Assembly: GCA_020072585.1 (NCBI GenBank)
Contig: JAIQGL010000034.1
Location: 1 to 64,000 of the forward strand
DNA from: Terriglobia bacterium
GTDB taxonomy: Bacteria > Acidobacteriota > Terriglobia > Terriglobales > Acidobacteriaceae
DNA length: 64,000 nucleotides
Reading direction: 5' to 3'
Made by a program: the position numbers and the translations under genes. This document shows positions 1 through 64,000 of the stretch, piece by piece. The notes below the pieces were generated by a model. That model was not told the origin of the DNA. It saw only the letters and a program-made list of their open reading frames with translations, and did not search any database. The number at the start of each line of letters is the position of its first letter. The stretch's first letter is position 1.

Positions 1-139
1 CGCCTTGGAAAACGCTGCGCGTTTCCCACTTTCCCACAGCCTCGACGGCTGCGGGCCTCAACTTAAAAGTGATATGCTCGAAACCCCAAACCAGGAGAAT
101 GTCTCACTACGAATGGACTAAAGATGGGGGGCAGGTCAA

Positions 140-284
140 ATGCTCCGCGACGATGATGGTTCAGTAATGTTTACGGCACATTCTACGGCACACTACGATT
201 TGTGCCGGAAACAACTGGGTAACTTGTTGATTTTATGACGCGCCCTGAGAGATTCGAACTCCCGGCCTTCTGATTCGTAGTCAG
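140..284. repeat. Left direct repeat of the island (att-like)
   Basis: This segment is repeated in the same orientation at 13062-13198. The two copies differ by a few substitutions and one short insertion in the left copy, where a GGCACA-containing stretch is doubled. The right part (238-284) matches the 3' half of tRNA-Arg exactly except for one base just outside the acceptor stem, and identity stops at the anticodon stem, a typical crossover point for tyrosine integrases. The left part (140-237) is homology beyond the tRNA end. This looks like one end of an integrated element. Sequence further left (1-139) shows no gene I can recognise. Confidence 0.8.
238..284 (-). other. tRNA-Arg 3'-half fragment (att remnant)
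   Basis: On the minus strand this stretch carries the anticodon, the 3' side of the anticodon stem, the T-arm (GTTCGAAT context) and the 3' acceptor strand of tRNA-Arg(ACG), but no 5' half. It cannot fold into a tRNA and is best explained as the duplicated target left by integration into the tRNA gene at 13153-13226. Confidence 0.8.
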
Positions 285-491
285 CAGTCGGAAATCTCGA
301 AGAAGTATTTCTCAATTTATTCAACAAGATATCCCTAACTTGCGCTCGCACGAAAGGTATTGCCAAGGTTGCAGAAGTGGCTAGAAGTTGACAGTCGGTT
401 ATCGACGTATGGCACATTCATGGCACATTCCAGATTGCGATGTGCTGATGCCATCTGCGCTACTACCTGCAAGAACGCATCCACGAAGCGA

Positions 492-893
492 CACTTCTTG
501 GGTTATGCGGCCCGCTACATCCGGAGACCTCTCATTGCGCAACATCGATTCCAGGAAATTGATGGACCCGTAGTTAAATTCTTGACGAAAGATACTGCCA
601 CAAAAGAGACCGTCTTGGATGAGATTCCTAAAGACGAACTTATCCAGATTCTGGCGGATCATGTACCGGACAAATACGGGCAGTCCGTCCGCTACTATGG
701 CTTGCTAGCGCCGCGTTCCCGGAGTTGCGTTTTCACAAGCCTGCTTAAGTTGCTGGGTAAAATGCGCCACCCTCGTCCTCGACGTTTATCATGGGCTGAG
801 ATGATCAGCCGGTACTTTAAGAGAAATCCTTTGATCGATAATCGCGGTCAACCGATGCATTATGTTGGTTGGCACTGTCCAGTTGCAGCGTAG
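492..893 (+). pseudogene. IS91/IS801-like transposase, 5'-truncated
   Basis: The reading frame ending at 893 encodes the C-terminal part of an IS91-family (Y2, Transposase_32) transposase. Recognisable pieces in order are GYAARYIRRP, a VKFLTKDTATKE stretch, LADHVPDKYGQSVRYYG, LLAPRSR, and the terminal PRPRRLSWAEMI ... PLIDNRGQPM segment usual for this family. The N-terminal zinc-finger and catalytic tyrosine regions are absent. The frame is open back to 360, but residues before about 492 do not resemble a transposase. It sits just inside the left island boundary and is probably inactive. Confidence 0.7.
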
Positions 894-1723
894 GCTGCGG
901 CTTCCAGATATCTCGAATAAAAGACTTGATCTCCCTCTTACGTACACACACATGGCCATGCCACGCCCACTTGTGCACATTCCGAACTGCATTGAACGAC
1001 ATCTCTTCCTGTAAATCCACTGCTTTCTCATTGGAACTGAACTTCTTTTTGCACATGTATGAACTGAATTTTTGTTTCCCCTATAGATAGATTTAAGGTA
1101 GTGAGCTAATCTGTTCGAACACTTGAGGTCATACCCGGCAAAATCTCGATACATCGGGCAAGTCTCAGGGTTTCGACCAGGATGTCGCCGGAGTTCCTGG
1201 CCCTACTCCCAGATCTGGACCGGAGTGGTCAACCGTCTGCCGGGATTATTTCAGACTGCGCCCCCTTGCCTGTTTACGAGACACTCAATAAGCTGCCCAA
1301 GAAGCGCGATGAATCAGTGACTTAGCCAGGGGGAGCAGCAACCTTTTTGAACGCCGTGCTTCCTCTTGCGAATCACCCGGATTTACCACCATCCCATTTC
1401 GAACACGAAGGGGCGTGCGGGCAACTGATCGAAGTACATAATTCTTTTGGTATTTCGTTGCACGCCGTGATGCTTTGAAGCTCAAAACCCACGAACCGGA
1501 AGAGTTCAGCAGATTTTAAGTCCCCCTCTCAATTCCCCGAACCCACCTAAGCCTCATGATCAGCGGCTTCTCTGAGACCTGCAACTTTTGAACGGTAAGG
1601 ATCGGTAGGCTCCAATAAAGGGCTGGTCGGTCACAAGTCACACTTTTTCCTCGCGTGAACTGCGGAGCGCTAGGCCCGGGTTGGACGCCTCGTAATGTCG
1701 CCCATACGTTTCGTTTCCTACAG
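894..1723. other. Gene-poor stretch, possible remnants
   Basis: No convincing gene is seen in these 830 bp. One short plus-strand frame (ATG at 1182, stop at 1325, 47 codons, open upstream to about 1105) has a protein-like composition, and a minus-strand frame occupies 1285-1485. I recognise neither, and they overlap each other. The area is consistent with decayed DNA between the transposase remnant and the end of the chemotaxis operon. Confidence 0.4.
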
Positions 1724-2830
1724 CTAAGGATGCGGGATAAGCGAACTTTTCTGCGCTTGCGGCAGCCGCGAACTGCCGAGAAGGAAGCCAGGAATCTCAT
1801 GCAGGGACAGCACGTGGTCCACTGCACCTGCCGTGATGGCCTGCTTGGGCATGCCAAACACTACCGACGTGCTTTCGTCCTGAGCTATGGTGCAAGCGCC
1901 GGCGCGTCGCATTTCCAGTAATCCAAGTGCGCCGTCGCTGCCCATTCCTGTCAGGATTACACCAATAGCATTGGAGCCAACCGACTGCGCCATCGATCGG
2001 AACAGAACATCCACGCTGGGTCGATGACGGCATACCAGCGGCCCGTTGTTGACCTGGAGGACACGGTGTCCGCCAACCCAGTGCACAGATGTATGCCGGT
2101 TTCCGGGCGCAATGAACGCGCATCCGGGTGTCAACCGGTCGCCGTCCGCGGCTTCTTTCACGCTTATCCGGCAAATCGTATTTAACCGGTCGGCAAAGGC
2201 TGCCGTGAAGACCTCCGGCATGTGTTGCACGATCACGATTGGCGGAGAGTCAGGCGGCATAGCGGTCAAGATGTCGGAAAGCGCTTCGGTGCCGCCGGTT
2301 GAGGCGCCGATCGCAATGATCCTGTTGATGGGCCTGGCAAAGTGACGGAGGGCCTTGCCAGGGGGCGTGATCGCAGGAGTTGCTGGTGGCGGCAGCAGCC
2401 CACGGGCGCGTACACGGGCCTGAGATGCAGAGCGCACCATATCGATTAACGTCACGGCTGACTCGTGCAAAAATCCGTCCACTCCCAGCTTAGGCTTGGT
2501 CACAATTCCGACTGCGCCGAGATCCAGTGCGCGCAATGCGGCATCAGTGCCGTGCGCCGCCACACTGGAGCAGATCAGCGTCGGTACCGGATCTTCCGCC
2601 ATTATGTTGCGCAAGAACGTCAACCCATCCATGCGTGGCATCTCCAGATCCAACAGCAGCACATCCGGACGGACTTGTTTCATTTTGTTGAGGGCGATGA
2701 GGGGATCGGCTGCCACGCTTACCTCAATGTCGTCCTCCTGCGTAAGGACGGCGTGCATCACTTGCCGCACCACGGCGGAGTCGTCAACTACCAGAACTTG
2801 AATACGATCGCCTTTTTTACGATGTTGCAT
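1724..2830 (-). CDS. cheB: CheB, protein-glutamate methylesterase/deamidase
   Basis: CheB removes methyl groups from, and deamidates, chemoreceptors in the cytoplasm, opposing CheR. The N-terminal receiver has VVDDS (about 14-18) and the phospho-acceptor D61 in LLLDLEMPRMDG. A proline-rich linker follows, then the CheB catalytic domain with the triad S177 (IGASTGG), H203 (VQHMPE) and D299 (GMGSDG). At 368 residues it is of usual length. I chose the ATG at 2830, which overlaps the end of cheR by 14 bp, over a longer frame to 2914 that would lie inside cheR. It is the last gene of the operon. The tail after the catalytic domain (SSRLPQAQKSS...) is not conserved. Confidence 0.95.
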   Translation of the reverse strand: MQHRKKGDRIQVLVVDDSAVVRQVMHAVLTQEDDIEVSVAADPLIALNKMKQVRPDVLLLDLEMPRMDGLTFLRNIMAEDPVPTLICSSVAAHGTDAALRALDLGAVGIVTKPKLGVDGFLHESAVTLIDMVRSASQARVRARGLLPPPATPAITPPGKALRHFARPINRIIAIGASTGGTEALSDILTAMPPDSPPIVIVQHMPEVFTAAFADRLNTICRISVKEAADGDRLTPGCAFIAPGNRHTSVHWVGGHRVLQVNNGPLVCRHRPSVDVLFRSMAQSVGSNAIGVILTGMGSDGALGLLEMRRAGACTIAQDESTSVVFGMPKQAITAGAVDHVLSLHEIPGFLLGSSRLPQAQKSSLIPHP

Positions 2831-3881
2831 CGCACTGCGCTCCTGCCCCGGGCGTGTACACAGTTGGAATGACGGCGCGAATTTCACTGCCCATGGCATA
2901 CAAGCCTTCAGCATGACCGACGAAGAGATACCCGTCGCGCGACAGATACTTCAGCAGATGACGTATGATTCTTTCCCGGCTATGCGCGTCAAAGTAAATG
3001 AGCACGTTCCGGCAAAAGATGAGATCAAATGGGCCATCAACCGGGTACTTGGCGTCGTTAAGGTTCAGGCGAGAAAATCGAGCCAGGGCCCGAATCTCAG
3101 AGCCCGCCTTGAGCTTACCGGCCTGTTCTCCGATTCCTTTCAGCATGAAGCGTTTCAGGTATGCGTCCGGAATTTCACGTGCTGTTTCAATGGGCCAGAC
3201 GGCTTGCTCGGCAATGTTCAACACTCGCGTGGAAAGATCAGTTGCGATAATTCTGATGTCCCATCCGCTCGCCGCCGGAAAATGGTCCAGCAGAGTCATC
3301 GCGAGAGAATACGGCTCCTGCCCGGTGGAGCAGCCTGCGCTCCATACGCGAATGTTGCGCGTTTTCTGCCCGCGGGCCGCATCCCTGCTCCACCTGGGAA
3401 AAATGTCAGCATTGAGAAGTTCAAAATGCTTCGGTTCGCGGAAGAAATGAGTCTCATTCGTGGAAATTGCATCCAGCATCTGAATACGCTCTTCCGGCAT
3501 TTCTGTCAGCAATTGGTAATAATCTCTGAATGATTGCAGGTGATGGAAACGCAGACGTTTGGCAAGACGTCCGACCAGCAGCGGCACCTTCGCCTGTGAC
3601 AGCCAAATTCCGGATTCGCGATAAATCAATTCCTGGAAGCGCCGGAACTCTATTTCGCTAATTTGGCGAGACACAGGATCGAATGGCGACATGAGCCCTT
3701 GTGTTGCAGCCGGGCCACTCAGCTCATGCATCCTCTCCCCGGCGGATTCCGCAGTTGCCGGGACGCCTGCGAGATTCGAAATATCACCGCTCAATGGCGG
3801 AACTCCTCTCTGCTTCTTTGCTTCATAGCGGGCAGATACGCGACGTGCTCGTTCGCTGCCGAAGAGGCCTTGCTGCTTCAT
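2817..3881 (-). CDS. cheR: CheR, chemoreceptor glutamate O-methyltransferase
   Basis: CheR methylates receptor glutamates using S-adenosylmethionine. The all-alpha N-terminal domain begins near residue 75, with STNETHFFREP at about 140-150. The SAM-binding motif is SAGCSTGQEP at 181-190, followed by IIATDLS and the FCRNVLIYFD motif typical of CheR. There are about 65-70 extra residues before the domain; in-frame ATGs at residues 51 and 64 could be the true start, although the first ATG overlaps the preceding CheY gene by 4 bp (ATGA type), which favours translational coupling. The 3' end overlaps cheB by 14 bp. No TPR extension is seen. Confidence 0.95.
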   Translation of the reverse strand: MKQQGLFGSERARRVSARYEAKKQRGVPPLSGDISNLAGVPATAESAGERMHELSGPAATQGLMSPFDPVSRQISEIEFRRFQELIYRESGIWLSQAKVPLLVGRLAKRLRFHHLQSFRDYYQLLTEMPEERIQMLDAISTNETHFFREPKHFELLNADIFPRWSRDAARGQKTRNIRVWSAGCSTGQEPYSLAMTLLDHFPAASGWDIRIIATDLSTRVLNIAEQAVWPIETAREIPDAYLKRFMLKGIGEQAGKLKAGSEIRALARFSRLNLNDAKYPVDGPFDLIFCRNVLIYFDAHSRERIIRHLLKYLSRDGYLFVGHAEGLYAMGSEIRAVIPTVYTPGAGAQCDATS

Positions 3882-4249
3882 TCGCCAAGATACTTGTGCA
3901 GCAGGGTCATCAGCCTGTTTTCATTGACAGGCTTGGTCAGGAAGTCATTGCAGCCGCTCCCATACGCTTGCTCCACCATGGCTTCCTCGCCGCGCGTCGT
4001 CAGCAGGATGACCGGAATTTGCCTGGTTTCCTGCTGCTCTTTGAGCGCGCGGCAGGCCTCCAGGCCGCCCATGCGCGGCATCACCACGTCCATGAGAATC
4101 AAGTCGGGTTTATGTGCTAGCGCCACCTCAATGCCCTCCCTGCCATCAGACGCGCTGATCAGTTCGTAATTACTTCTCTTGCCGAGAATCATGCGACTGC
4201 TCAGCCGCGACGTGGGAGAGTCATCTACCAATAGAATTTTTTTCGTCAT
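3878..4249 (-). CDS. CheY-like single-domain response regulator (paralogue 2)
   Basis: A 123-residue stand-alone receiver with all landmark residues: DD at 9-10, phospho-acceptor D54 (ILMDVVMPRMGG), Thr at 84-85 and K106 (LTKPV). No output domain is attached. It lies between cheW and cheR and overlaps the cheR start by 4 bp. It closely resembles the second CheY at 9412-9795, sharing the VVMPxM and SGCNDxLTKP blocks, so the operon encodes two receivers. One may act as a phosphate sink or address a different target; that is inference. Confidence 0.93.
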   Translation of the reverse strand: MTKKILLVDDSPTSRLSSRMILGKRSNYELISASDGREGIEVALAHKPDLILMDVVMPRMGGLEACRALKEQQETRQIPVILLTTRGEEAMVEQAYGSGCNDFLTKPVNENRLMTLLHKYLGE

Positions 4250-4273
4250 CGGTATTCTCGCGTTCGGTTGCTA

Positions 4274-4870
4274 TCACAATTCAGTTGGCTGCTGAACCTC
4301 TTGTGGCTGTTCCAGAGCAGCCGGCAGGGCGTCACCGGGGTCGCCGGTTTCACCTGCGGTTTGCGCCGCTGCTGACGTCAGCAACTCTGGAACTTCACTC
4401 AGGCTGAGCAGTTCGTCCGTCGAAAGAACTTTCTCGACGTCCAGGATCAATGCGAACTTCTTGCCCAATTCCGCCACGCCGAGCAGGTAATCGACTCGAA
4501 CGCGCGTACCGAACGAAGGCGGTTCCTGTACCTCGTCACGGGAAAGGCCAATCACCTGGCTTACGGAATCAGTAATGACGCCAACAGTCGTGCTCTGGTC
4601 CTCAAAACAGCCTTCAAGGATGACGATGCAGGTGGTCTTCGTGACCGGGCGCTCCTCCATGCCGAATTTGACGGCCAAATCCACGACTGGAACTACGGCT
4701 CCGCGGAGGTTGATCACACCGCGGATCCAGTTCGGCGTCTTCGGCACGATCGTGATTGTGTCGTATTCGATGATCTCCTTTACCCTTGCAATCGTGAGGG
4801 CGTACTCCTCGCCCGCAAGCAGGAAAGTGAGATATTGCTGTTGTTCTACTGGCTCTCGCGTCGTTTCCAT
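4274..4870 (-). CDS. cheW: CheW, chemotaxis coupling protein
   Basis: CheW links receptors to the kinase CheA in the membrane-associated signalling array. The SH3-like CheW fold spans about residues 10-150: YLTFLLAGEEYAL, the hallmark IRGVINLRG near 46-54, VVPVVDLAVKFG, and GVITDSVSQVIGL. About 45 residues rich in Ala, Gln, Glu and Pro follow the domain and are not part of the family core. The start has an AGGAG ribosome site a few bases upstream. It lies directly downstream of the MCP gene (9 bp gap), as expected for a receptor-adaptor pair. Confidence 0.95.
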   Translation of the reverse strand: METTREPVEQQQYLTFLLAGEEYALTIARVKEIIEYDTITIVPKTPNWIRGVINLRGAVVPVVDLAVKFGMEERPVTKTTCIVILEGCFEDQSTTVGVITDSVSQVIGLSRDEVQEPPSFGTRVRVDYLLGVAELGKKFALILDVEKVLSTDELLSLSEVPELLTSAAAQTAGETGDPGDALPAALEQPQEVQQPTEL

Positions 4871-4879
4871 CTCACACTC

Positions 4880-6541
4880 CTAGAAATGAGTAAAATGCGC
4901 TTCCACCGAGGTGTCGCGTGGCTTGCCATTCGGTTTGCCGTTGGACTTGTCACCGGAACGGGTAAGTCCAGTCTGGAATGAGTCATGGATCGCAGGGGCC
5001 GGCATATGCCGCAGCAACGGACCCACGGAACTTTCGTTGCGGTCCACTTTGAAGAAGCTTATTAGCTGCTGCAGGGCTGCCGCTTGCGATGAGAGTTCCT
5101 CAGCAGTGCTGGTAAGTTCCTCGGCGGAGGAGGCATTGCGTTGCGTGACCTGGTCCACCTGGCCCATGGCCTTATTGATCTGATTCACACCGGAAGACTG
5201 CTCGCGCGATGCGGCTGCGACCTCCTGTACGAGCTCGGCAGTCTTCTTGATGGCTGGAACCAGGTCGCCGAGGAGCTTCCCTGACCGCTCCGCCACCTTC
5301 ACGCTTTCAACAGCCAGGGCGCTGATTTCTTTTGCCGCAAGTTGACTGCGCTCGGCAAGCCTGCGGACCTCGGTAGCGACCACGGCGAAGCCCTTGCCGT
5401 GTTCTCCGGCCCGGGCCGCTTCGATGGCGGCGTTCAAGGCGAGCAAGTTGGTCTGGTACGCAATCTCGTCAACAATGTTCACTTTTTCGGTAATGAATTT
5501 CATCGCTTCCGCAGTCTGGTTCACCACGCTGCCGCTTTCTTCGGCGTCACGCGCACCTTTGCTCGCCACCTGCTCCATCTGCCGGCTGTTTTCGGAGTTT
5601 TGCGTAATTGAGGCGCTCATCTCTTCCAGGCTGGAGGTCGTCTCTTCCACGGACGCAGCCTGTTCGCTTGTGCCTTGCGCCAACAAGGACGAGGAAGAAG
5701 CCACTTGCTGCGCTGCGGCTGCGATGGCGCCGGATCCTGCGCGCACCTGCGATACGATATCCGCTATTTTTGCCACAAAGCGGTTGAATTGCCGGGCAAC
5801 TTCACCCAGCTCGTCGCGAGACGCATCGTTCAACCTCCGCGTCAGATCGCCGCCGCCTTCCGCGATCTCCGCCAACATGCTTATCAGGCTGTTCAATGCA
5901 GTCGTGATGCCTCGGCCAATTGACACGGCAATGGTGGCCCCAACCACGACAGCAGCAAGAATAAATACCACGAGAATGACGAGCGCAGAGCTTGCTTCGC
6001 TGTGGACTTGCTTCTGCTTGACATCACCGAGACTGTTTTGCATCTCGATCAGGCTCGCTAAGGACTTCACGGCAGCGGCTGCAAACGGGGTGGTTGTCGC
6101 AGCCCTGTAGGTGGCCGCCTCATCGAGCTTCCCGGCATCGAGAAGGTTGAACCAATGCGGCCGCGCGTCAAGATACTTGCCATACCAGTCGTCCCAATCC
6201 TTCAGCCCTTGCAGTTCCGCTTGCGTACGGTTTCCAGAGCGATATGCTTTAAGATTGTCGTCGACCAGTTTGACCCACTTGCCCTCATCGCTGCGGATGC
6301 GGGCACGTTCATCGGGCTGCGCGGTGATGTAATTGGCGATTCCGAAGCGGAGCTGCCACAGGCCGCGTTCCGCATTTGATAGCTGCACCGACGATTGCAG
6401 GTTGTCGGCATAGAGACCTTCGAATTCCATTGACATAGTCCGGGTATAGTTCCAACCCACCACGCCCACACACGCCATCAGGAACAGCACAATGCCGAAG
6501 CCGAGGGCCAATCTTCTTCCAATAGAAATATTCTTGAACAT
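4880..6541 (-). CDS. Methyl-accepting chemotaxis protein
   Basis: Transmembrane chemoreceptor of 553 residues. TM1 is near residues 11-32. A roughly 150-residue periplasmic helical segment of the four-helix-bundle (4HB_MCP) kind follows, then TM2 near 185-207, a HAMP domain with the [12 protein letters not shown] region, and a cytoplasmic coiled-coil whose signalling tip reads [20 protein letters not shown] with [18 protein letters not shown] after it. The C-terminus lacks the NWETF-type CheR-docking pentapeptide and ends in an unusual His/Lys-rich tail. The ATG at 6541 has AGGAG six bases upstream; a GTG one codon earlier is less likely. It is the only receptor gene in the window; the ligand is unknown. 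Confidence 0.95.
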
Positions 6542-6575
6542 CACCTTCTCCTGTTTATCTGCTTCTTTTGCTTCA

Positions 6576-8249
6576 TTACGGCTGGCCTATGGAAGCCAGC
6601 TTTGCTGGTTGTGATTGAAAATCCCGCAACACGGTGGGCACATCCAAGATCAGGGCCACGCGGCCATTGCCAAGAATCGCGGAACCGGATATGCCCGGGA
6701 CATTCTTGAATATCGGGGGCAGGGGCTTGATTACAGTCTGCGTTGTACCGTAGAGATCTTCCACCGCCAAACCGGCGCGGCGCGAATCATGTTGCACTAC
6801 GATGACGTTCTGGCGTGGAGCGCGTTTGCCGGTAAAGCCAAAGTGGTCCTTCAGGCAAACGTAAGGGAGAGCTTCGCCTCGCAACCGCATCACGCCCGCT
6901 TTTTGTGCCGTACTATGTTCATCCGGCGGCAGCTCGACGCACTCAATCACCTGGTCGACAGGGATAACACAGGTCTCGTCGCCGACGCCGACGCCGAACC
7001 CGTCGATCATTGCGAGCGTTAGCGGGAGACAAATGTGAACGGTTGTCCCGACTCCGGGGCGGCTACCAACATAGACGCTGCCACGCAAACACTCGACATT
7101 GCGCCGGATCACATCCATGCCAACACCACGGCCTGAGAGGTCGCTGACTTCAGTGGCGGTGGAAAATCCGGATTCAAAAATCAACTGCCATACGTCATGA
7201 TCTGAGAGTCTTTCCGGATCTGCGACGAGCCCCCGCTTGCGCGCGAGCGCGACGATTTTCTGACGGTCCAGGCCGGCTCCGTCGTCGCTGACCTCGATCA
7301 TGATGCTACCGGCGGCGTGCATCGCCTTGACGGTTACGGCTCCAATGGGCAACTTACCCTGCGCCCGGCGAACGTCAGGAGGCTCGATTCCGTGATCGAT
7401 GGCGTTCCGAACCATGTGGAGGAGAGGATCCTTCAGGTGCTCGACGACCGAGGTGTCCACCTCGACGTCCTCACCTTCGATATGAAGCTGCGCCATTTTT
7501 CCGTGCGACTTCGCAAGATCGTGGACCGTCCGCGCGTAGTGGCGCAGAAGAGGGCCCACCGGAACCATGCGGGTTTTGACCACCATCTCCTGCAACTCTG
7601 AATGGAGCGCGTCAACAAATCGATGGGCCTCGCGGATCTCGTCAATGTTGACGTGCTCCTTGTCTACCAGCAGTTGAGCCATCCGTCCGCGTGCGATCGT
7701 GATCTCCCCTGTGAGATCCAGCAGCCGGTCGAGCTTGCCAACATCCACCCGCAGCGTCCGACTCGCTTCCCTGGCGGCGGGAGCAGCAGCACTTAGAGGA
7801 ACGTCTGTGACGTTCGGCCCGGCATCAGCAGCTCCACCGGGCTGTGCGGTGGTGCTGCCCGTTTTCTTCAACTGGTCCAGGATGCTCTTCAGCACTGCTT
7901 CCGCATTAGGCCCGATTTCATCGCTGCCTTCGCCCGCGGCAATGGCCATTTCCCGCAGTACGTCGACGGACGCAAGCAGTACGCTGGAGATGTCGCGGGT
8001 TACTTCAAGCTTGCGGGTCCGAACAGCGTCGAGCAAATCTTCAAGAGTGTGGGCGAAAGCAAGCAGACTCTGCAGTTCCAAGAGGGCTGCGTTGCCCTTT
8101 GCGGTATGGACAACCCGGAATATCGCCTGGATGAGTTCTTCACTGTCCGGTTGTGTTTCCAGCTCCAGGACGGATTGCTCCATCTCCGCCAGGCTCTCTT
8201 CTGACTCGACGAGAAAACTTTTTAGAATGAGGTCACGCTGAAGTTCCAT
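6576..8249 (-). CDS. cheA: CheA, chemotaxis histidine kinase (no P2 domain)
   Basis: CheA autophosphorylates on a histidine and passes phosphate to CheY and CheB. The P1 HPt domain carries H48 in [12 protein letters not shown]. After a low-complexity linker come the P3 dimerisation helices ([14 protein letters not shown]), the P4 ATPase with N-box [19 protein letters not shown] and [10 protein letters not shown], and the CheW-like P5 regulatory domain. Only a short disordered stretch separates P1 from P3, so the CheY-binding P2 domain appears to be missing. I chose the ATG at 8249, which follows the cheD stop by one base and has GGGGAA upstream inside cheD; the frame is open to 8270. Length is 557 residues. 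Confidence 0.95.
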
Positions 8250-8250
8250 C

Positions 8251-8793
8251 TCAGTTCCCCACCACTGCAACAGTTGTTTGGCCTGAATTCGTCCACATTC
8301 TTACCTTCCGCCCCAATTCACCACCGGTGTCGTTTGCCAGTACCGGGATGGAGTGGCGGGACAGAATCTCAAGCGCGATCGTCGCGTTGCGACTTCCGAT
8401 ATGATCGCCGCCTTTTTCGCGCAAGCTCTGGAACATGCAGGCACCGCCGAAGATCTTTGCCTTCAGATTCGCTGTCTTGCAGCCCAGACTATTGAGTTGC
8501 TCGATCAATGCGGCGATTGCGATGTCTCCGTAGCGCGACGTGCGCTGCCCGTCGCCGCTCCACAACGGCAACATGAAGTGCGTGGCTCCTCCTATCGCCA
8601 TCTGCTGCTCAAACAGGCACACGCCCACACACGAGCCCAAAATCATGCTGAGGATCATCGGTTCGGGTGAAGCGTGTGTTTGTCCCGCATGAAGGTAGAC
8701 TTCCGGCAAGGCGAGTGAGTGGTCAGATGGGGGCGCAATTGCGTCCTGCCGGTGATGGCTTTGGCTCAGTAGCATGTCCGCGTTCCAATCCAT
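8251..8793 (-). CDS. cheD: CheD, chemoreceptor glutamine deamidase
   Basis: CheD deamidates receptor glutamines. Its fold is recognised from the LGSCVGVCL motif with the catalytic Cys (residue 55 from this start), the ATHFMLP motif with the catalytic His (residue 72), and the C-terminal NDTGGELGRKV block. I prefer the ATG at 8793 because GAGGAA lies four bases upstream; an ATG at 8805 is the alternative. In organisms where CheD is studied it often partners with CheC, but no cheC is present here. It is coupled to cheA (one-base gap). Confidence 0.93.
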   Translation of the reverse strand: MDWNADMLLSQSHHRQDAIAPPSDHSLALPEVYLHAGQTHASPEPMILSMILGSCVGVCLFEQQMAIGGATHFMLPLWSGDGQRTSRYGDIAIAALIEQLNSLGCKTANLKAKIFGGACMFQSLREKGGDHIGSRNATIALEILSRHSIPVLANDTGGELGRKVRMWTNSGQTTVAVVGN

Positions 8794-8814
8794 AAAGTTC
8801 CTCATCAAGGTTGC

Positions 8815-9411
8815 TCAGGCACTGAATAAGCAGGCGCCTGAATACATCGATAACAATTGCAGTAATTCGTAGTCAGCGGCGTCAAAGCCAGTCCGTTGCG
8901 GTAGCAATTTATAAAAAATAAGTGCTCCGCGCGGTTCCGATTTATGCCAAACAGGGACAAAAGCGATAATCCCGAGCTCTGACCACAATGCGTTCCCGCA
9001 TCTGCTCGCATTCACGATTGTGATTTGGCCCCGCCCGACCTCGGCGGCAATTTGTTCCGCTCTTGCCATCAAAGCCTCCGCGCGATGCTCAGTGAGTCCC
9101 GACGACGCGAGAACTGACAAGCGGCCGTCTTCCTGAAGCGTGACGACCGCCATCTCTTCGCAAGCCATGAGGTTAGAACCTATCTCCAGCAATGCCTGCA
9201 ACACGTCATGCTCATGGACCGCGATCCTTAGTCTTTCGCTGGCGGTGTAGAGTTTCAACCAGACGGTATGCGTCTGGTCTCCAGGGGCGGTCTCAAGACA
9301 GCCATTCAGGCAACAGGCCGCACATCGATCGAGCGCCTGCTCCAGCCCGATGTCACCGTCATTGCCGGGGATTTGCGGGCATATTCTGTCGGAGCTGCAT
9401 TCTTCCATCAT
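8815..9411 (-). CDS. GAF-domain-like protein of the chemotaxis operon
   Basis: A 198-residue soluble protein. From about residue 50 it reads like a GAF sensor domain: helix VLQALLEIGSNLMACEEMAVVTLQEDGRLSVLAS, then IAAEVGRGQITIVNA and the strand FVPVWHKSEPRGALIFYKLLP, ending in a helix DYELLQLLSMYSG. The N-terminal 50 residues contain six cysteines, including a CAACC cluster and CLNGC, which could hold a metal or form disulfides. It starts right at the cheY stop codon (TAGATGATG) and is followed by cheD after 6 bp, so it is a bona fide operon member. Small GAF proteins occur in other acidobacterial and myxobacterial che operons; the exact role is unknown. Confidence 0.75.
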   Translation of the reverse strand: MMEECSSDRICPQIPGNDGDIGLEQALDRCAACCLNGCLETAPGDQTHTVWLKLYTASERLRIAVHEHDVLQALLEIGSNLMACEEMAVVTLQEDGRLSVLASSGLTEHRAEALMARAEQIAAEVGRGQITIVNASRCGNALWSELGIIAFVPVWHKSEPRGALIFYKLLPQRTGFDAADYELLQLLSMYSGACLFSA

Positions 9412-9795
9412 CTACTCTGCCTTCTCGGCCTCGAGATAGGCGTTCACCATCTCGAGCAGTTCGCGCCCATTGATGGGCTTAGTCAAGTAATCATTGCAGC
9501 CGCTGGCAAAGCCGATCTCAACATTGGCGGGTTCACCGCGGCTGGTCACCAGGATGATCGGCACACGCCGAAGTTTCTCAAGCTTGCGCATCTCGCGGCA
9601 CGCATCAAAGCCGTCCATCTTTGGCATGACCACATCCATCAGGATCAAATCAGGCTCTTCGGCGAGAGCCTTTTGAATCGCCTCCTGGCCATCCCGTGCC
9701 GTGACCAGGTTGTACTTTGTATATCTGTCGAACAGCATCTGCTCCATCAACAGCGTGGTGCTGGAATCGTCGACCAGAAGGATTTTTGGATTCAT
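9412..9795 (-). CDS. cheY: CheY-like single-domain response regulator (paralogue 1)
   Basis: A 127-residue receiver. From the ATG at 9795 the phospho-acceptor is D54 (ILMDVVMPKMDG), with VDDS near the N-terminus and LTKPI near the C-terminus. A TTG three codons upstream is possible but less likely. It lies near the 5' end of the operon and abuts the GAF gene. Its C-terminal acidic tail (EAEKAE) distinguishes it from the second CheY. Similarity between the two suggests duplication. No flagellar or pilus genes are nearby, so the motor it addresses cannot be named. Confidence 0.93.
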   Translation of the reverse strand: MNPKILLVDDSSTTLLMEQMLFDRYTKYNLVTARDGQEAIQKALAEEPDLILMDVVMPKMDGFDACREMRKLEKLRRVPIILVTSRGEPANVEIGFASGCNDYLTKPINGRELLEMVNAYLEAEKAE

Positions 9796-9848
9796 AGTCC
9801 TCAACCATCAACTCTCAAATTCAACCAGCGCGGTACTTGCAGCCGGCG

Positions 9849-10217
9849 CTAGAACGCAAACTCCATGCCGTGATCCAGCCTCTCCGGCGGGATGACTCCC
9901 TGTTTGTTCCACAAAAACTCCAGGGATGGACCGTGAAACGCCAGCCTCCAGGAGGTTATGCGCATTGATTTGGCCTTGCGCGGTGACCGAACGTACGTCA
10001 GCCCACCGTTGTCGTCATGAGCTGCGGTGACAGACGTATCTAGATTGGAGTTTTTCCGGGTCTCAACGCGTGACGGGATGACAGTCGCTTCCCGCTGGAC
10101 TTGCACCTGGGCATGGGCGGAAGAAAGCAGCCGCAACGCCGCGCAATTCGCTGCCGCAAACAGGCGCAACGCAAATGCACTTGCCCCTTTGCTCTCTATG
10201 AGGGATTTCTGGCCCAT
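9849..10217 (-). CDS. Small protein at the head of the che operon
   Basis: I do not recognise this 122-residue product. The ATG at 10217 has AGGAG six bases upstream, and the gene is co-directional with cheY 53 bp downstream, so it may be the first gene of the operon. Residues 15-38 are hydrophobic and Ala-rich, ending in SAHAQ, resembling a weak signal peptide; the rest is basic and without clear motifs. It could be a small secreted protein. Coding status rests on the ribosome site and context only. Confidence 0.45.
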   Translation of the reverse strand: MGQKSLIESKGASAFALRLFAAANCAALRLLSSAHAQVQVQREATVIPSRVETRKNSNLDTSVTAAHDDNGGLTYVRSPRKAKSMRITSWRLAFHGPSLEFLWNKQGVIPPERLDHGMEFAF

Positions 10218-10417
10218 CAACTTCTCCTGGCGAGACCGTCTACCTACCCGTTACACACGCGCAAATAATCCGGAAGCACGAATGTGCAGACATCCACGTT
10301 GAATGACAAATTGCGACAACATCTCACGCCGAGATATCTCCGGTCTTTCCGAGCACGCAAGAGGCAGACCTCGGCACTGCAATCGCTAATCGCAGCGGTT
10401 GCTTGTGAAAATAGGTT

Positions 10418-10681
10418 CTATCGCAATCTTGGCAATGTTTCCGTGAAAGTCACGAGCCATTTCGCGTTCTCCTGCGCGAAATGAATGCCTGAACGGGCTG
10501 GCTTCACTTCTAACTGCACTGCGGCGCAATGTAGACCATTTCGGAACGGCGGCAAAGTTACGATGGTACCGATTTTGTGATGCTCGTCACTGCATTTATG
10601 AAAAATGCGGGGGCTTACCATACGCGCCGGTTTGCTCTTAAGCTCCTTGTGCCCAGGAAGATTTACAGCCCCGCGGATCAC
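10418..10681 (-). CDS. Possible PilZ-like protein or remnant
   Basis: A minus-strand frame with a GTG at 10681, open further upstream to the end of the neighbouring gene at about 10745. The frame upstream of the GTG has a basic, Pro/Asn/Lys-rich start, and the body has an IRGAVN stretch, a central VTLPPF segment and a C-terminal GIHFAQENAKW that recall PilZ-like domains of other acidobacterial proteins. I cannot find a good start with a ribosome site. It may be a damaged gene. PilZ domains bind c-di-GMP, but the canonical RxxxR motif is not evident, so no function is claimed. Confidence 0.3.
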   Translation of the reverse strand: MIRGAVNLPGHKELKSKPARMVSPRIFHKCSDEHHKIGTIVTLPPFRNGLHCAAVQLEVKPARSGIHFAQENAKWLVTFTETLPRLR

Positions 10682-10742
10682 AATCTCAGCGGTGATACCC
10701 TTGGCCTTAGTCTTCGGGTTCGCTGGTTGCCCGCCGTTCGGT

Positions 10743-11168
10743 CTATTCTTGCTCCTTGTTCTTCCACTCCGGCAAGCCGACTTTATTCCCTGGGCAAAGC
10801 ATGAGGTGTTCCGACCTCAGGCCATGGGTGATGGACTGCTTGATTCGCTGCGGGATGCCCACTCCCTGCGCATTCAGGTCGCGGACCAGTTCATGCCGGT
10901 CGATTGGTTCGCCGACACTTTGCAGGCGTGTGATGATCGCGTCCAGAATCTGCGGACGTAGGACGAACCGCAGTTCCGGGTCAACGTCTTTCACAATCTC
11001 CTGCCATCGCGTCTGCGAATAACCTAGGCTAATGAGGGCCAGCCGGCAGCGCTCGGCTCGCTGGAGAGCATTGCGAAGATCGAGTAGCAGTGCCCCGACG
11101 TTGGACGCTAAGGGAGGGTTTCCGCTCCCCAAAGAAACTTCTGGCTCTTTCCGTCTTTCTCTAACCAT
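10743..11168 (-). CDS. Uncharacterised protein, possible winged-helix C-terminus
   Basis: A 141-residue soluble protein of unknown function. Residues 1-20 are basic. Residues 25-60 form an amphipathic helix (LLLDLRNALQRAERC), and residues 75-135 have alternating helices and a final KVGLPEW segment that resembles winged-helix-like folds. It is the last gene of a tightly spaced minus-strand block (10743-12306), starting 6 bp after the preceding gene. No catalytic motif is visible. Confidence 0.6.
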   Translation of the reverse strand: MVRERRKEPEVSLGSGNPPLASNVGALLLDLRNALQRAERCRLALISLGYSQTRWQEIVKDVDPELRFVLRPQILDAIITRLQSVGEPIDRHELVRDLNAQGVGIPQRIKQSITHGLRSEHLMLCPGNKVGLPEWKNKEQE

Positions 11169-11174
11169 TTCCTC

Positions 11175-11567
11175 TCACAAGGCCGCTCGAAGCACACCAA
11201 AGCTGGAGCCTGGGACCGCGAGTTGGTATAGCAGCCCGGCCTCAATGCGGAATTGCTCATAATTGGCAATGATGTGAATAGCAACGTCTCGCCACCTTTC
11301 CGGATCGCCAAAAGATTCCGGAATTTCCGAGCAAAGTTTCTTGAGATGCATTGCCCTCGTTTTCACTCGGTCGACGGCCCTGAGAACCTTCCGGTCTGCT
11401 GACAAATCGCACGCAAGTGCATCTATGACCTCATCCAGATTGCGCACCATGAGCCGGACACAGTCTTTGAATTCCGTCCAATCCCGGCATTCTGACAGTT
11501 CCAGGTGGTAGACCCTGACTACCAGATCATCCAGCGGTGTATCGCGGGCTATCGTTAGGGGTGTCAT
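11175..11567 (-). CDS. Uncharacterised helical protein
   Basis: A 130-residue, acidic and probably all-helical protein that I do not recognise. It is rich in Asp, Glu, Leu and Arg, has no signal peptide or membrane segment, and contains two cysteines near the middle. Its ATG overlaps the stop of the small membrane gene upstream (4-bp ATGA overlap), so the two are translationally coupled. It could be a cytoplasmic partner of the adjacent membrane proteins; that is inference from overlap only. Confidence 0.6.
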   Translation of the reverse strand: MTPLTIARDTPLDDLVVRVYHLELSECRDWTEFKDCVRLMVRNLDEVIDALACDLSADRKVLRAVDRVKTRAMHLKKLCSEIPESFGDPERWRDVAIHIIANYEQFRIEAGLLYQLAVPGSSFGVLRAAL

Positions 11568-11746
11568 ACTGTCTTGCCCCCTTCGGTGCCCAGGCTTGCT
11601 TCAATTCTGGCAAAAGCCGCTTCTATCTTCAGCAGGTCTGCCTCCGTGAGCTCGCGCGTGCCCCAGGGCGAAAGAACGACCACGATCCATGCCGCGACCG
11701 CAACAACATTGGCAATTTGGATGATCTGGCGTACTTGCAGTACCAC
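11564..11746 (-). CDS. Small single-pass membrane protein
   Basis: A 60-residue protein with one hydrophobic helix (residues 9-27, IANVVAVAAWIVVVLSPWG) followed by a charged helix rich in Glu and Ala. It starts at a GTG two bases after the stop of the upstream multi-pass gene and overlaps the next gene by 4 bp, so it sits in the middle of a coupled operon. Family unknown. Confidence 0.55.
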   Translation of the reverse strand: MVLQVRQIIQIANVVAVAAWIVVVLSPWGTRELTEADLLKIEAAFARIEASLGTEGGKTV

Positions 11747-11748
11747 GG

Positions 11749-12306
11749 CTAAAGGATAGTGCCACGCAATTGCTTTTGCCGCACCTTGTACGAGTACAGA
11801 AAACCGAGGCTAGACGCGATCCCAGCCAATAACCGCGACCAGGAAAGTCCAAGGTAGCGTGAGTATATGGCGATAAAGAAAAAAGCCACGGCAACACTCA
11901 ACTGGGATCCAAGTTCAATTCTATTTTCAATGAAACGAAGGGGCCACAGTCCAGCGAACGCAACGACCCCGCTGATGGCGACGAGTAATAACGCACCAGC
12001 CTTTTCTCTTTGCGGCACATTGAGCCCCGGCAGCACGCGGCGTCCGCATTCAATCAGGGTCAGGAAGGTCAGCACCGATATGCTATGGCTGGTCACATAG
12101 AAAACGTAGTAGTAGACTTCATAGCTCGCCGAATAGGCGATGGCGAGAAGCAGAACGCTCTCAAACGCAGCCGCGAACGAATATAGTGAAAACCACCGCA
12201 GCCTTTGATGAAGGCGTTTCTTACAGATCGAGAGGCAAAGAAAGAGCCTGCCGGCGATCAGAACAATCCAAATCGCCAGATCCGCACTGCTTATATAGTC
12301 TTTCAT
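11749..12306 (-). CDS. Multi-pass membrane protein, unknown family
   Basis: A 185-residue integral membrane protein with about five hydrophobic helices (approximately residues 9-25, 39-58, 62-82, 105-128 and 135-158). Arg/Lys-rich loops suggest an ordered topology, and the tail is basic (KVRQKQLRG). No catalytic motif is recognisable. It is the first gene of the four-gene block 12306-10743. Sequence and context do not allow a functional call. Confidence 0.6.
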   Translation of the reverse strand: MKDYISSADLAIWIVLIAGRLFLCLSICKKRLHQRLRWFSLYSFAAAFESVLLLAIAYSASYEVYYYVFYVTSHSISVLTFLTLIECGRRVLPGLNVPQREKAGALLLVAISGVVAFAGLWPLRFIENRIELGSQLSVAVAFFFIAIYSRYLGLSWSRLLAGIASSLGFLYSYKVRQKQLRGTIL

Positions 12307-12357
12307 TGGGCCACAGAACTGCCTTTCTTTCTGCGACCCGCATCATCGGGCGCGCAG

Positions 12358-12672
12358 CTATTTTCTTATCTGGCAGGGAATCCCAGGTCGACAGATCGGA
12401 ATTGGGCCGCCATCAAACGTCTTCGTTCCATCCTTGCAAGGAACGCCGGGCCGACAGAGCGGATCTGGGCCGCTGGACGGTACCGGTTGCTCAACCGAGC
12501 AGGGTTTACCTGGTCTGCAAAGCGGCTCTGGGCCGCCATCAAACATCTTCGTTCCAATCTGACAAGGCCTTCCAGGCAAGCAGATCGGCTCTGGACCGCC
12601 ATCCAGTGCCGCCACTCCGAACGCCGTTCCCAGCACTACAACCACAATCCCCAGCATGATCTTCGCTTTCAC
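12358..12672 (-). CDS. Secreted Cys-rich tandem-repeat protein
   Basis: A 104-residue protein with an N-terminal signal-like hydrophobic segment (residues 4-22), then four repeats of about 20 residues built on the pattern G-P-x-P-(I/L)-C-x-P-G-x-P-C, most preceded by DGG and followed by a short polar spacer (for example DGTKTF). Each repeat has two Cys four residues apart from a PG turn, giving eight Cys in total. The GTG start has GGAGAG upstream. DNA of repeats 1 and 3 shares near-identical stretches near 12406 and 12531, so expansion was recent. I do not know this family; it could bind a metal or form disulfide-knotted units on the cell surface. Confidence 0.6.
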   Translation of the reverse strand: MKAKIMLGIVVVVLGTAFGVAALDGGPEPICLPGRPCQIGTKMFDGGPEPLCRPGKPCSVEQPVPSSGPDPLCRPGVPCKDGTKTFDGGPIPICRPGIPCQIRK

Positions 12673-13061
12673 GTGCCTCTCCAGGGCCGCAGTAGCGGCT
12701 TGGCACGGATTCTAAGCGAAGATCAGCCCCGCAAGGCCCTCAAAATACCCATCCTGTATGCCACAATCTGAGGTCATTTCGGTAAATGCCCCAGAATAAT
12801 TAATGCTTTCGGAACGTGAGCCGAATAGCCGCATAAACACTGCACCAAATTGCGTTTTTGACTGGTTTTGAGCTGCAAAAAATCTTTTCAATCGCCGCAA
12901 AATCAATATGATTTAGATGGCTCAGTGCTTGCTGGACGAACTGCTGCTCTGGGCCAATACAATCAGGGGCCCATTCCTGTTGTGAGGAAGGGGTGCACAA
13001 GGATGTGAGAACTGCCATGCGGTATCAACATCCTGAACTGGACATCGTGCGTGAAGCGCTG
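12673..13061. other. Intergenic, no gene recognised
   Basis: About 390 bp between the Cys-rich repeat gene and the right island repeat. Only short overlapping frames without ribosome sites or motifs occur. It is relatively AT-rich and resembles non-coding DNA at the edge of an integrated element. Confidence 0.5.
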
Positions 13062-13198
13062 AATGCTCCGCGAACGATGATGGTTCAGTGATGTTACGGC
13101 ACACTACGATTTGCGCCGGAACCAAAAACTGGATAACTTGTTGATTTTATGGCGCGCCCTGAGAGATTCGAACTCCCGGCCTTCTGATTCGTAGTCAG
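13062..13198. repeat. Right direct repeat of the island (att-like)
   Basis: Direct copy of 140-284. It spans about 90 bp of sequence downstream of the tRNA-Arg 3' end and the 3' half of the tRNA itself (13153-13198). Identity with the left copy ends at the anticodon stem. Here the tRNA is complete because the 5' half follows on the right. Confidence 0.8.
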
Positions 13199-13226
13199 AC
13201 GCTCTATCCAGCTGAGCTAAGGGCGC
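13153..13226 (-). tRNA. tRNA-Arg (anticodon ACG)
   Basis: A 74-nt cloverleaf without encoded CCA. The 7-bp acceptor stem is GCGCCCT/AGGGCGC, with TA at positions 8-9, a D-arm GCTC/GAGC, anticodon stem TCTGA/TCAGA with loop CTACGAA (anticodon ACG, arginine), T-arm GGGAG/CTCTC with loop TTCGAAT, and discriminator G. It is the probable integration target of the island to its 3' side. Confidence 0.97.
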
Positions 13227-13351
13227 GCAAACGTGCGAGCAGCACTTCCACCATTCTAACAAAGCCCTTCAAATCTGTCCTGCGTTGCCGGAAGCAAGCC
13301 AGGCAAAATTCAAATTTCAAATTTAAGGGCCCAGAATTTACAATCGGCGGA

Positions 13352-13870
13352 ATGCTCACAAGCTGGCATACGGTTCTGGAGATTGCGCTCCGCACCTCGG
13401 CGGTCTATGCCCTGGTGCTTATCGGGATTCGCCTGACGGGCAAACGCGAAGTGGGCCAGATGACGCCGTTTGATCTGACTCTTCTTCTCCTGCTTAGTAA
13501 TTCGGTGCAAAATGCCATGACAGGGTCGGACACTTCGCTCATGGGCGGCGCCACGGCGGCTCTAGTATTGCTCTCACTGAACTTTCTGCTGGCGGAAATT
13601 TCAGGGATGAACCGGCGTTTCCGCAAGATGATCCAGGGATCGCCGACTCTCTTAATTCACAATGGCCAGTGCATCATTCCCCACATGGCAAAGGAACACA
13701 TCTCCATGGATGAACTTGAGCGGGCCCTGCGCGAGCACGGTGTGGCCTGCGCCGGAGACGCAGCCCTTGCCGTGCTGGAAGTGGATGGCTCCATTAGCGT
13801 TTTGAAATATGACGACGTCCCGGACCAGGCCCGGCCACAAAAGCGGCTCAAATTTCTTCATCGGAATTGA
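13352..13870 (+). CDS. YetF/DUF421 family membrane protein
   Basis: A 172-residue protein with hydrophobic segments near residues 17-32, 38-52 and 62-82, followed by a cytoplasmic domain with GSPTLLIHNGQ and the helix MDELERALREHG, then ALAVLEVDGSISVLK. This order is diagnostic of the DUF421/YetF family. Molecular function of the family is poorly known (YetF-type proteins have been linked to spore and envelope properties in Bacillus). It is the first gene beyond the tRNA on the chromosomal side. A GGAATTGACCGGCCAC duplication overlaps the stop codon. Confidence 0.85.
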   Translation: MLTSWHTVLEIALRTSAVYALVLIGIRLTGKREVGQMTPFDLTLLLLLSNSVQNAMTGSDTSLMGGATAALVLLSLNFLLAEISGMNRRFRKMIQGSPTLLIHNGQCIIPHMAKEHISMDELERALREHGVACAGDAALAVLEVDGSISVLKYDDVPDQARPQKRLKFLHRN

Positions 13871-13968
13871 CCGGCCACGGAATTGACCGGCCACATGAGC
13901 AAGACGAAATCAGGCTCGTCGACCGGCACCATCTATCGACTCCTGAAATTTATAACTGAGATGAGACC

Positions 13969-14523
13969 ATGAACATAGAAGAGATCAAAGAAGGCGCAGA
14001 GCACGCTCATGAACACGGGGAGAAGCCACTCGGGCTGACCATGGCGGTTGTCGCGGTGTTACTGGCCATGGCGACTTTGCTCGGCCATCGCGCGCACACT
14101 GAAGAGGTGGTCCTACAGGGCGAGCGCAACACGCAGTGGGTCAACTTTGACACCAAGCGAATGCAGAGGACACTGCATGAAGACTTTGCGATTCTCAGCG
14201 CGTCATTGCCGGGGGCGCAGGAGAAGGCCGCTGAGTTTAAAGAAAAAGCGAGGCTTGAGCGCGAAGGAGAGCCTGGCAAAGATGGGGCGCCCGCCAAAGA
14301 AGGCACGGACAAGATTCGCGAAAGGGCGCTTGAACTGGACGCAGAAATGAAGCTTACACAGCGCCGGGCCAATTATTATGATGGCGCAGAGCTGTTCCTG
14401 GAAATATCCATTGTCCTTTGCTCGATTGCGCTGCTGGCGGAGATGAAGCTCTTCTGGAAGCTGTCATTCATCACCACTTTCATCGGGATTGGCATTGTAC
14501 TGTGGGGATTTCTTCTCCATTAA
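13969..14523 (+). CDS. DUF4337 family membrane protein
   Basis: A 184-residue protein. The N-terminus is His/Glu-rich (EIKEGAEHAHEHGEKPLG), followed by TM1 (about 25-42), a charged coiled-coil central part (residues 55-135, rich in Glu, Lys and Ala), and two close C-terminal helices (about 145-162 and 165-183). This layout matches DUF4337 proteins, which are small and uncharacterised. The next gene, rdgB, starts 20 bp downstream. Confidence 0.75.
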   Translation: MNIEEIKEGAEHAHEHGEKPLGLTMAVVAVLLAMATLLGHRAHTEEVVLQGERNTQWVNFDTKRMQRTLHEDFAILSASLPGAQEKAAEFKEKARLEREGEPGKDGAPAKEGTDKIRERALELDAEMKLTQRRANYYDGAELFLEISIVLCSIALLAEMKLFWKLSFITTFIGIGIVLWGFLLH

Positions 14524-14543
14524 GAACGTCCAGATCTCGACCA

Positions 14544-15188
14544 ATGTCCGAGCTGCCCAAAATCTATCTGGCTACATCCAATGCGGGCAAGGTGCGCGAA
14601 TTTCGTGAAGCCGCCCAGGCTCTGGCCATCACTCTGGCCCCTCTGCCTGGGCTTGCAGCCTTGCCGCCCGCAATTGAGAATGGCGCCACGTTCGCGGAAA
14701 ACGCCAGGATCAAGGCCGAGTATTACAGCCGCTTTGCGCCTGGAGAAATCGTATTGGCGGAAGACTCAGGCCTCGCTGTTGATGCCCTGGACGGTGCGCC
14801 GGGCGTTTATTCAGCCCGCTATGCTGCGGTCCTTCATTCGGGGGTTGCGTCTCACGAAAACTCTGATGATGATGCCAATAATCTCGCACTCGTGAAACAG
14901 CTAAAACAACTGCATGGCAAAAACTTTACCGGCAGGTATATATGCGTGATTGCTTTGGCGCGCGACGGCCAAATCCTGGCAACTTTTACAGGCGAGGCCC
15001 ATGGCGAAATGCTCACCGTCCCGCGCGGTCATCAGGGGTTTGGATACGATCCGTTTTTCTATTTCCCTGCCCTCGGCAAAACATTTGCTGAACTCTCACT
15101 GGAACAAAAACGCGAGCACAGCCATCGCGGCAAGGCGATACGTCATATGCTGGATTGGTATTCACAACGGACGAAATCGGGCGCATGA
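14544..15188 (+). CDS. rdgB: RdgB/HAM1 non-canonical purine NTP pyrophosphatase
   Basis: Hydrolyses dITP, XTP and ITP to monophosphates, keeping deaminated purines out of nucleic acids. Family signatures are LATSNAGKVREF at the N-terminus, ENGATFAENARIKAEYY, LAEDSGLAVDALDGAPGVYSAR (catalytic Asp in EDSGL), and the C-terminal GHQGFGYDPFF with SHRGKA. The product is 214 residues, the usual size. I chose the ATG at 14544 just ahead of the conserved start; the frame is open upstream into the DUF4337 gene but carries no domain there. Confidence 0.95.
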   Translation: MSELPKIYLATSNAGKVREFREAAQALAITLAPLPGLAALPPAIENGATFAENARIKAEYYSRFAPGEIVLAEDSGLAVDALDGAPGVYSARYAAVLHSGVASHENSDDDANNLALVKQLKQLHGKNFTGRYICVIALARDGQILATFTGEAHGEMLTVPRGHQGFGYDPFFYFPALGKTFAELSLEQKREHSHRGKAIRHMLDWYSQRTKSGA

Positions 15189-15221
15189 TACCGCTTCAAC
15201 GCAACCACCACTGAACGGCGG

Positions 15222-15713
15222 TCATCTGACCATATCTGTGGCTTCCTTCTTGATCTTCTTCAAATCCGCCTGCCATTGGGTCCCATCTTTAAATTGCAGT
15301 TCAGCAATATAAAACATGATGCCTGTGGGATGTTTAGCCAGGTCTGCTTTAACAGATGCTCCCTGCCCGGTGATGTCAAACTCTGTGGCTGTATCCACAG
15401 TCTCCGGTACAGCTATAGCATCGCCCTTGGTCATCCTGACGTCATCCTTCTTCACGGCTGCCCAGCCCAGGCGATAGCTTTGGATTCTTTGATGGCTCTT
15501 ATTTTCCAGGTGCGCGTCCAAAAGAAGATTGTCTGCTCCAAAGGAAGCCTGGACAATGTGGACGGGATCGTCTGCCTGCCGCGCAAAAAGCATCAGGGTT
15601 TCCTGGATATTGCTTTGAGATAGAGCTGGTGAGAGCCCAACCATGGAGGATTGCGTCGCAAGGACGATAATTGCACAAAAGATGCAGGCCAATGATCTCT
15701 TCACAACATTCAC
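15222..15713 (-). CDS. Secreted protein of unknown function
   Basis: A 163-residue product with a signal peptide (basic start, hydrophobic residues 8-24, cleavage likely after SPALSQS). The mature part looks beta-rich, with ENKSHQRIQSYRLGW and IMFYIAELQFKDGTQWQADL, reminiscent of small periplasmic immunoglobulin-like proteins common in Acidobacteria. It is a single gene, convergent with rdgB. No enzyme motif is visible. Confidence 0.65.
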   Translation of the reverse strand: MNVVKRSLACIFCAIIVLATQSSMVGLSPALSQSNIQETLMLFARQADDPVHIVQASFGADNLLLDAHLENKSHQRIQSYRLGWAAVKKDDVRMTKGDAIAVPETVDTATEFDITGQGASVKADLAKHPTGIMFYIAELQFKDGTQWQADLKKIKKEATDMVR

Positions 15714-15832
15714 CTCTCAACCGCCAGGGTGATGTCCACGGCCGCACAATCGGGCCATGGCTTGCGCCCTGCACATTTCCGTACCGCCCGCATCCTTACA
15801 CCATGGCAGGAATTTCTCAAGCAGAAAGTTAA

Positions 15833-15850
15833 GGTTCGGTCTAACGAACC
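15833..15850. promoter_or_regulatory. Palindrome, candidate TetR operator
   Basis: Inverted repeat GGTTCG-N6-CGAACC about 57 bp upstream of the TetR start codon. Size, symmetry and location suit an autoregulatory operator of a TetR-family fatty-acid regulator. An AT-rich TATAAAT segment just downstream could be a -10 box that such binding would mask. No binding data are available. Confidence 0.45.
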
Positions 15851-15906
15851 GGTATAAATTAGGCGTTGCGCTGCTCTGCAAATCCAAGTAAATTCAAGGT
15901 TCTCTC

Positions 15907-16542
15907 ATGGCAAAACGGCCTTCACAAGCGGCTGCACGGTCAGCAAATGGGACTTCCGATAAGTACCAGCGCATCCTGGATGCAGCCATCGAAGTCATTG
16001 CTGAGCACGGTTTTTTTCACTCCCGCGTGGCGGAAATTGCCGACCGTGCCGGGGTGGCCGATGGCACGATCTATCTTTATTTCAAGAATAAAGACGAACT
16101 GCTGATGGCGGCCATTGACTCGGCTTTTCACCGGTTTATCCAGCGAGCGCGGAGTTCCCTGGACCAGGTCCAGGACCCCAGAGAAAAGCTGCGCCGCATG
16201 GCTTTCCTGCACCTGGAGGCGCTGGGCTCAAACCGCAGCCTGGCCATCGTCTTCCAGACCGAGTTGCGCCATAGCGCTAAATTCCTTGGCCAGTTTTCGC
16301 ATAACCTGCTGGTGGAATACTTTGACGTGATCAAAAGCGTCCTGCGCGAGGGCCAGGAGGCGGGCGTGTTCCGTGCCGATATCTCCATCACAATTGCCGC
16401 CCATTGCTTCTTTGGCGCTGTTGATGAGATAGTAACTACTTGGATCCTTTCGGATCGCGACCGTGATCACGATTATCACCTCTCCAGCCTTACAGATTCG
16501 GTCGTGGCCATAGTCCTTAAAGGAGTAGAAACGGGCTCTTAA
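15907..16542 (+). CDS. TetR-family transcriptional regulator
   Basis: A 211-residue repressor. The N-terminal DNA-binding domain (about 20-66) has ILDAAIEVIAEHGFFHSRVAEIADRAGVADGTIYLYFKNKDEL, split here only by its helices. The C-terminal ligand domain has the HLEALGSNRSLAIVFQTELR pattern seen in fatty-acid responsive members (FadR/PsrA-like in Bacillus and others). The acyl-CoA synthetase gene follows 2 bp later, so it probably senses an acyl-CoA and controls fatty-acid activation or degradation. The operator candidate lies at 15833-15850. Confidence 0.88.
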   Translation: MAKRPSQAAARSANGTSDKYQRILDAAIEVIAEHGFFHSRVAEIADRAGVADGTIYLYFKNKDELLMAAIDSAFHRFIQRARSSLDQVQDPREKLRRMAFLHLEALGSNRSLAIVFQTELRHSAKFLGQFSHNLLVEYFDVIKSVLREGQEAGVFRADISITIAAHCFFGAVDEIVTTWILSDRDRDHDYHLSSLTDSVVAIVLKGVETGS

Positions 16543-16544
16543 GT

Positions 16545-18326
16545 ATGGAAACCAGGACGCTGGTTGACATTTTTTTTGCTTCTGTCGCGCATGACGTGCA
16601 GCGTCACATCATGTTCAAGCAAGAAGCGGACTGGCGAATCATCTCCTCACGCCAGCTCTACGGATATGTCGTCAGACTCGCCTACACCCTGAAACAATGG
16701 GGTATCCACAAGGGGGACCGCGTTGCTATTCTGGCTGAAAATCGCCCGGAGTGGATGATTGCTGACTTCGCCTGCATGAACAGCGGCATCGTGGACGTGC
16801 CCATCTATGCCACGCTGACCGCTGACCAGACCCTCTTTCTCCTGCAAAATTCCCGTGCCAGGGTCATTTTTGTTTCCACTCTGGAGCAGCTGCGGAAGGT
16901 CCAGTCTATTCAGGCAAAGACGTCATTGGAAAAAATCGTCGTCATGGACGATATCGCCGAAGTGAACGTGATTCCCATGTGGCCTTTGATCAATGGAGCG
17001 TCCACTGACCCGGACCCGGAGTTTGATGAGCAGGCACACCAGATACAGCCTGAAGACCTGGCCACCCTGATTTACACTTCAGGAACAACCGGCAACTCCA
17101 AAGGTGTAATGCTCACCCACGGCAACCTGACCACATGCGCCATCATGGCCAGCAAGCAGGCGGAGTGGGAACCGGGTGACGTGTACCTGTCATTCCTGCC
17201 TTTGTCGCATGTGACGGCGCGGCACGTGGACTACGTTTGCTATTTTGATGGCGTAACCATCGTTTATTGTGCCATCTTTGACCAGCTCGCGCAGATGTTG
17301 CAGGAGGCCAAACCCACCATCATCGTTGCCGTCCCGCGTGTGTATGAAAAGGTCCGCCAGGAAGCCGAGCGCCGCGCCGGCCATGGCCTGAAGCGAAAAA
17401 TATTTGACTGGGCCTTGCATGTGGGAGAAAAACACATGAAGGAAATCGCCAGCGGAGTAACTCCCAGCAACATGTCGTGGAAACTGGCGAACCGGCTCGT
17501 CTTTTCCAGAATCAATCAGGGCTTCGGTGGCAGAAGCAGGGCGTATTTTTCCGGAGGCGCGCCGCTGGGAAAGGACATGGCTGAATGGTTCTGCGCCATG
17601 GGAATTCCCATCATGGAAGGTTATGGCCTCACGGAAACCTCGCCGACACTCTCCGTGAACCGGCGTGGCGCGTTCAAGATTGGGTCTGTGGGCAAAGTCA
17701 ACGATGGCGTGCAGCTCAAGATTGCTGAAGATGGCGAGATCCTGGTGAAAGGCCCCACTGTTTTCAAAGGCTATTGGGAGCTGCCGGAAGAAACAAACGC
17801 ATCGTTTGTCGATGGCTGGTTCAAAACCGGTGATATCGGCGAACTGGATAGTGAGGGCTTCCTTAGTATTACTGATCGCAAGAAAGACCTGATCAAGACT
17901 TCCGGCGGAAAATTCATCGCGCCTCAGCCGATTGAGAATGCCCTGAAAGCTAACGTCCTGATTGCTCAAGCCGCGGTGCTCGGTGACAAACGCAAATATG
18001 CTTCTGTCATCATCTCTCCACATTTTCCTGTGCTGGAAGACTGGGCGCGCGCCAATGGAGTGCCCTTTGCTTCGCACCAGGAGCTGGTAGCAACCGCGAA
18101 GGTACGTGAGCTGTATAAAGGCATTGTTGAAGATTTAAACAAAAGGCTGGCGCACTTTGAAACGCTCAAAAAGATTGTGATCGTCCCGGATGAATTTACC
18201 GTGGCTACAGGAGAAATTACCCCCACGCTGAAACTCAAGCGCCGCGTGATTGAAGCTAAATACAAACAGCAGATTGACGAACTTTACCAGGAGCCGCATC
18301 CTATTGAGACCGCGCCAGTAGGTTAG
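16545..18326 (+). CDS. Long-chain acyl-CoA synthetase (AMP-forming)
   Basis: Activates fatty acids to acyl-CoA through an acyl-adenylate. The 593-residue product has the ATP/AMP motif YTSGTTGNSKGVMLTHGN at about 176-193, the GYGLTETSP core motif, TGDIGELDSEGF, and the DRKKDLIKTSGGKFIAP linker motif before the small C-terminal domain. The pattern is that of FadD/FadD15-type membrane-associated synthetases rather than acetate ligases. It is co-transcribed with the TetR regulator upstream and followed by a hairpin at 18367-18400. Confidence 0.92.
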   Translation: METRTLVDIFFASVAHDVQRHIMFKQEADWRIISSRQLYGYVVRLAYTLKQWGIHKGDRVAILAENRPEWMIADFACMNSGIVDVPIYATLTADQTLFLLQNSRARVIFVSTLEQLRKVQSIQAKTSLEKIVVMDDIAEVNVIPMWPLINGASTDPDPEFDEQAHQIQPEDLATLIYTSGTTGNSKGVMLTHGNLTTCAIMASKQAEWEPGDVYLSFLPLSHVTARHVDYVCYFDGVTIVYCAIFDQLAQMLQEAKPTIIVAVPRVYEKVRQEAERRAGHGLKRKIFDWALHVGEKHMKEIASGVTPSNMSWKLANRLVFSRINQGFGGRSRAYFSGGAPLGKDMAEWFCAMGIPIMEGYGLTETSPTLSVNRRGAFKIGSVGKVNDGVQLKIAEDGEILVKGPTVFKGYWELPEETNASFVDGWFKTGDIGELDSEGFLSITDRKKDLIKTSGGKFIAPQPIENALKANVLIAQAAVLGDKRKYASVIISPHFPVLEDWARANGVPFASHQELVATAKVRELYKGIVEDLNKRLAHFETLKKIVIVPDEFTVATGEITPTLKLKRRVIEAKYKQQIDELYQEPHPIETAPVG

Positions 18327-18366
18327 GCGCCCCGCAATTTATTCTGGAGAACAATCAAAAATAATT

Positions 18367-18400
18367 GAGGCGTTCGCATTTCATCAATGCAGAACGCCTC
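18367..18400. terminator. Bidirectional terminator between convergent genes
   Basis: A hairpin with stem GAGGCGTTC/GAACGCCTC and an inner GCAT/ATGC extension lies between the convergent acyl-CoA synthetase and beta-barrel genes. Read on the minus strand it is followed by a T-rich AATTATTTTTG run, a good intrinsic terminator for the beta-barrel gene. On the plus strand the T-run is weak. Confidence 0.6.
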
Positions 18401-18460
18401 TCGTGTTCCAAGGCTCATGCCCAGGCCGTCTTTTGGCGACCATCGCCATTAGGCCAAAGA

Positions 18461-19387
18461 TCAGAACTTATAGTTAGCACCAAAGCGGAAGAAATTTGCG
18501 CTGGAAGTATTCCACGTATAGGCAATCTGGAATGGAGGAGCGGATGGCGGAAATGGAGGAGCCGGGTTGGCCGTGAAGCTCTGCTGGCCGCCCACGTCAT
18601 AGCGCAGATATTCTCCCTTCAGGCTAAATCCGCCGCCGATAGCAACTTCAGCGCCGCCTCCGGCCACCCACCCCTTCTGGGTTTTGCTGAAGTTGGCAGG
18701 ATATGTTTCGGTGCCGACCGGATGGAAATCAGTGTTGGCGGTATAACCGATATGTGCGATCGCCAGACCGCCGGTGCCGTACAGCAAGAAATGCCCAAAT
18801 GCGAACCCGAAGCGCGGACGCACGGTGGAAATGGCATCAGTGTTTTGATGCACCGTAATGTCGTTGCCCGGGGGAGTGCCCGGAAAAGGCGTGTTGTTGT
18901 TCTGAATGATCGGCGACACCACAGTAGTTTCCTGGATGCCCGCCGCGTCAATGTCACCTTCCACGCCCAGAACGAAATGTCCGAACTGCTTGTTGTAACC
19001 GATTTGCCCGCCGCCAAGAGGACCAGAAGGATCAAGGTTCAATGTTTGCGGCAGCAGGTTGACAAAAATAGCTGCGGTGGGAAGCGGATTCACGAAGGTG
19101 TCACCATCAGAAGATCCATGCCCAACATTGACGCCAACATAAAATCCAGTCCAGGTAAAGGAAGACGAAGGTGGAGGCGGCACCGGAGCTGAGTTGGCAG
19201 GCACTGCCGTGGCCGAAGCAGCAGCTGTTAAGGTGGGGAGCGGCGCCGCATGAGCTTTGGCCAACATCTGCTCCTGACTGGCCGCCAGTGTTTGCGTCTG
19301 GCCATATGCAGAGCGCGAGAATCCACTACCAATCGTCAATACCAGGGCTCCTAAGGTAACCCAACGAGACAAGCTGAAAAGCTTCAT
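18461..19387 (-). CDS. Outer-membrane beta-barrel protein (Omp25/opacity-like)
   Basis: A 308-residue protein with a signal peptide (residues 1-28, ending SAYGQ) and a Pro/Ala-rich stretch to about residue 75. An eight-strand-type barrel follows, beginning with the family signature [13 protein letters not shown], with [21 protein letters not shown] in the middle, and closing with a terminal aromatic (ANYKF), the usual barrel-assembly signal. It belongs with Omp25/Omp31-like surface proteins. The start at 19387 has GGAGA seven bases upstream. Function is structural or adhesive in relatives; unknown here. Confidence 0.85.
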
Positions 19388-19656
19388 ATTTATCTCCGTG
19401 TATTGGACAAGCATTTGGGTCCTGGACCGATCTAAGGGTCTTTCAGACGCAAGTCATTGCCCGAAGTTTTATACCGTATTTAAGGACAAGAAGGCATGTG
19501 ACTCCCGTCACTTTCGCCCATGCCTTTCTTGGTTCATGCAGAGGGATAGTGCCACTCGATGGCAAAGCGCATCATTTTTTGTCGCTCGAGCATACGGAAA
19601 ATAGATTTCACGGGACTTTCGCCCCGGACGGCGGCCATTCATTACAATATTGGTAT

Positions 19657-20433
19657 ATGACCACGGACCCTCTCATCATTGCAGGCCGGCAATTCCATTC
19701 ACGACTGATCGTTGGCACCGGTAAATACAAATCTGGGCAGGAGACGGCCCGCGCCATTGAAGCCAGCGGCGCGGAAATGGTTACGGTCGCCGTGCGACGA
19801 GTCAACCTGGACCGAAGCAAAGAATCGCTGCTGGATTTTATTGATCCGCAGAAATATTTTCTCCTGCCGAACACCGCAGGCTGCTACACGGCAGAAGAGG
19901 CCATCCGTGCGGCCAGGCTTGGCCGGGAGGTTGGACTCTCTGACTGGGTCAAGATTGAAGTCATCGGCGACCAGAAAACGCTCTATCCCGATGTTCAAGC
20001 CACGATCGAAGCTACGCGCGTTCTGGTAAAGGAAGGGTTTACAGTTCTGCCCTACACATCAGACGACATCGTAGTGGCCAAAAGGCTGCTGGACGCAGGA
20101 GCAAGCGCAATCATGCCTCTGGGTGCGCCTATCGGAAGCGGTCTGGGCATACAGAATTCCGCCAATATTCAGATCCTCCGCGAGATGATCACGGAAGTCC
20201 CCTTGATTCTGGATGCAGGCGTTGGAACAGCTTCTGACGCGGCCATCGCCATGGAACTCGGCGCCAACGCGGTGTTGATGAACTCAGGAATCGCGAATGC
20301 GGAAAATCCTGTTTTGATGGCGGAAGCGATGAAGCACGCCGTCATCGCCGGACGGGCCGCTTACCTGGCGGGCAGAATGCCCAAAAAGCTCTATGCTACC
20401 GCCAGTTCGCCTATGCAAGGCATTGTGCGGTAA
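19657..20433 (+). CDS. thiG: Thiazole synthase ThiG
   Basis: Forms the thiazole phosphate of thiamine from deoxyxylulose phosphate, dehydroglycine and the ThiS thiocarboxylate. The 258-residue TIM barrel has LIVGTGKY near the start, the Schiff-base lysine K99 in [27 protein letters not shown], and the phosphate-binding [10 protein letters not shown] followed by VLMNSGIA. Length is normal from the ATG at 19657; the longer open frame upstream is not conserved. No thiS, thiF or thiH is adjacent, and I saw no TPP riboswitch in the roughly 270 bp upstream. Confidence 0.95.
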
Positions 20434-20463
20434 AAGCTCACAACGCTGCTGGGGCCAGGGGTT

Positions 20464-21549
20464 CTAACGCGTATTGTCCAGGGCAACGCCCACCGGCTGG
20501 CCACCAGCCGTAAGCGTAGTGCTCACGCCGGAAATGGAGCGCGTGGGCGCGACATTGCCGGTTGTCGTGCTGAAATTGGTAAAAATCGCGATCCTGGCAG
20601 CTCCCGGATCAGCGTTGTATAGAGTGCCTGTACCGGAGGTATTCATCACAATCTGATCAGGTACAGAAAAGCCCGTATTGCTTCCTATAATCTCCGCAGC
20701 CGGTGCAATGTTTCCATTAGCAATAGCGGCATTTGCGTAGACGGTGATACTACCGGGCGATCCGTTGCTCACCACGAGCCTGCCCGCCCCGTCAACCTGT
20801 AGCCCGCCGGGACCGGCCAGGTGGGTTGCCGCGCCCTGGACTATGCGGTTTGCACTCACAGTGCCGTTCAGGGTGCTGGCACTGTCATAAACGTGAATGG
20901 CGTTACCAGCCTGATCAGCAGCGTAAAGACGGTCATTCGCCGCATCAATAAAGATCGCTGATACGGCAAAACTCGCACCAATATTCCGCGCGGGGGCAAT
21001 GTTTCCCGTGGCTGTGGAAGCTGACGTAAAAACGTGAATGTCTATGTTATCCGCCACGTAGAGCAGGTTTCTGCCTCTGTCCAGTGCCACGTCTGTAGGA
21101 GTAGTCAGCGTGGTTGAGACTCCAAAAATCGTCCGGTCAGGCGCAATATTGCCGGTCTTTGTGCTGATATTGTCAAAAATCAGGATGGAAAGATCGCCAT
21201 TGTTCGCAACGTATAAACGGTCCGCTATGGCATCCAGCGTTATAAAGGCCGGAGCGTTGAGCGTGGTGTTCACCCCGCTAATTGTAGCTGCCGGACTAAC
21301 GTTGCCACCGGTTGTGAACGCATTATCAAACCGTAAAATCGAGTTTGCTCCCGCGTTCGAAACATAGAGCTTACCCGTAGCTGATGGGTTTGGCGTCGGC
21401 GTTGGTGAGGGGGTAGGCGTTGGCGTGCCTCCTCCGCCGACTGTCCGGCGAGGCGAAATCACACAACCTACAATGAGTAACAGGCAGAAAATTGCGGCAC
21501 AGACCCGTACCGTGGAGAAGCTATCTTCTAGTTTCAATACCTGGCGCAT
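20464..21549 (-). CDS. NHL/beta-propeller lipoprotein
   Basis: A 361-residue predicted lipoprotein. Lipobox LIVGC at about residues 25-29, then a Thr/Pro repeat linker ([14 protein letters not shown]), then about six repeats of roughly 45 residues of the form LYVANNG...ILIFDN-(A/S)-(S/T)TTGNIAP.RTI.G..T.L, typical of seven-bladed propeller proteins that Acidobacteria carry in many copies. It is probably exported and anchored. No catalytic role is visible; protein binding or surface structure is likely. Confidence 0.8.
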   Translation of the reverse strand: MRQVLKLEDSFSTVRVCAAIFCLLLIVGCVISPRRTVGGGGTPTPTPSPTPTPNPSATGKLYVSNAGANSILRFDNAFTTGGNVSPAATISGVNTTLNAPAFITLDAIADRLYVANNGDLSILIFDNISTKTGNIAPDRTIFGVSTTLTTPTDVALDRGRNLLYVADNIDIHVFTSASTATGNIAPARNIGASFAVSAIFIDAANDRLYAADQAGNAIHVYDSASTLNGTVSANRIVQGAATHLAGPGGLQVDGAGRLVVSNGSPGSITVYANAAIANGNIAPAAEIIGSNTGFSVPDQIVMNTSGTGTLYNADPGAARIAIFTNFSTTTGNVAPTRSISGVSTTLTAGGQPVGVALDNTR

Positions 21550-21643
21550 TATTACGTAATCATAACCTAGTTTCTGAAGATTGACCTATTCGCGACATGC
21601 ATTTTTCGCGCCAGAGAAAATCATGAAATCTCTAGAGAACAGC

Positions 21644-21674
21644 AAAAATACAGGCGGCCAAAACTGCCGCCTGT
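21644..21674 (-). terminator. Intrinsic terminator of the secreted-protein gene
   Basis: Nine-base-pair stem ACAGGCGGC/GCCGCCTGT with a 7-nt loop, followed on the minus strand by TATTTTTG. It lies about 30 bp after the stop of the gene at 21703-22035. Confidence 0.7.
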
Positions 21675-21702
21675 AAAGTTTTGTTATAGCGAATAGGTTG
21701 GG

Positions 21703-22035
21703 TTATTTCGCATCCCCGGATTGCTTCAGCATCGCTACCTTATCGACATGCAGGGTGCCGTTATCCAGCTTGCCGACTACGCTGACATGATGTCCTTCGT
21801 GGCCCTTCAGAGCGTCCTGGTTATCGACATTGATGACGCTCTTGTCTTTTTCGGAAACAAACACCAGCTTTGATCCACCTTCAGCGCACTTTTTAGCGCA
21901 GTCGGCGTTGTCAATGTCCTTGGCCCCACACTTCTCATCGCTTACCCAGCCGCTCATTTTCGTCTCTTTGGGCCTGGCTTGCGATACAGACGTTACGAAT
22001 GCAATTGCGCATAAAATCAGCAGGAATTTCTTCAT
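21703..22035 (-). CDS. Small secreted protein
   Basis: A 110-residue exported protein. The signal peptide spans residues 1-20 (MKKFLLILCAIAFVTSVSQA). The mature part has a SGWVSDEKCGA ... DCAKKC block with three to four Cys, then a small beta region ending in HHVSVVGKLDNGTLHVDKVAML, which resembles an OB-like fold. Similar proteins recur in acidobacterial genomes without assigned function. It is monocistronic with its own terminator. Confidence 0.75.
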   Translation of the reverse strand: MKKFLLILCAIAFVTSVSQARPKETKMSGWVSDEKCGAKDIDNADCAKKCAEGGSKLVFVSEKDKSVINVDNQDALKGHEGHHVSVVGKLDNGTLHVDKVAMLKQSGDAK

Positions 22036-22178
22036 TTGCGATTTATCTCCTCAAGAGGGATTCAGTTTTTGGCAAAGCTGTCATAGCTTCGCCTTGGATT
22101 GGAAAGTATGGAGTTGTTACTACCGTAAAAGGTTACAAGTGAGTTCAGCCTCAACGTGCCGCGACGACTGTTCCAAGA

Positions 22179-22541
22179 CTATTTCTTCTCTCGAGCGGGC
22201 ACAACCGGAGCTGCTGGCAGCGTGTAGACGAACTCACCAGGACGAGCATAGCGAAGTCTCTCACGAGCTTCTTTTTCAATAGTTTTGGGATCGTTTTTTA
22301 AAGCTTTAATTTCTTGTTCCGTACTTCCGTTCTGCTGCTGCAATACCTTGATCTGCCGCTCCAGGTCTTGTGATTCGCGCCGCTTCTGCTGGTACACCAT
22401 CAAGCCGTTGGCTCCGAACACTGCATGATAGCCCACAACACAGAGCAATATGCTGATCCCCCCCGTGGCCAGCTTGCGCCGGAGGTTATACAGCAATTCC
22501 CGACCGCCTGTGAATTTTTCCAACACCGATTTTTCCAACAC
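22179..22541 (-). CDS. FtsB/DivIC-like septum formation protein
   Basis: A 120-residue bitopic membrane protein of the divisome. A TM helix lies at about 27-45, followed by a coiled coil (VYQQKRRESQDLERQIKVLQQ) and the family motif DPKTIEKEARERLRYARPGE. The GTG start comes immediately after the stop codon of the phosphohexomutase gene, so the two are coupled. The C-terminal tail is Pro/Ala-rich. The first codons GTG TTG GAA AAA are duplicated (VLEKSVLEK). Confidence 0.88.
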   Translation of the reverse strand: MLEKSVLEKFTGGRELLYNLRRKLATGGISILLCVVGYHAVFGANGLMVYQQKRRESQDLERQIKVLQQQNGSTEQEIKALKNDPKTIEKEARERLRYARPGEFVYTLPAAPVVPAREKK

Positions 22542-23972
22542 CTAATGATTGATCCAATCTTTCGCGGCCGTAGCCAGCCGTGCCAGCTCCGGCTCAGACT
22601 TGGCTTCAGAATAAATTCGAACCACCGGCTCCGTGCCAGACACCCGGTAACACACCCACGAGCCATCGTCCAAAATCACTTTTAGTCCGTCGGCTCGTAC
22701 TAACTGCTTCACCTTCCGGCCGGAGAGTTCAGCCGGATCACTCTTCATCTTACTAGTGAACTTCGCTTTCACTTCCGGCGTCAAGCGGAAGTTCTCGCGT
22801 TGAGCGTAAAAGGAACCAACTTTGCCAAATAAATCCTTGATCTGTTGACCGATTGACTTTTTCCTTCGCGCTACGGCCTCACAGCACAACAGGCCGGCAA
22901 GCACGCCATCTTTTTCCGGAACGTGATATCGAATGGATAGGCCGGCGCTTTCTTCACCGCCGATCGCAATCTTGTCCTGCTTGATCAGCTCGCCAATGTA
23001 TTTGAATCCCACGGGCGTTTCGTAGAGAGGCACGCCGTGATGCTCTGCCAGGGCGTTGATCATGTTGGTTGTTGAAACCGACTTAGCCACGCCGTTTTTC
23101 CAGCCCCGGCTCTCTACCAGGTAGTCGAACAGCACTGCGATCACGTAATTGGGCTGAATAAATGTTCCATCTTCATCGACAATGCCAAAGCGATCAGCGT
23201 CTCCGTCAGTAGCTATGCCGATGCGGGCCCCGGTATCTTTCATCTTCTGCCGCATCTCGTCGAGCAGATGCCCTTCGGGCTCAGGCGCATGGCCGCCAAA
23301 AAGCACGTCGCGGGTGTCATGCACGGTGGCGACGGGAATTCCGGCCTCCCGCAATAGCTCGTCAGGGTATCCGCGGGCCGCGCCCCAGAGCGGGTCAAAA
23401 ACAACCTTCAGCCCTGAGTCGCGGACCAGTGGAAGATCGACGATTTCCTTGAGGCGCGCAAGATAGGCCGGCTTGGGATCGATAGTGTTCCGCGTGATCT
23501 TTGCAGACGTGCCGGCAACGGGTTTCCCATTCGAGGCGATCAGCGCTTCAATGGCGCTGGTGGCTTCAGGGAGAGCCGGAGCTCCATCGGACGTGGAAAA
23601 CTTGATCCCGCTGTATTCCGGCGGATTGTGAGACGCGGTAAAGTTGATTGCGCCATCTGCTTTCAACCGGATTACTTCATACGAGATTGCCGGCGTAGGC
23701 GCCGGTTCAGCAATGACCAACGGTTTTACGCCGGCGGCCGCCAGGACTTCAGCCGCGATATCAACAAAGCGCTCACCCATGTATCTGGGGTCTCTTCCCA
23801 CGATGATCCGCGCCCCGCTGGGATTCTTGCCGGCGGCGTAGTCCGCGATTCCGGCTACGGCCCGCCGCACATTGCTCACCGTAAACTCCTCGGCAATGAT
23901 GGCGCGCCAGCCGGACGTGCCGAATTTGATGGTTGCGCTTTTGATGGTTGCGTTTTTAATGGTTGTGCTCAT
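22542..23972 (-). CDS. Phosphoglucomutase/phosphomannomutase family protein
   Basis: Interconverts hexose 1- and 6-phosphates (the alpha-D-phosphohexomutase superfamily). The catalytic phosphoserine S114 is in TASHNPPEYSG, the metal loop is DGDADRFG (D256, D258, D260), the sugar-binding loop GGEESAG follows, and the phosphate-binding RVSGTEPVVRIY lies near the C-terminus. The 476-residue length is usual. The N-terminus carries a small repeat (NATIKSATIK) before the conserved FGTSGWR. The best-fitting subgroup is bacterial phosphoglucomutase-like enzymes; substrate preference cannot be read with certainty. Confidence 0.92.
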   Translation of the reverse strand: MSTTIKNATIKSATIKFGTSGWRAIIAEEFTVSNVRRAVAGIADYAAGKNPSGARIIVGRDPRYMGERFVDIAAEVLAAAGVKPLVIAEPAPTPAISYEVIRLKADGAINFTASHNPPEYSGIKFSTSDGAPALPEATSAIEALIASNGKPVAGTSAKITRNTIDPKPAYLARLKEIVDLPLVRDSGLKVVFDPLWGAARGYPDELLREAGIPVATVHDTRDVLFGGHAPEPEGHLLDEMRQKMKDTGARIGIATDGDADRFGIVDEDGTFIQPNYVIAVLFDYLVESRGWKNGVAKSVSTTNMINALAEHHGVPLYETPVGFKYIGELIKQDKIAIGGEESAGLSIRYHVPEKDGVLAGLLCCEAVARRKKSIGQQIKDLFGKVGSFYAQRENFRLTPEVKAKFTSKMKSDPAELSGRKVKQLVRADGLKVILDDGSWVCYRVSGTEPVVRIYSEAKSEPELARLATAAKDWINH

Positions 23973-24127
23973 GACCGAACCTCAATTAGTTGCAGTTTGG
24001 CCCACAATGGTTTTATACGATTCTCTGTGGACCCGTGTCATCTATCGCCATGAGATGGAAGCGCCGAGATGGAAGCGCCGGGGCACAAAAGTTACGTCCC
24101 AGTTGGTACACTCGACCGGGGGATTTT

Positions 24128-24445
24128 ATGAGCAACGCCCGCATCGTGCTCACCACTGCCGGCTCACAGGAAGAAGCCAGAAAGATAGCCCACGCGCTGG
24201 TGGACCGGCGGCTGGCCGCCTGCGTGAATATTGTGCCGCACATCGAGTCTGTTTATCGATGGCAAGGCAAAGTTGAGAGCGCGTCCGAATGCCTTCTTGT
24301 CATCAAAACCCAGTCCGGCTCTTTTGATCGCGTGCGCGAGACGATAAAAGAACTGCATTCTTACGATCTTCCGGAGTGTGTAATGCTTGAAATCGCCGCG
24401 GGCAGCAAAGAGTATCTCAATTGGATCTCTGAAAACACGACCTAA
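24128..24445 (+). CDS. cutA: CutA1 divalent-cation tolerance protein
   Basis: A 105-residue trimeric ferredoxin-like protein. Signatures are TTAGSQEEARKIAHALVDRRLAACVN at the N-terminus (shortened here), the YRWQGKVE strand and SYDLPECVMLEI in the second half. CutA is linked to copper tolerance in E. coli, though its biochemical role is unsettled. I chose the ATG at 24128; longer frames upstream lack the fold. It is divergent from the mutase gene. Confidence 0.92.
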   Translation: MSNARIVLTTAGSQEEARKIAHALVDRRLAACVNIVPHIESVYRWQGKVESASECLLVIKTQSGSFDRVRETIKELHSYDLPECVMLEIAAGSKEYLNWISENTT

Positions 24446-24843
24446 CCCGCAGCGCGCCTGCCATCGCTTTGCAGTGTCAGACATGTGCCCGGTCTGTTCT
24501 GTCAGGCATCTGCCCGGTCTGTACCCATCTCCTACCCACCCCCCATACCCTTCAACTATGATTCCAAATGACTTAACTTGGGTCATCCCAGAGACTTAGC
24601 CTTGAATCCTGGCTCCAATCGCGTCGAACCGGCCTCAAAAACCCTTCGTGCCTGACGGCGCAGCCATCTCGCCCACCCGGCCTTTTCTCGAGCTCCGCTG
24701 CAAACAAAGCACTTCTGCAAATCGTCGCTTGGAACACCATTGCATGTCGCTTGGGTGTCGCCTGCGTGACCCATGGGTGACCCTTGGGTGACCCAAGCCC
24801 AATCCCAACTCTAAGCTCGGCAGAGGGTCACACCTTTAGGTTC
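24446..24843. other. Intergenic with short GGGTGACCC repeats
   Basis: No gene is recognised. Around 24765-24800 the sequence repeats GTGACCC(A/T)(T/A)GGGTGACCC units in tandem, each with dyad symmetry. The rest is featureless and forms the left flank of the 67-bp repeat array. Confidence 0.5.
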
Positions 24844-25145
24844 CGCGCCGTTAAGCGCGAGATGAAAATAGCCCGGTAGTGTTCAGCTGTCAGCTTCAAC
24901 CAGATAACCCTCGCGCTGTCAGGCGCGATTGAAAAATAGCTCAGTTAGTGCACGGCTTCAGCCTCAACCCGAATCTTCGCGCCGTTAAGCGCGAAATGAA
25001 AATAGCCCCGGTAGTGTTCAGCTGTCAGCCAACCAGATAACCCTCGCGCTGTCAGGCGCGATTGAAAAATAGCTCGGCTAGTAACGGGCTTCAGCCTCAA
25101 CCCGCATCTTCGCGCCGTTAGGCGCGAGATGAAAATAGCCCGGTA
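24844..25145. repeat. Tandem array of ~67-bp palindromic repeats
   Basis: Five related units begin at about 24844, 24912, 24978, 25045 and 25111 (spacings 66-68 bp). Each opens with a GC palindrome, alternately CGCGCCGTTAAGCGCG and CGCGCTGTCAGGCGCG, followed by GAxxGAAAAATAGC or a close variant and a less conserved tail. Odd and even units match each other best, so the higher-order period is about 134 bp. Repeats of this style are dispersed in acidobacterial genomes. The spacers are not unique, so this is not a CRISPR array. Confidence 0.8.
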
Positions 25146-25809
25146 CGCCAGGCACTCGGTCGGCTTTGCCGGCGGAGTGCGTAAGTGCCGGGAAGGAAAA
25201 GGATAATGAGAAAGCCCAGTCCCGCCAGGGACGGCTGAAGCTTGGCATTGCTAGCTGCTTCTTTTCAAAGACCTGATACCGCTCACGCCCTGAGGCGCGT
25301 CTTATCCTAACCTGTTTTGCAGGGCGAAACAAGTACGAAATAGAGCGGAGCTGTGAAAAATATGCGAATGAAAGACATGCGAATGAAATCACATTCCACT
25401 TCCGCGATCGTGCCACCCTGACCGAAGCCTGAGGCTCATACACCGATGCTCCCGGTGCGTAGGTGAAGGATCTGCTCCGCTGCTGCCAGGGGACATAGCC
25501 ATATCGTGAACCGCCAGACCCTCCGGAGCAGATTCCTCGGCCTCGCGTCTTGAAGGTGGAAGAACGACGCACCCTCACGAAGTTCGGCCTCGGAATGGCA
25601 CATCGTCGGTTTGAGGCTTTTCCGTAGCAGGAACAATGCATCCTCCATCGACTCCTACCCGGGTGAAGTGGAAAACCAGCCGCGAATTTCCCGGAATGCA
25701 CACGAATCAAAATCATATTCGCGTTTTTCGCGTTGATTCGTAGCTGAAAGATTCGCGGCTGATCTTTTTGTTTGGGGGTTGCAAACAGAACTTGCTAGAC
25801 TCCACGGGG
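25146..25809. other. Intergenic, repeat-like, no gene accepted
   Basis: About 660 bp. It starts with a hairpin-rich segment (GGCACTCGG ... GTGCCGGG) and a CAGTCCCGCCAGGGACGGCTG palindrome-like stretch, both similar in style to the adjacent array. Minus-strand frames at 25078-25716 cross the repeats and lack domains, so I treat them as spurious. Confidence 0.5.
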
Positions 25810-26223
25810 ATGCACGGACCCGCCCATCGACGAGCGTTGCAATTCATCCTGGTGGCCCTCTCTTTGGTTATTTCAGGATGCGACGGATTCGTATACGTAA
25901 GGGGCGTGGTTCGTAATCCGCACGGCGAGCCTGTCGCCGGTGCAAAGATTCACGTGACTAACATGGTCCAATATTGGTACACGGAGTCGGACGCAAATGG
26001 GTGCTTCAACGCCAGTGGGACCACGGCCCCTACGCACTCATCAGAACCCTTGAGGGTCGTAGCACCCGGCTATAAGAACGCATCCGCCAAGGTGCGAACG
26101 GCAGCCACGAGGAATCACGTGATTGTAACTTTGGCTCCCTCCGATTCTCAGGGCGCAAGCCGAATTCAGTTGCTAACTCCTCAGAATGAAAAGGATCTAC
26201 AGCCATGCAATCCATCTAGATAG
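25810..26223 (+). CDS. Lipoprotein with carboxypeptidase-regulatory-like domain
   Basis: A 137-residue predicted lipoprotein. The lipobox is VISGC near residues 20-24. The mature part has the beta-sandwich signature VRGVVRNPHGEPVAGAKIHV followed by TESDANGCFN and LRVVAPGYKNAS, matching the carboxypeptidase-regulatory-like (CarboxypepD_reg) fold, a common extracellular binding module. I chose the ATG at 25810; a TTG at 25768 is a poor alternative. Single gene with no partner. Confidence 0.75.
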   Translation: MHGPAHRRALQFILVALSLVISGCDGFVYVRGVVRNPHGEPVAGAKIHVTNMVQYWYTESDANGCFNASGTTAPTHSSEPLRVVAPGYKNASAKVRTAATRNHVIVTLAPSDSQGASRIQLLTPQNEKDLQPCNPSR

Positions 26224-26292
26224 TCTCTTTCCGCCGCTGCCTTGTCTTTGCTTTTCTCCGTGTTCCTCTGTGCCCTCTGTGGTAAAAAGCTT

Positions 26293-27483
26293 TTAAATCG
26301 CAGCCAGAGCCTGGTCCAGATCCGCCAGCAGATCGTCCACGTCCTCAATTCCCACGGAGATGCGGACCATGCCATCCGTGAGCCCGATTTGCTTTCTTCC
26401 CTTTTCACCCAGGGCCGCATGCGTCATGGTGGCTGGGTGCGAGATCAGCGTCTCCACTCCACCCAGTGATTCAGCCAGGGTGCAGACGCGTACTTTAGCC
26501 AGCATCTTTTTCGCATTGCTGAGCGAGCCAGTCTCAAACGTGATCATGGAACCAAAGCCGGTCATCTGTTTTTTGGCCAGGGCATGCTGGGGGTGATCGG
26601 AAAAACCAGGGTAGAGCACCTGCTTCACCTTGCGATGACCGCGCAGGTATTCGGCAACCTCGCGTCCATTCTCATCATGCTTCACCATCCGCACCGCGAG
26701 CGACTTAACGCCCCGCAGCACCAGCCAGCATTCAAACGGTGAGAGGATGGCGCCCGATGTCTTCTGCATGAAAGCAAGCTTCTCAGCATGAATCGGCTTG
26801 GTGGCCGCGATCACTCCGCCCAGGCCGTCACTGTGGCCGTTCAGAAACTTCGTGGTGGAGTGCATCACCATATCAGCGCCCAATGCCAGCGGCCTCTGGA
26901 AGTAAGGTGACATAAACGTGTTGTCCACCACCAGCTCAGCCCCGCCATCGTGCGCGATCCTGGCAACTTCCTTGATGTCGGTAAGGACCATCAGCGGATT
27001 GGTGGGCGTCTCTACCCAGAGGATGCGCGTATTCCGGCGCATCGCTTTTTTCACCGCATCCAGGTCAGAGGTGTCAACATAGCTGAATTCCACGCCATAA
27101 TTCGCCATTACTTGATTAAAGTACCGTGGCACTCCGCCATAAACATTGTGTCCGCAGATCAGGTGATCGCCCTGTTTGAGAAAGCACTGCGTTACCGCTG
27201 TTACGGCCGCCATTCCGCTGGCAAACACATGCGCGGACGTTCCGCCTTCCAGAGCGGCCAGGTTGGTTTCCAGGCAAGTGCGCGTCGGGTTCGAGACCCG
27301 GGCGTATTCATATCCCTTGTTCTTGCCCAGCTCCTCCTGCACGTAGGTGGAGGTGGCAAAGATGGGCACTACAACCGCTCCGGTGGAAGGGTCGGGCTCC
27401 TGGCCGGTATGAATGCATGTGGTGGAAAAGCCGATTTTTTTTTCGGTCCGCTTTGACCCGCCGGAGGATTTCTTCTTTGCCAT
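26293..27483 (-). CDS. Cystathionine gamma-lyase/synthase family enzyme
   Basis: PLP enzyme of the Cys/Met-metabolism family (396 residues). Motifs are STYVQEELG...YEYARVSNPTR, the cofactor-stacking region HVFASGMAA, DNTFMSPYFQRPL, and the PLP lysine K212 in HSTTKFLNGHSDG, with SLGGVETLISHPATMTHA near the C-terminus. Lyase (cystathionine to cysteine) and synthase (homoserine ester to cystathionine) activities are hard to separate by sequence. Its neighbour is a cystathionine beta-synthase-like enzyme, so reverse transsulfuration (MccA/MccB type) is the leading idea. The start has AGGAG upstream; its first codons overlap no other gene. Confidence 0.9.
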   Translation of the reverse strand: MAKKKSSGGSKRTEKKIGFSTTCIHTGQEPDPSTGAVVVPIFATSTYVQEELGKNKGYEYARVSNPTRTCLETNLAALEGGTSAHVFASGMAAVTAVTQCFLKQGDHLICGHNVYGGVPRYFNQVMANYGVEFSYVDTSDLDAVKKAMRRNTRILWVETPTNPLMVLTDIKEVARIAHDGGAELVVDNTFMSPYFQRPLALGADMVMHSTTKFLNGHSDGLGGVIAATKPIHAEKLAFMQKTSGAILSPFECWLVLRGVKSLAVRMVKHDENGREVAEYLRGHRKVKQVLYPGFSDHPQHALAKKQMTGFGSMITFETGSLSNAKKMLAKVRVCTLAESLGGVETLISHPATMTHAALGEKGRKQIGLTDGMVRISVGIEDVDDLLADLDQALAAI

Positions 27484-27532
27484 CTTGAACTTTCTCCTGA
27501 ATTGCACCCGCACTGCGCGCCGGGGCGGCGAT

Positions 27533-28465
27533 TTACTCCCCGCCTTCAAAAATATTTTTTGACATGTAACGCTCGGCTGAATCTGGGATGATCGTCACTA
27601 CGCGCTTGCCCTTGCCCAGCTTCCTGGCCACCTGGAGAGCCGCAAAAACATTGGCTCCTGCGCTGGACCCGCCCAGCACCCCTTCAAGCCGCGCGAGCTG
27701 AGCTACTGTGTCAAACGCATCTTTGTCCGTAACCATAATGATTTCGTCGCAGACAGCGGGATCAAACGTCTTGGGAATAAAGCTGGAGCCAATTCCCTCC
27801 ACCTTGTGCGGCCCTTTAGGACCTCCGCCCAACACTGATCCTTCTGTCTCCACGGCAACGCAGTAAACCTGGGGAAGACGCTCTTTCATGAATCGGGCGA
27901 TACCGGTAAACGTGCCTCCCGTGCCTACGCCGATCACCACTGCGTCGATTGCTCCCTGCATCTGTTCAAAGATTTCAACGGCTGTGGTGGCTTGATGAAA
28001 GTCAGGATTGGCTGGATTTTCAAACTGGAGGGCGGTGAAGGAATCGGGGATATCGGCGGCTAGTTCCTTTGCTTTTGCGATTGCGCCCTGCATGCCGGCT
28101 TCATCGGGGGTTCGCACGACCTCTGCGCCGAGCGCCCGCATGATCTTTACTTTCTCTTCGGCGAATTTTTCAGGCACGCAGACCACTACATGGTAGCCTT
28201 TGTTGACTCCGATCAGAGCCAGGCCAACGCCGGTGTTGCCGGCTGTGGCCTCCACAATGGTTCCACCCGGCTTCAGCAGGCCCTGCTCCTCCGCCTTCTT
28301 GATCATGCCAATGGCAGCCCGGTCTTTTACGCTACCGCCGGGGTTCAGGTATTCCAGTTTGGCGAATACATCAGCGGATTCCGCTGAGACGATTCGACGG
28401 AGGCGCAGCAAAGGCGTCTGGCCAACCAGTTCAGTAATGTTTTCCGCTACTCGGGGTCGGGTCAT
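27533..28465 (-). CDS. Cysteine synthase / cystathionine beta-synthase-like
   Basis: PLP-dependent beta-replacement enzyme of 310 residues. The lysine K47 is in NPGGSVKDRA, the substrate loop is EATAGNTGVGLA, and the phosphate-binding loop is GVGTGGTFTG. Sequence around EGIGSSFIP and the end SKNIFEGGE resembles the OAS-dependent cystathionine beta-synthase (MccA/CysK2-like) group more than plain CysK. It is co-directional with and just upstream of the cystathionine gamma-lyase-like gene (49 bp gap), supporting a joint pathway from homocysteine or serine esters to cysteine. Confidence 0.9.
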   Translation of the reverse strand: MTRPRVAENITELVGQTPLLRLRRIVSAESADVFAKLEYLNPGGSVKDRAAIGMIKKAEEQGLLKPGGTIVEATAGNTGVGLALIGVNKGYHVVVCVPEKFAEEKVKIMRALGAEVVRTPDEAGMQGAIAKAKELAADIPDSFTALQFENPANPDFHQATTAVEIFEQMQGAIDAVVIGVGTGGTFTGIARFMKERLPQVYCVAVETEGSVLGGGPKGPHKVEGIGSSFIPKTFDPAVCDEIIMVTDKDAFDTVAQLARLEGVLGGSSAGANVFAALQVARKLGKGKRVVTIIPDSAERYMSKNIFEGGE

Positions 28466-28713
28466 ATAGCAAACTTTTTAGAGTACGGGACGGACAGGGA
28501 TATGGTCAAACGGAAAGGCCTGTTATGCCCATATTGTTCAAAATAAGGCAGTACCGGGTGCAAACTTGGGGCAAATGCCGAATTGACAGAGCCATGCTAA
28601 CAGAGTACCGTCAAAGATGAGCAAGCATCCTTCCTTACTCTTCAGACATGCTGAACTAAGTCAGTACCTCTGGAGTTCTCTCTCTTAGCCACCCATTCCA
28701 CAAGAGGCTGTTT

Positions 28714-28845
28714 ATGTTGGAAGCGAATTTGCCGTTCCATGCAAAATCCGGCATACAGACGGAGCTGCCGGAAGACCACTGCTGCAATCTGGAAGCGCCT
28801 GAAGACTACTGCCAAGAAGACGAAGAACCGGCTGCAAGCCTATGA
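28714..28845 (+). CDS. Tiny ORF coupled to the next gene
   Basis: A 43-codon frame, ATG at 28714 with AGAGG six bases upstream, ending in a TGA that overlaps the next ATG by 4 bp (ATGA). The predicted peptide is acidic and has three Cys in a CC-x8-C arrangement preceded by PEDH and followed by EDEEPAASL. I do not recognise it. The coupling and ribosome site argue that both frames are translated; composition is far from neighbouring proteins. Confidence 0.45.
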   Translation: MLEANLPFHAKSGIQTELPEDHCCNLEAPEDYCQEDEEPAASL

Positions 28846-29108
28846 AACCAGACAAAAGCACACGCTCATCCAAAGTATTTGCCGCATGCGGCACAATCGC
28901 CAACCCGTTCCTGCTGTGCCGTGTCACCGCGGTTTATGCTCGCCGATTGCAAAAGACGCGGGTACAGTTTGCGGAAAGCATCAACCAGTCCTTGCGCCTG
29001 ATCTCGGACCTTCCTCAGGGACGTATGGACGCAGCCAATCTTCCCCAACCGCTGCCCAAGGATGAAATCCCCGCCCTTGAGATGGAAGCAGCTGCAGTTA
29101 CACTTTGA
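28842..29108 (+). CDS. Small hypothetical protein
   Basis: An 88-residue product starting at the ATGA overlap with the tiny upstream ORF. It has a basic N-terminus, a moderately hydrophobic centre (IANPFLLCRVTAVYAR) and a Gln/Leu-rich C-terminus (DLPQGRMDAANLPQPLPK). No known domain is seen. An overlapping frame (28739-29065) is a shadow. It is followed by a hairpin at 29128-29153. Confidence 0.45.
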   Translation: MKPDKSTRSSKVFAACGTIANPFLLCRVTAVYARRLQKTRVQFAESINQSLRLISDLPQGRMDAANLPQPLPKDEIPALEMEAAAVTL

Positions 29109-29127
29109 GATTCAAATTGAAAGATTT

Positions 29128-29153
29128 GGCGTCTCCTCTATCGACGAGACGCC
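29128..29153. terminator. Possible weak terminator hairpin
   Basis: Stem GGCGTCTC/GAGACGCC with a 10-nt loop between the small gene (plus) and the VWFA gene (minus). The T-run on either side is poor, so termination would be inefficient or rely on other signals. Confidence 0.35.
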
Positions 29154-29170
29154 TTCAAAAGGCCAGCTGA

Positions 29171-30328
29171 TTATTTGGTTGATGCGGTCCGTTTTTCGTC
29201 GGCAAAGTAGCCGTCACGGGTGCGCACTTGCAGATCTTTGTAACCGGGTGCGCGCGCTTCCACCTTCACTTTGCGGTATCCGCCATTGCTGCGTGGATTC
29301 GTAGGCTTGTAGGTAATGCTGTATTGGTTGCGGATATCCCGCGCCACTTCCTGGCTGATTTCATCCACCTCGGCCAGGTCTTTCGGGAAAAACGCTACGC
29401 CACCCGTCTGGTCGGAAAGGCTCTGCAAAGCGCGCTTGGCACGCTTGATTCCAGGTTCATCGCCAAGGATCCCAATCGTATAGATGGTGGGGCCGTTATC
29501 GTCCTGTACTTTTCTGATCGCTGACTCAAGCGATTCACGGCTTTCGTTATCAACTCCATCTGTAACCACCAACAGGACCTTCTTTTCCTTCTTTGCCCCC
29601 TTGGCCAGGTGGTCAGCGGAGGCGATTACAGCGTCATAAAGCGCGGTGCCGCCGCGTGAATCCACGCGGTCAAGCGCTTCACGCAAAGTTTCCCTCTTGT
29701 TGGTGAAATCCTGGTCCAGATAAGGATCGTCATTGAAGTTCACGACAAAGACTTCATCCTGGGGATTGCTGGCTTGCATCAGGTTGAGAACGGCCTTGGT
29801 CACTGCGGCACGCTTGGTGCGCATGGAACCCGAATTATCCACCACTATGCCGATGGAAACAGGAATGTCCTCGCGCCGGAATGACGTGATCTTTTGCGGC
29901 TGATTGTCTTCATAAACCGCGAAATTAGTGGGGGCCAGATTTGTCACCAGATGCCGCCTGGCATCGAGCACCGTAGCCGAGAGAGTTACCTCGTTCACCT
30001 GTGACCGGAAAACATAGCGATCACCACTTCTTGTAACTGCTCCCACAGTGTCCCCGCCCGGCTGTTGCGCCGGTTGGCCGGGCTGCTGCGCAGGAGGAAC
30101 ATTGGTTGCAGGCTTGGTATTGGCCGCTGTTGGTGCGGGTGTTGCCGGTTTGGCCCATACCGGAAGCGCGGGGTCAACTGGATCTATGTCCGGGGGCACC
30201 GGCGTGGGCTGAATGCGTTGCTGGTTTTGCTGGGGCTGTGTTGCCTGGCCTTGTGTGCCCCAAAAAGAGCTTGCGCCCAATAGGACAAAAAAAAGAGTTC
30301 CAATGACCCGTTTATTGCGAAGGCGCAT
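29171..30328 (-). CDS. VWFA-related acidobacterial protein (1 of 2)
   Basis: A 385-residue secreted protein. The signal peptide is RLRNKRVIGTLFFVLLGASSF. A Pro/Gln-rich linker (residues 30-95) follows, then the VWFA-related acidobacterial domain, with MIDAS motif DNSGSM after VSIGIVV and the later metal residues in VVTDGVDNESRE. The C-terminus has an all-beta strand pair ending RTRDGYFADE. Such proteins bind other proteins via a divalent metal. Start 30328 overlaps the neighbouring VWFA gene by 17 bp. Likely duplicated with the next gene. Confidence 0.88.
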   Translation of the reverse strand: MRLRNKRVIGTLFFVLLGASSFWGTQGQATQPQQNQQRIQPTPVPPDIDPVDPALPVWAKPATPAPTAANTKPATNVPPAQQPGQPAQQPGGDTVGAVTRSGDRYVFRSQVNEVTLSATVLDARRHLVTNLAPTNFAVYEDNQPQKITSFRREDIPVSIGIVVDNSGSMRTKRAAVTKAVLNLMQASNPQDEVFVVNFNDDPYLDQDFTNKRETLREALDRVDSRGGTALYDAVIASADHLAKGAKKEKKVLLVVTDGVDNESRESLESAIRKVQDDNGPTIYTIGILGDEPGIKRAKRALQSLSDQTGGVAFFPKDLAEVDEISQEVARDIRNQYSITYKPTNPRSNGGYRKVKVEARAPGYKDLQVRTRDGYFADEKRTASTK

Positions 30329-31385
30329 AGTATCCCGTTCTGGCATAGACATTTAGATGCGGCAAACCTTTTGGTGGATTGAGCTTCACTTTGATCTTGC
30401 GCCAGTGGCCATCCTTAACCTTGTTGTTTGGACGGTAGCCGAGCACATATTGGTTGCGTAGCTCGATTCCAATTTTAGTAGCAACATCCGATAGTTCGTT
30501 GGGATTGCTGATGGTGAACATGCGTCCGCCGGTAACTTGTGAAATCTCGGTCAAAAGCGCCGGACCGGCGATCTCTTCCTGCTGCGTTGGCGCCAGACTG
30601 AAGATGCCGATGGAATAAATCTGCACATCAGCTTCTTTGACCATCGATTTGATTTCGTTTTCGGTGTAACGGCTATGGTTATCGCCGCCGTCCGAGATGA
30701 TCAGCAGGGCCTTTTTGCTGTTACGCGCATCTTTCATCTTGCTCACGCCCATGTAAATGGCATCAAGCATGGCCGTGCTGCCCTGAGGCACCGTGTAAAC
30801 CAACTTGCCCTGAATATCTTCCACTGACTTTGTAAAGTCGGCGCGCAGCTGCGGACGATCATTGAACGTGATCATGAAGAACTCATCCTGCGGGTTCGCC
30901 GTTTTGAAAAATTCGATAACGGCTTCACGCGCCTTCAGGATCTTGTCATTCATGCTTCCGCTCATGTCAAAAATCACGCCCAGTGAGATGGGGGCATCCT
31001 CGCTGGAAAAATGCCGCACTTCCTGAATCTCGCTGCCTTCAAGAACGGAAAAATTCTCTTTGTCCAATCCTGTGACAATGCGGTTCCAGTCATCTGTAAC
31101 CGTCACGTTGACCAGCACCAGATTCACGTCTACGGCAACGCCAGGCTTACCGTGGTTCTTCAAGGAAGAATCTGGGTTTCCTGCAACCTCTTTACTGTCA
31201 ACAGTTTTAGGGGGCGCTGGAGGCTTGGGTTCAATGTGGACGTTTACATCCTGCGCACGGGCGTAGAGCACTGTAAAAAACAAGACCAGGGTCAGCGCGC
31301 AACGCATCAGGGGCGTACGATGCGCCTTGGATGAGACCTCAGGGGAACGGCTTGCACCATACCCGCGGCGACCGGAGCGGGCCAT
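30312..31385 (-). CDS. VWFA-related acidobacterial protein (2 of 2)
   Basis: A 357-residue secreted protein with basic N-terminus, hydrophobic segment RCALTLVLFFTVLYARA, and a VWFA domain with MIDAS DMSGSM after ISLGVIF, then ALLIISDGGDNHSRY and the C-terminal RTGYYAPSQ. It resembles its downstream neighbour in domain order and in the NPQDEFF block, so the two are tandem paralogues. I prefer the ATG at 31385 with GAGG upstream; an ATG at 31307 immediately before the signal segment is an alternative. Function unknown; presumably a surface or periplasmic adhesion or assembly protein. Confidence 0.88.
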   Translation of the reverse strand: MARSGRRGYGASRSPEVSSKAHRTPLMRCALTLVLFFTVLYARAQDVNVHIEPKPPAPPKTVDSKEVAGNPDSSLKNHGKPGVAVDVNLVLVNVTVTDDWNRIVTGLDKENFSVLEGSEIQEVRHFSSEDAPISLGVIFDMSGSMNDKILKAREAVIEFFKTANPQDEFFMITFNDRPQLRADFTKSVEDIQGKLVYTVPQGSTAMLDAIYMGVSKMKDARNSKKALLIISDGGDNHSRYTENEIKSMVKEADVQIYSIGIFSLAPTQQEEIAGPALLTEISQVTGGRMFTISNPNELSDVATKIGIELRNQYVLGYRPNNKVKDGHWRKIKVKLNPPKGLPHLNVYARTGYYAPSQ

Positions 31386-31560
31386 ATGTAAACCTCGATT
31401 TGAGCAGGATTTTATCACAAGCCCCATGCTACTTCACACAAGGAACTTAAACGTGTGCCGGATCGGCATTCCAGTGTTGCTCGTTTGGATTAGATGACGA
31501 TTATCATGAAACGGGTTTTCTGCTTCACTTGATAGAATGTCGATGTAGGCATCCTTGCAA

Positions 31561-32865
31561 ATGGCTGAAATCATTCCATTCAAAGCTCTTCGTTACGATC
31601 CGGACCAGGTAAAACTGGAAGACGTTCTCACCCAGCCCTATGACAAAATCACGCCGGAAATGCAGGCGAAATACTATGAACGGAGCCCCCATAACCTTGT
31701 CCGTATCATCTTGGGGAAAACCGGTGAAACAGATACTGACGCCTTCAATACGTACACTCGGGCCAAAGAATACTTCCATGACTGGCGTTCCAGCGGCATT
31801 TTAAGGCAAGATGCCGAGCCTGGGATCTATGCCTATTCCCAGACTTTTACAGTCCTGGGCACACGCGATCTGGCAGAGCGGCGTGGCTTGATAGCCCTGG
31901 GACGAATCCACGATTATGCCGATGGCGTAGTCTTTCGCCATGAACAAACGCTGGCCAAACCTCGGGCAGACCGTCTGAACCTGTTGCGTGCCACCCAGGC
32001 GCACTTCGGCCAGATATTCATGCTCTATAGCGACGCCCAGGGCGATGTCGAGGCTCTCCTCAAGGCGAAAACTGATGAAGACCCTGACACCTCCGTGCTG
32101 GATGAATATGAGACTCTGCATCGCGTCTGGCGCATACACGATCCCGCACTTATCCATGCGGTCCAGCAACGTATGCGCGATAAGAAGCTGTTGATCGCTG
32201 ACGGGCACCATCGCTACGAAACAGCTCTGACCTATAGAAATGAGCGCCGCGCGCAGACCGGTAGCGCGGACACGAATGCCCCGTATGAGTTCGTCATGAT
32301 GACCATGGTCCCCATGGAAAGCCGGGGACTGGTGATTCTCCCCACGCACCGGATTGTCCACGGTCTGCCTGCCTTTGATCGCGAACGCATGCTGGAGGCG
32401 GCAGAGCGTTTCTTTGAAATCGACCGCATCGACCTGCGCACGGAAAGCCGCAGCGCTACCACGCTGCTGGGTGAAGCCGGTACAAATGGAACGGCATTTG
32501 TCGCCGTGACCCGGCAGGGCCCATACCTGATGCGGGCAAAAAAAGGCGTCGTGCAGGACGCACTTGAGCATCTTCCAAATCGGCAGCGGGACCTTGACGT
32601 GGTCCAGTTGCATAGAATTATGCTGGAACGGGTCCTGGGAATTTCTGAAGAAGCCATTCGCGACCAGCAACATGTCCGCTATGAACGCGATGCCTCTGAG
32701 GCCATCTCATGGGTGCGGCAAGGCGCAAATGTGGCTTTCCTGATGAACCCTGCCAAGATTGAACAGGTACGCGATATTGCTTTTGCCGGAGAAGTGCTCC
32801 CGCAAAAGTCCACTGACTTCTATCCCAAGTTGCTGAGTGGCCTGACGATCTATGCGCTGGAGTAA
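31561..32865 (+). CDS. DUF1015 family protein
   Basis: A 434-residue cytoplasmic protein of the DUF1015 (HTH-like) family. Signatures are IIPFKALRYDP at the start, QPYDKITPEM, FRHEQTLAKPRADRL, IADGHHRYETALTYRNER (likely active-site region) and WVRQGANVAFLMNP near the end. Family members are widespread, sometimes beside serine and phosphonate metabolism; no firm reaction is assigned. It starts a plus-strand run and overlaps the amidase gene by 14 bp. Confidence 0.85.
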   Translation: MAEIIPFKALRYDPDQVKLEDVLTQPYDKITPEMQAKYYERSPHNLVRIILGKTGETDTDAFNTYTRAKEYFHDWRSSGILRQDAEPGIYAYSQTFTVLGTRDLAERRGLIALGRIHDYADGVVFRHEQTLAKPRADRLNLLRATQAHFGQIFMLYSDAQGDVEALLKAKTDEDPDTSVLDEYETLHRVWRIHDPALIHAVQQRMRDKKLLIADGHHRYETALTYRNERRAQTGSADTNAPYEFVMMTMVPMESRGLVILPTHRIVHGLPAFDRERMLEAAERFFEIDRIDLRTESRSATTLLGEAGTNGTAFVAVTRQGPYLMRAKKGVVQDALEHLPNRQRDLDVVQLHRIMLERVLGISEEAIRDQQHVRYERDASEAISWVRQGANVAFLMNPAKIEQVRDIAFAGEVLPQKSTDFYPKLLSGLTIYALE

Positions 32866-34285
32866 ACAGAGGTTAGGCAAAGCAGGGTTGGCAGTGGCCG
32901 TAGTCGCTCTTTGCTGCGCTCTGGGGATTTCCGCCGATACCGCGGAACATCAACTGACCGTTTACACCGCGCAATCCAGTTATTCCCTTCCGGTGCTCGA
33001 CCGCGGCGGCAAAGCTTACCTTAACGTGGCAGACCTGCTTTCCCCTCTGGGAGCTTCCCAGCCACATGTGAAAGGCAAAGAGTGGAGACTGGAACTCAAT
33101 AAAGCGGAGCTACGCTTGACTGAAGGCAAGGAGAAAGCAGTCATCCGAGGCCATCAGGCTGATTTGGGTGGCAAAGTACTAGTTGAAGACGGCCGTGTTC
33201 TGGTCCCAATGGACGCTGCCCTTTCACTCCTGAGCCAGCTATTAAAGACAGCCGTGGACTATCACCAGCCCGCGCGGCGAATCTTTGTTGGCAACGTGTT
33301 CACAAGGTTCCACGCTGAACTTAAGAATGGTGATCAGCCATCTCTGGTACTAACTTTTAGCCAGCCGATAAAGCGATTAGACGCCAACCATGAAGAAGAC
33401 CGCGGTGTCCTTTTTACGCATACGGACAGAACTACTCTGACGTTTTCCCAGGACCCGCTGGTCTCTGATGTGAACAAACAACAGTTTGGCGAGGGCGCGA
33501 TCCAGTCCCTGACCTTCAGTGAAGAGAATGGGGCCGCGTCGATCACCGTGACCGGAAACTCGAAGTTGCAGGTCATCCGTAGCGAGGATGGCAAGACTAT
33601 TTCACTCCAACCTCAGGCTCCAGTGGCCGTAGCTACGCCCGAACCTACCCAGCAGACTGCGCCTTCCGTAGAGGAAGGCCAACGACACACGCAGGAATTT
33701 TTTGTAATGATCGACCCCAGCCATGGCGGGTACGACAAAGGAGCAATCTTTGGCGGGAAGCTCGCGGAAAAAGAGATCACTCTCCGTCTGGCGCGGGAAC
33801 TTCGCAAGGAACTGGAAGAACGGGGGATTGCAGCCCGCCTGCTGCGCGATTCAGACATTGACCTCGCTTTGGAGCGGCGGGCGGAGATCACCAACGAACA
33901 ACATGCGGGGATATATGTGGCGCTTCACGCAGGCAGGCCGGGACGAGGCGTGCGCGTCTACTCTTCGCTATTGTCGGACCCGCAGCAGCCACTTGCCGGA
34001 CGCTTTCTGCCCTGGGACAGCGCACAGTCCGGAGCACTGAACCGGAGTCAGGCAGCTGCTCATGCTGTCGCGGGTGAGTTGCGGAAGAAAGGCTTGACGG
34101 TGGCCAGCCTTGGCATGCCGGTACGCCCTTTAAACAATATCGTGGCGCCTGCCATCGCCGTGGAACTGGCGCCTGAAGGTGACGACCCGCAATCAATGGA
34201 GAGCCAGAAACGCCACAACACCGTGGCATCGGCCATTGCTTCGGGAATCGCGCAGGTTCGCGGCCAGATGGGAGTCCGCCCGTGA
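32852..34285 (+). CDS. N-acetylmuramoyl-L-alanine amidase (Amidase_3)
   Basis: Exported, zinc-dependent peptidoglycan amidase of 477 residues. The signal peptide is at 1-28. Residues 33-130 resemble the copper-amine-oxidase N-terminal-type domain (LNVADLLSPLG ... GRVLVPMDAALSLL), residues 150-250 an AMIN-like beta domain, and residues 290-477 the Amidase_3 domain, with zinc His in IDPSHGGYDKGA, Glu in EKEITLRLARELR and His in VALHAG. The third motif reads VALHAG rather than the more common S-x-H-x-N, and the terminal Glu motif VELAPEGDD is also atypical. It probably cuts peptide stems during envelope remodelling. Confidence 0.85.
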   Translation: MRWSKQRLGKAGLAVAVVALCCALGISADTAEHQLTVYTAQSSYSLPVLDRGGKAYLNVADLLSPLGASQPHVKGKEWRLELNKAELRLTEGKEKAVIRGHQADLGGKVLVEDGRVLVPMDAALSLLSQLLKTAVDYHQPARRIFVGNVFTRFHAELKNGDQPSLVLTFSQPIKRLDANHEEDRGVLFTHTDRTTLTFSQDPLVSDVNKQQFGEGAIQSLTFSEENGAASITVTGNSKLQVIRSEDGKTISLQPQAPVAVATPEPTQQTAPSVEEGQRHTQEFFVMIDPSHGGYDKGAIFGGKLAEKEITLRLARELRKELEERGIAARLLRDSDIDLALERRAEITNEQHAGIYVALHAGRPGRGVRVYSSLLSDPQQPLAGRFLPWDSAQSGALNRSQAAAHAVAGELRKKGLTVASLGMPVRPLNNIVAPAIAVELAPEGDDPQSMESQKRHNTVASAIASGIAQVRGQMGVRP

Positions 34286-34872
34286 TTCCCCGCCACTTCC
34301 AGATCACGGTTGCCCTGGTGTTGCTGGCCATTCTGGTCAGCGGCATGGTCATTATCCGCATCACTCATAAAGAAGAGGCCATGACGTTGCGGGGCGCAGA
34401 CACAGCGCCGGTTGTGCCGGTGGTTGGCGGCAAACAAGAGCACATCCAGGTATTGGTGGCGTACGATGACGATCAGGCCTTGCGCTGGCGCCCTGCGGAT
34501 GTATTCTTGCCTGCCGAGCGGGGTATGCGCGCCCGCGAAACCCTGCGTTGCGTGATGGCACAGTATCTGCAATCGCCTTCGCCGCATCCGCTGGCCAAAG
34601 GCGCAGACATCAAGGATGTATATTTCATCAACGACGACACAATGATCGTAGACACCACCGCACAATTTGCAGACGGCCACCCTTCCGGAATATTGCTGGA
34701 AGAGATGACTCTGGCTTCACTCATTGAAACCCTCGCCGCAAACGTTCCCGGCATCACCAAGGTCAAATTTCTGGTGGACGGCAAAGAGCGGGAAACTCTG
34801 GCCGGCCACGCTGACCTGATGTCGTTTTACCAGACGGCGGCAGTCCACGAGATGGCCAAGGAGTTTGAATAA
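34282..34872 (+). CDS. GerMN domain protein
   Basis: A 196-residue membrane-anchored protein. One N-terminal TM helix (about 7-27) precedes a GerMN domain (residues 55-180): RETLRCVMAQYLQS, the DVYFINDDTMIVDTTAQF strand region, and the GITKVKFLVDGKERETL end typical of this domain. In GerM it contributes to sporulation in Bacillus, but the domain is widespread and is found near amidases in many phyla. It overlaps the amidase by 4 bp and precedes murI by 2 bp, indicating an envelope-related operon. Confidence 0.85.
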   Translation: MIPRHFQITVALVLLAILVSGMVIIRITHKEEAMTLRGADTAPVVPVVGGKQEHIQVLVAYDDDQALRWRPADVFLPAERGMRARETLRCVMAQYLQSPSPHPLAKGADIKDVYFINDDTMIVDTTAQFADGHPSGILLEEMTLASLIETLAANVPGITKVKFLVDGKERETLAGHADLMSFYQTAAVHEMAKEFE

Positions 34873-34874
34873 CA

Positions 34875-35663
34875 ATGCCGGTGATTGGCGTTTTTGACTC
34901 CGGCTTTGGCGGCCTGACCGTACTGCGTGAACTGCGCAGAGTGCTGCCTGCTGCCAACTATCTCTATTTTGGTGATACGGCGCATCTGCCTTATGGCGCC
35001 AAGTCTGTTCACACCGTGGCCAAATATGCCGTTTCAGCGGCCCATTTTCTGGAACAGCACGGGATTGAGATGCTGGTGGTAGCGTGCAATACGGCCACTG
35101 CACTGGCGCTGGAAGATATTCGAGCGGCAGTGCGCGTGCCCGTGGTAGGCGTGATTGAACCCGGAGCGCAGCGCGCCGCGGCAATCTCAAAGACAAAGAA
35201 GGCGGTCGTCGTCGCCACTGAAGCTACGGTCGCAAGCCATGCTTACCGGCGGGCACTGGAGCACCTGGGTATGGAAGCTACGGAAAAAGCCTGCCCGCTC
35301 TTTGTGCCTCTGGTGGAAGAAGGCTGGGTTGAGCATCCGGTGACGGAAGAAGTCGCGCACATATATATGGACGAGCTCTTTCAGGACGGGGCACGCGATG
35401 CGGACGTGCTTGTCCTGGGCTGCACACATTACCCGCTGCTTCGGCCACTGCTGCGAAGGGTCGTGCCTCAAAGCGTGGAGATCGTTGACTCTGCTGAATC
35501 CACCGCCGCCAGGGTCGTGGAGATGCTGGGAAAAAACTCTGCCGGCCCTGCGGGCGAGTTATGCTGTTACGCTACCGATTCGGTAGAGAAGTTCCGGCGG
35601 CTTGGTGGAAAGTTTCTTGGTTGCCCAATTGAAAACATTGAGTTGGTAGACATTGAAAAATAA
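34875..35663 (+). CDS. murI: Glutamate racemase
   Basis: Makes D-glutamate for peptidoglycan by a two-base mechanism. The two catalytic cysteines are in [12 protein letters not shown] and [10 protein letters not shown], the N-terminal nucleophile region is [10 protein letters not shown], and GDTAHLPYG supplies the substrate-binding loop. The 262-residue length is normal. Placement with an amidase supports a cell-wall cluster. Confidence 0.96.
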
Positions 35664-35670
35664 CAAAGAC

Positions 35671-36408
35671 ATGTTTTTTCGCTCAGACAACCGCGCGCAG
35701 GAGCAGATGCGCCCGGTCAACATTATTCCTGAATTCATCTCCACCGCGGAAGGCTCAGCGCTGATTGAAGTTGGCAATACGCGCGTGATCTGCACCGCCT
35801 CCATTGAAGAGAGCGTGCCGGGCTTTATGAAAGGCACGGGCAAGGGATGGATCACAGCCGAATACAGCATGCTGCCGCGCTCTACCCTGACGCGCACCGC
35901 GCGCGAAGCCAGCCGTGGACGCCAGAGCGGCCGCACGCATGAAATTCAACGGCTGATTGGACGCGCCATGCGCGCCGTCGTGGATCTCAAGCAGCTGGGC
36001 GAGCGCACGATCACGCTGGACTGCGATGTAATCCAGGCCGATGGAGGCACGCGGACGGCTTCCATCACTGGCGCTTTCGTGGCGCTGGGTCTGGCGATGC
36101 AGAAGCTGGTGGAAGCGGGCACGCTCTCCGCGGCCCCACTGCGCGACTTTGTAGCTGCAACCAGTGTGGGGATTGTGGAAGGAGAAATCCTTCTGGACTT
36201 GTGCTACGAAGAGGACTCCCAGGCTGAAGTTGACCTCAATTTCGTGATGACCGGTGCGCGCAAGATCGTGGAGGTGCAGGCCACTGCCGAACAACACCCC
36301 TTTGATGAAGCCCAGCTCAAAAAGATGATGGACTTCGCCGCCAAAGGGATTGAGTCACTGATTGCGAAACAGCGCACGATTCTGGCACAGCTGCCATTAC
36401 GGCAGTGA
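35671..36408 (+). CDS. rph: RNase PH
   Basis: 3'-to-5' phosphorolytic exoribonuclease that trims tRNA 3' ends. The 245-residue product has [18 protein letters not shown] near the N-terminus, the arginine-rich [25 protein letters not shown] segment (phosphate site, split here by its helix), and [16 protein letters not shown] with [14 protein letters not shown] six codons upstream is less likely than the ATG at 35671. It follows murI by 7 bp. Confidence 0.96.
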
Positions 36409-36567
36409 CCGTACTAAGAACAGTCTAAATTTTTCAAAGTAAACTGCGGTCGGCATTTTAGTACAATAGGTAACTCGACACGAATGCCGCGCATCTGTTC
36501 GTTGTGCCAGCTGGAGCCGGACTCCAGAGTCGGCTAACCCCAAGTATCACTCAAGGAGGATTGGACC

Positions 36568-37578
36568 ATGAAGCTTACCCCTGGAAAGTTAGCCGGAATG
36601 AAAGCTGTCTCTGACAAGCGTGGCGTAATTGCCGCCGCGGCCATGGACCAGCGCGGATCGCTGCAAAAGGCATTGGCCAAGGAAAAAGGCGCGGATGTCA
36701 GCTCGTCAATGCTGGAAGAATTTAAGTCGATCGTCACGGAAGTTCTTACAGCGCACGCCAGCGCCATCCTTCTCGATCCGGAGTTCGGGCTGCCGGCCGC
36801 GAAGCGCCGCGCCAACACTGCCGGACTGCTGCTGGCCTACGAGAAAACCGGTTATGACAAAACCGGCCCCGGACGCCTTCCTGATTTGCTGGATCACTGG
36901 TCCGTACGCCGGCTGAAGGAAGCGGGAGCGGACTGCATCAAGGTGCTTCTGTATTACACGCCAACGGACAGCCCTGAAATCAATGACCAAAAACATGCGT
37001 GGGTGGAGCGGATCGGCGACGAATGCCGCGCCAATGATATTCCCTACTTTCTGGAATTTGTGGGATATGAAGAAGGCATGGATGAAAAAGGCGTTGAATT
37101 TGCCAGAAAAAAGCCTGCGATCGTGATTGGCTCCATGGCTGAGTTCACCAAAGACAAATACGGCATTGACGTGATGAAAGTGGAAGTGCCGGTAAATATG
37201 AAGTTCGTGGAAGGCGCTAGGTCTTACGGAGGCCAGAAAGCATACTCCAAACAGGAAGCAATGGAGCACTTCCGCAAGGCGTCCGCGGTTGCCACCAGGC
37301 CGTTCATCTATCTTTCCGCCGGTGTGAGCAATGCCGAATTCAATGAAGGGCTGGCCCTGGCCGCTGAGTCCGGCGTGAAATTCAACGGTGTGCTGTGCGG
37401 ACGTGCGACGTGGAAGGAAGGTATCCCGGTCTATGCCAAGCAAGGCGCAAAGGCATTTGAACAGTGGCTGAAGACCGAAGGTGTAAAAAATATTGAGAAC
37501 GTGAATGCCAGCCTGAAGGCGGCAACGTCATGGTTTTCACAGTATGAAGTGCGCGAACCAGCAATGGCAGGCGACTGA
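36568..37578 (+). CDS. lacD: Tagatose-1,6-bisphosphate aldolase (LacD family)
   Basis: Class I (Schiff-base) aldolase of the LacD/DeoC-like group; cleaves tagatose 1,6-bisphosphate and, in several bacteria, fructose 1,6-bisphosphate. The 336-residue barrel has AAAMDQRGSLQKAL, SAILLDPEFGLPA, the conserved lysine K125 in DCIKVLLYY and the later lysine in GIDVMKVEVPV, with YLSAGVSN before the end. An AGGAGG lies upstream (about 36554). In the absence of lac or tagatose genes nearby, a glycolytic role is possible. Confidence 0.9.
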   Translation: MKLTPGKLAGMKAVSDKRGVIAAAAMDQRGSLQKALAKEKGADVSSSMLEEFKSIVTEVLTAHASAILLDPEFGLPAAKRRANTAGLLLAYEKTGYDKTGPGRLPDLLDHWSVRRLKEAGADCIKVLLYYTPTDSPEINDQKHAWVERIGDECRANDIPYFLEFVGYEEGMDEKGVEFARKKPAIVIGSMAEFTKDKYGIDVMKVEVPVNMKFVEGARSYGGQKAYSKQEAMEHFRKASAVATRPFIYLSAGVSNAEFNEGLALAAESGVKFNGVLCGRATWKEGIPVYAKQGAKAFEQWLKTEGVKNIENVNASLKAATSWFSQYEVREPAMAGD

Positions 37579-37607
37579 CGCGCTATAGCGAACAATAGAT
37601 AGCTTGC

Positions 37608-38426
37608 ATGGTACTTCCCGCATACGTAGGGGCTCTGGATCGCAAAGAGCGGCAGAAGATCGCCCTGATCACCGGGGCGTCGAGTGGCATTGGGCTCGAT
37701 CTGGCTCAGCTGATGGCGCCGCACTTTGACCTGATCATTACCGCCCGTAATCAAAGCGAACTTGAAAAAATAGCGCGTGAACTGGAAGCAAAACATGGGA
37801 ACCATGTGCACGTGATTCCAGGAGATCTCACCCGTCCGGATGCGCCACGGCAAATATTTGCCGAGATTGAAAGACGGGGGCTGGCGATAGACATTTTGGT
37901 CAACAATGCCGGCTACGGCGCCTATGGTCTTTTCGCGGAAACCAGTCCGCAGGGCAACATGGAGATGGTCCAGGTGAATATCGCCGCGCTGACCTCTCTT
38001 ACCCGGCTGGCTCTGCCCGGCATGCTCGAGCGCAAAGCCGGAAAGATCCTGAACGTTGCTTCCACCGCCGGATTTCAGCCCGGCCCGTTGATGGCTGTTT
38101 ATTACGCCACAAAAGCTTACGTGATCATGTTCTCTGAAGCCATTGCCAATGAACTGAAAGGCAGCGGTATCACGGTGACATGTCTATGCCCGGGAGCCAC
38201 CAGAACAAAGTTTGCCCAGCGGGCTGACATGGAAAACTCCCGATTATTCAAGCTGGCTGCCATGCGTTCCCTCGACGTAGCGCGTGCCGGCTATGAAGGG
38301 ATGATGCGGGGTAAAACCATGGTAATCCCAGGACTTCTCAACAAGGTGCTGGCACAGTCCGTCCGATTTAGCCCGCGCAAACTGGTAACCGAGATCTCAA
38401 GAAGCGTACAGAAGAAAGTAGATTGA
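37608..38426 (+). CDS. Short-chain dehydrogenase/reductase
   Basis: A 272-residue classical SDR with cofactor motif TGASSGIG, NNAGYG, the catalytic Ser in NVASTAG, and YYATK (Tyr and Lys of the YxxxK). A loop of about 20 residues after the active site (CLCPGATRTKFAQRA) and a basic C-terminus resemble the DltE/oxidoreductase subgroup with NADP preference. Substrate unknown. Thirty bp after lacD on the same strand. Confidence 0.9.
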   Translation: MVLPAYVGALDRKERQKIALITGASSGIGLDLAQLMAPHFDLIITARNQSELEKIARELEAKHGNHVHVIPGDLTRPDAPRQIFAEIERRGLAIDILVNNAGYGAYGLFAETSPQGNMEMVQVNIAALTSLTRLALPGMLERKAGKILNVASTAGFQPGPLMAVYYATKAYVIMFSEAIANELKGSGITVTCLCPGATRTKFAQRADMENSRLFKLAAMRSLDVARAGYEGMMRGKTMVIPGLLNKVLAQSVRFSPRKLVTEISRSVQKKVD

Positions 38427-38498
38427 CATGAGGCGAGGCGTCAAAGACGGTACGGCAAAAATATCCCCCGCAGCGTCTGGACCAAAAAGCCCCTGGGC

Positions 38499-39092
38499 CT
38501 AACCGGCCTGCGCGGAAACATGGGAGGCGCTGGGAAGAATCTGCCGCTTCACGTTTTCCGCCTGCCAGAGGTGGCGGCGCTGATGGGCCAGCATCCACGG
38601 CATGGCGGCGGCAAATCGCGCACGAAATGCTGAGAATCGCGGGGCGATCTTGAGCCTGGCCAGATGTAGCCCCTCAGATTCCCGGATCAGCCGTTCCCAT
38701 TCATCCTGCACTTGCAGAAAATCCGGCAATAGCTTGAGCGGATCGTCAACGCGGGCCGGTGGACGCACCCTGCGCGGAGCAATCAGTCTGATCCTGGGCG
38801 GCGGTTCCGCCAGCCAGACAAAAAGACGTCCTTTAAAACCAACATCAAAGGGCCCCGTACCAACCGTGTTGTCCCGCTTTCCACGCGCAATCGCCTCCGC
38901 CATGAAGGACTGCACGATGGTTCCAGTTGCATTGAGATGGAGCAGACATTCGGCAATCGACCACTTGCCGGGATGAGGACGTTTGATAAGTTGCTCGGAC
39001 GTGAGGCCGCTGACAAGGGCTTCCGCGCGAAGGCGCGCTTCTTTGATCTGCTGAAAAAAACTTTGCTGGGAGAAACGATCAGAGTCAGTCAT
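38499..39092 (-). CDS. DinB superfamily protein
   Basis: A 197-residue four-helix protein of the DinB/YfiT family. The metal-binding His triad appears as LLHLNATG in the second helix and MLAHQRRHLWQ near the C-terminus, with PGKWSIAECLLHL before. Such proteins often act on small thiols such as mycothiol or bacillithiol; activity here is unknown. The ATG at 39092 opens the conserved region, with an upstream ATG at 39128 as the alternative. Confidence 0.8.
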   Translation of the reverse strand: MTDSDRFSQQSFFQQIKEARLRAEALVSGLTSEQLIKRPHPGKWSIAECLLHLNATGTIVQSFMAEAIARGKRDNTVGTGPFDVGFKGRLFVWLAEPPPRIRLIAPRRVRPPARVDDPLKLLPDFLQVQDEWERLIRESEGLHLARLKIAPRFSAFRARFAAAMPWMLAHQRRHLWQAENVKRQILPSASHVSAQAG

Positions 39093-39142
39093 TCGAGCGA
39101 CGCTCCTGCGCCAAAAGTCTATCACCATAGCAGTGGCGACGA

Positions 39143-39481
39143 TCAGCGGATAATGTGGTCGCGATGATACGGGCCCTGTTCGCTCTCACGCTCTTTTCTG
39201 TACGAATAGACAATGTATTTGGCCATGATGAAAAAGAGCAGAGTGGCGACACAGCCGAGGCCAAGGACCACGATGGCCTTACGCCATCCTGAAAAAGCAA
39301 ACAAAGAGTACAGGAATGCCAAACTGGAACTGCCCACGACCACGAGCATTCCAATAAAGGCCATCCGGCTCTGGGAAAAAATGCCGAGATCGGAGCGCCG
39401 GCTGTGCTTCGCCGTCCAGTCCGCTCTCCTGGCTACCCCGCGAGTGCTTTTATGCTGCGCACTGCTCCCGTAGTTCGACAT
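39143..39481 (-). CDS. Small two-helix membrane protein
   Basis: A 112-residue protein with hydrophobic segments near residues 40-62 and 68-88 and charged ends. It lies between the DinB gene and guaA on the same strand. No recognised family. The N-terminal 39 residues could be non-coding, since an ATG at residue 40 precedes the first helix. Confidence 0.55.
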   Translation of the reverse strand: MSNYGSSAQHKSTRGVARRADWTAKHSRRSDLGIFSQSRMAFIGMLVVVGSSSLAFLYSLFAFSGWRKAIVVLGLGCVATLLFFIMAKYIVYSYRKERESEQGPYHRDHIIR

Positions 39482-39493
39482 TCCTTGACTATC

Positions 39494-41050
39494 TTACTCC
39501 CACTCAATGGTGCCAGGCGGTTTGGAGGTAATGTCATACACCACGCGGTTGATTCCGCGAACTTCATTCACAATGCGGTTTGAAATCTTTTTGAGCACGT
39601 CGTAGGGCAGCGGGACCCAGTCGGCGGTCATGCCGTCTTCAGAATGCACCGCGCGGATGGCACAGGTATAAGCATAGGTCCGTTGGTCGCCCATTACGCC
39701 CACGGACATCACTGGAAGCAGCACAGCAAACGATTGCCATATCTGCGTGTAGAGTCCGGCGCTCTTGATTTCATTCACGACAATATCGTCTGCCTCCTGC
39801 AACAGTGCTACTCGCTCCGGCGTGACCTCACCCAGAATACGCACGGCAAGTCCTGGCCCCGGAAATGGCTGCCGTTGCAGGACCTCCTCAGGCATACCCA
39901 TTTCACGGCCGATACGGCGAACTTCATCCTTAAATAAATCCTTTAAGGGTTCGATCAGCTTCAGCTTCATCTTGTCCGGCAGACCGCCAACATTGTGATG
40001 GGTCTTGATGGTCTGGGAAGGGCCACGAACGCTCCGCGATTCGATCACGTCAGGATAAAGCGTTCCTTGAACCAGCCAGTCAACCTTGCCTGTCTCATGT
40101 TCAAGACGGTGCGCTTCCTGGTCAAAGACCTCAATAAATTCATTACCAATAATCTTGCGCTTTTTTTCCGGGTCAATCACGCCGGCAAGCTTCTTCAGGA
40201 AACGGTCTGTTGCATCAACCGCCACCACATTCAATCCCAGACGGTCACGCAGGTTCTGCTGGACTTTCTCAAACTCGCTCTTGCGCAGCACACCGTTGTT
40301 GACGAAGACCGAGATCAGCCGGCGGCCAATGGCTTTATCCACCAGCGTTGCCGCAACAGCCGAATCCACGCCACCCGAAAGCGCACAGATGACTCTTCCC
40401 TGCTCGCCAACGGTCTGCCGTACCTGGCGAATGGTTTCATCAATGAAGTGCTGGGGCGTCCAGTCACCGCGCGCGCCGCAGATATTCACCACAAAGTTAC
40501 GCAGAAGATCGATGCCACGCTTGGTATGGTTGACCTCGGGATGGAATTGCACGGCCCAGATTCGTTGCTGTTCGTTCTGCATCGCGGCCAATGCATTGCT
40601 GCTTTGCGCCACCACGCTGAACCCTGCCGGCAACTCGAGAGCTTCATCGCCATGTGACATCCAGACGTTCAGAGATGGAGGCAGGCCAGCAAACAACCGC
40701 GATTGGCCGCTGACGGTAATTTCCGCGTGGCCGTATTCCCTCTTGGGCCCAGGCCGCACTTTGCCGCCAAGTTTGTGCGCAATAAAGTGGAGGCCATAAC
40801 AGATGCCAAGCACGGGCAGCCCAAGCGAGAGGACGCGTTCATCCGCTGGAGGAGCATCCTGATCATAGACAGAAGAAGGTCCTCCGCTCAGAATGATGCC
40901 GGCAGGCCGGTAACTTTTGACTTCTTCAAGGGGGGCCGTACAGGGCAGAACGACAGAAAATACTTTAAGTTCGCGGATGCGGCGCGCAATGAGCTGTGTG
41001 TATTGCGAACCGAAGTCGAGAATGACGATGGATTGGTCTTCCACGAACAA
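39494..41050 (-). CDS. guaA: GMP synthase (glutamine-hydrolysing)
   Basis: Converts XMP to GMP. The 518-residue protein carries the class I glutamine amidotransferase domain with nucleophile C84 (GICYG), H170 and E172 (QFHPE), then the ATP pyrophosphatase with P-loop LSGGVDS (225-230) and the C-terminal dimer domain (PGPGLAVRILGE). All catalytic residues are present. It follows an upstream membrane protein on the same strand by 36 bp. Confidence 0.97.
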   Translation of the reverse strand: MFVEDQSIVILDFGSQYTQLIARRIRELKVFSVVLPCTAPLEEVKSYRPAGIILSGGPSSVYDQDAPPADERVLSLGLPVLGICYGLHFIAHKLGGKVRPGPKREYGHAEITVSGQSRLFAGLPPSLNVWMSHGDEALELPAGFSVVAQSSNALAAMQNEQQRIWAVQFHPEVNHTKRGIDLLRNFVVNICGARGDWTPQHFIDETIRQVRQTVGEQGRVICALSGGVDSAVAATLVDKAIGRRLISVFVNNGVLRKSEFEKVQQNLRDRLGLNVVAVDATDRFLKKLAGVIDPEKKRKIIGNEFIEVFDQEAHRLEHETGKVDWLVQGTLYPDVIESRSVRGPSQTIKTHHNVGGLPDKMKLKLIEPLKDLFKDEVRRIGREMGMPEEVLQRQPFPGPGLAVRILGEVTPERVALLQEADDIVVNEIKSAGLYTQIWQSFAVLLPVMSVGVMGDQRTYAYTCAIRAVHSEDGMTADWVPLPYDVLKKISNRIVNEVRGINRVVYDITSKPPGTIEWE

Positions 41051-41085
41051 TTTTCTCTGATTCCTGGCAGAGTGTAAAGGGTAAA

Positions 41086-42021
41086 TCAGAGCGTTGAGGA
41101 ATTCTCTGCCGGCAAACTGGAAGCAGATGGCACCAATTTTGGCCCTCCGGGCTCTACATGCGCAGCGGCCAGCGCTAGATAAGCGGCCATTCGGGACATA
41201 TAAAGAAAGTCTGAGATGGCAAAGTAGGCCAGGGAGACGACCATCACCAGGGTGAAATAAGTTTGCGGCGCCGAACCCGCCATCCTGGAGGTAAGTCCGC
41301 AGATTGCCACCGCCACCAGCAGGACCACGATCCGAAACAGCAGAAATACAAATCCTGTTCCGGCAAAGTCAGAACGCTGAAGCCGGACGGTCTGGCGCGC
41401 GTGCCGGAATGCTGCCCAGAAGCTTTGCCCCCCACGTCCGAAAACGGCAGCGAGCGAAAGATACCAATTGAACACGAGCCACAGAGCACCAATGAGCAGC
41501 ACTGAGGGCATAACCATTAAATAGTAGAGGGCCAAGTCCGGCTTGGGACCTCGGGTGGCAATAAGGGCTTCGCCAACAATGGCCGCCATCAGGAGTACCA
41601 CGGAAAACCAGGTGAGAAACGCCCGCAAGAACTGCAAGGCCATGATGCTGCGAAAGCGAAGTGACGTAACGCCAGCACGAAGCCGCTTGATTGTGATGGT
41701 TCGCCCCAAAGCGGACAGAACGCTCCACAGCAACGCAATGAGGATGGGCACGGCAATCGCCGCAATGACTGCTTTCATTCCCAGGAGCGAGAGAATGATG
41801 AATACCATGCCGCCAATCCTTCTGGGATCATGGCTATTCCAGGCAGTGGTCCATGAGTCGCCTATGGGCAAAGGCCCCAACAATACCACGCCAACGGCAA
41901 ACACCAGCAGGCAAGCCAGCAGAGCGAATGACCAGCGCCAGAGGATTTCAACAAGAAAGATGACAGGATCGCGCGCCACAGAGCGGAGACCCTGCGTGAT
42001 GGGATTGGGCGGCTTGGTCAT
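41086..42021 (-). CDS. Multi-pass membrane protein, unknown family
   Basis: A 311-residue membrane protein with about six TM helices (approximately 30-55, 75-100, 130-155, 165-185, 220-245 and 250-272 from the ATG at 42021), mostly Ala/Leu/Val. The C-terminal tail is polar. An upstream ATG at 42066 would overlap leuS by 17 bp. It could be a permease-like protein; no motif supports a substrate. Confidence 0.7.
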   Translation of the reverse strand: MTKPPNPITQGLRSVARDPVIFLVEILWRWSFALLACLLVFAVGVVLLGPLPIGDSWTTAWNSHDPRRIGGMVFIILSLLGMKAVIAAIAVPILIALLWSVLSALGRTITIKRLRAGVTSLRFRSIMALQFLRAFLTWFSVVLLMAAIVGEALIATRGPKPDLALYYLMVMPSVLLIGALWLVFNWYLSLAAVFGRGGQSFWAAFRHARQTVRLQRSDFAGTGFVFLLFRIVVLLVAVAICGLTSRMAGSAPQTYFTLVMVVSLAYFAISDFLYMSRMAAYLALAAAHVEPGGPKLVPSASSLPAENSSTL

Positions 42022-42049
42022 CAGCACTGGCAATCTTTTATCCCTAAAA

Positions 42050-44629
42050 TCAGCGGACCACCACATTGACCAGCTTGCCCGCCACCACTATCACCTTTAC
42101 TATCTGTTTTCCCTCAACCGCGGCGCGGACTTTTTCATCGGCAAGAACGCGCTCGCGCACCAAATCTTCCACGCTCTCCGCGGGCATGACCACGTGGCTG
42201 CGAAGCTTGCCATTGATCTGGACGGCATAGGTCACTTCATCTTCCTTGGCGAGCGCGGGATCGAATGCGGGCCAGGGATAACGAAGGATATTCTCCGTTT
42301 CGCCCAAAACCTCCCACAACTCCGCAGCGAGATACGGAGCAAACGGCGCTAGCAAAAGCACAAGCCGGTGCTGGACATCCGCCAACAATCCCTGAGGGAA
42401 TTTGCCGGAACTGATTTCATCTTCCGCACCGTAAAGCTGATTGACGAACTCCATGATGGCGGCGACTGATGTATTGAAGTGCCAGCGTCCCTGGAAGTCG
42501 TCCGTCACGCGCTTGATGGTCTGGTGAAGTTTGCGCTCGATTTGCCGTGATTTTGGCGAAAGCTCGCTGGAGACTGCGCGCGCCGCATCTTTAGCCTGGG
42601 CGCTTCGTGCCGCGCCTGCGTTTCTCATCACAAATCGATACGCCCGGCCCAGGAAGCGATGCACACCTTCAACACCGGCCTCCTGCCAGTCAAGCTCACG
42701 ATCAGGAGAAGTAGCAAAGAGCGAGTACATGCGCGTGGAATCCGCGCCGAACTGCGCCACCATGTCGTCCGGGGAGACAACGTTACCTTTGCTCTTTGAC
42801 ATCTTGGCGCCATCTTTGATCACCATGCCCTGAGTAAAGAGCCGGAGAGCAGGTTCATCATTGCGCACCATACCGAGGTCGCGCATGAACTTGGTCCAGA
42901 AGCGTGAATAGATCAAATGCAAAATCGCATGCTCAACGCCACCGATGTACTGGTCGATGGGAAACCAGTAGCTGACAGTTTCTGTATCCAGCGGACGGTC
43001 CGCAAGCTGGGCGTTGGTATAACGGTAGAAATACCATGAGGAATCCACAAACGTATCCATCGTATCCGTCTCGCGGCGTGCGGTGCCGCCGCATTTGGGA
43101 CAACTAGCATTCACGAATTCCGGCACGCGCCCAAGCGGCGATCCGCCCTGCAAGGTAATGTCGATGTTGTCCGGCAAGAGGACTGGGAGATCCTTTTCCA
43201 GCACAGGTAGTACGCCACACTTCTCGCAATAGAGCATGGGGATGGGCGTGCCCCAATACCGCTGCCGGGATATGCCCCAGTCCTTGAGGCGATACGTTAC
43301 CGTCCGCTTGCCAAAACCTTTCTTCTCGGCAAACGCTGACATCTTCTCCATTGCTTCCTGGTTTGAGAGTTCGCTGAATTCCCCGGAATTGATCAGCAGG
43401 CTGTCTTTTCCCGCATATGGAAGAACATCTGGTTCCCGCTGGCCCGGAGCTGGAGGCTCTCCGATTCTGCGCGGCAAAACAACGACGCGAATTTCCAAAC
43501 CATATTTATGGGCAAACTCATAGTCGCGCTCATCATGGGCCGGAACGGACATGATCGCGCCGGTGCCGTAGTCCATCAAAATATAGTTGGCCACCCAGAT
43601 CGGGATCTTTTCGTCATTGAACGGGTTGCATGCATAACGCCCTGTAAAGACACCGTGTTTTTCGATAGCGCCCACATCGCCAGCTTCCCTGGCGCGTGCC
43701 TGCTCGCGCAATAGGTCTTCCACCTTGGAATGCAAGTGGGGATCGTTGCCGACCAACTCGGCGACAACGGGATGCTCAGGAGCAAGCTGGATGGAAGTTG
43801 CGCCAAAGATGGTGTCAATACGTGTTGTAAAAACGGTAATCTTGTCGCCGGATGCAACCGCCCGGTCAATCTTGAAATCAACAAGCGCACCTTCACTGCG
43901 GCCGATCCAGTTGCGCTGCATGGTGCGGACTTTTTCCGGCCAGCCCTCAAGCTTGTCGAGCCCGGCAAGAAGCTCTTCAGAGTAGTTGGTTGTGCGGACA
44001 AACCACTGCTCCAGTTCGCGCTGCTCCACTTGCGTTTCTTCATGACGCCAGCAGCAGCCATCCACTACCTGTTCATTCGCGAGCACAGTGGCGCAATCAG
44101 GGCACCAGTTCACCCTGCTCTTCTTGCGGTAGGCCATGCCCTTCTCGTAAAGCTTTAAGAAGAACCACTGGTTCCATTTGTAATATTCAGGCAGGCAGGT
44201 GGTGACTTCGCGCGACCAGTCATAGGCGAAGCCAAGACGCTTCATCTGCGCTTTCATGTGCGCAATGTTTGAAAGCGTCCACTGGCGGGGTGGAACGTTG
44301 TTTTTGATGGCGGCATTTTCCGCGGGAAGGCCGAAGGCGTCCCAGCCCATGGGATGAAGCACGTTGTAGCCGTTCATCCACATATAGCGGGCCAGCGCGT
44401 CTCCAATGGCGTAGTTGCGCACGTGGCCCATATGCAACGCGCCGGAAGGATATGGCAGCATCTCCAGGACGTAATACTTCTTGCGCTTGCTATCATGCCG
44501 TTCCGCGGCATAGAGCGCGGGATCTGACTCCCAGCGGGCATGCCACTTCTCTTCAATGCGCTGCGGTTCGTAGCGAAGCTCGCGCTGCTCAGGCGTGCTG
44601 GCGGTCACATCAATTTTTATTTCGGACAT
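42050..44629 (-). CDS. leuS: Leucyl-tRNA synthetase
   Basis: Class Ia synthetase charging leucine. The HIGH-like motif is HMGH at 66-69, the CP1 editing domain spans about 225-420 with the TRIDTIFGATS motif, a zinc-type Cys cluster CPKCGG lies in the CP2 region, and KMSKS is at 609-613. The catalytic core ends in an anticodon-binding region and a C-terminal domain. The 859-residue length is normal. Confidence 0.97.
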   Translation of the reverse strand: MSEIKIDVTASTPEQRELRYEPQRIEEKWHARWESDPALYAAERHDSKRKKYYVLEMLPYPSGALHMGHVRNYAIGDALARYMWMNGYNVLHPMGWDAFGLPAENAAIKNNVPPRQWTLSNIAHMKAQMKRLGFAYDWSREVTTCLPEYYKWNQWFFLKLYEKGMAYRKKSRVNWCPDCATVLANEQVVDGCCWRHEETQVEQRELEQWFVRTTNYSEELLAGLDKLEGWPEKVRTMQRNWIGRSEGALVDFKIDRAVASGDKITVFTTRIDTIFGATSIQLAPEHPVVAELVGNDPHLHSKVEDLLREQARAREAGDVGAIEKHGVFTGRYACNPFNDEKIPIWVANYILMDYGTGAIMSVPAHDERDYEFAHKYGLEIRVVVLPRRIGEPPAPGQREPDVLPYAGKDSLLINSGEFSELSNQEAMEKMSAFAEKKGFGKRTVTYRLKDWGISRQRYWGTPIPMLYCEKCGVLPVLEKDLPVLLPDNIDITLQGGSPLGRVPEFVNASCPKCGGTARRETDTMDTFVDSSWYFYRYTNAQLADRPLDTETVSYWFPIDQYIGGVEHAILHLIYSRFWTKFMRDLGMVRNDEPALRLFTQGMVIKDGAKMSKSKGNVVSPDDMVAQFGADSTRMYSLFATSPDRELDWQEAGVEGVHRFLGRAYRFVMRNAGAARSAQAKDAARAVSSELSPKSRQIERKLHQTIKRVTDDFQGRWHFNTSVAAIMEFVNQLYGAEDEISSGKFPQGLLADVQHRLVLLLAPFAPYLAAELWEVLGETENILRYPWPAFDPALAKEDEVTYAVQINGKLRSHVVMPAESVEDLVRERVLADEKVRAAVEGKQIVKVIVVAGKLVNVVVR

Positions 44630-44634
44630 CTCTT

Positions 44635-45651
44635 CTATGCTCTCTTCCGCTTTGGCGGGGCGGTTACCACATCTACCAGGGACTTCAACGTTGCAATGTT
44701 CTGCAAATCGTCGCCGGGTTCGTCAATCGGCGTTTCCGCGATAAAAGCCGCATGTTCCGTTCGCGGATCATTCAATAACCGGCGAAATGCGTCCAAACCA
44801 ATTGTGCCTTTGCCGACGTGCTCATGGCGGTCGCGCCGGGAGCCGCGCGGGTCTTTCGCGTCATTGCAGTGCCAGGCCATTACATTCCGCAGGCCAATGG
44901 TTTCTTCCAGCTTCTGCACCGTTTCATGCCAGCCAGCTTCAGAGACAATGTCATAGCCTGAAACATGCGTATGGCACGTATCAATACAGGCGCCTACCGG
45001 ACAGACGGGCCGCAAATACTCAAGCAACTGGCCTACCTGATCAAACGACCCGCCGAGCGAAAACTCCGCTCCCGCGGTGTTCTCAATCAAGACGCGCAGG
45101 TTGGACTTCTCCAACTCCAGTCCCTCCGCCGCTTCAGCAATCGAGCGAGCCACCAACTCCAGCCCTTCTTCGCGGCTGCGTCCGCGGAATGAGCCGGGAT
45201 GCAGCACCAGAAACTCCGCGCTCAAGGCCAGGGCCCTCTGCAATTCGCCACGAAAAGCGATCACGGACTTGCGATGAAACTCCGCCGTCGCACTGGCCAG
45301 ATTCACCAGATAACTGCTATGAATCGCCATTGGCCCGATGCCATATTTCTCCCGCAAGCCACGCAAAGCATCACATTGCGCCTGCGCCAATGGATACGGC
45401 TTCCACTGCCGCGGGCTGGACGAAAATATCTGAAAAGTGTTGGCTCCCAGCCTGTAAGCACGCTCCGCTGCCATCTCAACGCCGCCTGCGGTCGAGGTAT
45501 GTATGCCGATTCGCCTCGGACCGGGCTTGGGCGGTTCGCCGTCAGCCCACAACAGAACGTCTTTCATGCTGAACCGTTTGCGTTCCGGAACGCCAGGCTG
45601 TTTCTGCTCTGGTATGGTGAGACGCTTACGCTCTGGTTCCCCTGACGGCAT
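44635..45651 (-). CDS. nfo: Endonuclease IV (deoxyribonuclease IV)
   Basis: AP endonuclease of base-excision repair, a TIM barrel with three zinc ions. Recognisable signatures are HTSTAGGVEMA, QIFSSSPRQW, HSSYLVNLAS, VLHPGSFRGRSREEGLE, IENTAGAEFSLGG, DTCHTHVSGYD and HCNDAKDPRGSRRDRHEHVGKG, supplying the His/Asp/Glu metal ligands. I place the start at 45651; ATGs at 45675 and 45567 are alternatives, the last giving the shortest form. A tandem PERKR-type repeat lies in the disputed N-terminus. The gene overlaps no other gene at its 3' end and follows leuS by 5 bp on the same strand. Confidence 0.93.
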   Translation of the reverse strand: MPSGEPERKRLTIPEQKQPGVPERKRFSMKDVLLWADGEPPKPGPRRIGIHTSTAGGVEMAAERAYRLGANTFQIFSSSPRQWKPYPLAQAQCDALRGLREKYGIGPMAIHSSYLVNLASATAEFHRKSVIAFRGELQRALALSAEFLVLHPGSFRGRSREEGLELVARSIAEAAEGLELEKSNLRVLIENTAGAEFSLGGSFDQVGQLLEYLRPVCPVGACIDTCHTHVSGYDIVSEAGWHETVQKLEETIGLRNVMAWHCNDAKDPRGSRRDRHEHVGKGTIGLDAFRRLLNDPRTEHAAFIAETPIDEPGDDLQNIATLKSLVDVVTAPPKRKRA

Positions 45652-45776
45652 GCGGTAAATGATTGATTTTAACATGCTAATTTCAGACTCTGGCGGTGCG
45701 CGGGCTTCGCATGCGGCAATTTGTATTGAGCGGGAAGAGCTTGCTATTCTCGCTTTTGCAGCCATACTCCCCTCAC

Positions 45777-47309
45777 ATGACAAAGAAAACAGCAGGCGCC
45801 GCGGTGGCAACCCAGCCACAACACAGCGCTGCGCTTCTTTCCGCAGTCACCACCGGCGTGGTCATCCTATTATTTGTGTTTATGCGCCTCTGGCGGCTGA
45901 CGGACGTCTCGCTGGACGGAGATGAAATCTTCAGCCTGTTGCTGGCGCGGTCAGACTGGCGCAGCCTGTTCGCCGGAGCAGTCCATGACGCGATCCATCC
46001 ACCGTTTTTCTACGTGCTATTGAAAGCATGGGTCTGGCTGGGAGGAGAGTCTTTGTTTTGGCTGCGGCTCTTCCCTGTTGTGGCGTCAACGCTGTGCCTG
46101 GTACCAGCGTTTTTATTGTGCGCCGACCTGGGAATTGCACGCGGTGCGCGCAACCTGGCGGTGGTCATCGCCAGCGTGCATCCTTACGCCATCTATTTTG
46201 CCCAGCACATGCGCATGTACTGTCTGCTGGCGCTGTTCGGACTCGCGTCCATCTGGAGCTTCGAGCGTTACTTAAAGGATGGATCGCATCGCAACCTGGT
46301 AATCCTCTCCGCCACAAACTTATTGCTGGTGTATTCGCACTACTACGGCTGGCTGATCATCGGACTGGAGTTTGCTTATTTATTGTGGCGCAAGCGCGAT
46401 GCTCTGCTGCCTTTTATTGTTGCGAGCGTGGCAGTGGCAGCGCTGTTCAGCCCCTGGGCGTGGGTTGCTGTGCAGTCTCTGCACAGCAAGGGTGGCCTTG
46501 CAGAAAATCTGGGCTGGATACCAAGACCGGATTTTAGTTACCTATCCTGGTTTTACGTGGAACTCTGTGGCCTGGGAGAGGCTCTGCGCTTTGGCGAGCG
46601 AATAACGGTGGCGATACTCGCATTTCTTTATTTCATGTACCGGCGGCGCGAGGAGACCGGCTTTCACTGGCTTGTGGTAGCCAGTCTGGCGCCGCCGCTG
46701 ATCACGTATCTGGTATCGCAGTGTTTGTCGCAATCCATCTGGGGCAGCCGTCACCTGATTTTTACACTGTGGCCCCTTCTGCTGGTGCTTGCCGACACGG
46801 TCTGGCGATTGCATGCCGTTGCGCGCGCGCTCGCCCTGGCGCTGATTCTCGCATGGGCTGGATACGCCGTGGAAACGTATTCACCGGAGCAACAAAAGAT
46901 CCACTGGGACAGGCTTACACTGGCAATGCTGGATGCGGAAAATGGAAATATCAGTCACATTCCACTCTATTCGGTAGATCCCTATCTTCACTACCCGATA
47001 TGGTTTCACCTGGAGTCCCTGAAGGACCAGCGGCTGAAGCAGCTAGGTCCTTATGTTAATTCCCGAAATGACATTGCCCTGCTCAGGAGCAAGGCAGCGA
47101 AGTTTGAAGTCAATAAAATAACCAGTCTGGACGCAGCGAAAGGCGATTACTTCTGGATAGGCTATATAGATTCGGCGTGGAAGGGTCGGTTGACCCCCAA
47201 GGAGATATTTGCAAAACGCGGCTGCAAAACCGAACTGGAGCTAAACGCAAAAGACCGCTTCCAGAGTGTCACGTTATTCAGGGTGCAATGCAGCCAGGGA
47301 AGCCCATAA
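45777..47309 (+). CDS. GT39-like membrane glycosyltransferase
   Basis: A 510-residue multi-pass protein of the ArnT/PMT type (GT-C fold). It has about ten or eleven TM helices. The acidic catalytic motif appears as SLDGDEIFSLLLARSD in the first periplasmic loop, followed by DAIHPPFFY. A long soluble C-terminal domain of about 120 residues follows the last helix. Such enzymes move sugar from a polyprenyl-phosphate donor onto lipid or protein on the outer face of the inner membrane. The substrate is unknown. The ATG at 45777 is preferred over one 81 bp upstream. Confidence 0.85.
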   Translation: MTKKTAGAAVATQPQHSAALLSAVTTGVVILLFVFMRLWRLTDVSLDGDEIFSLLLARSDWRSLFAGAVHDAIHPPFFYVLLKAWVWLGGESLFWLRLFPVVASTLCLVPAFLLCADLGIARGARNLAVVIASVHPYAIYFAQHMRMYCLLALFGLASIWSFERYLKDGSHRNLVILSATNLLLVYSHYYGWLIIGLEFAYLLWRKRDALLPFIVASVAVAALFSPWAWVAVQSLHSKGGLAENLGWIPRPDFSYLSWFYVELCGLGEALRFGERITVAILAFLYFMYRRREETGFHWLVVASLAPPLITYLVSQCLSQSIWGSRHLIFTLWPLLLVLADTVWRLHAVARALALALILAWAGYAVETYSPEQQKIHWDRLTLAMLDAENGNISHIPLYSVDPYLHYPIWFHLESLKDQRLKQLGPYVNSRNDIALLRSKAAKFEVNKITSLDAAKGDYFWIGYIDSAWKGRLTPKEIFAKRGCKTELELNAKDRFQSVTLFRVQCSQGSP

Positions 47310-47404
47310 ACTCCAGGCCTTCATCCTCCCATCAAGACGCTTTTAAATTGCTACCAGTGGCGTAATCAAAGTAAACTCAATGTTTGCGGGGGTTCTAAAA
47401 AGCT

Positions 47405-48466
47405 ATGTTAGTCGTAATGAAAGCGCATGCCAGCCAGGAACAGGTACGCGCTGTTTGTGAACGGATCGAGTCCCTTGGTTATCGGGCCCATCCTATTCCG
47501 GGAGCGCAACGCACGGCAATCGGCGTTACGGGCAACAAAGGGGCCATGGAGCCCGGCGCTCTGGACGAGATGTCTGGCGTGCAGGAAGTCATCCAGGTCA
47601 GCAAACCTTATAAGCTGGTGAGCCGCGATGCCAAGGAAGAGGATACAGTCATACGCTTTGCGGGCAGCGATGGCAGCTTTGGCGACCGTGACCTGGGGGT
47701 TGTGGCCGGTCCCTGCTCTATCGAATCGCGTGAACAGGCTTTTGCGATAGCAGAGCGCGTGGCCAAGGGTGGCGCTCGTTTTTTCCGCGGCGGAGCCTAT
47801 AAGCCTCGCACTTCACCCTACGCCTTCCAGGGTCTGGGCGAGGAAGGCTTGAAAATCATGGCGGAGATCCGCGACCGCTTCGGGCTGAAGATCATTACTG
47901 AGGCCCTGGACGATGAATCGCTGGTTCTGGTGGCTGACTACGCTGACGTGATCCAGATTGGCGCCCGCAACATGCAAAATTTCTCGCTGTTGAAGAAGGC
48001 CGGGCGGCTGCGCAAGCCGATCATGCTCAAGCGGGGCATGTCAGCGACGCTGGAAGAGTTCCTGATGGCGGCGGAATACATCCTGAGCGAAGGCAATTAT
48101 GAAGTGATCTTGTGCGAGCGCGGGGTGCGGACTTTTGCCGACCACACGCGCAATACTCTAGACCTGAGCATTGTTCCCGCAGTGCAGCGGCTGAGCCATC
48201 TGCCCATTATCGTTGATCCCAGCCATGGCACAGGCAAACGCAACAAAGTGCTGCCACTCTCACGGGCGGCGGTGGCGGTGGGCGCGGATGGGCTGATGGT
48301 GGAGGTCCACAACGACCCAGACCATGCTCTTTCAGACGGCATGCAGTCCATCTTCCCTGATCAATTTGACGAGTTGATGGAAGAAATACGGCAGATCGCG
48401 GCTGTATTGCACCGCAATGTCCAACGGCCACAAACACAACCGGCAGTTGCCAGGGCCGGCCGATAA
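47405..48466 (+). CDS. aroF: 3-deoxy-7-phosphoheptulonate (DAHP) synthase
   Basis: First enzyme of the shikimate pathway, condensing PEP and erythrose 4-phosphate. An N-terminal ferredoxin/ACT-like regulatory domain (residues 1-85) precedes a TIM barrel of the AroAI-beta type: [35 protein letters not shown]-like motif [21 protein letters not shown], and the metal-ligand region [10 protein letters not shown]. The gene symbol follows the Bacillus/Thermotoga naming and is approximate. The propeller lipoprotein gene follows 2 bp after the stop. Confidence 0.93.
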
Positions 48467-48468
48467 AG

Positions 48469-49602
48469 TTGCGCACATTCGCTCCAGCGGTTTGCCTGGC
48501 CCTTGCCTTGCTTTGCGGCTGCAAGGAAACTCCCGAGCCCAGCAATAACTATCGCGAATACGCGTACGTCTCCAATGGCGGCAGCAACAGCGTCACCGTC
48601 ATTGACCTGCGAGCGCTGGCGATCCTGACCACGGTTTCCGTGGGGCGGAGCCCGACCGGACTCGCCGTGAATCCTAAAAAGAACGAGATCTACGTTGCGA
48701 ATACTGAGTCCAACAACATTAGTGTGATTGAGACGGAGAGCAATAAAGTGGTCTCAACCATCGGCGTCCACCGCGCGCCGTTTTTTATTGATGTCTCCCA
48801 TGATGGCAAGCGGGCCTACGTGGCCAACTCAGGCTCGGCAAACCTGTCCGTGATCGACCTGGAGCAGCGCAAAGTTCTCAAGTACATTCCTACGGGCAAT
48901 GGCAGCAATCTGGCACGGGTCACACCGGATGACAAGCTGGCAATTGTCGCGCTGCGCGATGAGGATTCCATTGCCATTGTTGATACGGAAAAACTGGCCG
49001 TCCGTAGCAAAGTAAAAATCTGCGCCAGGCCGGTTGAAATGGCCATTCTGCCGGATTCCAGCAAAGTCTTTGTGGCTTGCAGTGAATCCAAACAGGTGGG
49101 TGTGGTTGAATTGAAGACTGACAAGCTACTGGCGCTGCTGGACGTGGGAAAAACCCCGGTCCATCTGGTGGTAAAGCCGGATGGCGGCGAAGTTTTTGTG
49201 AGCAACTATGACGCCAGCTCCATCTCAGAAGTCGTTACCGGAACGAACGAGGTAAATAATACTTTCCAGATCGGCGACCACCCGGCGCGCGGATTGGTAT
49301 CACCCGACAATACCCTGCTCTATGTCACGAACTTTGGCTCTGATTCGGTGGCGGTCTACAGTATTGACAACGGCAAGCGGACAAGCTCCGTGCCTGTGGG
49401 CAGCCATCCCGAAGGGATGGCATTTTCTCCCAATCAACTGCTGTTACTGGTGGTGAATACCGCGAGTAGTGATATGACAGTACTGTCTCTGATTGACAGC
49501 AAGGGCAGGCCACAACCGGAAGCGCCGACGCTGGAAACCATGATCCCGCTGGGAAAAGACCCGCGTGCAATCGTGGTGAAGGCTTTTGTCAGCCAGAAAT
49601 AA
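48469..49602 (+). CDS. YVTN-family beta-propeller lipoprotein
   Basis: A 377-residue exported protein with lipobox LLCGC at residues 14-18 and seven repeats of about 42 residues with the YVAN(T/S)xSxxISVI pattern. It is a YVTN-type beta-propeller. The TTG start is 2 bp after the aroF stop; no ATG in frame lies nearby. Coupling to aroF may be accidental. Confidence 0.85.
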   Translation: MRTFAPAVCLALALLCGCKETPEPSNNYREYAYVSNGGSNSVTVIDLRALAILTTVSVGRSPTGLAVNPKKNEIYVANTESNNISVIETESNKVVSTIGVHRAPFFIDVSHDGKRAYVANSGSANLSVIDLEQRKVLKYIPTGNGSNLARVTPDDKLAIVALRDEDSIAIVDTEKLAVRSKVKICARPVEMAILPDSSKVFVACSESKQVGVVELKTDKLLALLDVGKTPVHLVVKPDGGEVFVSNYDASSISEVVTGTNEVNNTFQIGDHPARGLVSPDNTLLYVTNFGSDSVAVYSIDNGKRTSSVPVGSHPEGMAFSPNQLLLLVVNTASSDMTVLSLIDSKGRPQPEAPTLETMIPLGKDPRAIVVKAFVSQK

Positions 49603-50367
49603 TCAGCGCAGACCCAGACCGCCATCCACGGTAAGCACCTGGCCGGTAATGAAATGCGGAGCGGTAGCAAAATACATCACAGCGCTAACCACGTCCTGCG
49701 GCGCGCCATTCGTTTTCATCGGCGTGTGCGATGCAAGCCGCTCAAGCAGCGCGGGGTACTTCTCCCCTTCCGCTGCAATCATGCCGGGCGCAACGCAATT
49801 TACGGCGATCTCCGGGGCCAGCGCCTTTGCCATGACCTGCGTGAGCATGTGCAACGCAGCCTTGGATGAGCAGTAATGAGCATGCGTGGCCCAGGACTTC
49901 TCTCCACCCAGCGATCCCATATTTATGATGCGCCCATGAGCTTTGCGTAGCGCCGGAATACAGCGCTGAGAAATCAGGAAGGGCGCACGTACGTTCACCG
50001 AGAAGGCTTCATCCCACTCTTCCGCAGTAATGTCTTCAAAGGCAGCGGTTTGAAAAACACCGGCGTTATTGACCAGAAGATCGAGTTGGCCGAAATGATC
50101 GAGAACAGCATTGATGGTTCGAGCTATGCTCTTCTCTTTGCGAACATCGCAACGAATGCCGAACACTCTGGGTGCAGAGCGTTCAATGAGTCGCAGAGTG
50201 CGATTGGCATCGTCCACAGAATTCAAATAGGTGAAGGCCACGTTGGCCCCGGCCTTGGCCATGGCCAGTGCGATGGCACGGCCCAGACGGCGAGCTCCGC
50301 CGGTGACTAATACGGTCTTGCCCTTCAAATCACTCACCAGGGAATTGTAAATGCCGCATGGCGGCAA
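49603..50367 (-). CDS. SDR oxidoreductase, pteridine-reductase/FabG-like
   Basis: A 254-residue classical SDR with TGGARRLGRA (RR pattern seen in pteridine reductase-like and some FabG-like members), NNAGV, catalytic Ser region NMGSLGG, and active-site HYCSSKAA where Tyr and Lys are both present. The C-terminus is QVLTVDGGLGLR, standard for FabG-like enzymes. The ATG at 50367 sits within a TGCCGCATGGCGGCA palindrome; a GTG at 50337 just before the Rossmann strand is an alternative. Divergent from htrA. Confidence 0.85.
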   Translation of the reverse strand: MPPCGIYNSLVSDLKGKTVLVTGGARRLGRAIALAMAKAGANVAFTYLNSVDDANRTLRLIERSAPRVFGIRCDVRKEKSIARTINAVLDHFGQLDLLVNNAGVFQTAAFEDITAEEWDEAFSVNVRAPFLISQRCIPALRKAHGRIINMGSLGGEKSWATHAHYCSSKAALHMLTQVMAKALAPEIAVNCVAPGMIAAEGEKYPALLERLASHTPMKTNGAPQDVVSAVMYFATAPHFITGQVLTVDGGLGLR

Positions 50368-50413
50368 GCCGCTGGATGAATCTTTTCCTTTACGCTCTCT
50401 ATCTAATGGATTT

Positions 50414-51409
50414 ATGAGTAGTAACCCTTATTTGATTTCATTTCCGGGACCGGGAGTACAGACTGCATCGCCTCAAGTAACTGAAGCCGAGGCCATGGAT
50501 GCTTATTCCCGCGTGGTAACCACAGTGGCTGAGTCAGTAAGCCCTGCCGTGGTCCGCATTCAGGTGGAAAATAAGCAAGGCCGCGGCGGCAGCGGTTCTG
50601 GTTTTATCTTTACCCCGGATGGATTCATTCTTACGAACAGCCATGTGGTCCACGGCGGAGAGAAAATTACCGTCTGGACCCCGGATTCCGGGGACTTTAA
50701 AGCACAGCTTGTCGGTGAAGATCCAGATACGGACCTTGCTCTGTTGCGCATTGATGCGCCCGCGTTGCACAGCGTGAAGCTGGGCGATTCCCGCAGGATC
50801 CGCGTGGGGCAACTGGTCGTCGCTATCGGCAATCCCTACGGCTTTCAATACACGGTGACCGCGGGCGTGGTAAGCGCGCTGGGCCGCAGTTTGCGGTCCC
50901 AGTCAGGACGTCTGATTGAAGACGTAATTCAGACCGATGCGGCACTGAATCCGGGCAATTCCGGCGGCCCTCTGGTGAATGCTTTGGGTGAGGTTGTGGG
51001 CGTGAACACCGCCACAATCCTGCCCGCGCAAGGGCTGTGTTTTGCCATTTCAATTAACACAGCGCAGTTTATTGCCAGCAGGCTGATCCGTTACGGGCTG
51101 GTGCGGCGAAGCTACATTGGAGTGCAGGCACAAACAGCCACATTGAACCGCACCATCGCGCGCCACTACGATCTAAAGACCTCAACGGGCGCGCTCATTC
51201 TGGCGGCGGAGCCAGGAAGTCCGGCGCAGCGCGCGGGCCTGCAGGAAGGCGACGTGATCGCACAACTCGACGGTGAAGTGGTGGAGGGCGTGGACGTACT
51301 TCATCGTTTACTAGGCGAAGACCGGATCGGCGTATCGACCCATCTGACAGTTCTGCGCGGCTCCCGCAAACTTGAATTCACGGTAGTACCGGAGATGCGG
51401 CCAGGGTAA
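50414..51409 (+). CDS. HtrA/DegP-like serine protease with PDZ domain
   Basis: A 331-residue S1C protease. Catalytic triad His in TNSHVVHG, Asp in DTDLALLRI and Ser in NPGNSGGPL, followed by a PDZ domain (GALILAAEPGSPAQRAGLQEGDVIAQLDG, split here by its strands). No clear signal peptide or TM segment precedes the protease; the N-terminus is polar with a short LISFPGPG stretch. It may be cytoplasmic, or the start may be wrong. It is divergent from the SDR with 46 bp between. Confidence 0.9.
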   Translation: MSSNPYLISFPGPGVQTASPQVTEAEAMDAYSRVVTTVAESVSPAVVRIQVENKQGRGGSGSGFIFTPDGFILTNSHVVHGGEKITVWTPDSGDFKAQLVGEDPDTDLALLRIDAPALHSVKLGDSRRIRVGQLVVAIGNPYGFQYTVTAGVVSALGRSLRSQSGRLIEDVIQTDAALNPGNSGGPLVNALGEVVGVNTATILPAQGLCFAISINTAQFIASRLIRYGLVRRSYIGVQAQTATLNRTIARHYDLKTSTGALILAAEPGSPAQRAGLQEGDVIAQLDGEVVEGVDVLHRLLGEDRIGVSTHLTVLRGSRKLEFTVVPEMRPG

Positions 51410-51454
51410 GCACTTCCCTGGCCGCCCTCCGTGTGTAGTTATGGGTGGGGCGAA

Positions 51455-52564
51455 CTACCGTCTCTTCTGGTTTCGCTTTACATCACTGCACAGCTTCTTC
51501 CATCTCTCTTTCTCTGACCGGCGAAGGTTGTTGTCAACCTGCGCGGCAGCATGACGGAGTTCACGACGAAGTTTGAGATAGCTGCGCCAGCGTGCATCGT
51601 CGATCTGGCCGGCAGCGCGGGCGGCTTGCACAGCACAGCCGGGCTCGATGTTGTGGGTGCAGTCGCGAAAAGCACAGGACGCGGCGAGCGCCTCGATTTC
51701 CGGAAACGCCTGGTCCACGGCAGATTGCGGGCCTCCCTGCCGGAGATCATGCGACCAGAGCTGTAGCTCACGAATTCCTGGATTATCGAGAACCAGTCCG
51801 CCGTTGGGCAGAAAAAACAGTTCGCGATGCGTGGTGGTGTGCCGTCCGCGACCATCAGTTTCGCGGGTGGGCTGGGTGACTTGTGCTGCGGTCCCCAGTA
51901 ATTGATTCACGATGGTGGACTTGCCGGCGCCCGATGAACCGACAAGCGCCGCCGTCTGGCCGGACGCGATCCATGGCAGTAAGGCGTCGGCAGCGGCGCC
52001 GCTGGTTGTGACGTTCAGCGCCGAAATCGCTACAACCGGCACGCCGGAAGCTACGGCTGTAACTTCTTCCATGCGTGTTCTGAGATCGGAGCAAAGATCG
52101 GCCTTGTTGAGCACGATCACAGCGGATGCTCCGCTCTGCGCTACAGCCACAAGGTAGCGTTCCAGCCGGCGCAGGTTATAGTCATGGTCAAGACCGCAAA
52201 CAACGAACAGCAGGTCAACATTTGCGGCGATCACTTGTTCTTGCGCCGCTTCGCCGCTGGCCTTCCGGGAGAATTTTGTCTTTCGCGGCAAGACATCAGT
52301 GATAATCGCCAGATCCACAGGCGAATACTGGCGAACGGCCACCCAGTCACCCACGGTAGGCAGTTCGCCGGGCTCGGCACGGTACAACAGCGCTCCGGCG
52401 ACTTCCGCGGCGGATTCACCGGCTTCTGTCCAAAGTGAATAGGTATGCCGGTGTTGCGCGAGAATGCGCGCGGGCTTTAACCCCTTGTCGGCGAAATCAA
52501 TGAAACTTTGGGCCCAGGATTCGTTCCATCCTGCCAATTGCAAATGCATTTCGGTACGCTCCAA
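51455..52564 (-). CDS. rsgA: Ribosome small-subunit GTPase RsgA
   Basis: Circularly permuted GTPase that matures the 30S subunit. In order: OB-like N-terminal domain (residues 30-100), G4 motif NKAD, P-loop GSSGAGKST, then G3 DNPGIREL, and the zinc-binding CAFRDCTHNIEPGC region before the C-terminal helices. The permuted order G4-G1-G3 is diagnostic. The extra charged C-terminal tail (KRNQKRR) is unusual but plausible. 369 residues. Confidence 0.95.
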   Translation of the reverse strand: MERTEMHLQLAGWNESWAQSFIDFADKGLKPARILAQHRHTYSLWTEAGESAAEVAGALLYRAEPGELPTVGDWVAVRQYSPVDLAIITDVLPRKTKFSRKASGEAAQEQVIAANVDLLFVVCGLDHDYNLRRLERYLVAVAQSGASAVIVLNKADLCSDLRTRMEEVTAVASGVPVVAISALNVTTSGAAADALLPWIASGQTAALVGSSGAGKSTIVNQLLGTAAQVTQPTRETDGRGRHTTTHRELFFLPNGGLVLDNPGIRELQLWSHDLRQGGPQSAVDQAFPEIEALAASCAFRDCTHNIEPGCAVQAARAAGQIDDARWRSYLKLRRELRHAAAQVDNNLRRSEKERWKKLCSDVKRNQKRR

Positions 52565-52803
52565 TTCGGTTGCGGAGTCCAGCGCAGTCAGGGCGCACAG
52601 AGGCGCAGAGACACGTCTGGAACCTGATTTTTAAGGAGTTACAACAGAAAGCGCCGAATTAGAGGATGGCAGTCATAGGCGTGAGAAGAGTGTAACGTAT
52701 TTTGGCTGTTTTCGGGACCGCAGATTTTGTGGAGATGCGTATTTGGCCGCATAGGCCGGGAAATTGGACATTCCTCCCATGAAGCGCCCATGAACGGGTT
52801 CTA

Positions 52804-53046
52804 AGGCTTGCTAAGGTGTATTGCTGATCTCGCCTGTCTCAATCCCCGCATTCTGCGCAGGCGGGACGCAAGTGCGGAAACCCTGTTCGAATAAGATTTC
52901 CCGCTGGTTACCTCTGTACTCTTGTTGATCTGCGGCAGTCCTGCGATGATCGCTGTGCATTAACAATCTGGTTGGTGGTTTCGGGGGAAAGCACCCGACC
53001 AGATTTTTGGGCTCTTAAGCAGGCCTCGGTGAAGAACCGAGGCCTG
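52804..53046 (+). ncRNA. Structured non-coding RNA candidate, possibly 6S RNA
   Basis: A gene-free 500-bp gap contains nested pairings. AGGCTTGCTAAG (52804-52815) can pair with CTTAAGCAGGCCT (53014-53026) with one bulge, closing a structure of about 225 nt. Inside, a GCGGAAA...TTTCCCGC hairpin encloses CCCTGTTCGAATAAGA, and a stem based on TCTGGT/ACCAGA lies at about 52967-53003. A terminator hairpin overlaps the 3' closing strand and is followed by TAGTTCTTTT. The long rod with central loop and the CCCTG motif resemble 6S RNA, but the match is by eye only. Confidence 0.5.
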
Positions 53047-53056
53047 TAGTTCTTTT
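53020..53056 (+). terminator. Intrinsic terminator of the ncRNA candidate
   Basis: Perfect 10-bp stem CAGGCCTCGG/CCGAGGCCTG with a 7-nt loop followed by TAGTTCTTTT on the plus strand. No plus-strand protein gene lies upstream within 1.6 kb, so it supports an independent RNA transcript. Confidence 0.75.
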
Positions 53057-53068
53057 AGGGTTACTTCC

Positions 53069-53602
53069 TTACATATTTCCTTCGTCAGCAGACGGCCCAT
53101 AGATTGAAGGCACAGGCACATCGTTCAGACGCAGATAGACGCCCAGTTGTGCGCGGTGATGGACGGTGTGATTCATAATAAAGCTGCGCAGAACGGCGAT
53201 GCGTGGCATGGTAAAAATCGTGTTGCTGCCTGAGGTGAAAGTCCAGGGCTTCAGCAGATGAGCATCCGTGGCTTCAGCGATGATTTTGCGTGCGGTAGCG
53301 GTGTTCTTGTCAAAAGCTGCCAACACTTCATCACGTGACTTTAATTCAGTGTTGGGCGGTGCGGTGGCGACGTCAAAGACGTCCTGACCAACAATGGCTT
53401 CCGTCCAATGAGTGATGGTGGCCAGATGGGAGGCCAGTGCGCCCAGAGACATCGACTTGGCATGCGGCTTAAAGCTTAGCTTGTCGTCAGGAACGCGCTC
53501 CAGCGACTTGCGCGTGTTGGCCATTTCATGGTCGAACTCAGGCAGCAGGGACTGGCTAATGGTCCTGCTTTCGTGCGGGAAGGTTTGCGGCTGTGCAGCC
53601 AT
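53069..53602 (-). CDS. DinB superfamily protein
   Basis: A 177-residue DinB-family protein. His ligands appear in LASHLATITHW (second helix) and MNHTVHHRAQLGVYLRL (C-terminal helix), the typical DinB_2 pattern with GALASHL. The start at 53602 has AAGGAGA upstream. Thiol-dependent chemistry is inferred from the family; no partner gene. Distinct from the other DinB protein at 38499-39092. Confidence 0.85.
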   Translation of the reverse strand: MAAQPQTFPHESRTISQSLLPEFDHEMANTRKSLERVPDDKLSFKPHAKSMSLGALASHLATITHWTEAIVGQDVFDVATAPPNTELKSRDEVLAAFDKNTATARKIIAEATDAHLLKPWTFTSGSNTIFTMPRIAVLRSFIMNHTVHHRAQLGVYLRLNDVPVPSIYGPSADEGNM

Positions 53603-53837
53603 GGTTATCTCCTTAAACAACGCAGATCAGATGATTGTACTCATTGCGCGACTCAATATAGTTTCGTGCGCCTGTTAAATATTCGAAATATTTTTTTAAA
53701 GAGTCCTTAATGATCCGCCGGATTGGGTGGTTGAAAGGAGCATAAGGTTGAGGGATGGAAGGCAAAAAACGAGGGATGAAAGGCAAAAAATGTCCAGACC
53801 CGGTGTGTTCCCCGGATCCGGACAAATTGTTTCTGCT

Positions 53838-55436
53838 TTAGGCGACTTTCGCCTTGGTTTTGGTGAACTTGGAAAGCAGGTCCTTACCCTTGATAGACCC
53901 CAGCCCTGTGGTGGCATCCCATCCATTGGTGGCATTAAATGCACCGTTGGTACCTTGAATAATGTCATGGCACACAGTGGCGGAACTGTAGAGCACCGGG
54001 TTCAGGAAGCCGCAGCGGCTTGAGGCTTTTTCATTGATGAGTGCCACAAGTCCGGCATACAACGGAGCAACAGCACTGGTGCCTCCAATTACGGTACTCA
54101 CTCCGTCCACCAGGACCTGGTAGCCGGTTTGTGGATCGGCGTCACCGGCAACATCAGGAACGCCGCGGCCGGCAAAGCCTGCTGGCAGCCTTCCAGTCTG
54201 GTAGGAAGGCGTGGGAAAGTGCTGACTCACGCCGCCACCGCTGGCGCCATCATTGGGAATTCCACCCCAGGTTGTTTCATTGGCAATCGTGCTGCCGTTG
54301 GCGAAAAGGCGCGTGCCTCCGCAAGCCAGGACAAACGGACTGGAAGCGGGAAAATCGACGTGCTGGCCGCCGGCGGGAACACCGTCAGTAGAGCCATCGT
54401 CGCCAGAGGCAGCCAGAACGGTCACGCCCAGCATGGCTGCATCTTTGAATACTTCGTTAAAAGCATCCATGGATTGCTGGGTCCAACTGACCTCAGGGCC
54501 ACCCCAACTGATGGAGACCACAGAGGGCTTGTTCTTCTGATCGTGGATTGCCGCTGTGATCGCATCAAGAAACCCTTTGTCTGTATTGTGCGCAAAATAG
54601 ACAACAATATGTGCGCCTGTCGCAATCGCTCCGGAAACCTCAATATCGAGTACCACTTCTCCGTCCGGCCCGTCCGGGTTGCCAGTGGGATGGTTGGTAG
54701 CTCCATGTACTGAAACGGCTGAAACCTTGGGAACTGCGCCTAACTGCTGGAAATATTTCTTCAGGTCCTTGGACTTGTAACCACCACCAAGCTCAATCAG
54801 GGCAATCGTCTGCCCTTTTCCAGTAACGTCCGTGGGAAAGTGATAGGCGCTGGCAATCTGCGGGGGAGTAAAAGATTTGGGAGTTGTTGCAGCAGGTGTT
54901 GCAGCTTGCGCCATCGCCTTAAGTCTGGGTTGCACAGTGGGCGATGCTATGCGAAAGTGCGGCTTGGCCTGATCACGATTGTCCAGACCGTGGACGCTTT
55001 CTACGATCTGGCCTAGCTCATCCGGCAGATGAATATCTCCGGTCCGGCCGCGATACGAGCGTGCGCCGGTTGCGTCCTGGTAAATTTGCAGGTCAACGCC
55101 GAATGCCTCCTGCATGGCCGCAACCGTGCCGGAAAGTTTTATGGTCCGTGCGGCAAGGTTCTGGTCCACTACTGCCAGACCATGGACGTGGGCAAAATCA
55201 ATCACCCTGGTTACATCCTCGGGCAGTGCTCCGTGGCTTTTTGCCAACTGATCATTGGTCAAATATTTGCGGGCAGCAAGAGGCTCGGATGCCATCTTGA
55301 TGACGTCTTCATCGGATACTTTCGTAGCGCGGCGAAGCACCAGTGTTGTTTCTAGAACTTGATCTGGATCGGCAGAGCGTACTGCACGAAAACCAGCGAC
55401 TGGAACTCGAGTACTATTTGGAAGGGGCTTGCTCAT
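53838..55436 (-). CDS. Sedolisin-family serine-carboxyl protease (S53)
   Basis: A 532-residue acid-type peptidase with kumamolisin-like architecture. The pro-domain (about 12-165) is followed by a catalytic domain with E260 and D264 (DGEVVLDIEV), an oxyanion Asp near residue 347 (SGDDGST) and the nucleophile S454 in the hallmark GGTSAVAP. A calcium site is likely in the C-terminal DIIQGTNGAF ... DATTGLGS region. There is no obvious N-terminal signal peptide, as in kumamolisins, so export may use an unusual route. Large families of these proteases are typical of Acidobacteria. Confidence 0.92.
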   Translation of the reverse strand: MSKPLPNSTRVPVAGFRAVRSADPDQVLETTLVLRRATKVSDEDVIKMASEPLAARKYLTNDQLAKSHGALPEDVTRVIDFAHVHGLAVVDQNLAARTIKLSGTVAAMQEAFGVDLQIYQDATGARSYRGRTGDIHLPDELGQIVESVHGLDNRDQAKPHFRIASPTVQPRLKAMAQAATPAATTPKSFTPPQIASAYHFPTDVTGKGQTIALIELGGGYKSKDLKKYFQQLGAVPKVSAVSVHGATNHPTGNPDGPDGEVVLDIEVSGAIATGAHIVVYFAHNTDKGFLDAITAAIHDQKNKPSVVSISWGGPEVSWTQQSMDAFNEVFKDAAMLGVTVLAASGDDGSTDGVPAGGQHVDFPASSPFVLACGGTRLFANGSTIANETTWGGIPNDGASGGGVSQHFPTPSYQTGRLPAGFAGRGVPDVAGDADPQTGYQVLVDGVSTVIGGTSAVAPLYAGLVALINEKASSRCGFLNPVLYSSATVCHDIIQGTNGAFNATNGWDATTGLGSIKGKDLLSKFTKTKAKVA

Positions 55437-55698
55437 GTAAGTAAATCCTTTCAGGCAACCGTATGAACAGAACGTGCGCCGATGACGGAAGTCACCGTCA
55501 ACCCTCTGTTGGACAAGTTGCTAATAAATGTCCTTCATTTCAGGAAAACCTGCGGGCGCAAGACGCAGGTGGCAGTGCCTTCTTACAATCACACACTGCC
55601 TATGCCTGTTTTAGTGTCCCGCGCCAGCAAAACATTTCAGGTCAAAACAAGATAATTTATTCCCATGCTCGTATGAATTGCGGCTTTTTGATAGTGTT

Positions 55699-56532
55699 AT
55701 GGCTTCGGGGAGGTGCCTCTTGTCCACGGCCGTTCACAATACCAAATCACCGCGCCAGTTATATAACATCGCCAAAAATCTGGGGATCTGGGACCCGGCC
55801 AAGATCGATCTTACTGAGGATAAAGCCCACTGGCAGATGCTGAACCCTGAGCAACGCGAACAGCTCATCAAGACTTGTGCCCTGTTTTATGAGGGAGAAG
55901 TAAGTGTTTCTGACACACTGGCATGGTTCATGCTGGCCATGCCGGACCTTGACCGGCGCATGTTCCTCTCCACCCAGATATTTGAAGAGGTGAAGCATGC
56001 GGAGTTCTTTGAGCGCTACTTTCAGGAAGTCTGCGGCAAGGTAGACACATCGGCATACCTGGTGCCTGAATATAAAGGCGTGTTGCTCGACCAGCTGCGC
56101 CAGCGCGGCGAAGCCATTGGCCAGGCTTTGACCAATGGCAGAACCAGTGAGGTTCCTTTGGCGCTCAGCCTTTTCGCTTGCCATTATATGGCCGTGGTTG
56201 AAGGCACCATGGCGCTCACAGGATATGAATTTTTTGAGGACCTGCTGGCAAAAACCGGGATGTTCCCGCGCCTTCTTGAGGGCATCAAGCTGATCCGTTC
56301 TGATGAAGGCCGCCACTTGGTGCATGGAATGGACTTTCTGCGTGAACAACTGGAACAGCATCCGGACCATGTTGAACCTGTGCGGGCGCTGTTCATGCGA
56401 GAAGCCGAGAATATACCCAGACGGACGGATTTTATTTTTACGCCGAACCCGCTTGGGCTGGACCGTGACCGCATCCAGCAGATCTCGTACGCCAATCATG
56501 CGCAACGCATGCGTGAAGCAGGGCTGAACTAG
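55699..56532 (+). CDS. R2-like ligand-binding oxidase (R2lox)
   Basis: A 277-residue ferritin-like protein related to ribonucleotide reductase R2 but without its partner. Likely Mn/Fe ligands are E65, E97 and H100 (EEVKH), E168 (VVEG), E203 and H206 (SDEGRH). Val68, three residues after E65, and Tyr163, five before E168, match the valine-tyrosine cross-link pair that defines R2lox. No nrdA is nearby. It ends tail-to-tail with the diguanylate cyclase, sharing a CTAG. I prefer the ATG at 55699 over a TTG at 55678. Confidence 0.88.
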   Translation: MASGRCLLSTAVHNTKSPRQLYNIAKNLGIWDPAKIDLTEDKAHWQMLNPEQREQLIKTCALFYEGEVSVSDTLAWFMLAMPDLDRRMFLSTQIFEEVKHAEFFERYFQEVCGKVDTSAYLVPEYKGVLLDQLRQRGEAIGQALTNGRTSEVPLALSLFACHYMAVVEGTMALTGYEFFEDLLAKTGMFPRLLEGIKLIRSDEGRHLVHGMDFLREQLEQHPDHVEPVRALFMREAENIPRRTDFIFTPNPLGLDRDRIQQISYANHAQRMREAGLN

Positions 56533-57818
56533 CTCACGCTCAGCACGCGCATGCTGGGCTCCTGTACTGGCATGGGCGACTTGCCCAGCCTGGCCGTAAC
56601 CGTACAGTTGCGTCCTTTGGCTTTTGCCTTATACAAGGCTTGGTCCGCCATGCGCAGGACCTCTGTGGGCGCAAGTTTATCGCTATTCGTTGCAGCCAGA
56701 CCTATGCTGACGGTCACGTTGGTTTGTTTCTTGCTCCCGCGTCCCACGCCGCTCTTGCCTTTTCTGCGCCGATCTTTGCCGCGGACCGTGAACACGGACT
56801 GCTCAATCACACGCCGCATGCGGTCAAGGTAAACAAATACTTCCTCTGAAGCCTTGTTGGGAAAAACAATTGCGAACTCTTCTCCGCCGTAACGGTAGGC
56901 TTTGCCACCGCCGGTAATGTGCGCCAGTCTGGATGCCACCAGTCGCAGGGCCTGATCGCCAGATTCGTGGCCATAGCTATCGTTGAATTTCTTAAAGTGA
57001 TCAACGTCAAGCATGGCAATGGAATAATTCTCTCCCAGCTTTAGCAGGGCCTCATTCAGTGCGCGACGGCTGGGCAGTTGCGTGAGTTCATCCAGGTACG
57101 CCATGGCGTATGAAGTCTCGATGAGCGCGACAATCAGCGCGAGCCCGCCAGCCGCGAAATACACTCCGTCAAGATGGCTTGTACTGGCCGAGCGTAGAGC
57201 GACAAAGGCCCCTACCATGCTCCACAGTAAGCTGCTCTCCACTGCCTTATAGCGTTGGACCAGCAGGACCATGATCACCGCGATAGCCAAAATGAATGTC
57301 AACAGCGCGGGTTGTGAGAGGCCGCTCCAGCGGGAAAAAACCGGTGGGACAAATGTCCGATTGAGCTGCGCGGCAACTTGCGCCAAAGCAGGCATGGAGA
57401 GTATCGCAACCGACATCACCTGCAAAGCCACTATGGCGAGCCGCCGGCGGCCGGCCGGGGAAATAATTCCCCGTTCCCGTAGAAACGCCAGCACGAGCAA
57501 GTTGAGCGGCAACAGGACCGCAATGGCATTGGCTGTAATCCGCGCTGAACCGGCAGATAAATGCGGCATTACCCAGGCAAACGTGCTCTGTGCCAGACAC
57601 AGCGCCAGCAGCGCAAAAAACAGCCGACTACGCCGGAAGAACCCGCTCAACGCTAACCCCACGCCAAAAACCACGACGGGAAAGAACTTCACAATCGGCG
57701 CTTGCGGATCGGAAAGGACGCCCACGCGAATCAGCAACGCGGAGAATACCAGCAGCAAACTTCCCGGCAAGGTAAGCCGGTACAGTATTTTGAAGATCTT
57801 GCGGTTGGCCTTGATCAC
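56529..57818 (-). CDS. Membrane diguanylate cyclase (GGDEF)
   Basis: Makes c-di-GMP. About eight TM helices occupy residues 1-235, followed by a GGDEF domain whose active site reads YGGEEFAIVF, with AMLDVDHFKKFND and YGHESGDQALR. The inhibitory I-site RxxD five residues upstream is absent (KAYRY), so product feedback via that site is unlikely. A basic insertion (DRRRKGKSGVGRGSKKQ) lies after the active site, an unusual extra. The ligand of the membrane part is unknown. Confidence 0.92.
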   Translation of the reverse strand: MIKANRKIFKILYRLTLPGSLLLVFSALLIRVGVLSDPQAPIVKFFPVVVFGVGLALSGFFRRSRLFFALLALCLAQSTFAWVMPHLSAGSARITANAIAVLLPLNLLVLAFLRERGIISPAGRRRLAIVALQVMSVAILSMPALAQVAAQLNRTFVPPVFSRWSGLSQPALLTFILAIAVIMVLLVQRYKAVESSLLWSMVGAFVALRSASTSHLDGVYFAAGGLALIVALIETSYAMAYLDELTQLPSRRALNEALLKLGENYSIAMLDVDHFKKFNDSYGHESGDQALRLVASRLAHITGGGKAYRYGGEEFAIVFPNKASEEVFVYLDRMRRVIEQSVFTVRGKDRRRKGKSGVGRGSKKQTNVTVSIGLAATNSDKLAPTEVLRMADQALYKAKAKGRNCTVTARLGKSPMPVQEPSMRVLSVS

Positions 57819-58189
57819 CTACTGAGCTCCCCGTGCCAGACAAGTTCCTGACGCTTTCCGAATAAACTGTTTCTCTACAGCAACTTACGTGTAAACGGTA
57901 TTGGGCGTGGTGGAAAAACTATATAGAGCCCCGTAAACAAGGGAACAGATGCCATTGGTGCGATGGCCTTTTTCTATCGGCCAGTAACTCTTGAGTATTG
58001 CGCGGCCCAAACTGTGGCACGCTGAAATTGCAGGCATCTCCGCTAATACGTGCCAAAACAATCTCTGCCATGTAGAATTCCGCTGACATTCAACTGGTAT
58101 TAAGGCAGTGCAGGATCAAGAAGATGTTGTGATCTCTCACCTTACAGTTGGTTTGTCTGGTTACTGAAATTTCCCGAGGTGAAAGTCGA
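57819..58189. other. Divergent intergenic region before the aquaporin gene
   Basis: 371 bp between diguanylate cyclase and aquaporin, transcribed divergently. It contains a TGGCC/GGCCA short hairpin near 57963-57982 and a promoter-like TGGCAC...TTGC pair whose spacing is wrong for sigma-54. No gene or conserved RNA recognised. Confidence 0.4.
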
Positions 58190-58933
58190 ATGAAATATGC
58201 CGCCGAGTTGTTTGGCACCTTTGTCCTGGTATTCGCCGGACTCACCACCGCCGTCATCGCCGGCGGAAAAGTTGGCAACGTGGGCGTTGCCATGGCCTTT
58301 GGCCTCGCGCTTCTGGCCATGGCTTATGCCGTGGGTCCAATTTCCGGCTGCCACATCAACCCTGCGGTCACTCTGGGAATGGTAGTGAGTGGACGAATGG
58401 CGGCCAAGGAGGCAATCGGCTACTGGGTGGCACAGTGCATTGGAGCGACTATAGCTTCAGGAGTCATTCTGTTCATCGCCATGGGCGCCCCGGGAGGCTC
58501 CATGGCTTCTCTTGCAGGCGCGGCGAATGGCTTTGGAGAACACTCTCCGGCAAACTATTCGATGGCAGCCGCTTTTGTGGCTGAGATGTTTCTGACCATG
58601 CTGCTGGTGTTTACGGTTTTAGGTGCCACGGACGATCGCGCGCCCGCAGGCTTCGCAGGAATTCCTATCGGCCTGATCCTGACCACGATTATTCTGGCGG
58701 GTATCCCCATCACGAACGGCTCTTTCAACCCCGCTCGCAGCATTGGACCAGCAGTATTGGTAGGCGGCTGGGCGCTGCAACAACTTTGGCTGTTTATCGT
58801 TGCGCCTATGGCTGGTGGCGTGATTGCTGCGCTGCTTCATAAAGCCATCCGCGTTCCCGGCCCATTGATTTCATCAAAGCAGGCCGAGCAGGTATTGCCC
58901 AGCCAACAAGCCGAACGGCGGCAGAGCAAATAA
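58190..58933 (+). CDS. Aquaporin (AqpM/AqpZ-like channel)
   Basis: A six-helix channel of 247 residues with both NPA boxes (HINPAVT and SFNPARS). Aligned by eye to E. coli AqpZ, the selectivity-filter residues are F37, I168 (His in AqpZ), G177 (Thr in AqpZ) and R183. Isoleucine at the second position is known from archaeal AqpM, which passes other small solutes such as H2S, so water-only transport is not assured. ATG at 58190 follows an AGGTG-type site. The C-terminus is extended and Gln-rich. Confidence 0.92.
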   Translation: MKYAAELFGTFVLVFAGLTTAVIAGGKVGNVGVAMAFGLALLAMAYAVGPISGCHINPAVTLGMVVSGRMAAKEAIGYWVAQCIGATIASGVILFIAMGAPGGSMASLAGAANGFGEHSPANYSMAAAFVAEMFLTMLLVFTVLGATDDRAPAGFAGIPIGLILTTIILAGIPITNGSFNPARSIGPAVLVGGWALQQLWLFIVAPMAGGVIAALLHKAIRVPGPLISSKQAEQVLPSQQAERRQSK

Positions 58934-59124
58934 CACCCTTTTTCTCCACTCCGGAATGAAACCCAGCTTGCGTCTGTTGCAGGCTTCGCCCGGACTTGGC
59001 ACAAGGGCGAGCATTTCACCCATGAGCACAGGCCGCTGCTATCCTACAGTTACCTGAGTCACGAAGTTGCCATCCGCATCAACTCTAATCTGGCTTAGAA
59101 TTACACCAGCCATAATTTTGCAGC

Positions 59125-60378
59125 ATGCAAGTGATGCCGACGGGAGAAGGGCTGCTCTTGCCAGATATTCATAATGCCAACAACTGCCCATCGGTGGGTA
59201 GGATGCGTGTGTTAGCAATCTCTGACGTGGAGGTTCTGCGGGAGCATTGGGCCGATCTTGAAGATCTCTGTTCCACCCTCGCGGAGCCCAACGTATTTTA
59301 CGAGCCCTGGATGCTTATCCCCGCTGTGGAGGCATTTGGCGCGGGCAAGACTTTTACCTTCATACTTATTTTCACGGAGAATTCTGTTCCCGGCGGCAAG
59401 CCATCCTTATGCGGCTTTTTTCCATTTGAGCGCAGGCGGAGATATGCGCGCATGCCGGCGAATTTGCTGCTGCTTTGGGAGTACAGGCATTGCGGCATCT
59501 GCACACCACCGCTGCGACGAGGCCATGAGAAGGCTTGCCTCAACGCGCTGATCGACTGGGCTGCTTCTGATCTGGCAGGCGCGGACGTTATTGAATGGTT
59601 CCAGGTGGGCGCGGATGGACCGGTATTCCGGGCGCTGCTGGACTGCGTGGAGCAGCGGCGGCTGCGCCACCAGTTGACCAGGCGAGAACGCCCACTCATG
59701 GTGCCCCGGGAAAGCAGTGAAGTTTTTCTGGACGAAGCACTCTCTTCAAACCGCAAACGAGGGTTGCGCCGCTGGGAACGCCAGCTTTCCGAGCTTGGGG
59801 CGGTGGGCTACAGGGAACTGGAAGATGACCGTATAGATGCGTGGATCGATGAGTTTCTTGTCATGGAGGCCAGTGGCTGGAAAGGCCGGGAAGGTGTTGC
59901 GGCAATCCATGACAAAAACACGGAAAACTTTGTGCGATATGCATTGCGAGAGGCCTTCCGCCGCAAGCAACTGCTGACACTCTCAATGACGGTGAGCGAC
60001 AGTCCGGCGGCATCGCGATTTATTCTGACCTCAGGCAGCGCCGCGTTTGGATACAAGATCAGTTATCAGGAAAAATATGCACGATATTCACCAGGAAGCC
60101 TGCTGGAGGTGGAGAGCATCCGCCGCGTGCATCAGCATCCTGAGATACAGTGGCTTGATTCGTGCGTTGCTCCCAGCTTCAGTCATTATCTGCCCTGGCT
60201 GGACAAACGAAGCATCGCGGACATCACCTTCAGCACGGGTGGTATGCGCGGCAATGGCGTATTGGCGGTTGCCCCGATATTGCGGTCATTGGGCAAAACT
60301 CTGACACGGTTGAGAGCCTTAGGGAAAAAGACCGGTGCGAAACAGGCACAGCAAAGTTCAGAAGTTCCGCCAGCTTAA
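59125..60378 (+). CDS. BioF2-like GNAT-fold acyltransferase
   Basis: A 417-residue cytoplasmic protein of the BioF2-like acetyltransferase (FemAB/CelD-type) group: EPNVFYEPWMLIPAVEAF near the N-terminus, then AANLLLL..., SSNRKRGLRRWERQL in the middle, WKGREGVAAIHD and the late FGYKISYQEKYARYSPGSLLEVE segment, which is diagnostic. Such proteins are found in exopolysaccharide and cellulose clusters. Only an isolated gene here. The extreme N-terminus and C-terminal tail (KKTGAKQAQQSS) are not conserved. Confidence 0.85.
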   Translation: MQVMPTGEGLLLPDIHNANNCPSVGRMRVLAISDVEVLREHWADLEDLCSTLAEPNVFYEPWMLIPAVEAFGAGKTFTFILIFTENSVPGGKPSLCGFFPFERRRRYARMPANLLLLWEYRHCGICTPPLRRGHEKACLNALIDWAASDLAGADVIEWFQVGADGPVFRALLDCVEQRRLRHQLTRRERPLMVPRESSEVFLDEALSSNRKRGLRRWERQLSELGAVGYRELEDDRIDAWIDEFLVMEASGWKGREGVAAIHDKNTENFVRYALREAFRRKQLLTLSMTVSDSPAASRFILTSGSAAFGYKISYQEKYARYSPGSLLEVESIRRVHQHPEIQWLDSCVAPSFSHYLPWLDKRSIADITFSTGGMRGNGVLAVAPILRSLGKTLTRLRALGKKTGAKQAQQSSEVPPA

Positions 60379-60410
60379 GTAGAATTCCAGCATGCGATTC
60401 GATCGCCTAT

Positions 60411-61181
60411 TTAAAGGCCGAAAAGTTCCCTGAGCCGTTTCGTCTGGGCACGGCTCACTGGAATTTCAGTCTGTTTGCGATCATCCATGCGTAGCTGGTA
60501 GGAGCTTTTGAACCAGGGCACAACTTCTTTGATCCGGTTGATATTCACGACAAAAGAGCGATGCGCGCGCCAGAAGGTTTCCGGATCCAGCCCTTCAAGT
60601 AATTCTTCAAGGGTGCGGCAGTTGGACTGGCCATCAAGATTGGTGGCAGCAACGCTGATAATGCCATCTTCAATGGAAGCGAAACACACATCTTTCTGGT
60701 CTACCAGAAGCAGACGGCCAGCGCTACGAAGCAGGACTTTGGAGTTCTGAGGACGCTGGGATTCAAGCAGCTTTACCAGAGTGTCCAGCTTATCTGTTCC
60801 GGCCGTTGTGCCCTGGATTCTCTTGCGTGCTTTTTCAACCGCCTGGTTTACACGTTTTTTATCAAATGGCTTAAGAATATAGTCTATTGCATTGACTTCA
60901 AAAGCTTTAACTGCATATTGATCATAAGCTGTTGCGAAAACAATCTGGGGTATGGGAAGCTTTTTGTCGAGCAGTTTTTTGAGAACACCAAAACCATCCA
61001 GGCCAGGCATTTGCACATCAAGGAACAATAAATCCGGGGAAAATTCTTTGATAAGATTTACAGCCTCAATCCCGTTGTGGCCCTGCGCCACGATGTTTAC
61101 GTCATCAACAGATTTGAGCAGGTAGCTCAACTCGTCGCGTGCGAGCTGTTCATCGTCCACGATAACCACAGAAAGTGCCAC
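60411..61181 (-). CDS. LytTR-type response regulator
   Basis: A 256-residue transcription factor with receiver (residues 1-120, phospho-acceptor D55 in LLFLDVQMPGLDG, and YILKPFDKKR) and a LytTR DNA-binding domain (about 145-250) with DVCFASIEDGIISV and FWRAHRSFVVNINRIKEV. No histidine kinase is adjacent, so the partner is unknown. It would be an AlgR/LytR-type regulator. It is monocistronic. Confidence 0.93.
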   Translation of the reverse strand: MALSVVIVDDEQLARDELSYLLKSVDDVNIVAQGHNGIEAVNLIKEFSPDLLFLDVQMPGLDGFGVLKKLLDKKLPIPQIVFATAYDQYAVKAFEVNAIDYILKPFDKKRVNQAVEKARKRIQGTTAGTDKLDTLVKLLESQRPQNSKVLLRSAGRLLLVDQKDVCFASIEDGIISVAATNLDGQSNCRTLEELLEGLDPETFWRAHRSFVVNINRIKEVVPWFKSSYQLRMDDRKQTEIPVSRAQTKRLRELFGL

Positions 61182-61373
61182 GGCCTTAGTCTCCGCTCTA
61201 AGTATAGAGGCTTGGCCCCGGCCATCTCAATACGGTTCATCAAAATGCTCAAGGCACGTCTCCCAGGAAAATTTATTGTCCCAAGGTGTCGAATTCTGCC
61301 AGCTTGGCCGTCGTTACGGTGAGCAGGAGGAAAAGAAGCTCCTGACAGCGATCTTAATAATGAGGAGGAAGCA

Positions 61374-61913
61374 ATGAGCAACACTCGGTCAATTTCAATC
61401 TGGACAATGGGCATCCTGGCAGCATCAGTAGTCTGGCTGGGTATGGCGGGGACCATGGCGCGCGCGGCTGACAAGCAGGACACCAATGCTGCCGCCGCTT
61501 TCAGCAAACTGAAGACACTGGCCGGCAACTGGGAAGCAAACGGGAAACGCGGCAAGGTCAACACTTTCTATGAGGTGATTTCTAATGGCAGCGCTTTGGT
61601 AGAACACATCAATGTCGCGGGCGAGGGCGAGATGCTGACTGTGTACCATCTTGATGGCGATCGCCTGGTGCTGACGCACTATTGCACGGCGGGAAATCAG
61701 CCGCACATGCAAGCCGAAACCTATGATCCGGCAAGCAACCAGCTGGCATTCGACTTTGCCGGCGGCGGCAATCTGAGCAATCCCAATGCCGGTCATATGC
61801 ATAACGCCCTGTTCAAGTTCGCCAGTGCGGATGCGTTCACAGCAAACTGGACCTTCCAGGAGAACGGCAAGGCGCGCTTTGTGGAGAATATCGAATATCA
61901 CCGCGTAAAATGA
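61374..61913 (+). CDS. Secreted protein of unknown function
   Basis: A 179-residue exported protein with signal peptide (residues 10-31, ending ARA). The mature part begins LKTLAGNWEANG and is beta-rich, with VYHLDGDRLVLTHYCTAGNQP and NWTFQENGKARFVENIEY, reminiscent of lipocalin-like or DUF1579-type folds. GAGGAGGAA lies directly upstream of the ATG. The YCII gene follows 87 bp later on the same strand, so it may be part of the ECF42 module; that is inference. Confidence 0.7.
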   Translation: MSNTRSISIWTMGILAASVVWLGMAGTMARAADKQDTNAAAAFSKLKTLAGNWEANGKRGKVNTFYEVISNGSALVEHINVAGEGEMLTVYHLDGDRLVLTHYCTAGNQPHMQAETYDPASNQLAFDFAGGGNLSNPNAGHMHNALFKFASADAFTANWTFQENGKARFVENIEYHRVK

Positions 61914-62000
61914 AGTTGCGCGCATGTCCCTGAGGAAGCGTGCCTGGGTGACCAAGCGCGCTTCCCTTCTCAAACCCACGTTCAACAAGGAGAAAAACTG

Positions 62001-62411
62001 ATGCGTTACATGCTCTTGATTTACACCAGGGAAGATGCGGTCGCCCGCAGTTCGCCGGAAGAGATGCAACAAGTGATGAATGGCCACATTGCCGCCATGC
62101 AGGAAGCGCATGCCAAAGGCGTAATGCAACAAGCCGAGCCGCTTCCCAATACGGGCATGGCGACTACTGTCCGCATGCAAAATGGCACTCCAATCATCAC
62201 TGACGGCCCATTTGCTGAAACCAAGGAACAACTGGCCGGCTACTACATTCTTGACTGCAAGGACCTTGATGAAGCAGTTGCCTGGGCGGCAAAGATTCCC
62301 ACGGCATGCGGCGGGACGCAAGGCTGTGTTGAAATTCGTCCGTTGCAGGCCGTTCCAGCCAGCGAAAAAGTACCGCAGATGGCGCAGAGTTCTGCCGGCC
62401 GCAATGGATGA
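62001..62411 (+). CDS. YCII-related (DGPF) domain protein
   Basis: A 136-residue ferredoxin-like protein of the YCII/DGPF family: MRYMLLIYTRED start, NGHIAAMQEAHA, and the diagnostic ITDGPFAETKEQLAGYYI block. Proteins of this type are conserved partners of ECF42 sigma factors. The stop codon overlaps the start of the sigma gene (AATGGATGA), implying translational coupling. Confidence 0.92.
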   Translation: MRYMLLIYTREDAVARSSPEEMQQVMNGHIAAMQEAHAKGVMQQAEPLPNTGMATTVRMQNGTPIITDGPFAETKEQLAGYYILDCKDLDEAVAWAAKIPTACGGTQGCVEIRPLQAVPASEKVPQMAQSSAGRNG

Positions 62412-63654
62412 ATTCAAAAGCACCATCGAATCCGTCTTTCGCCAGGAATCAGGGCGTATCCTTGCTACCCTGATCCGCATTTCCGGATCTTTTGACCTGG
62501 CGGAAGAAGCGATGCAGGAAGCGTTTGCAACCGCCGTCGCCAACTGGCCCGTAAAAGGCGTGCCGGACAATCCCGGCGCCTGGATCACATCGGTAGCGCA
62601 CCGCAAGCTTGTGGACCACAGTCGGCGGGAACGCACGCGGAGGGAAAAGCAAGGACCGCTGCTGTATGAAACGCCGACTGCGTATGAACTGGATCCGACC
62701 ATGGTTGAAGCTGAAGCCATCACGTTTCCTGACGACCGGTTGCGACTCGTCTTCACCTGTTGCCATCCGGCACTGCACCAGGAAGCCCAGGTCGCTTTAA
62801 CACTGCGCACGCTTGGCGGACTGACAACGCCGGAAATTGCCCGCGCATTTCTTCTGCCTGAGCCAACACTGGCACAGCGGCTGGTCCGAGCGAAGCGCAA
62901 AATCAGCCAGGCGCGCATCCCATATGAAGTTCCTCCGCTGTCGCAGATCCCGGAACGGCTCAACTCAGTGCAAGCAGTGATCTACCTGGTCTTCAATGAG
63001 GGATATTCGGCTACTGCCGGTGACTCGCTCATTCGCCGCGAACTCTGCTCTGAAGCGATCCGCCTCTGCCGAACGCTTTGCGAGCTTCTGCCCAACGAGC
63101 CGGAAAACCTTGGCCTGCTGGCGCTTATGCTGCTGCATGATTCACGCCGCGATGCGCGCATGGACAAGCAAGGCAGGCTCGTCACCCTGGAAGAACAGGA
63201 CCGCTCGCTGTGGGACCATGAGCGCATTCGTGAAGGCGTTACGTTACTCAAGAAAGCTTTGCGCATGCGGCAAGCTGGACCTTATCAGTTGCAGGCGGCC
63301 ATCTCCGCGGTCCACGCTGAAGCAGCTTCGCCCGCGCAAACGGATTGGCAGGAGATTGCAGCGCTCTACCAGGAGCTGATGCGGCATTCGCCTTCACCTA
63401 TCATCGCGTTGAACCACGCTGTTGCAGTCGCCATGGGCGGCAGTCTGGAGCGTGGCCTGGCGCAGATCGATCAGGTTGGCGCATCGGGCCGACTGGAGGA
63501 ATATCACCTCTTTCATGCGGCTCGCGCGGACATCCTGCGCCGGCTTGGACGCAAAACTGAATCCGCTGAAGCGTATGCGGCCGCTCTCAAACTGGTGACC
63601 AACAAAGTTGAGCAGCAGTATTTGCAGGACCGGTTGAAACAGGTGGCGCAGTGA
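62404..63654 (+). CDS. ECF42-type RNA polymerase sigma factor
   Basis: A 416-residue ECF sigma factor of the large ECF42 group. The sigma-2 region (residues 1-75) contains the DLAEEAMQEAFATAVANWP helix pattern, the sigma-4 region (about 125-175) contains TLGGLTTPEIARAFLLPEPTLAQRLVRAKRKI, split here by its helices, and the long C-terminal extension (about 180-416) is a DUF6596/TPR-like domain that group members use in place of an anti-sigma factor. It overlaps the YCII gene by 8 bp. The real start is the ATG at 62404; the frame is open upstream inside the YCII gene. Confidence 0.92.
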   Translation: MDEFKSTIESVFRQESGRILATLIRISGSFDLAEEAMQEAFATAVANWPVKGVPDNPGAWITSVAHRKLVDHSRRERTRREKQGPLLYETPTAYELDPTMVEAEAITFPDDRLRLVFTCCHPALHQEAQVALTLRTLGGLTTPEIARAFLLPEPTLAQRLVRAKRKISQARIPYEVPPLSQIPERLNSVQAVIYLVFNEGYSATAGDSLIRRELCSEAIRLCRTLCELLPNEPENLGLLALMLLHDSRRDARMDKQGRLVTLEEQDRSLWDHERIREGVTLLKKALRMRQAGPYQLQAAISAVHAEAASPAQTDWQEIAALYQELMRHSPSPIIALNHAVAVAMGGSLERGLAQIDQVGASGRLEEYHLFHAARADILRRLGRKTESAEAYAAALKLVTNKVEQQYLQDRLKQVAQ

Positions 63655-63656
63655 GT

Positions 63657-64000
63657 CTAGCTGCTTCTCTCCACAATAAAATCGGGGATCGAGAGCAAAG
63701 CGCGTTTGATCTCTGAATCCGGGAATGCGCAGATGGCTTTGCGCGCGATTTCTGCGTGTTTGGCCGCGGCGTCATAAGCGTAAGGAATGGAGCCGTAGCG
63801 GTTGAGCATTTCCAGGATCTGCTCATGCTTCACGCTCACAAAAGCGCGCTCTTCCAGCACCGTCTCCACCAGTCTGCGCTCTGCCGGAGTGCACTGCTGT
63901 AGAGCATGGATCACCGCCATGGTGACCTTGCCTTCGCGCAGATCGCTGGCCACCGGCTTGCCCAGAACTTCTTCTGAAGCTGTCAGGTCCAGCACGTCAT
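63657..64000 (-). CDS. Polyprenyl synthetase, C-terminal part (runs off window)
   Basis: The frame continues beyond the right edge, so only the last 113 codons are seen. It begins with the second aspartate-rich motif (DDVLDLT), then GKPVASDLREGKVTMAVIHAL, characteristic of octaprenyl/solanesyl diphosphate synthases, and ends in SIPDFIVERSS. The product likely makes the side chain of menaquinone or ubiquinone, or another long polyprenyl. The apparent start near 63995 is not a real start. It is tail-to-tail with the sigma gene. Confidence 0.9.
   Translation of the reverse strand, partial: DVLDLTASEEVLGKPVASDLREGKVTMAVIHALQQCTPAERRLVETVLEERAFVSVKHEQILEMLNRYGSIPYAYDAAAKHAEIARKAICAFPDSEIKRALLSIPDFIVERSS

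Follow-up and report, generated by a model that had tools for sequence, protein, structure and literature searches.

Elements that have lost their integration genes, keep their ends and lie beside a second element at an RNA gene are described in work on cis-mobilizable elements and tandem accretion (PMC5704250), and, from a variable region in Dehalococcoides, tandem islands have been described whose boundaries are direct repeats of the ssrA 3′ end (PMC3146451). The stretch of DNA analysed here, referred to as the window, comprises positions 1–64,000 of the forward strand of contig JAIQGL010000034.1 of a Terriglobia bacterium (GCA_020072585.1; Acidobacteriota, Terriglobales, Acidobacteriaceae), and its start is also the contig end. 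It has a chemosensory operon which is in all likelihood the cargo of a decayed element (element A) at tRNA-Arg(ACG), with another element (element B) stacked behind it and the operon derived from outside the genus. In sequence, the locus resembles the cis-mobilizable elements in its lost integration genes, its retained ends and its neighbouring element at an RNA gene, but unlike in the elements as that account presents them (PMC5704250), the loss is partial, leaving an integrase remnant, and the cargo is a chemosensory operon. It shares stacking, direct repeats of an RNA-gene 3′ end and a variable region with the Dehalococcoides islands, for which that account gives a serine recombinase and the tmRNA gene, whereas a tyrosine recombinase and tRNA-Arg are found here (PMC3146451). 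Among the matches listed from literature titles and abstract openings, none concerned a tRNA-bounded island carrying a chemosensory operon, although absence from print is not claimed.

An earlier note on this DNA, made from the sequence alone, had described a direct repeat of 137–145 bp containing the 3′ half of tRNA-Arg, and its coordinates and length were correct to within a base or two. The copies at 139–284 and 13062–13198 match at 85.3% over 150 aligned columns (E ~1e-44), with indels of 13, 3 and 1 base(s) and an exact common core of 46 bp (239–284 = 13153–13198). The placing of the intact tRNA at one end and its 3′ half at the other was also borne out, as the single tRNA detected in the window by ARAGORN is an intact tRNA-Arg(ACG) (13150–13226, minus strand), while the left copy has the tRNA 3′ part alone, beginning one base inside the anticodon stem. 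This is the arrangement of a tRNA-targeted island, with the 3′ half of the target gene duplicated at the far end (46-bp core in a 146-bp repeat). At E <= 0.001, the repeat has two places in its own genome and a weaker one, the 3′ part of a tRNA-Arg(CCG) on contig C65, which speaks against the dispersed repeats that would have counted against an island.

In each repeat copy, the 3′ terminus of a tyrosine-integrase gene is followed by GGCACA repeats and then by the 3′ half of the tRNA. A close counterpart is an element in the relative G007, which has an intact integrase of element A's family ending beside tRNA-Arg(CCG). The integrase remnant of A shows 57% identity over 23 aa to the G007 integrase, a weak match for a short remnant (E = 0.001), and 91% over 74 nt to an integrase fragment on contig C7 (E = 5e-25). 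The likeness extends to the end repeats and the far-end sequence (window 240–445 is 76% alike to G007 contig C15); the G007 element differs in its intact integrase, its other tRNA and its lack of a che operon in the stretches read. In its 11-letter form, the GGCACA motif, defined after the sequence had been seen, has five matches on both strands of the window, all at element ends, and a looser form has 13, including the same five. In the reading proposed here, element A is the stretch of about 285–13198, carrying the operon and retaining some 31 integrase codons (Table 1).

Table 1. Predicted features at and beside the tRNA-Arg(ACG) locus (window positions)
Feature	Position	Strand	Basis
End of multicopy insertion sequence, cutting left repeat copy; also contig end	1..138		Nine own-genome places
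Final codons of integrase B, lacking one base present in A	139..167	+	...TMMVQ-stop as in right copy
Pair of TACGGCACA repeats, probable arm-type sites for element B	172..194	+	Motif match
tRNA-Arg 3′-half core without tRNA, putative junction of elements A and B	239..284	-	46-bp exact core
Element A putative far end, two ATGGCACATT repeats at 408 and 419	285..445		G007 likeness, motif
IS91-type transposase fragment	474..719	+	Y2_Tnp, 55.7 bits
cheB	1724..2914	-	Pfam domains
cheR	2817..3881	-	Pfam domains
cheY, second copy	3878..4249	-	Pfam domains
cheW	4274..4870	-	Pfam domains
Methyl-accepting chemotaxis protein	4880..6544	-	4HB, HAMP, MCPsignal
cheA	6576..8270	-	Hpt, dimerisation, HATPase, CheW domains
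cheD	8251..8808	-	Pfam domains
GAF-domain protein of operon	8815..9411	-	Pfam; also matched in G005 and in several related operons
cheY, first operon gene	9412..9804	-	Pfam domains
Small-ORF block without Pfam match	9849..12672	-	0 families, 7 of 7 tested
Integrase A C-terminal remnant, 31 codons and stop	12996..13091	+	Match to G007 integrase and C7 fragment
Single TACGGCACA repeat, probable arm-type site for element A	13095..13103	+	Motif match
tRNA-Arg(ACG), intact, integration target	13150..13226	-	ARAGORN
DUF421 gene, conserved 5′ neighbour of tRNA	13352..13870	+	Pfam, relatives

Element B appears to run leftward from 284 and past the window, its integrase cut by an insertion sequence which we take from its terminal sequence to be IS3-like. 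The other end of this insertion sequence occurs at nine places in the genome. Contig C7, on which an NRPS gene is located, very likely represents the rest of element B. At the start of C7, an integrase fragment breaks off at ...GCGCTGAATG, where it meets an insertion-sequence end, and window position 139 picks up with AATGCTCCGCG as in remnant A, giving a 4-bp duplication (AATG). This points to a putative C7–insertion sequence–C14 join, read from the assembled sequence; against it, a matching 4-bp duplication is found for just two of the nine copies of the insertion sequence. No third tRNA core, which would mark the far end of element B, was found in the assembly, and in its own genome the island has no linked chromosomal flank on the left. 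Contig C52, which carries a 249-aa gene and the same insertion-sequence end, was not taken as the left neighbour because that end lies at nine places and C52 matches C21 alone, by 3 bp.

In the history favoured here, a tyrosine recombinase would have put element A into the part of tRNA-Arg(ACG) from the anticodon stem to the 3′ end, the tRNA remaining whole because the element supplied a 3′ half. Loss of all but a remnant of its integrase would then have left element A like a cis-mobilizable element, with ends and without a recombinase, and element B, of the same family, would lie immediately behind it. The two would meet at the left repeat copy, in a junction leading from the far end of A through the tRNA core to the integrase end of B, and a later insertion sequence would have cut integrase B and broken the assembly there.

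The nine-gene operon (1724–9804, minus strand) has the order cheY-GAF-cheD-cheA-MCP-cheW-cheY-cheR-cheB and is complete, with MCP, CheW, CheA (Hpt and kinase domains), CheR, CheB and CheY all in open frames. The earlier note had placed cheYDAWRB, an MCP and a block of unknown genes in the roughly 12.9 kb between the repeats. Pfam recovered the che genes and the MCP, and gave no match at E <= 0.001 for any of seven small ORFs tested in the block at 9849–12672. The products would form one chemosensory array of MCP, CheW and CheA, tuned by CheR, CheB and CheD, with output through the two CheY proteins. Named chemosensory classes include F, Tfp and ACF, which are set apart by class-specific features of CheA and MCP. 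FlhA, taken as the mark of flagellar chemotaxis, was not found as an equivalog in one family search of the genome (96.8% complete), which makes type IV pili or some other non-flagellar process the probable output. A PF00771 match on contig C42 reaches 110 bits, above the Pfam cut-off, and 91.5 bits against the FlhA model (cut-off 772.1). The output of an imported array in a genome with no recognisable FlhA is a testable question.

The only site-specific integrase sequence of the island is the 31-codon C-terminal remnant of A; no intact integrase was found, and no relaxase or conjugation gene was found among its Pfam-scanned ORFs. The island therefore appears to be a decayed remnant and no active element, and present mobility is unsupported, given the lack of an intact integrase and of a recognised transfer gene. 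With an integrase remnant, no transfer gene among the scanned ORFs and both ends matched to G007, it has the makeup of a cis-mobilizable element, in which integration and transfer genes are lost and both ends kept.

Genome comparison indicates that the DNA on the 3′ side of the tRNA varies, the distance from the 249-aa gene to the tRNA being 526 bp in G003 and about 35 kb in G006. The search for an empty tRNA-Arg site proposed earlier gave one genus-mate, G003, that looks unoccupied among the genus genomes with this stretch. G007 was rejected as an unoccupied site because its tRNA is reversed relative to the lipoprotein gene when compared with G003. No other genus genome was found with the operon at the tRNA-Arg locus. 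Composition, also put forward as a check, gave no contrast in G+C (0.555 for the island, 0.551 for the rest of the window). The largest tetranucleotide distances were at the 5-kb steps from 1, 2501, 5001 and 7501 (0.172–0.197, others 0.108–0.164; 24 steps), and were set aside as island evidence because the background is the rest of the window itself and hence biased.

The sequence supports the carriage of the operon on an island proposed in the earlier note, with accessory DNA 3′ of tRNA-Arg, integrase remnants and element ends; the proposal that the repeat pair bounds one integrated element is not supported in that form. A single 12.9-kb element with the copies as its attR and attL, an unusually long shared sequence and nothing stacked would account for the intact tRNA at one end, the 3′ half at the other and the cargo-filled interval. 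It is nevertheless unlikely, as the shared stretch includes the integrase 3′ end, which one element would have at one end, and GGCACA repeats flank the left core on both sides. In G007 the two ends of the element share only 51 bp, without integrase, so the longer repeat here argues for two stacked elements. As the same integrase-proximal end is present twice, the copies are not simply attL and attR, and the 12.9 kb would be a single decayed element, with the tRNA on one side and, on the other, the end of a second, related element that extends beyond the window. For draft genomes this offers a useful reading rule: where the repeat of a tRNA half exceeds the recombination core in length, it can reveal stacked elements. 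The IS91-type transposase fragment just inside the left copy might suggest that the repeat arose, and the operon arrived, through segmental duplication of the chromosome or through rolling-circle transposition of the IS91 type, with no tRNA-specific recombinase. This is highly improbable, for the repeat begins in the anticodon stem and carries an integrase end, and the same junction type is present in G007, G002 and G008, at tRNA-Arg, tRNA-Val or tRNA-Lys.

An operon ancestral in the genus and lost in most members is rated slightly below the single element. CheA of this kind is present in two of nine genus genomes, the bacterium's own (G000) and G005, which have the cheY-GAF-cheD-cheA order in common and whose CheA proteins fall in one supported tree group of four rows (100/96); G005 is also only 81% complete, its operon interrupted by a contig end. 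However, the loci differ, the G005 operon lying beside htpG, and the CheA proteins are only 49% identical, against 75–93% for three genus orthologues (DUF421 87, Ku 93, 249-aa gene 75). Within the group, the G000 CheA joins two other genomes before G005, although weakly (94/65). CheA thus does not follow the genus, in agreement with the horizontal acquisition suggested earlier, and the same operon at this locus without a repeat, which would have spoken against the island, is not what G005 has. Acquisition from a source outside the genus remains the favoured reading: the 17 genomes besides its own with a CheA of at least 46% identity all lie outside the class (up to three candidates scored per genome).

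Related CheA proteins and a broadly similar gene order are seen in chemosensory operons from L231, L232, Geothrix and other genomes, some without matches to GAF, CheD, MCP or CheW; these differ in that no G007-type integrase match was found in the eight stretches searched. Although the L231 operon has a tRNA-Glu 0.5 kb upstream, no second island is claimed there because the sequence of that tRNA is unrepeated in the stretch. It may be speculated, tentatively, that in Acidobacteriota a family of tRNA-targeting elements moves whole chemosensory operons of the non-flagellar kind between lineages, together with biosynthetic genes such as NRPS, in which case signalling arrays would be exchangeable cargo, plugged into an output already in the new host. 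With its element ends, its integrase remnants, the targeted tRNA and the variable site all visible, the locus illustrates in concrete terms how an entire chemosensory operon may be gained horizontally, and so one route by which whole signalling systems could move between bacteria. Chemosensory kinases on mobile DNA are also seen on plasmids, as opposed to a tRNA island: CheA matches at E <= 1e-30 are present in 437 of 72,556 plasmid records, all below 60% identity.

The window takes up the initial 64 kb of contig C14 (70,139 bp), which belongs to an Acidobacteriota genome of 6.9 Mb in 74 contigs, 96.8% complete. The direct repeat described in the earlier note was recovered from this genome at two places at E ≤ 0.001, with a third, weaker match in the 3′ part of another tRNA-Arg, and tRNA and domain searches of the window likewise bore out the tRNA and genes that it had reported. 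The repeat is one and the same element end, present twice. In the direction of the tRNA, the right copy runs from an integrase C-terminus (remnant A) through one TACGGCACA repeat to the tRNA 3′ end. The left copy follows the same order but with two TACGGCACA repeats; its integrase end bears a one-base deletion, and the copy is truncated at 138/139 by the end of an insertion sequence. On the far side of the left core (the tRNA 3′-part sequence common to both ends) lies a stretch with two ATGGCACATT repeats. Another stretch of the genome, 76% like window 337-432 and bearing GTGTGCCGTA repeats, adjoins an intact tRNA-Val(TAC) and is likely the end of a further element of this family.

Coordinates of features in the window and in fetched stretches
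Feature	Stretch	Position (strand)	Remark
Left repeat copy	window	139-284	
Right repeat copy	window	13062-13198	
Integrase C-terminus of right copy	window	12996-13091	remnant A
Far side of left core	window	285-445	two ATGGCACATT repeats
tRNA-Arg(ACG)	window	13150-13226 (-)	
che operon	window	1724-9804 (-)	nine genes
Small ORF	window	12358-12672 (-)	104 aa
Likely end of another element	L128, own genome	1500-1602	
tRNA-Val(TAC)	L128, own genome	1625-1701	intact
NRPS gene	L217, own genome C7	3370-12315	runs off contig
FlhA/SctV-like frames	L230, own genome C42	1-2538, 2578-3975	domains joined to TPR-like stretches
Turned tRNA-Arg(ACG)	L105, G007 C18	~6310-6883	
tRNA-Glu(CTC)	L231	7843-7917	~0.5 kb upstream of related che operon

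In the genus-mate G007, contig C12 bears an integrase gene in open frame (PF00589, 78 bits), next such repeats and finally an intact tRNA-Arg(CCG). On contig C15 the tRNA core occurs with no tRNA gene, and the sequence after it is 76% like window 240-445. Because their cores match, the two would appear to bound one element. These cores have 51 bp exactly in common and nothing of the integrase, so one element yields a short repeat; a repeat that takes in the integrase end therefore needs two integrase-proximal ends. G007 also has a junction of this integrase-repeat-tRNA kind at tRNA-Val, and the genus-mates G002 and G008 have theirs at tRNA-Lys. On another G007 contig, tRNA-Arg(ACG) has the opposite orientation with respect to a lipoprotein gene from that in G003, a sign of rearrangement at the tRNA.

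Queried against nine genus genomes, the G007 integrase matched in the own genome a fragment that opens contig C7 (66% over 126 aa). The 3′ end of this fragment halts at ...GCGCTGAATG, where an insertion-sequence end abuts it; window 139 resumes with AATGCTCCGCG, remnant A likewise reads GCGCTGAATGCTCCGCG, and fragment and remnant are 91% identical over 74 nt. Each end of the insertion sequence has nine occurrences in the assembly. Only the pairs C7-C14 and C74-C40 show a matching 4-bp duplication, and two further pairs agree by 3 bp. Judged from these junctions, C7 is very likely joined to C14 through the insertion sequence. Contig C7 (12,316 bp), on which the tRNA core was looked for and not found, carries a gene whose resemblance to sugar isomerases is weak and falls short of the Pfam cut-off. 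It also carries an NRPS gene, probably cargo of the left-hand element (B), in which three condensation and three AMP-binding stretches were recognised.

The tRNA-Arg site was compared in nine genus genomes (own and G001-G008). tRNA-Arg(ACG) adjoins its 5′ neighbour, a DUF421 gene, in the own genome, G003, G004, G006 and G008; the stretch fetched beyond DUF421 showed no tRNA-Arg in G001 and G007, and G002 and G005 have a contig end ahead of any tRNA beyond DUF421. Beyond the tRNA 3′ end, a 249-aa gene lies 526 bp off in G003, but in G006 that gene and the tRNA share a contig and are ~35 kb apart. The site is therefore variable, and G003 apparently provides one unoccupied example in the genus. 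Some genes inside the ~35 kb are common to G004 (its contig C7), and many have no counterpart in the compared stretches. In the own genome and G004 the two flanks lie on separate contigs. What follows the tRNA in the two repeat copies has no match in the compared relatives, save for a ~27 bp likeness in G004.

Integrase loss, retained ends and subsequent accretion of another element are described for cis-mobilizable elements (PMC5704250), a course which the present island resembles; tandem islands of Dehalococcoides (PMC3146451), in which an RNA gene supplies the direct repeats, are also similar. For an element of a known kind, a che operon is uncommon cargo. CheA homologues are common on plasmids (437 of 72,556 records, all <60% identity).

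All nine genes of the operon are open frames. Among 61 genomes (own and 60 relatives), the listed CheA matches beyond the operon's own were at most 43% identical, except in G005 (49% over 272 aa, cut by the contig end), whose che operon sits at another locus, beside htpG. In a phylum sample of 396 genomes, for each of which up to three candidates were scored, 54 (own included) had CheA at E ≤ 1e-90, and 17 besides the own reached at least 46% identity, every one outside its class. Closer CheA proteins came from a named-genome scan with the best 80 of 535 confirmed, namely those of Terriglobia bacterium SRVP_33 (58%) and Acidobacteria bacterium palsa_360 (60%). In a tree of 59 rows, with the G005 row only 46% filled, these two, G005 and the own genome cluster together (100/96) within a larger clade of Geothrix, Manganitrophus, myxobacterial and other rows, and all nine own-family rows fall in the other half from the own CheA; the branch placing G005 outside the remaining three is weak (94/65). 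Gene order is broadly kept in related operon stretches, though some of them lack a GAF or CheD match, CheW precedes the MCP in one (L196), and another (L231) gave no match to MCP or CheW. CheA distribution and tree, order conservation and the other locus in G005 together favour horizontal gain of the whole operon in one piece. SRVP_33 and palsa_360, the two genomes with the closest CheA in that scan, may be of the same class as the own genome. The L231 stretch also has a tRNA-Glu(CTC), with no repeated 3′ half of it found within that stretch. Within the window, a small ORF has no Pfam match; its product has a hydrophobic N-terminus and contains a 21-residue repeat patterned as DGGPEPLCRPGKPC.

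In established chemotaxis biochemistry CheR, CheB and CheD are adjusters and CheY proteins carry the output. On this footing and from domain content, MCP, CheW and CheA would form the array, which would be adjusted via CheR, CheB and CheD, its output being borne by the CheY proteins. PF00771 (FlhA/SctV family) scores 110 bits on contig C42 of the own genome, over the Pfam cut-off. Against NCBIfam FlhA, whose cut-off is 772.1, the two frames there reach 91.5 and 40.4; against SctV, with a cut-off of 692.25, they reach 68.5 and 55.8, far short in both cases. Among the nine genus genomes only G002 has a strong match. A flagellar output of the operon is therefore unlikely, and the output may instead lie with pili or another process.
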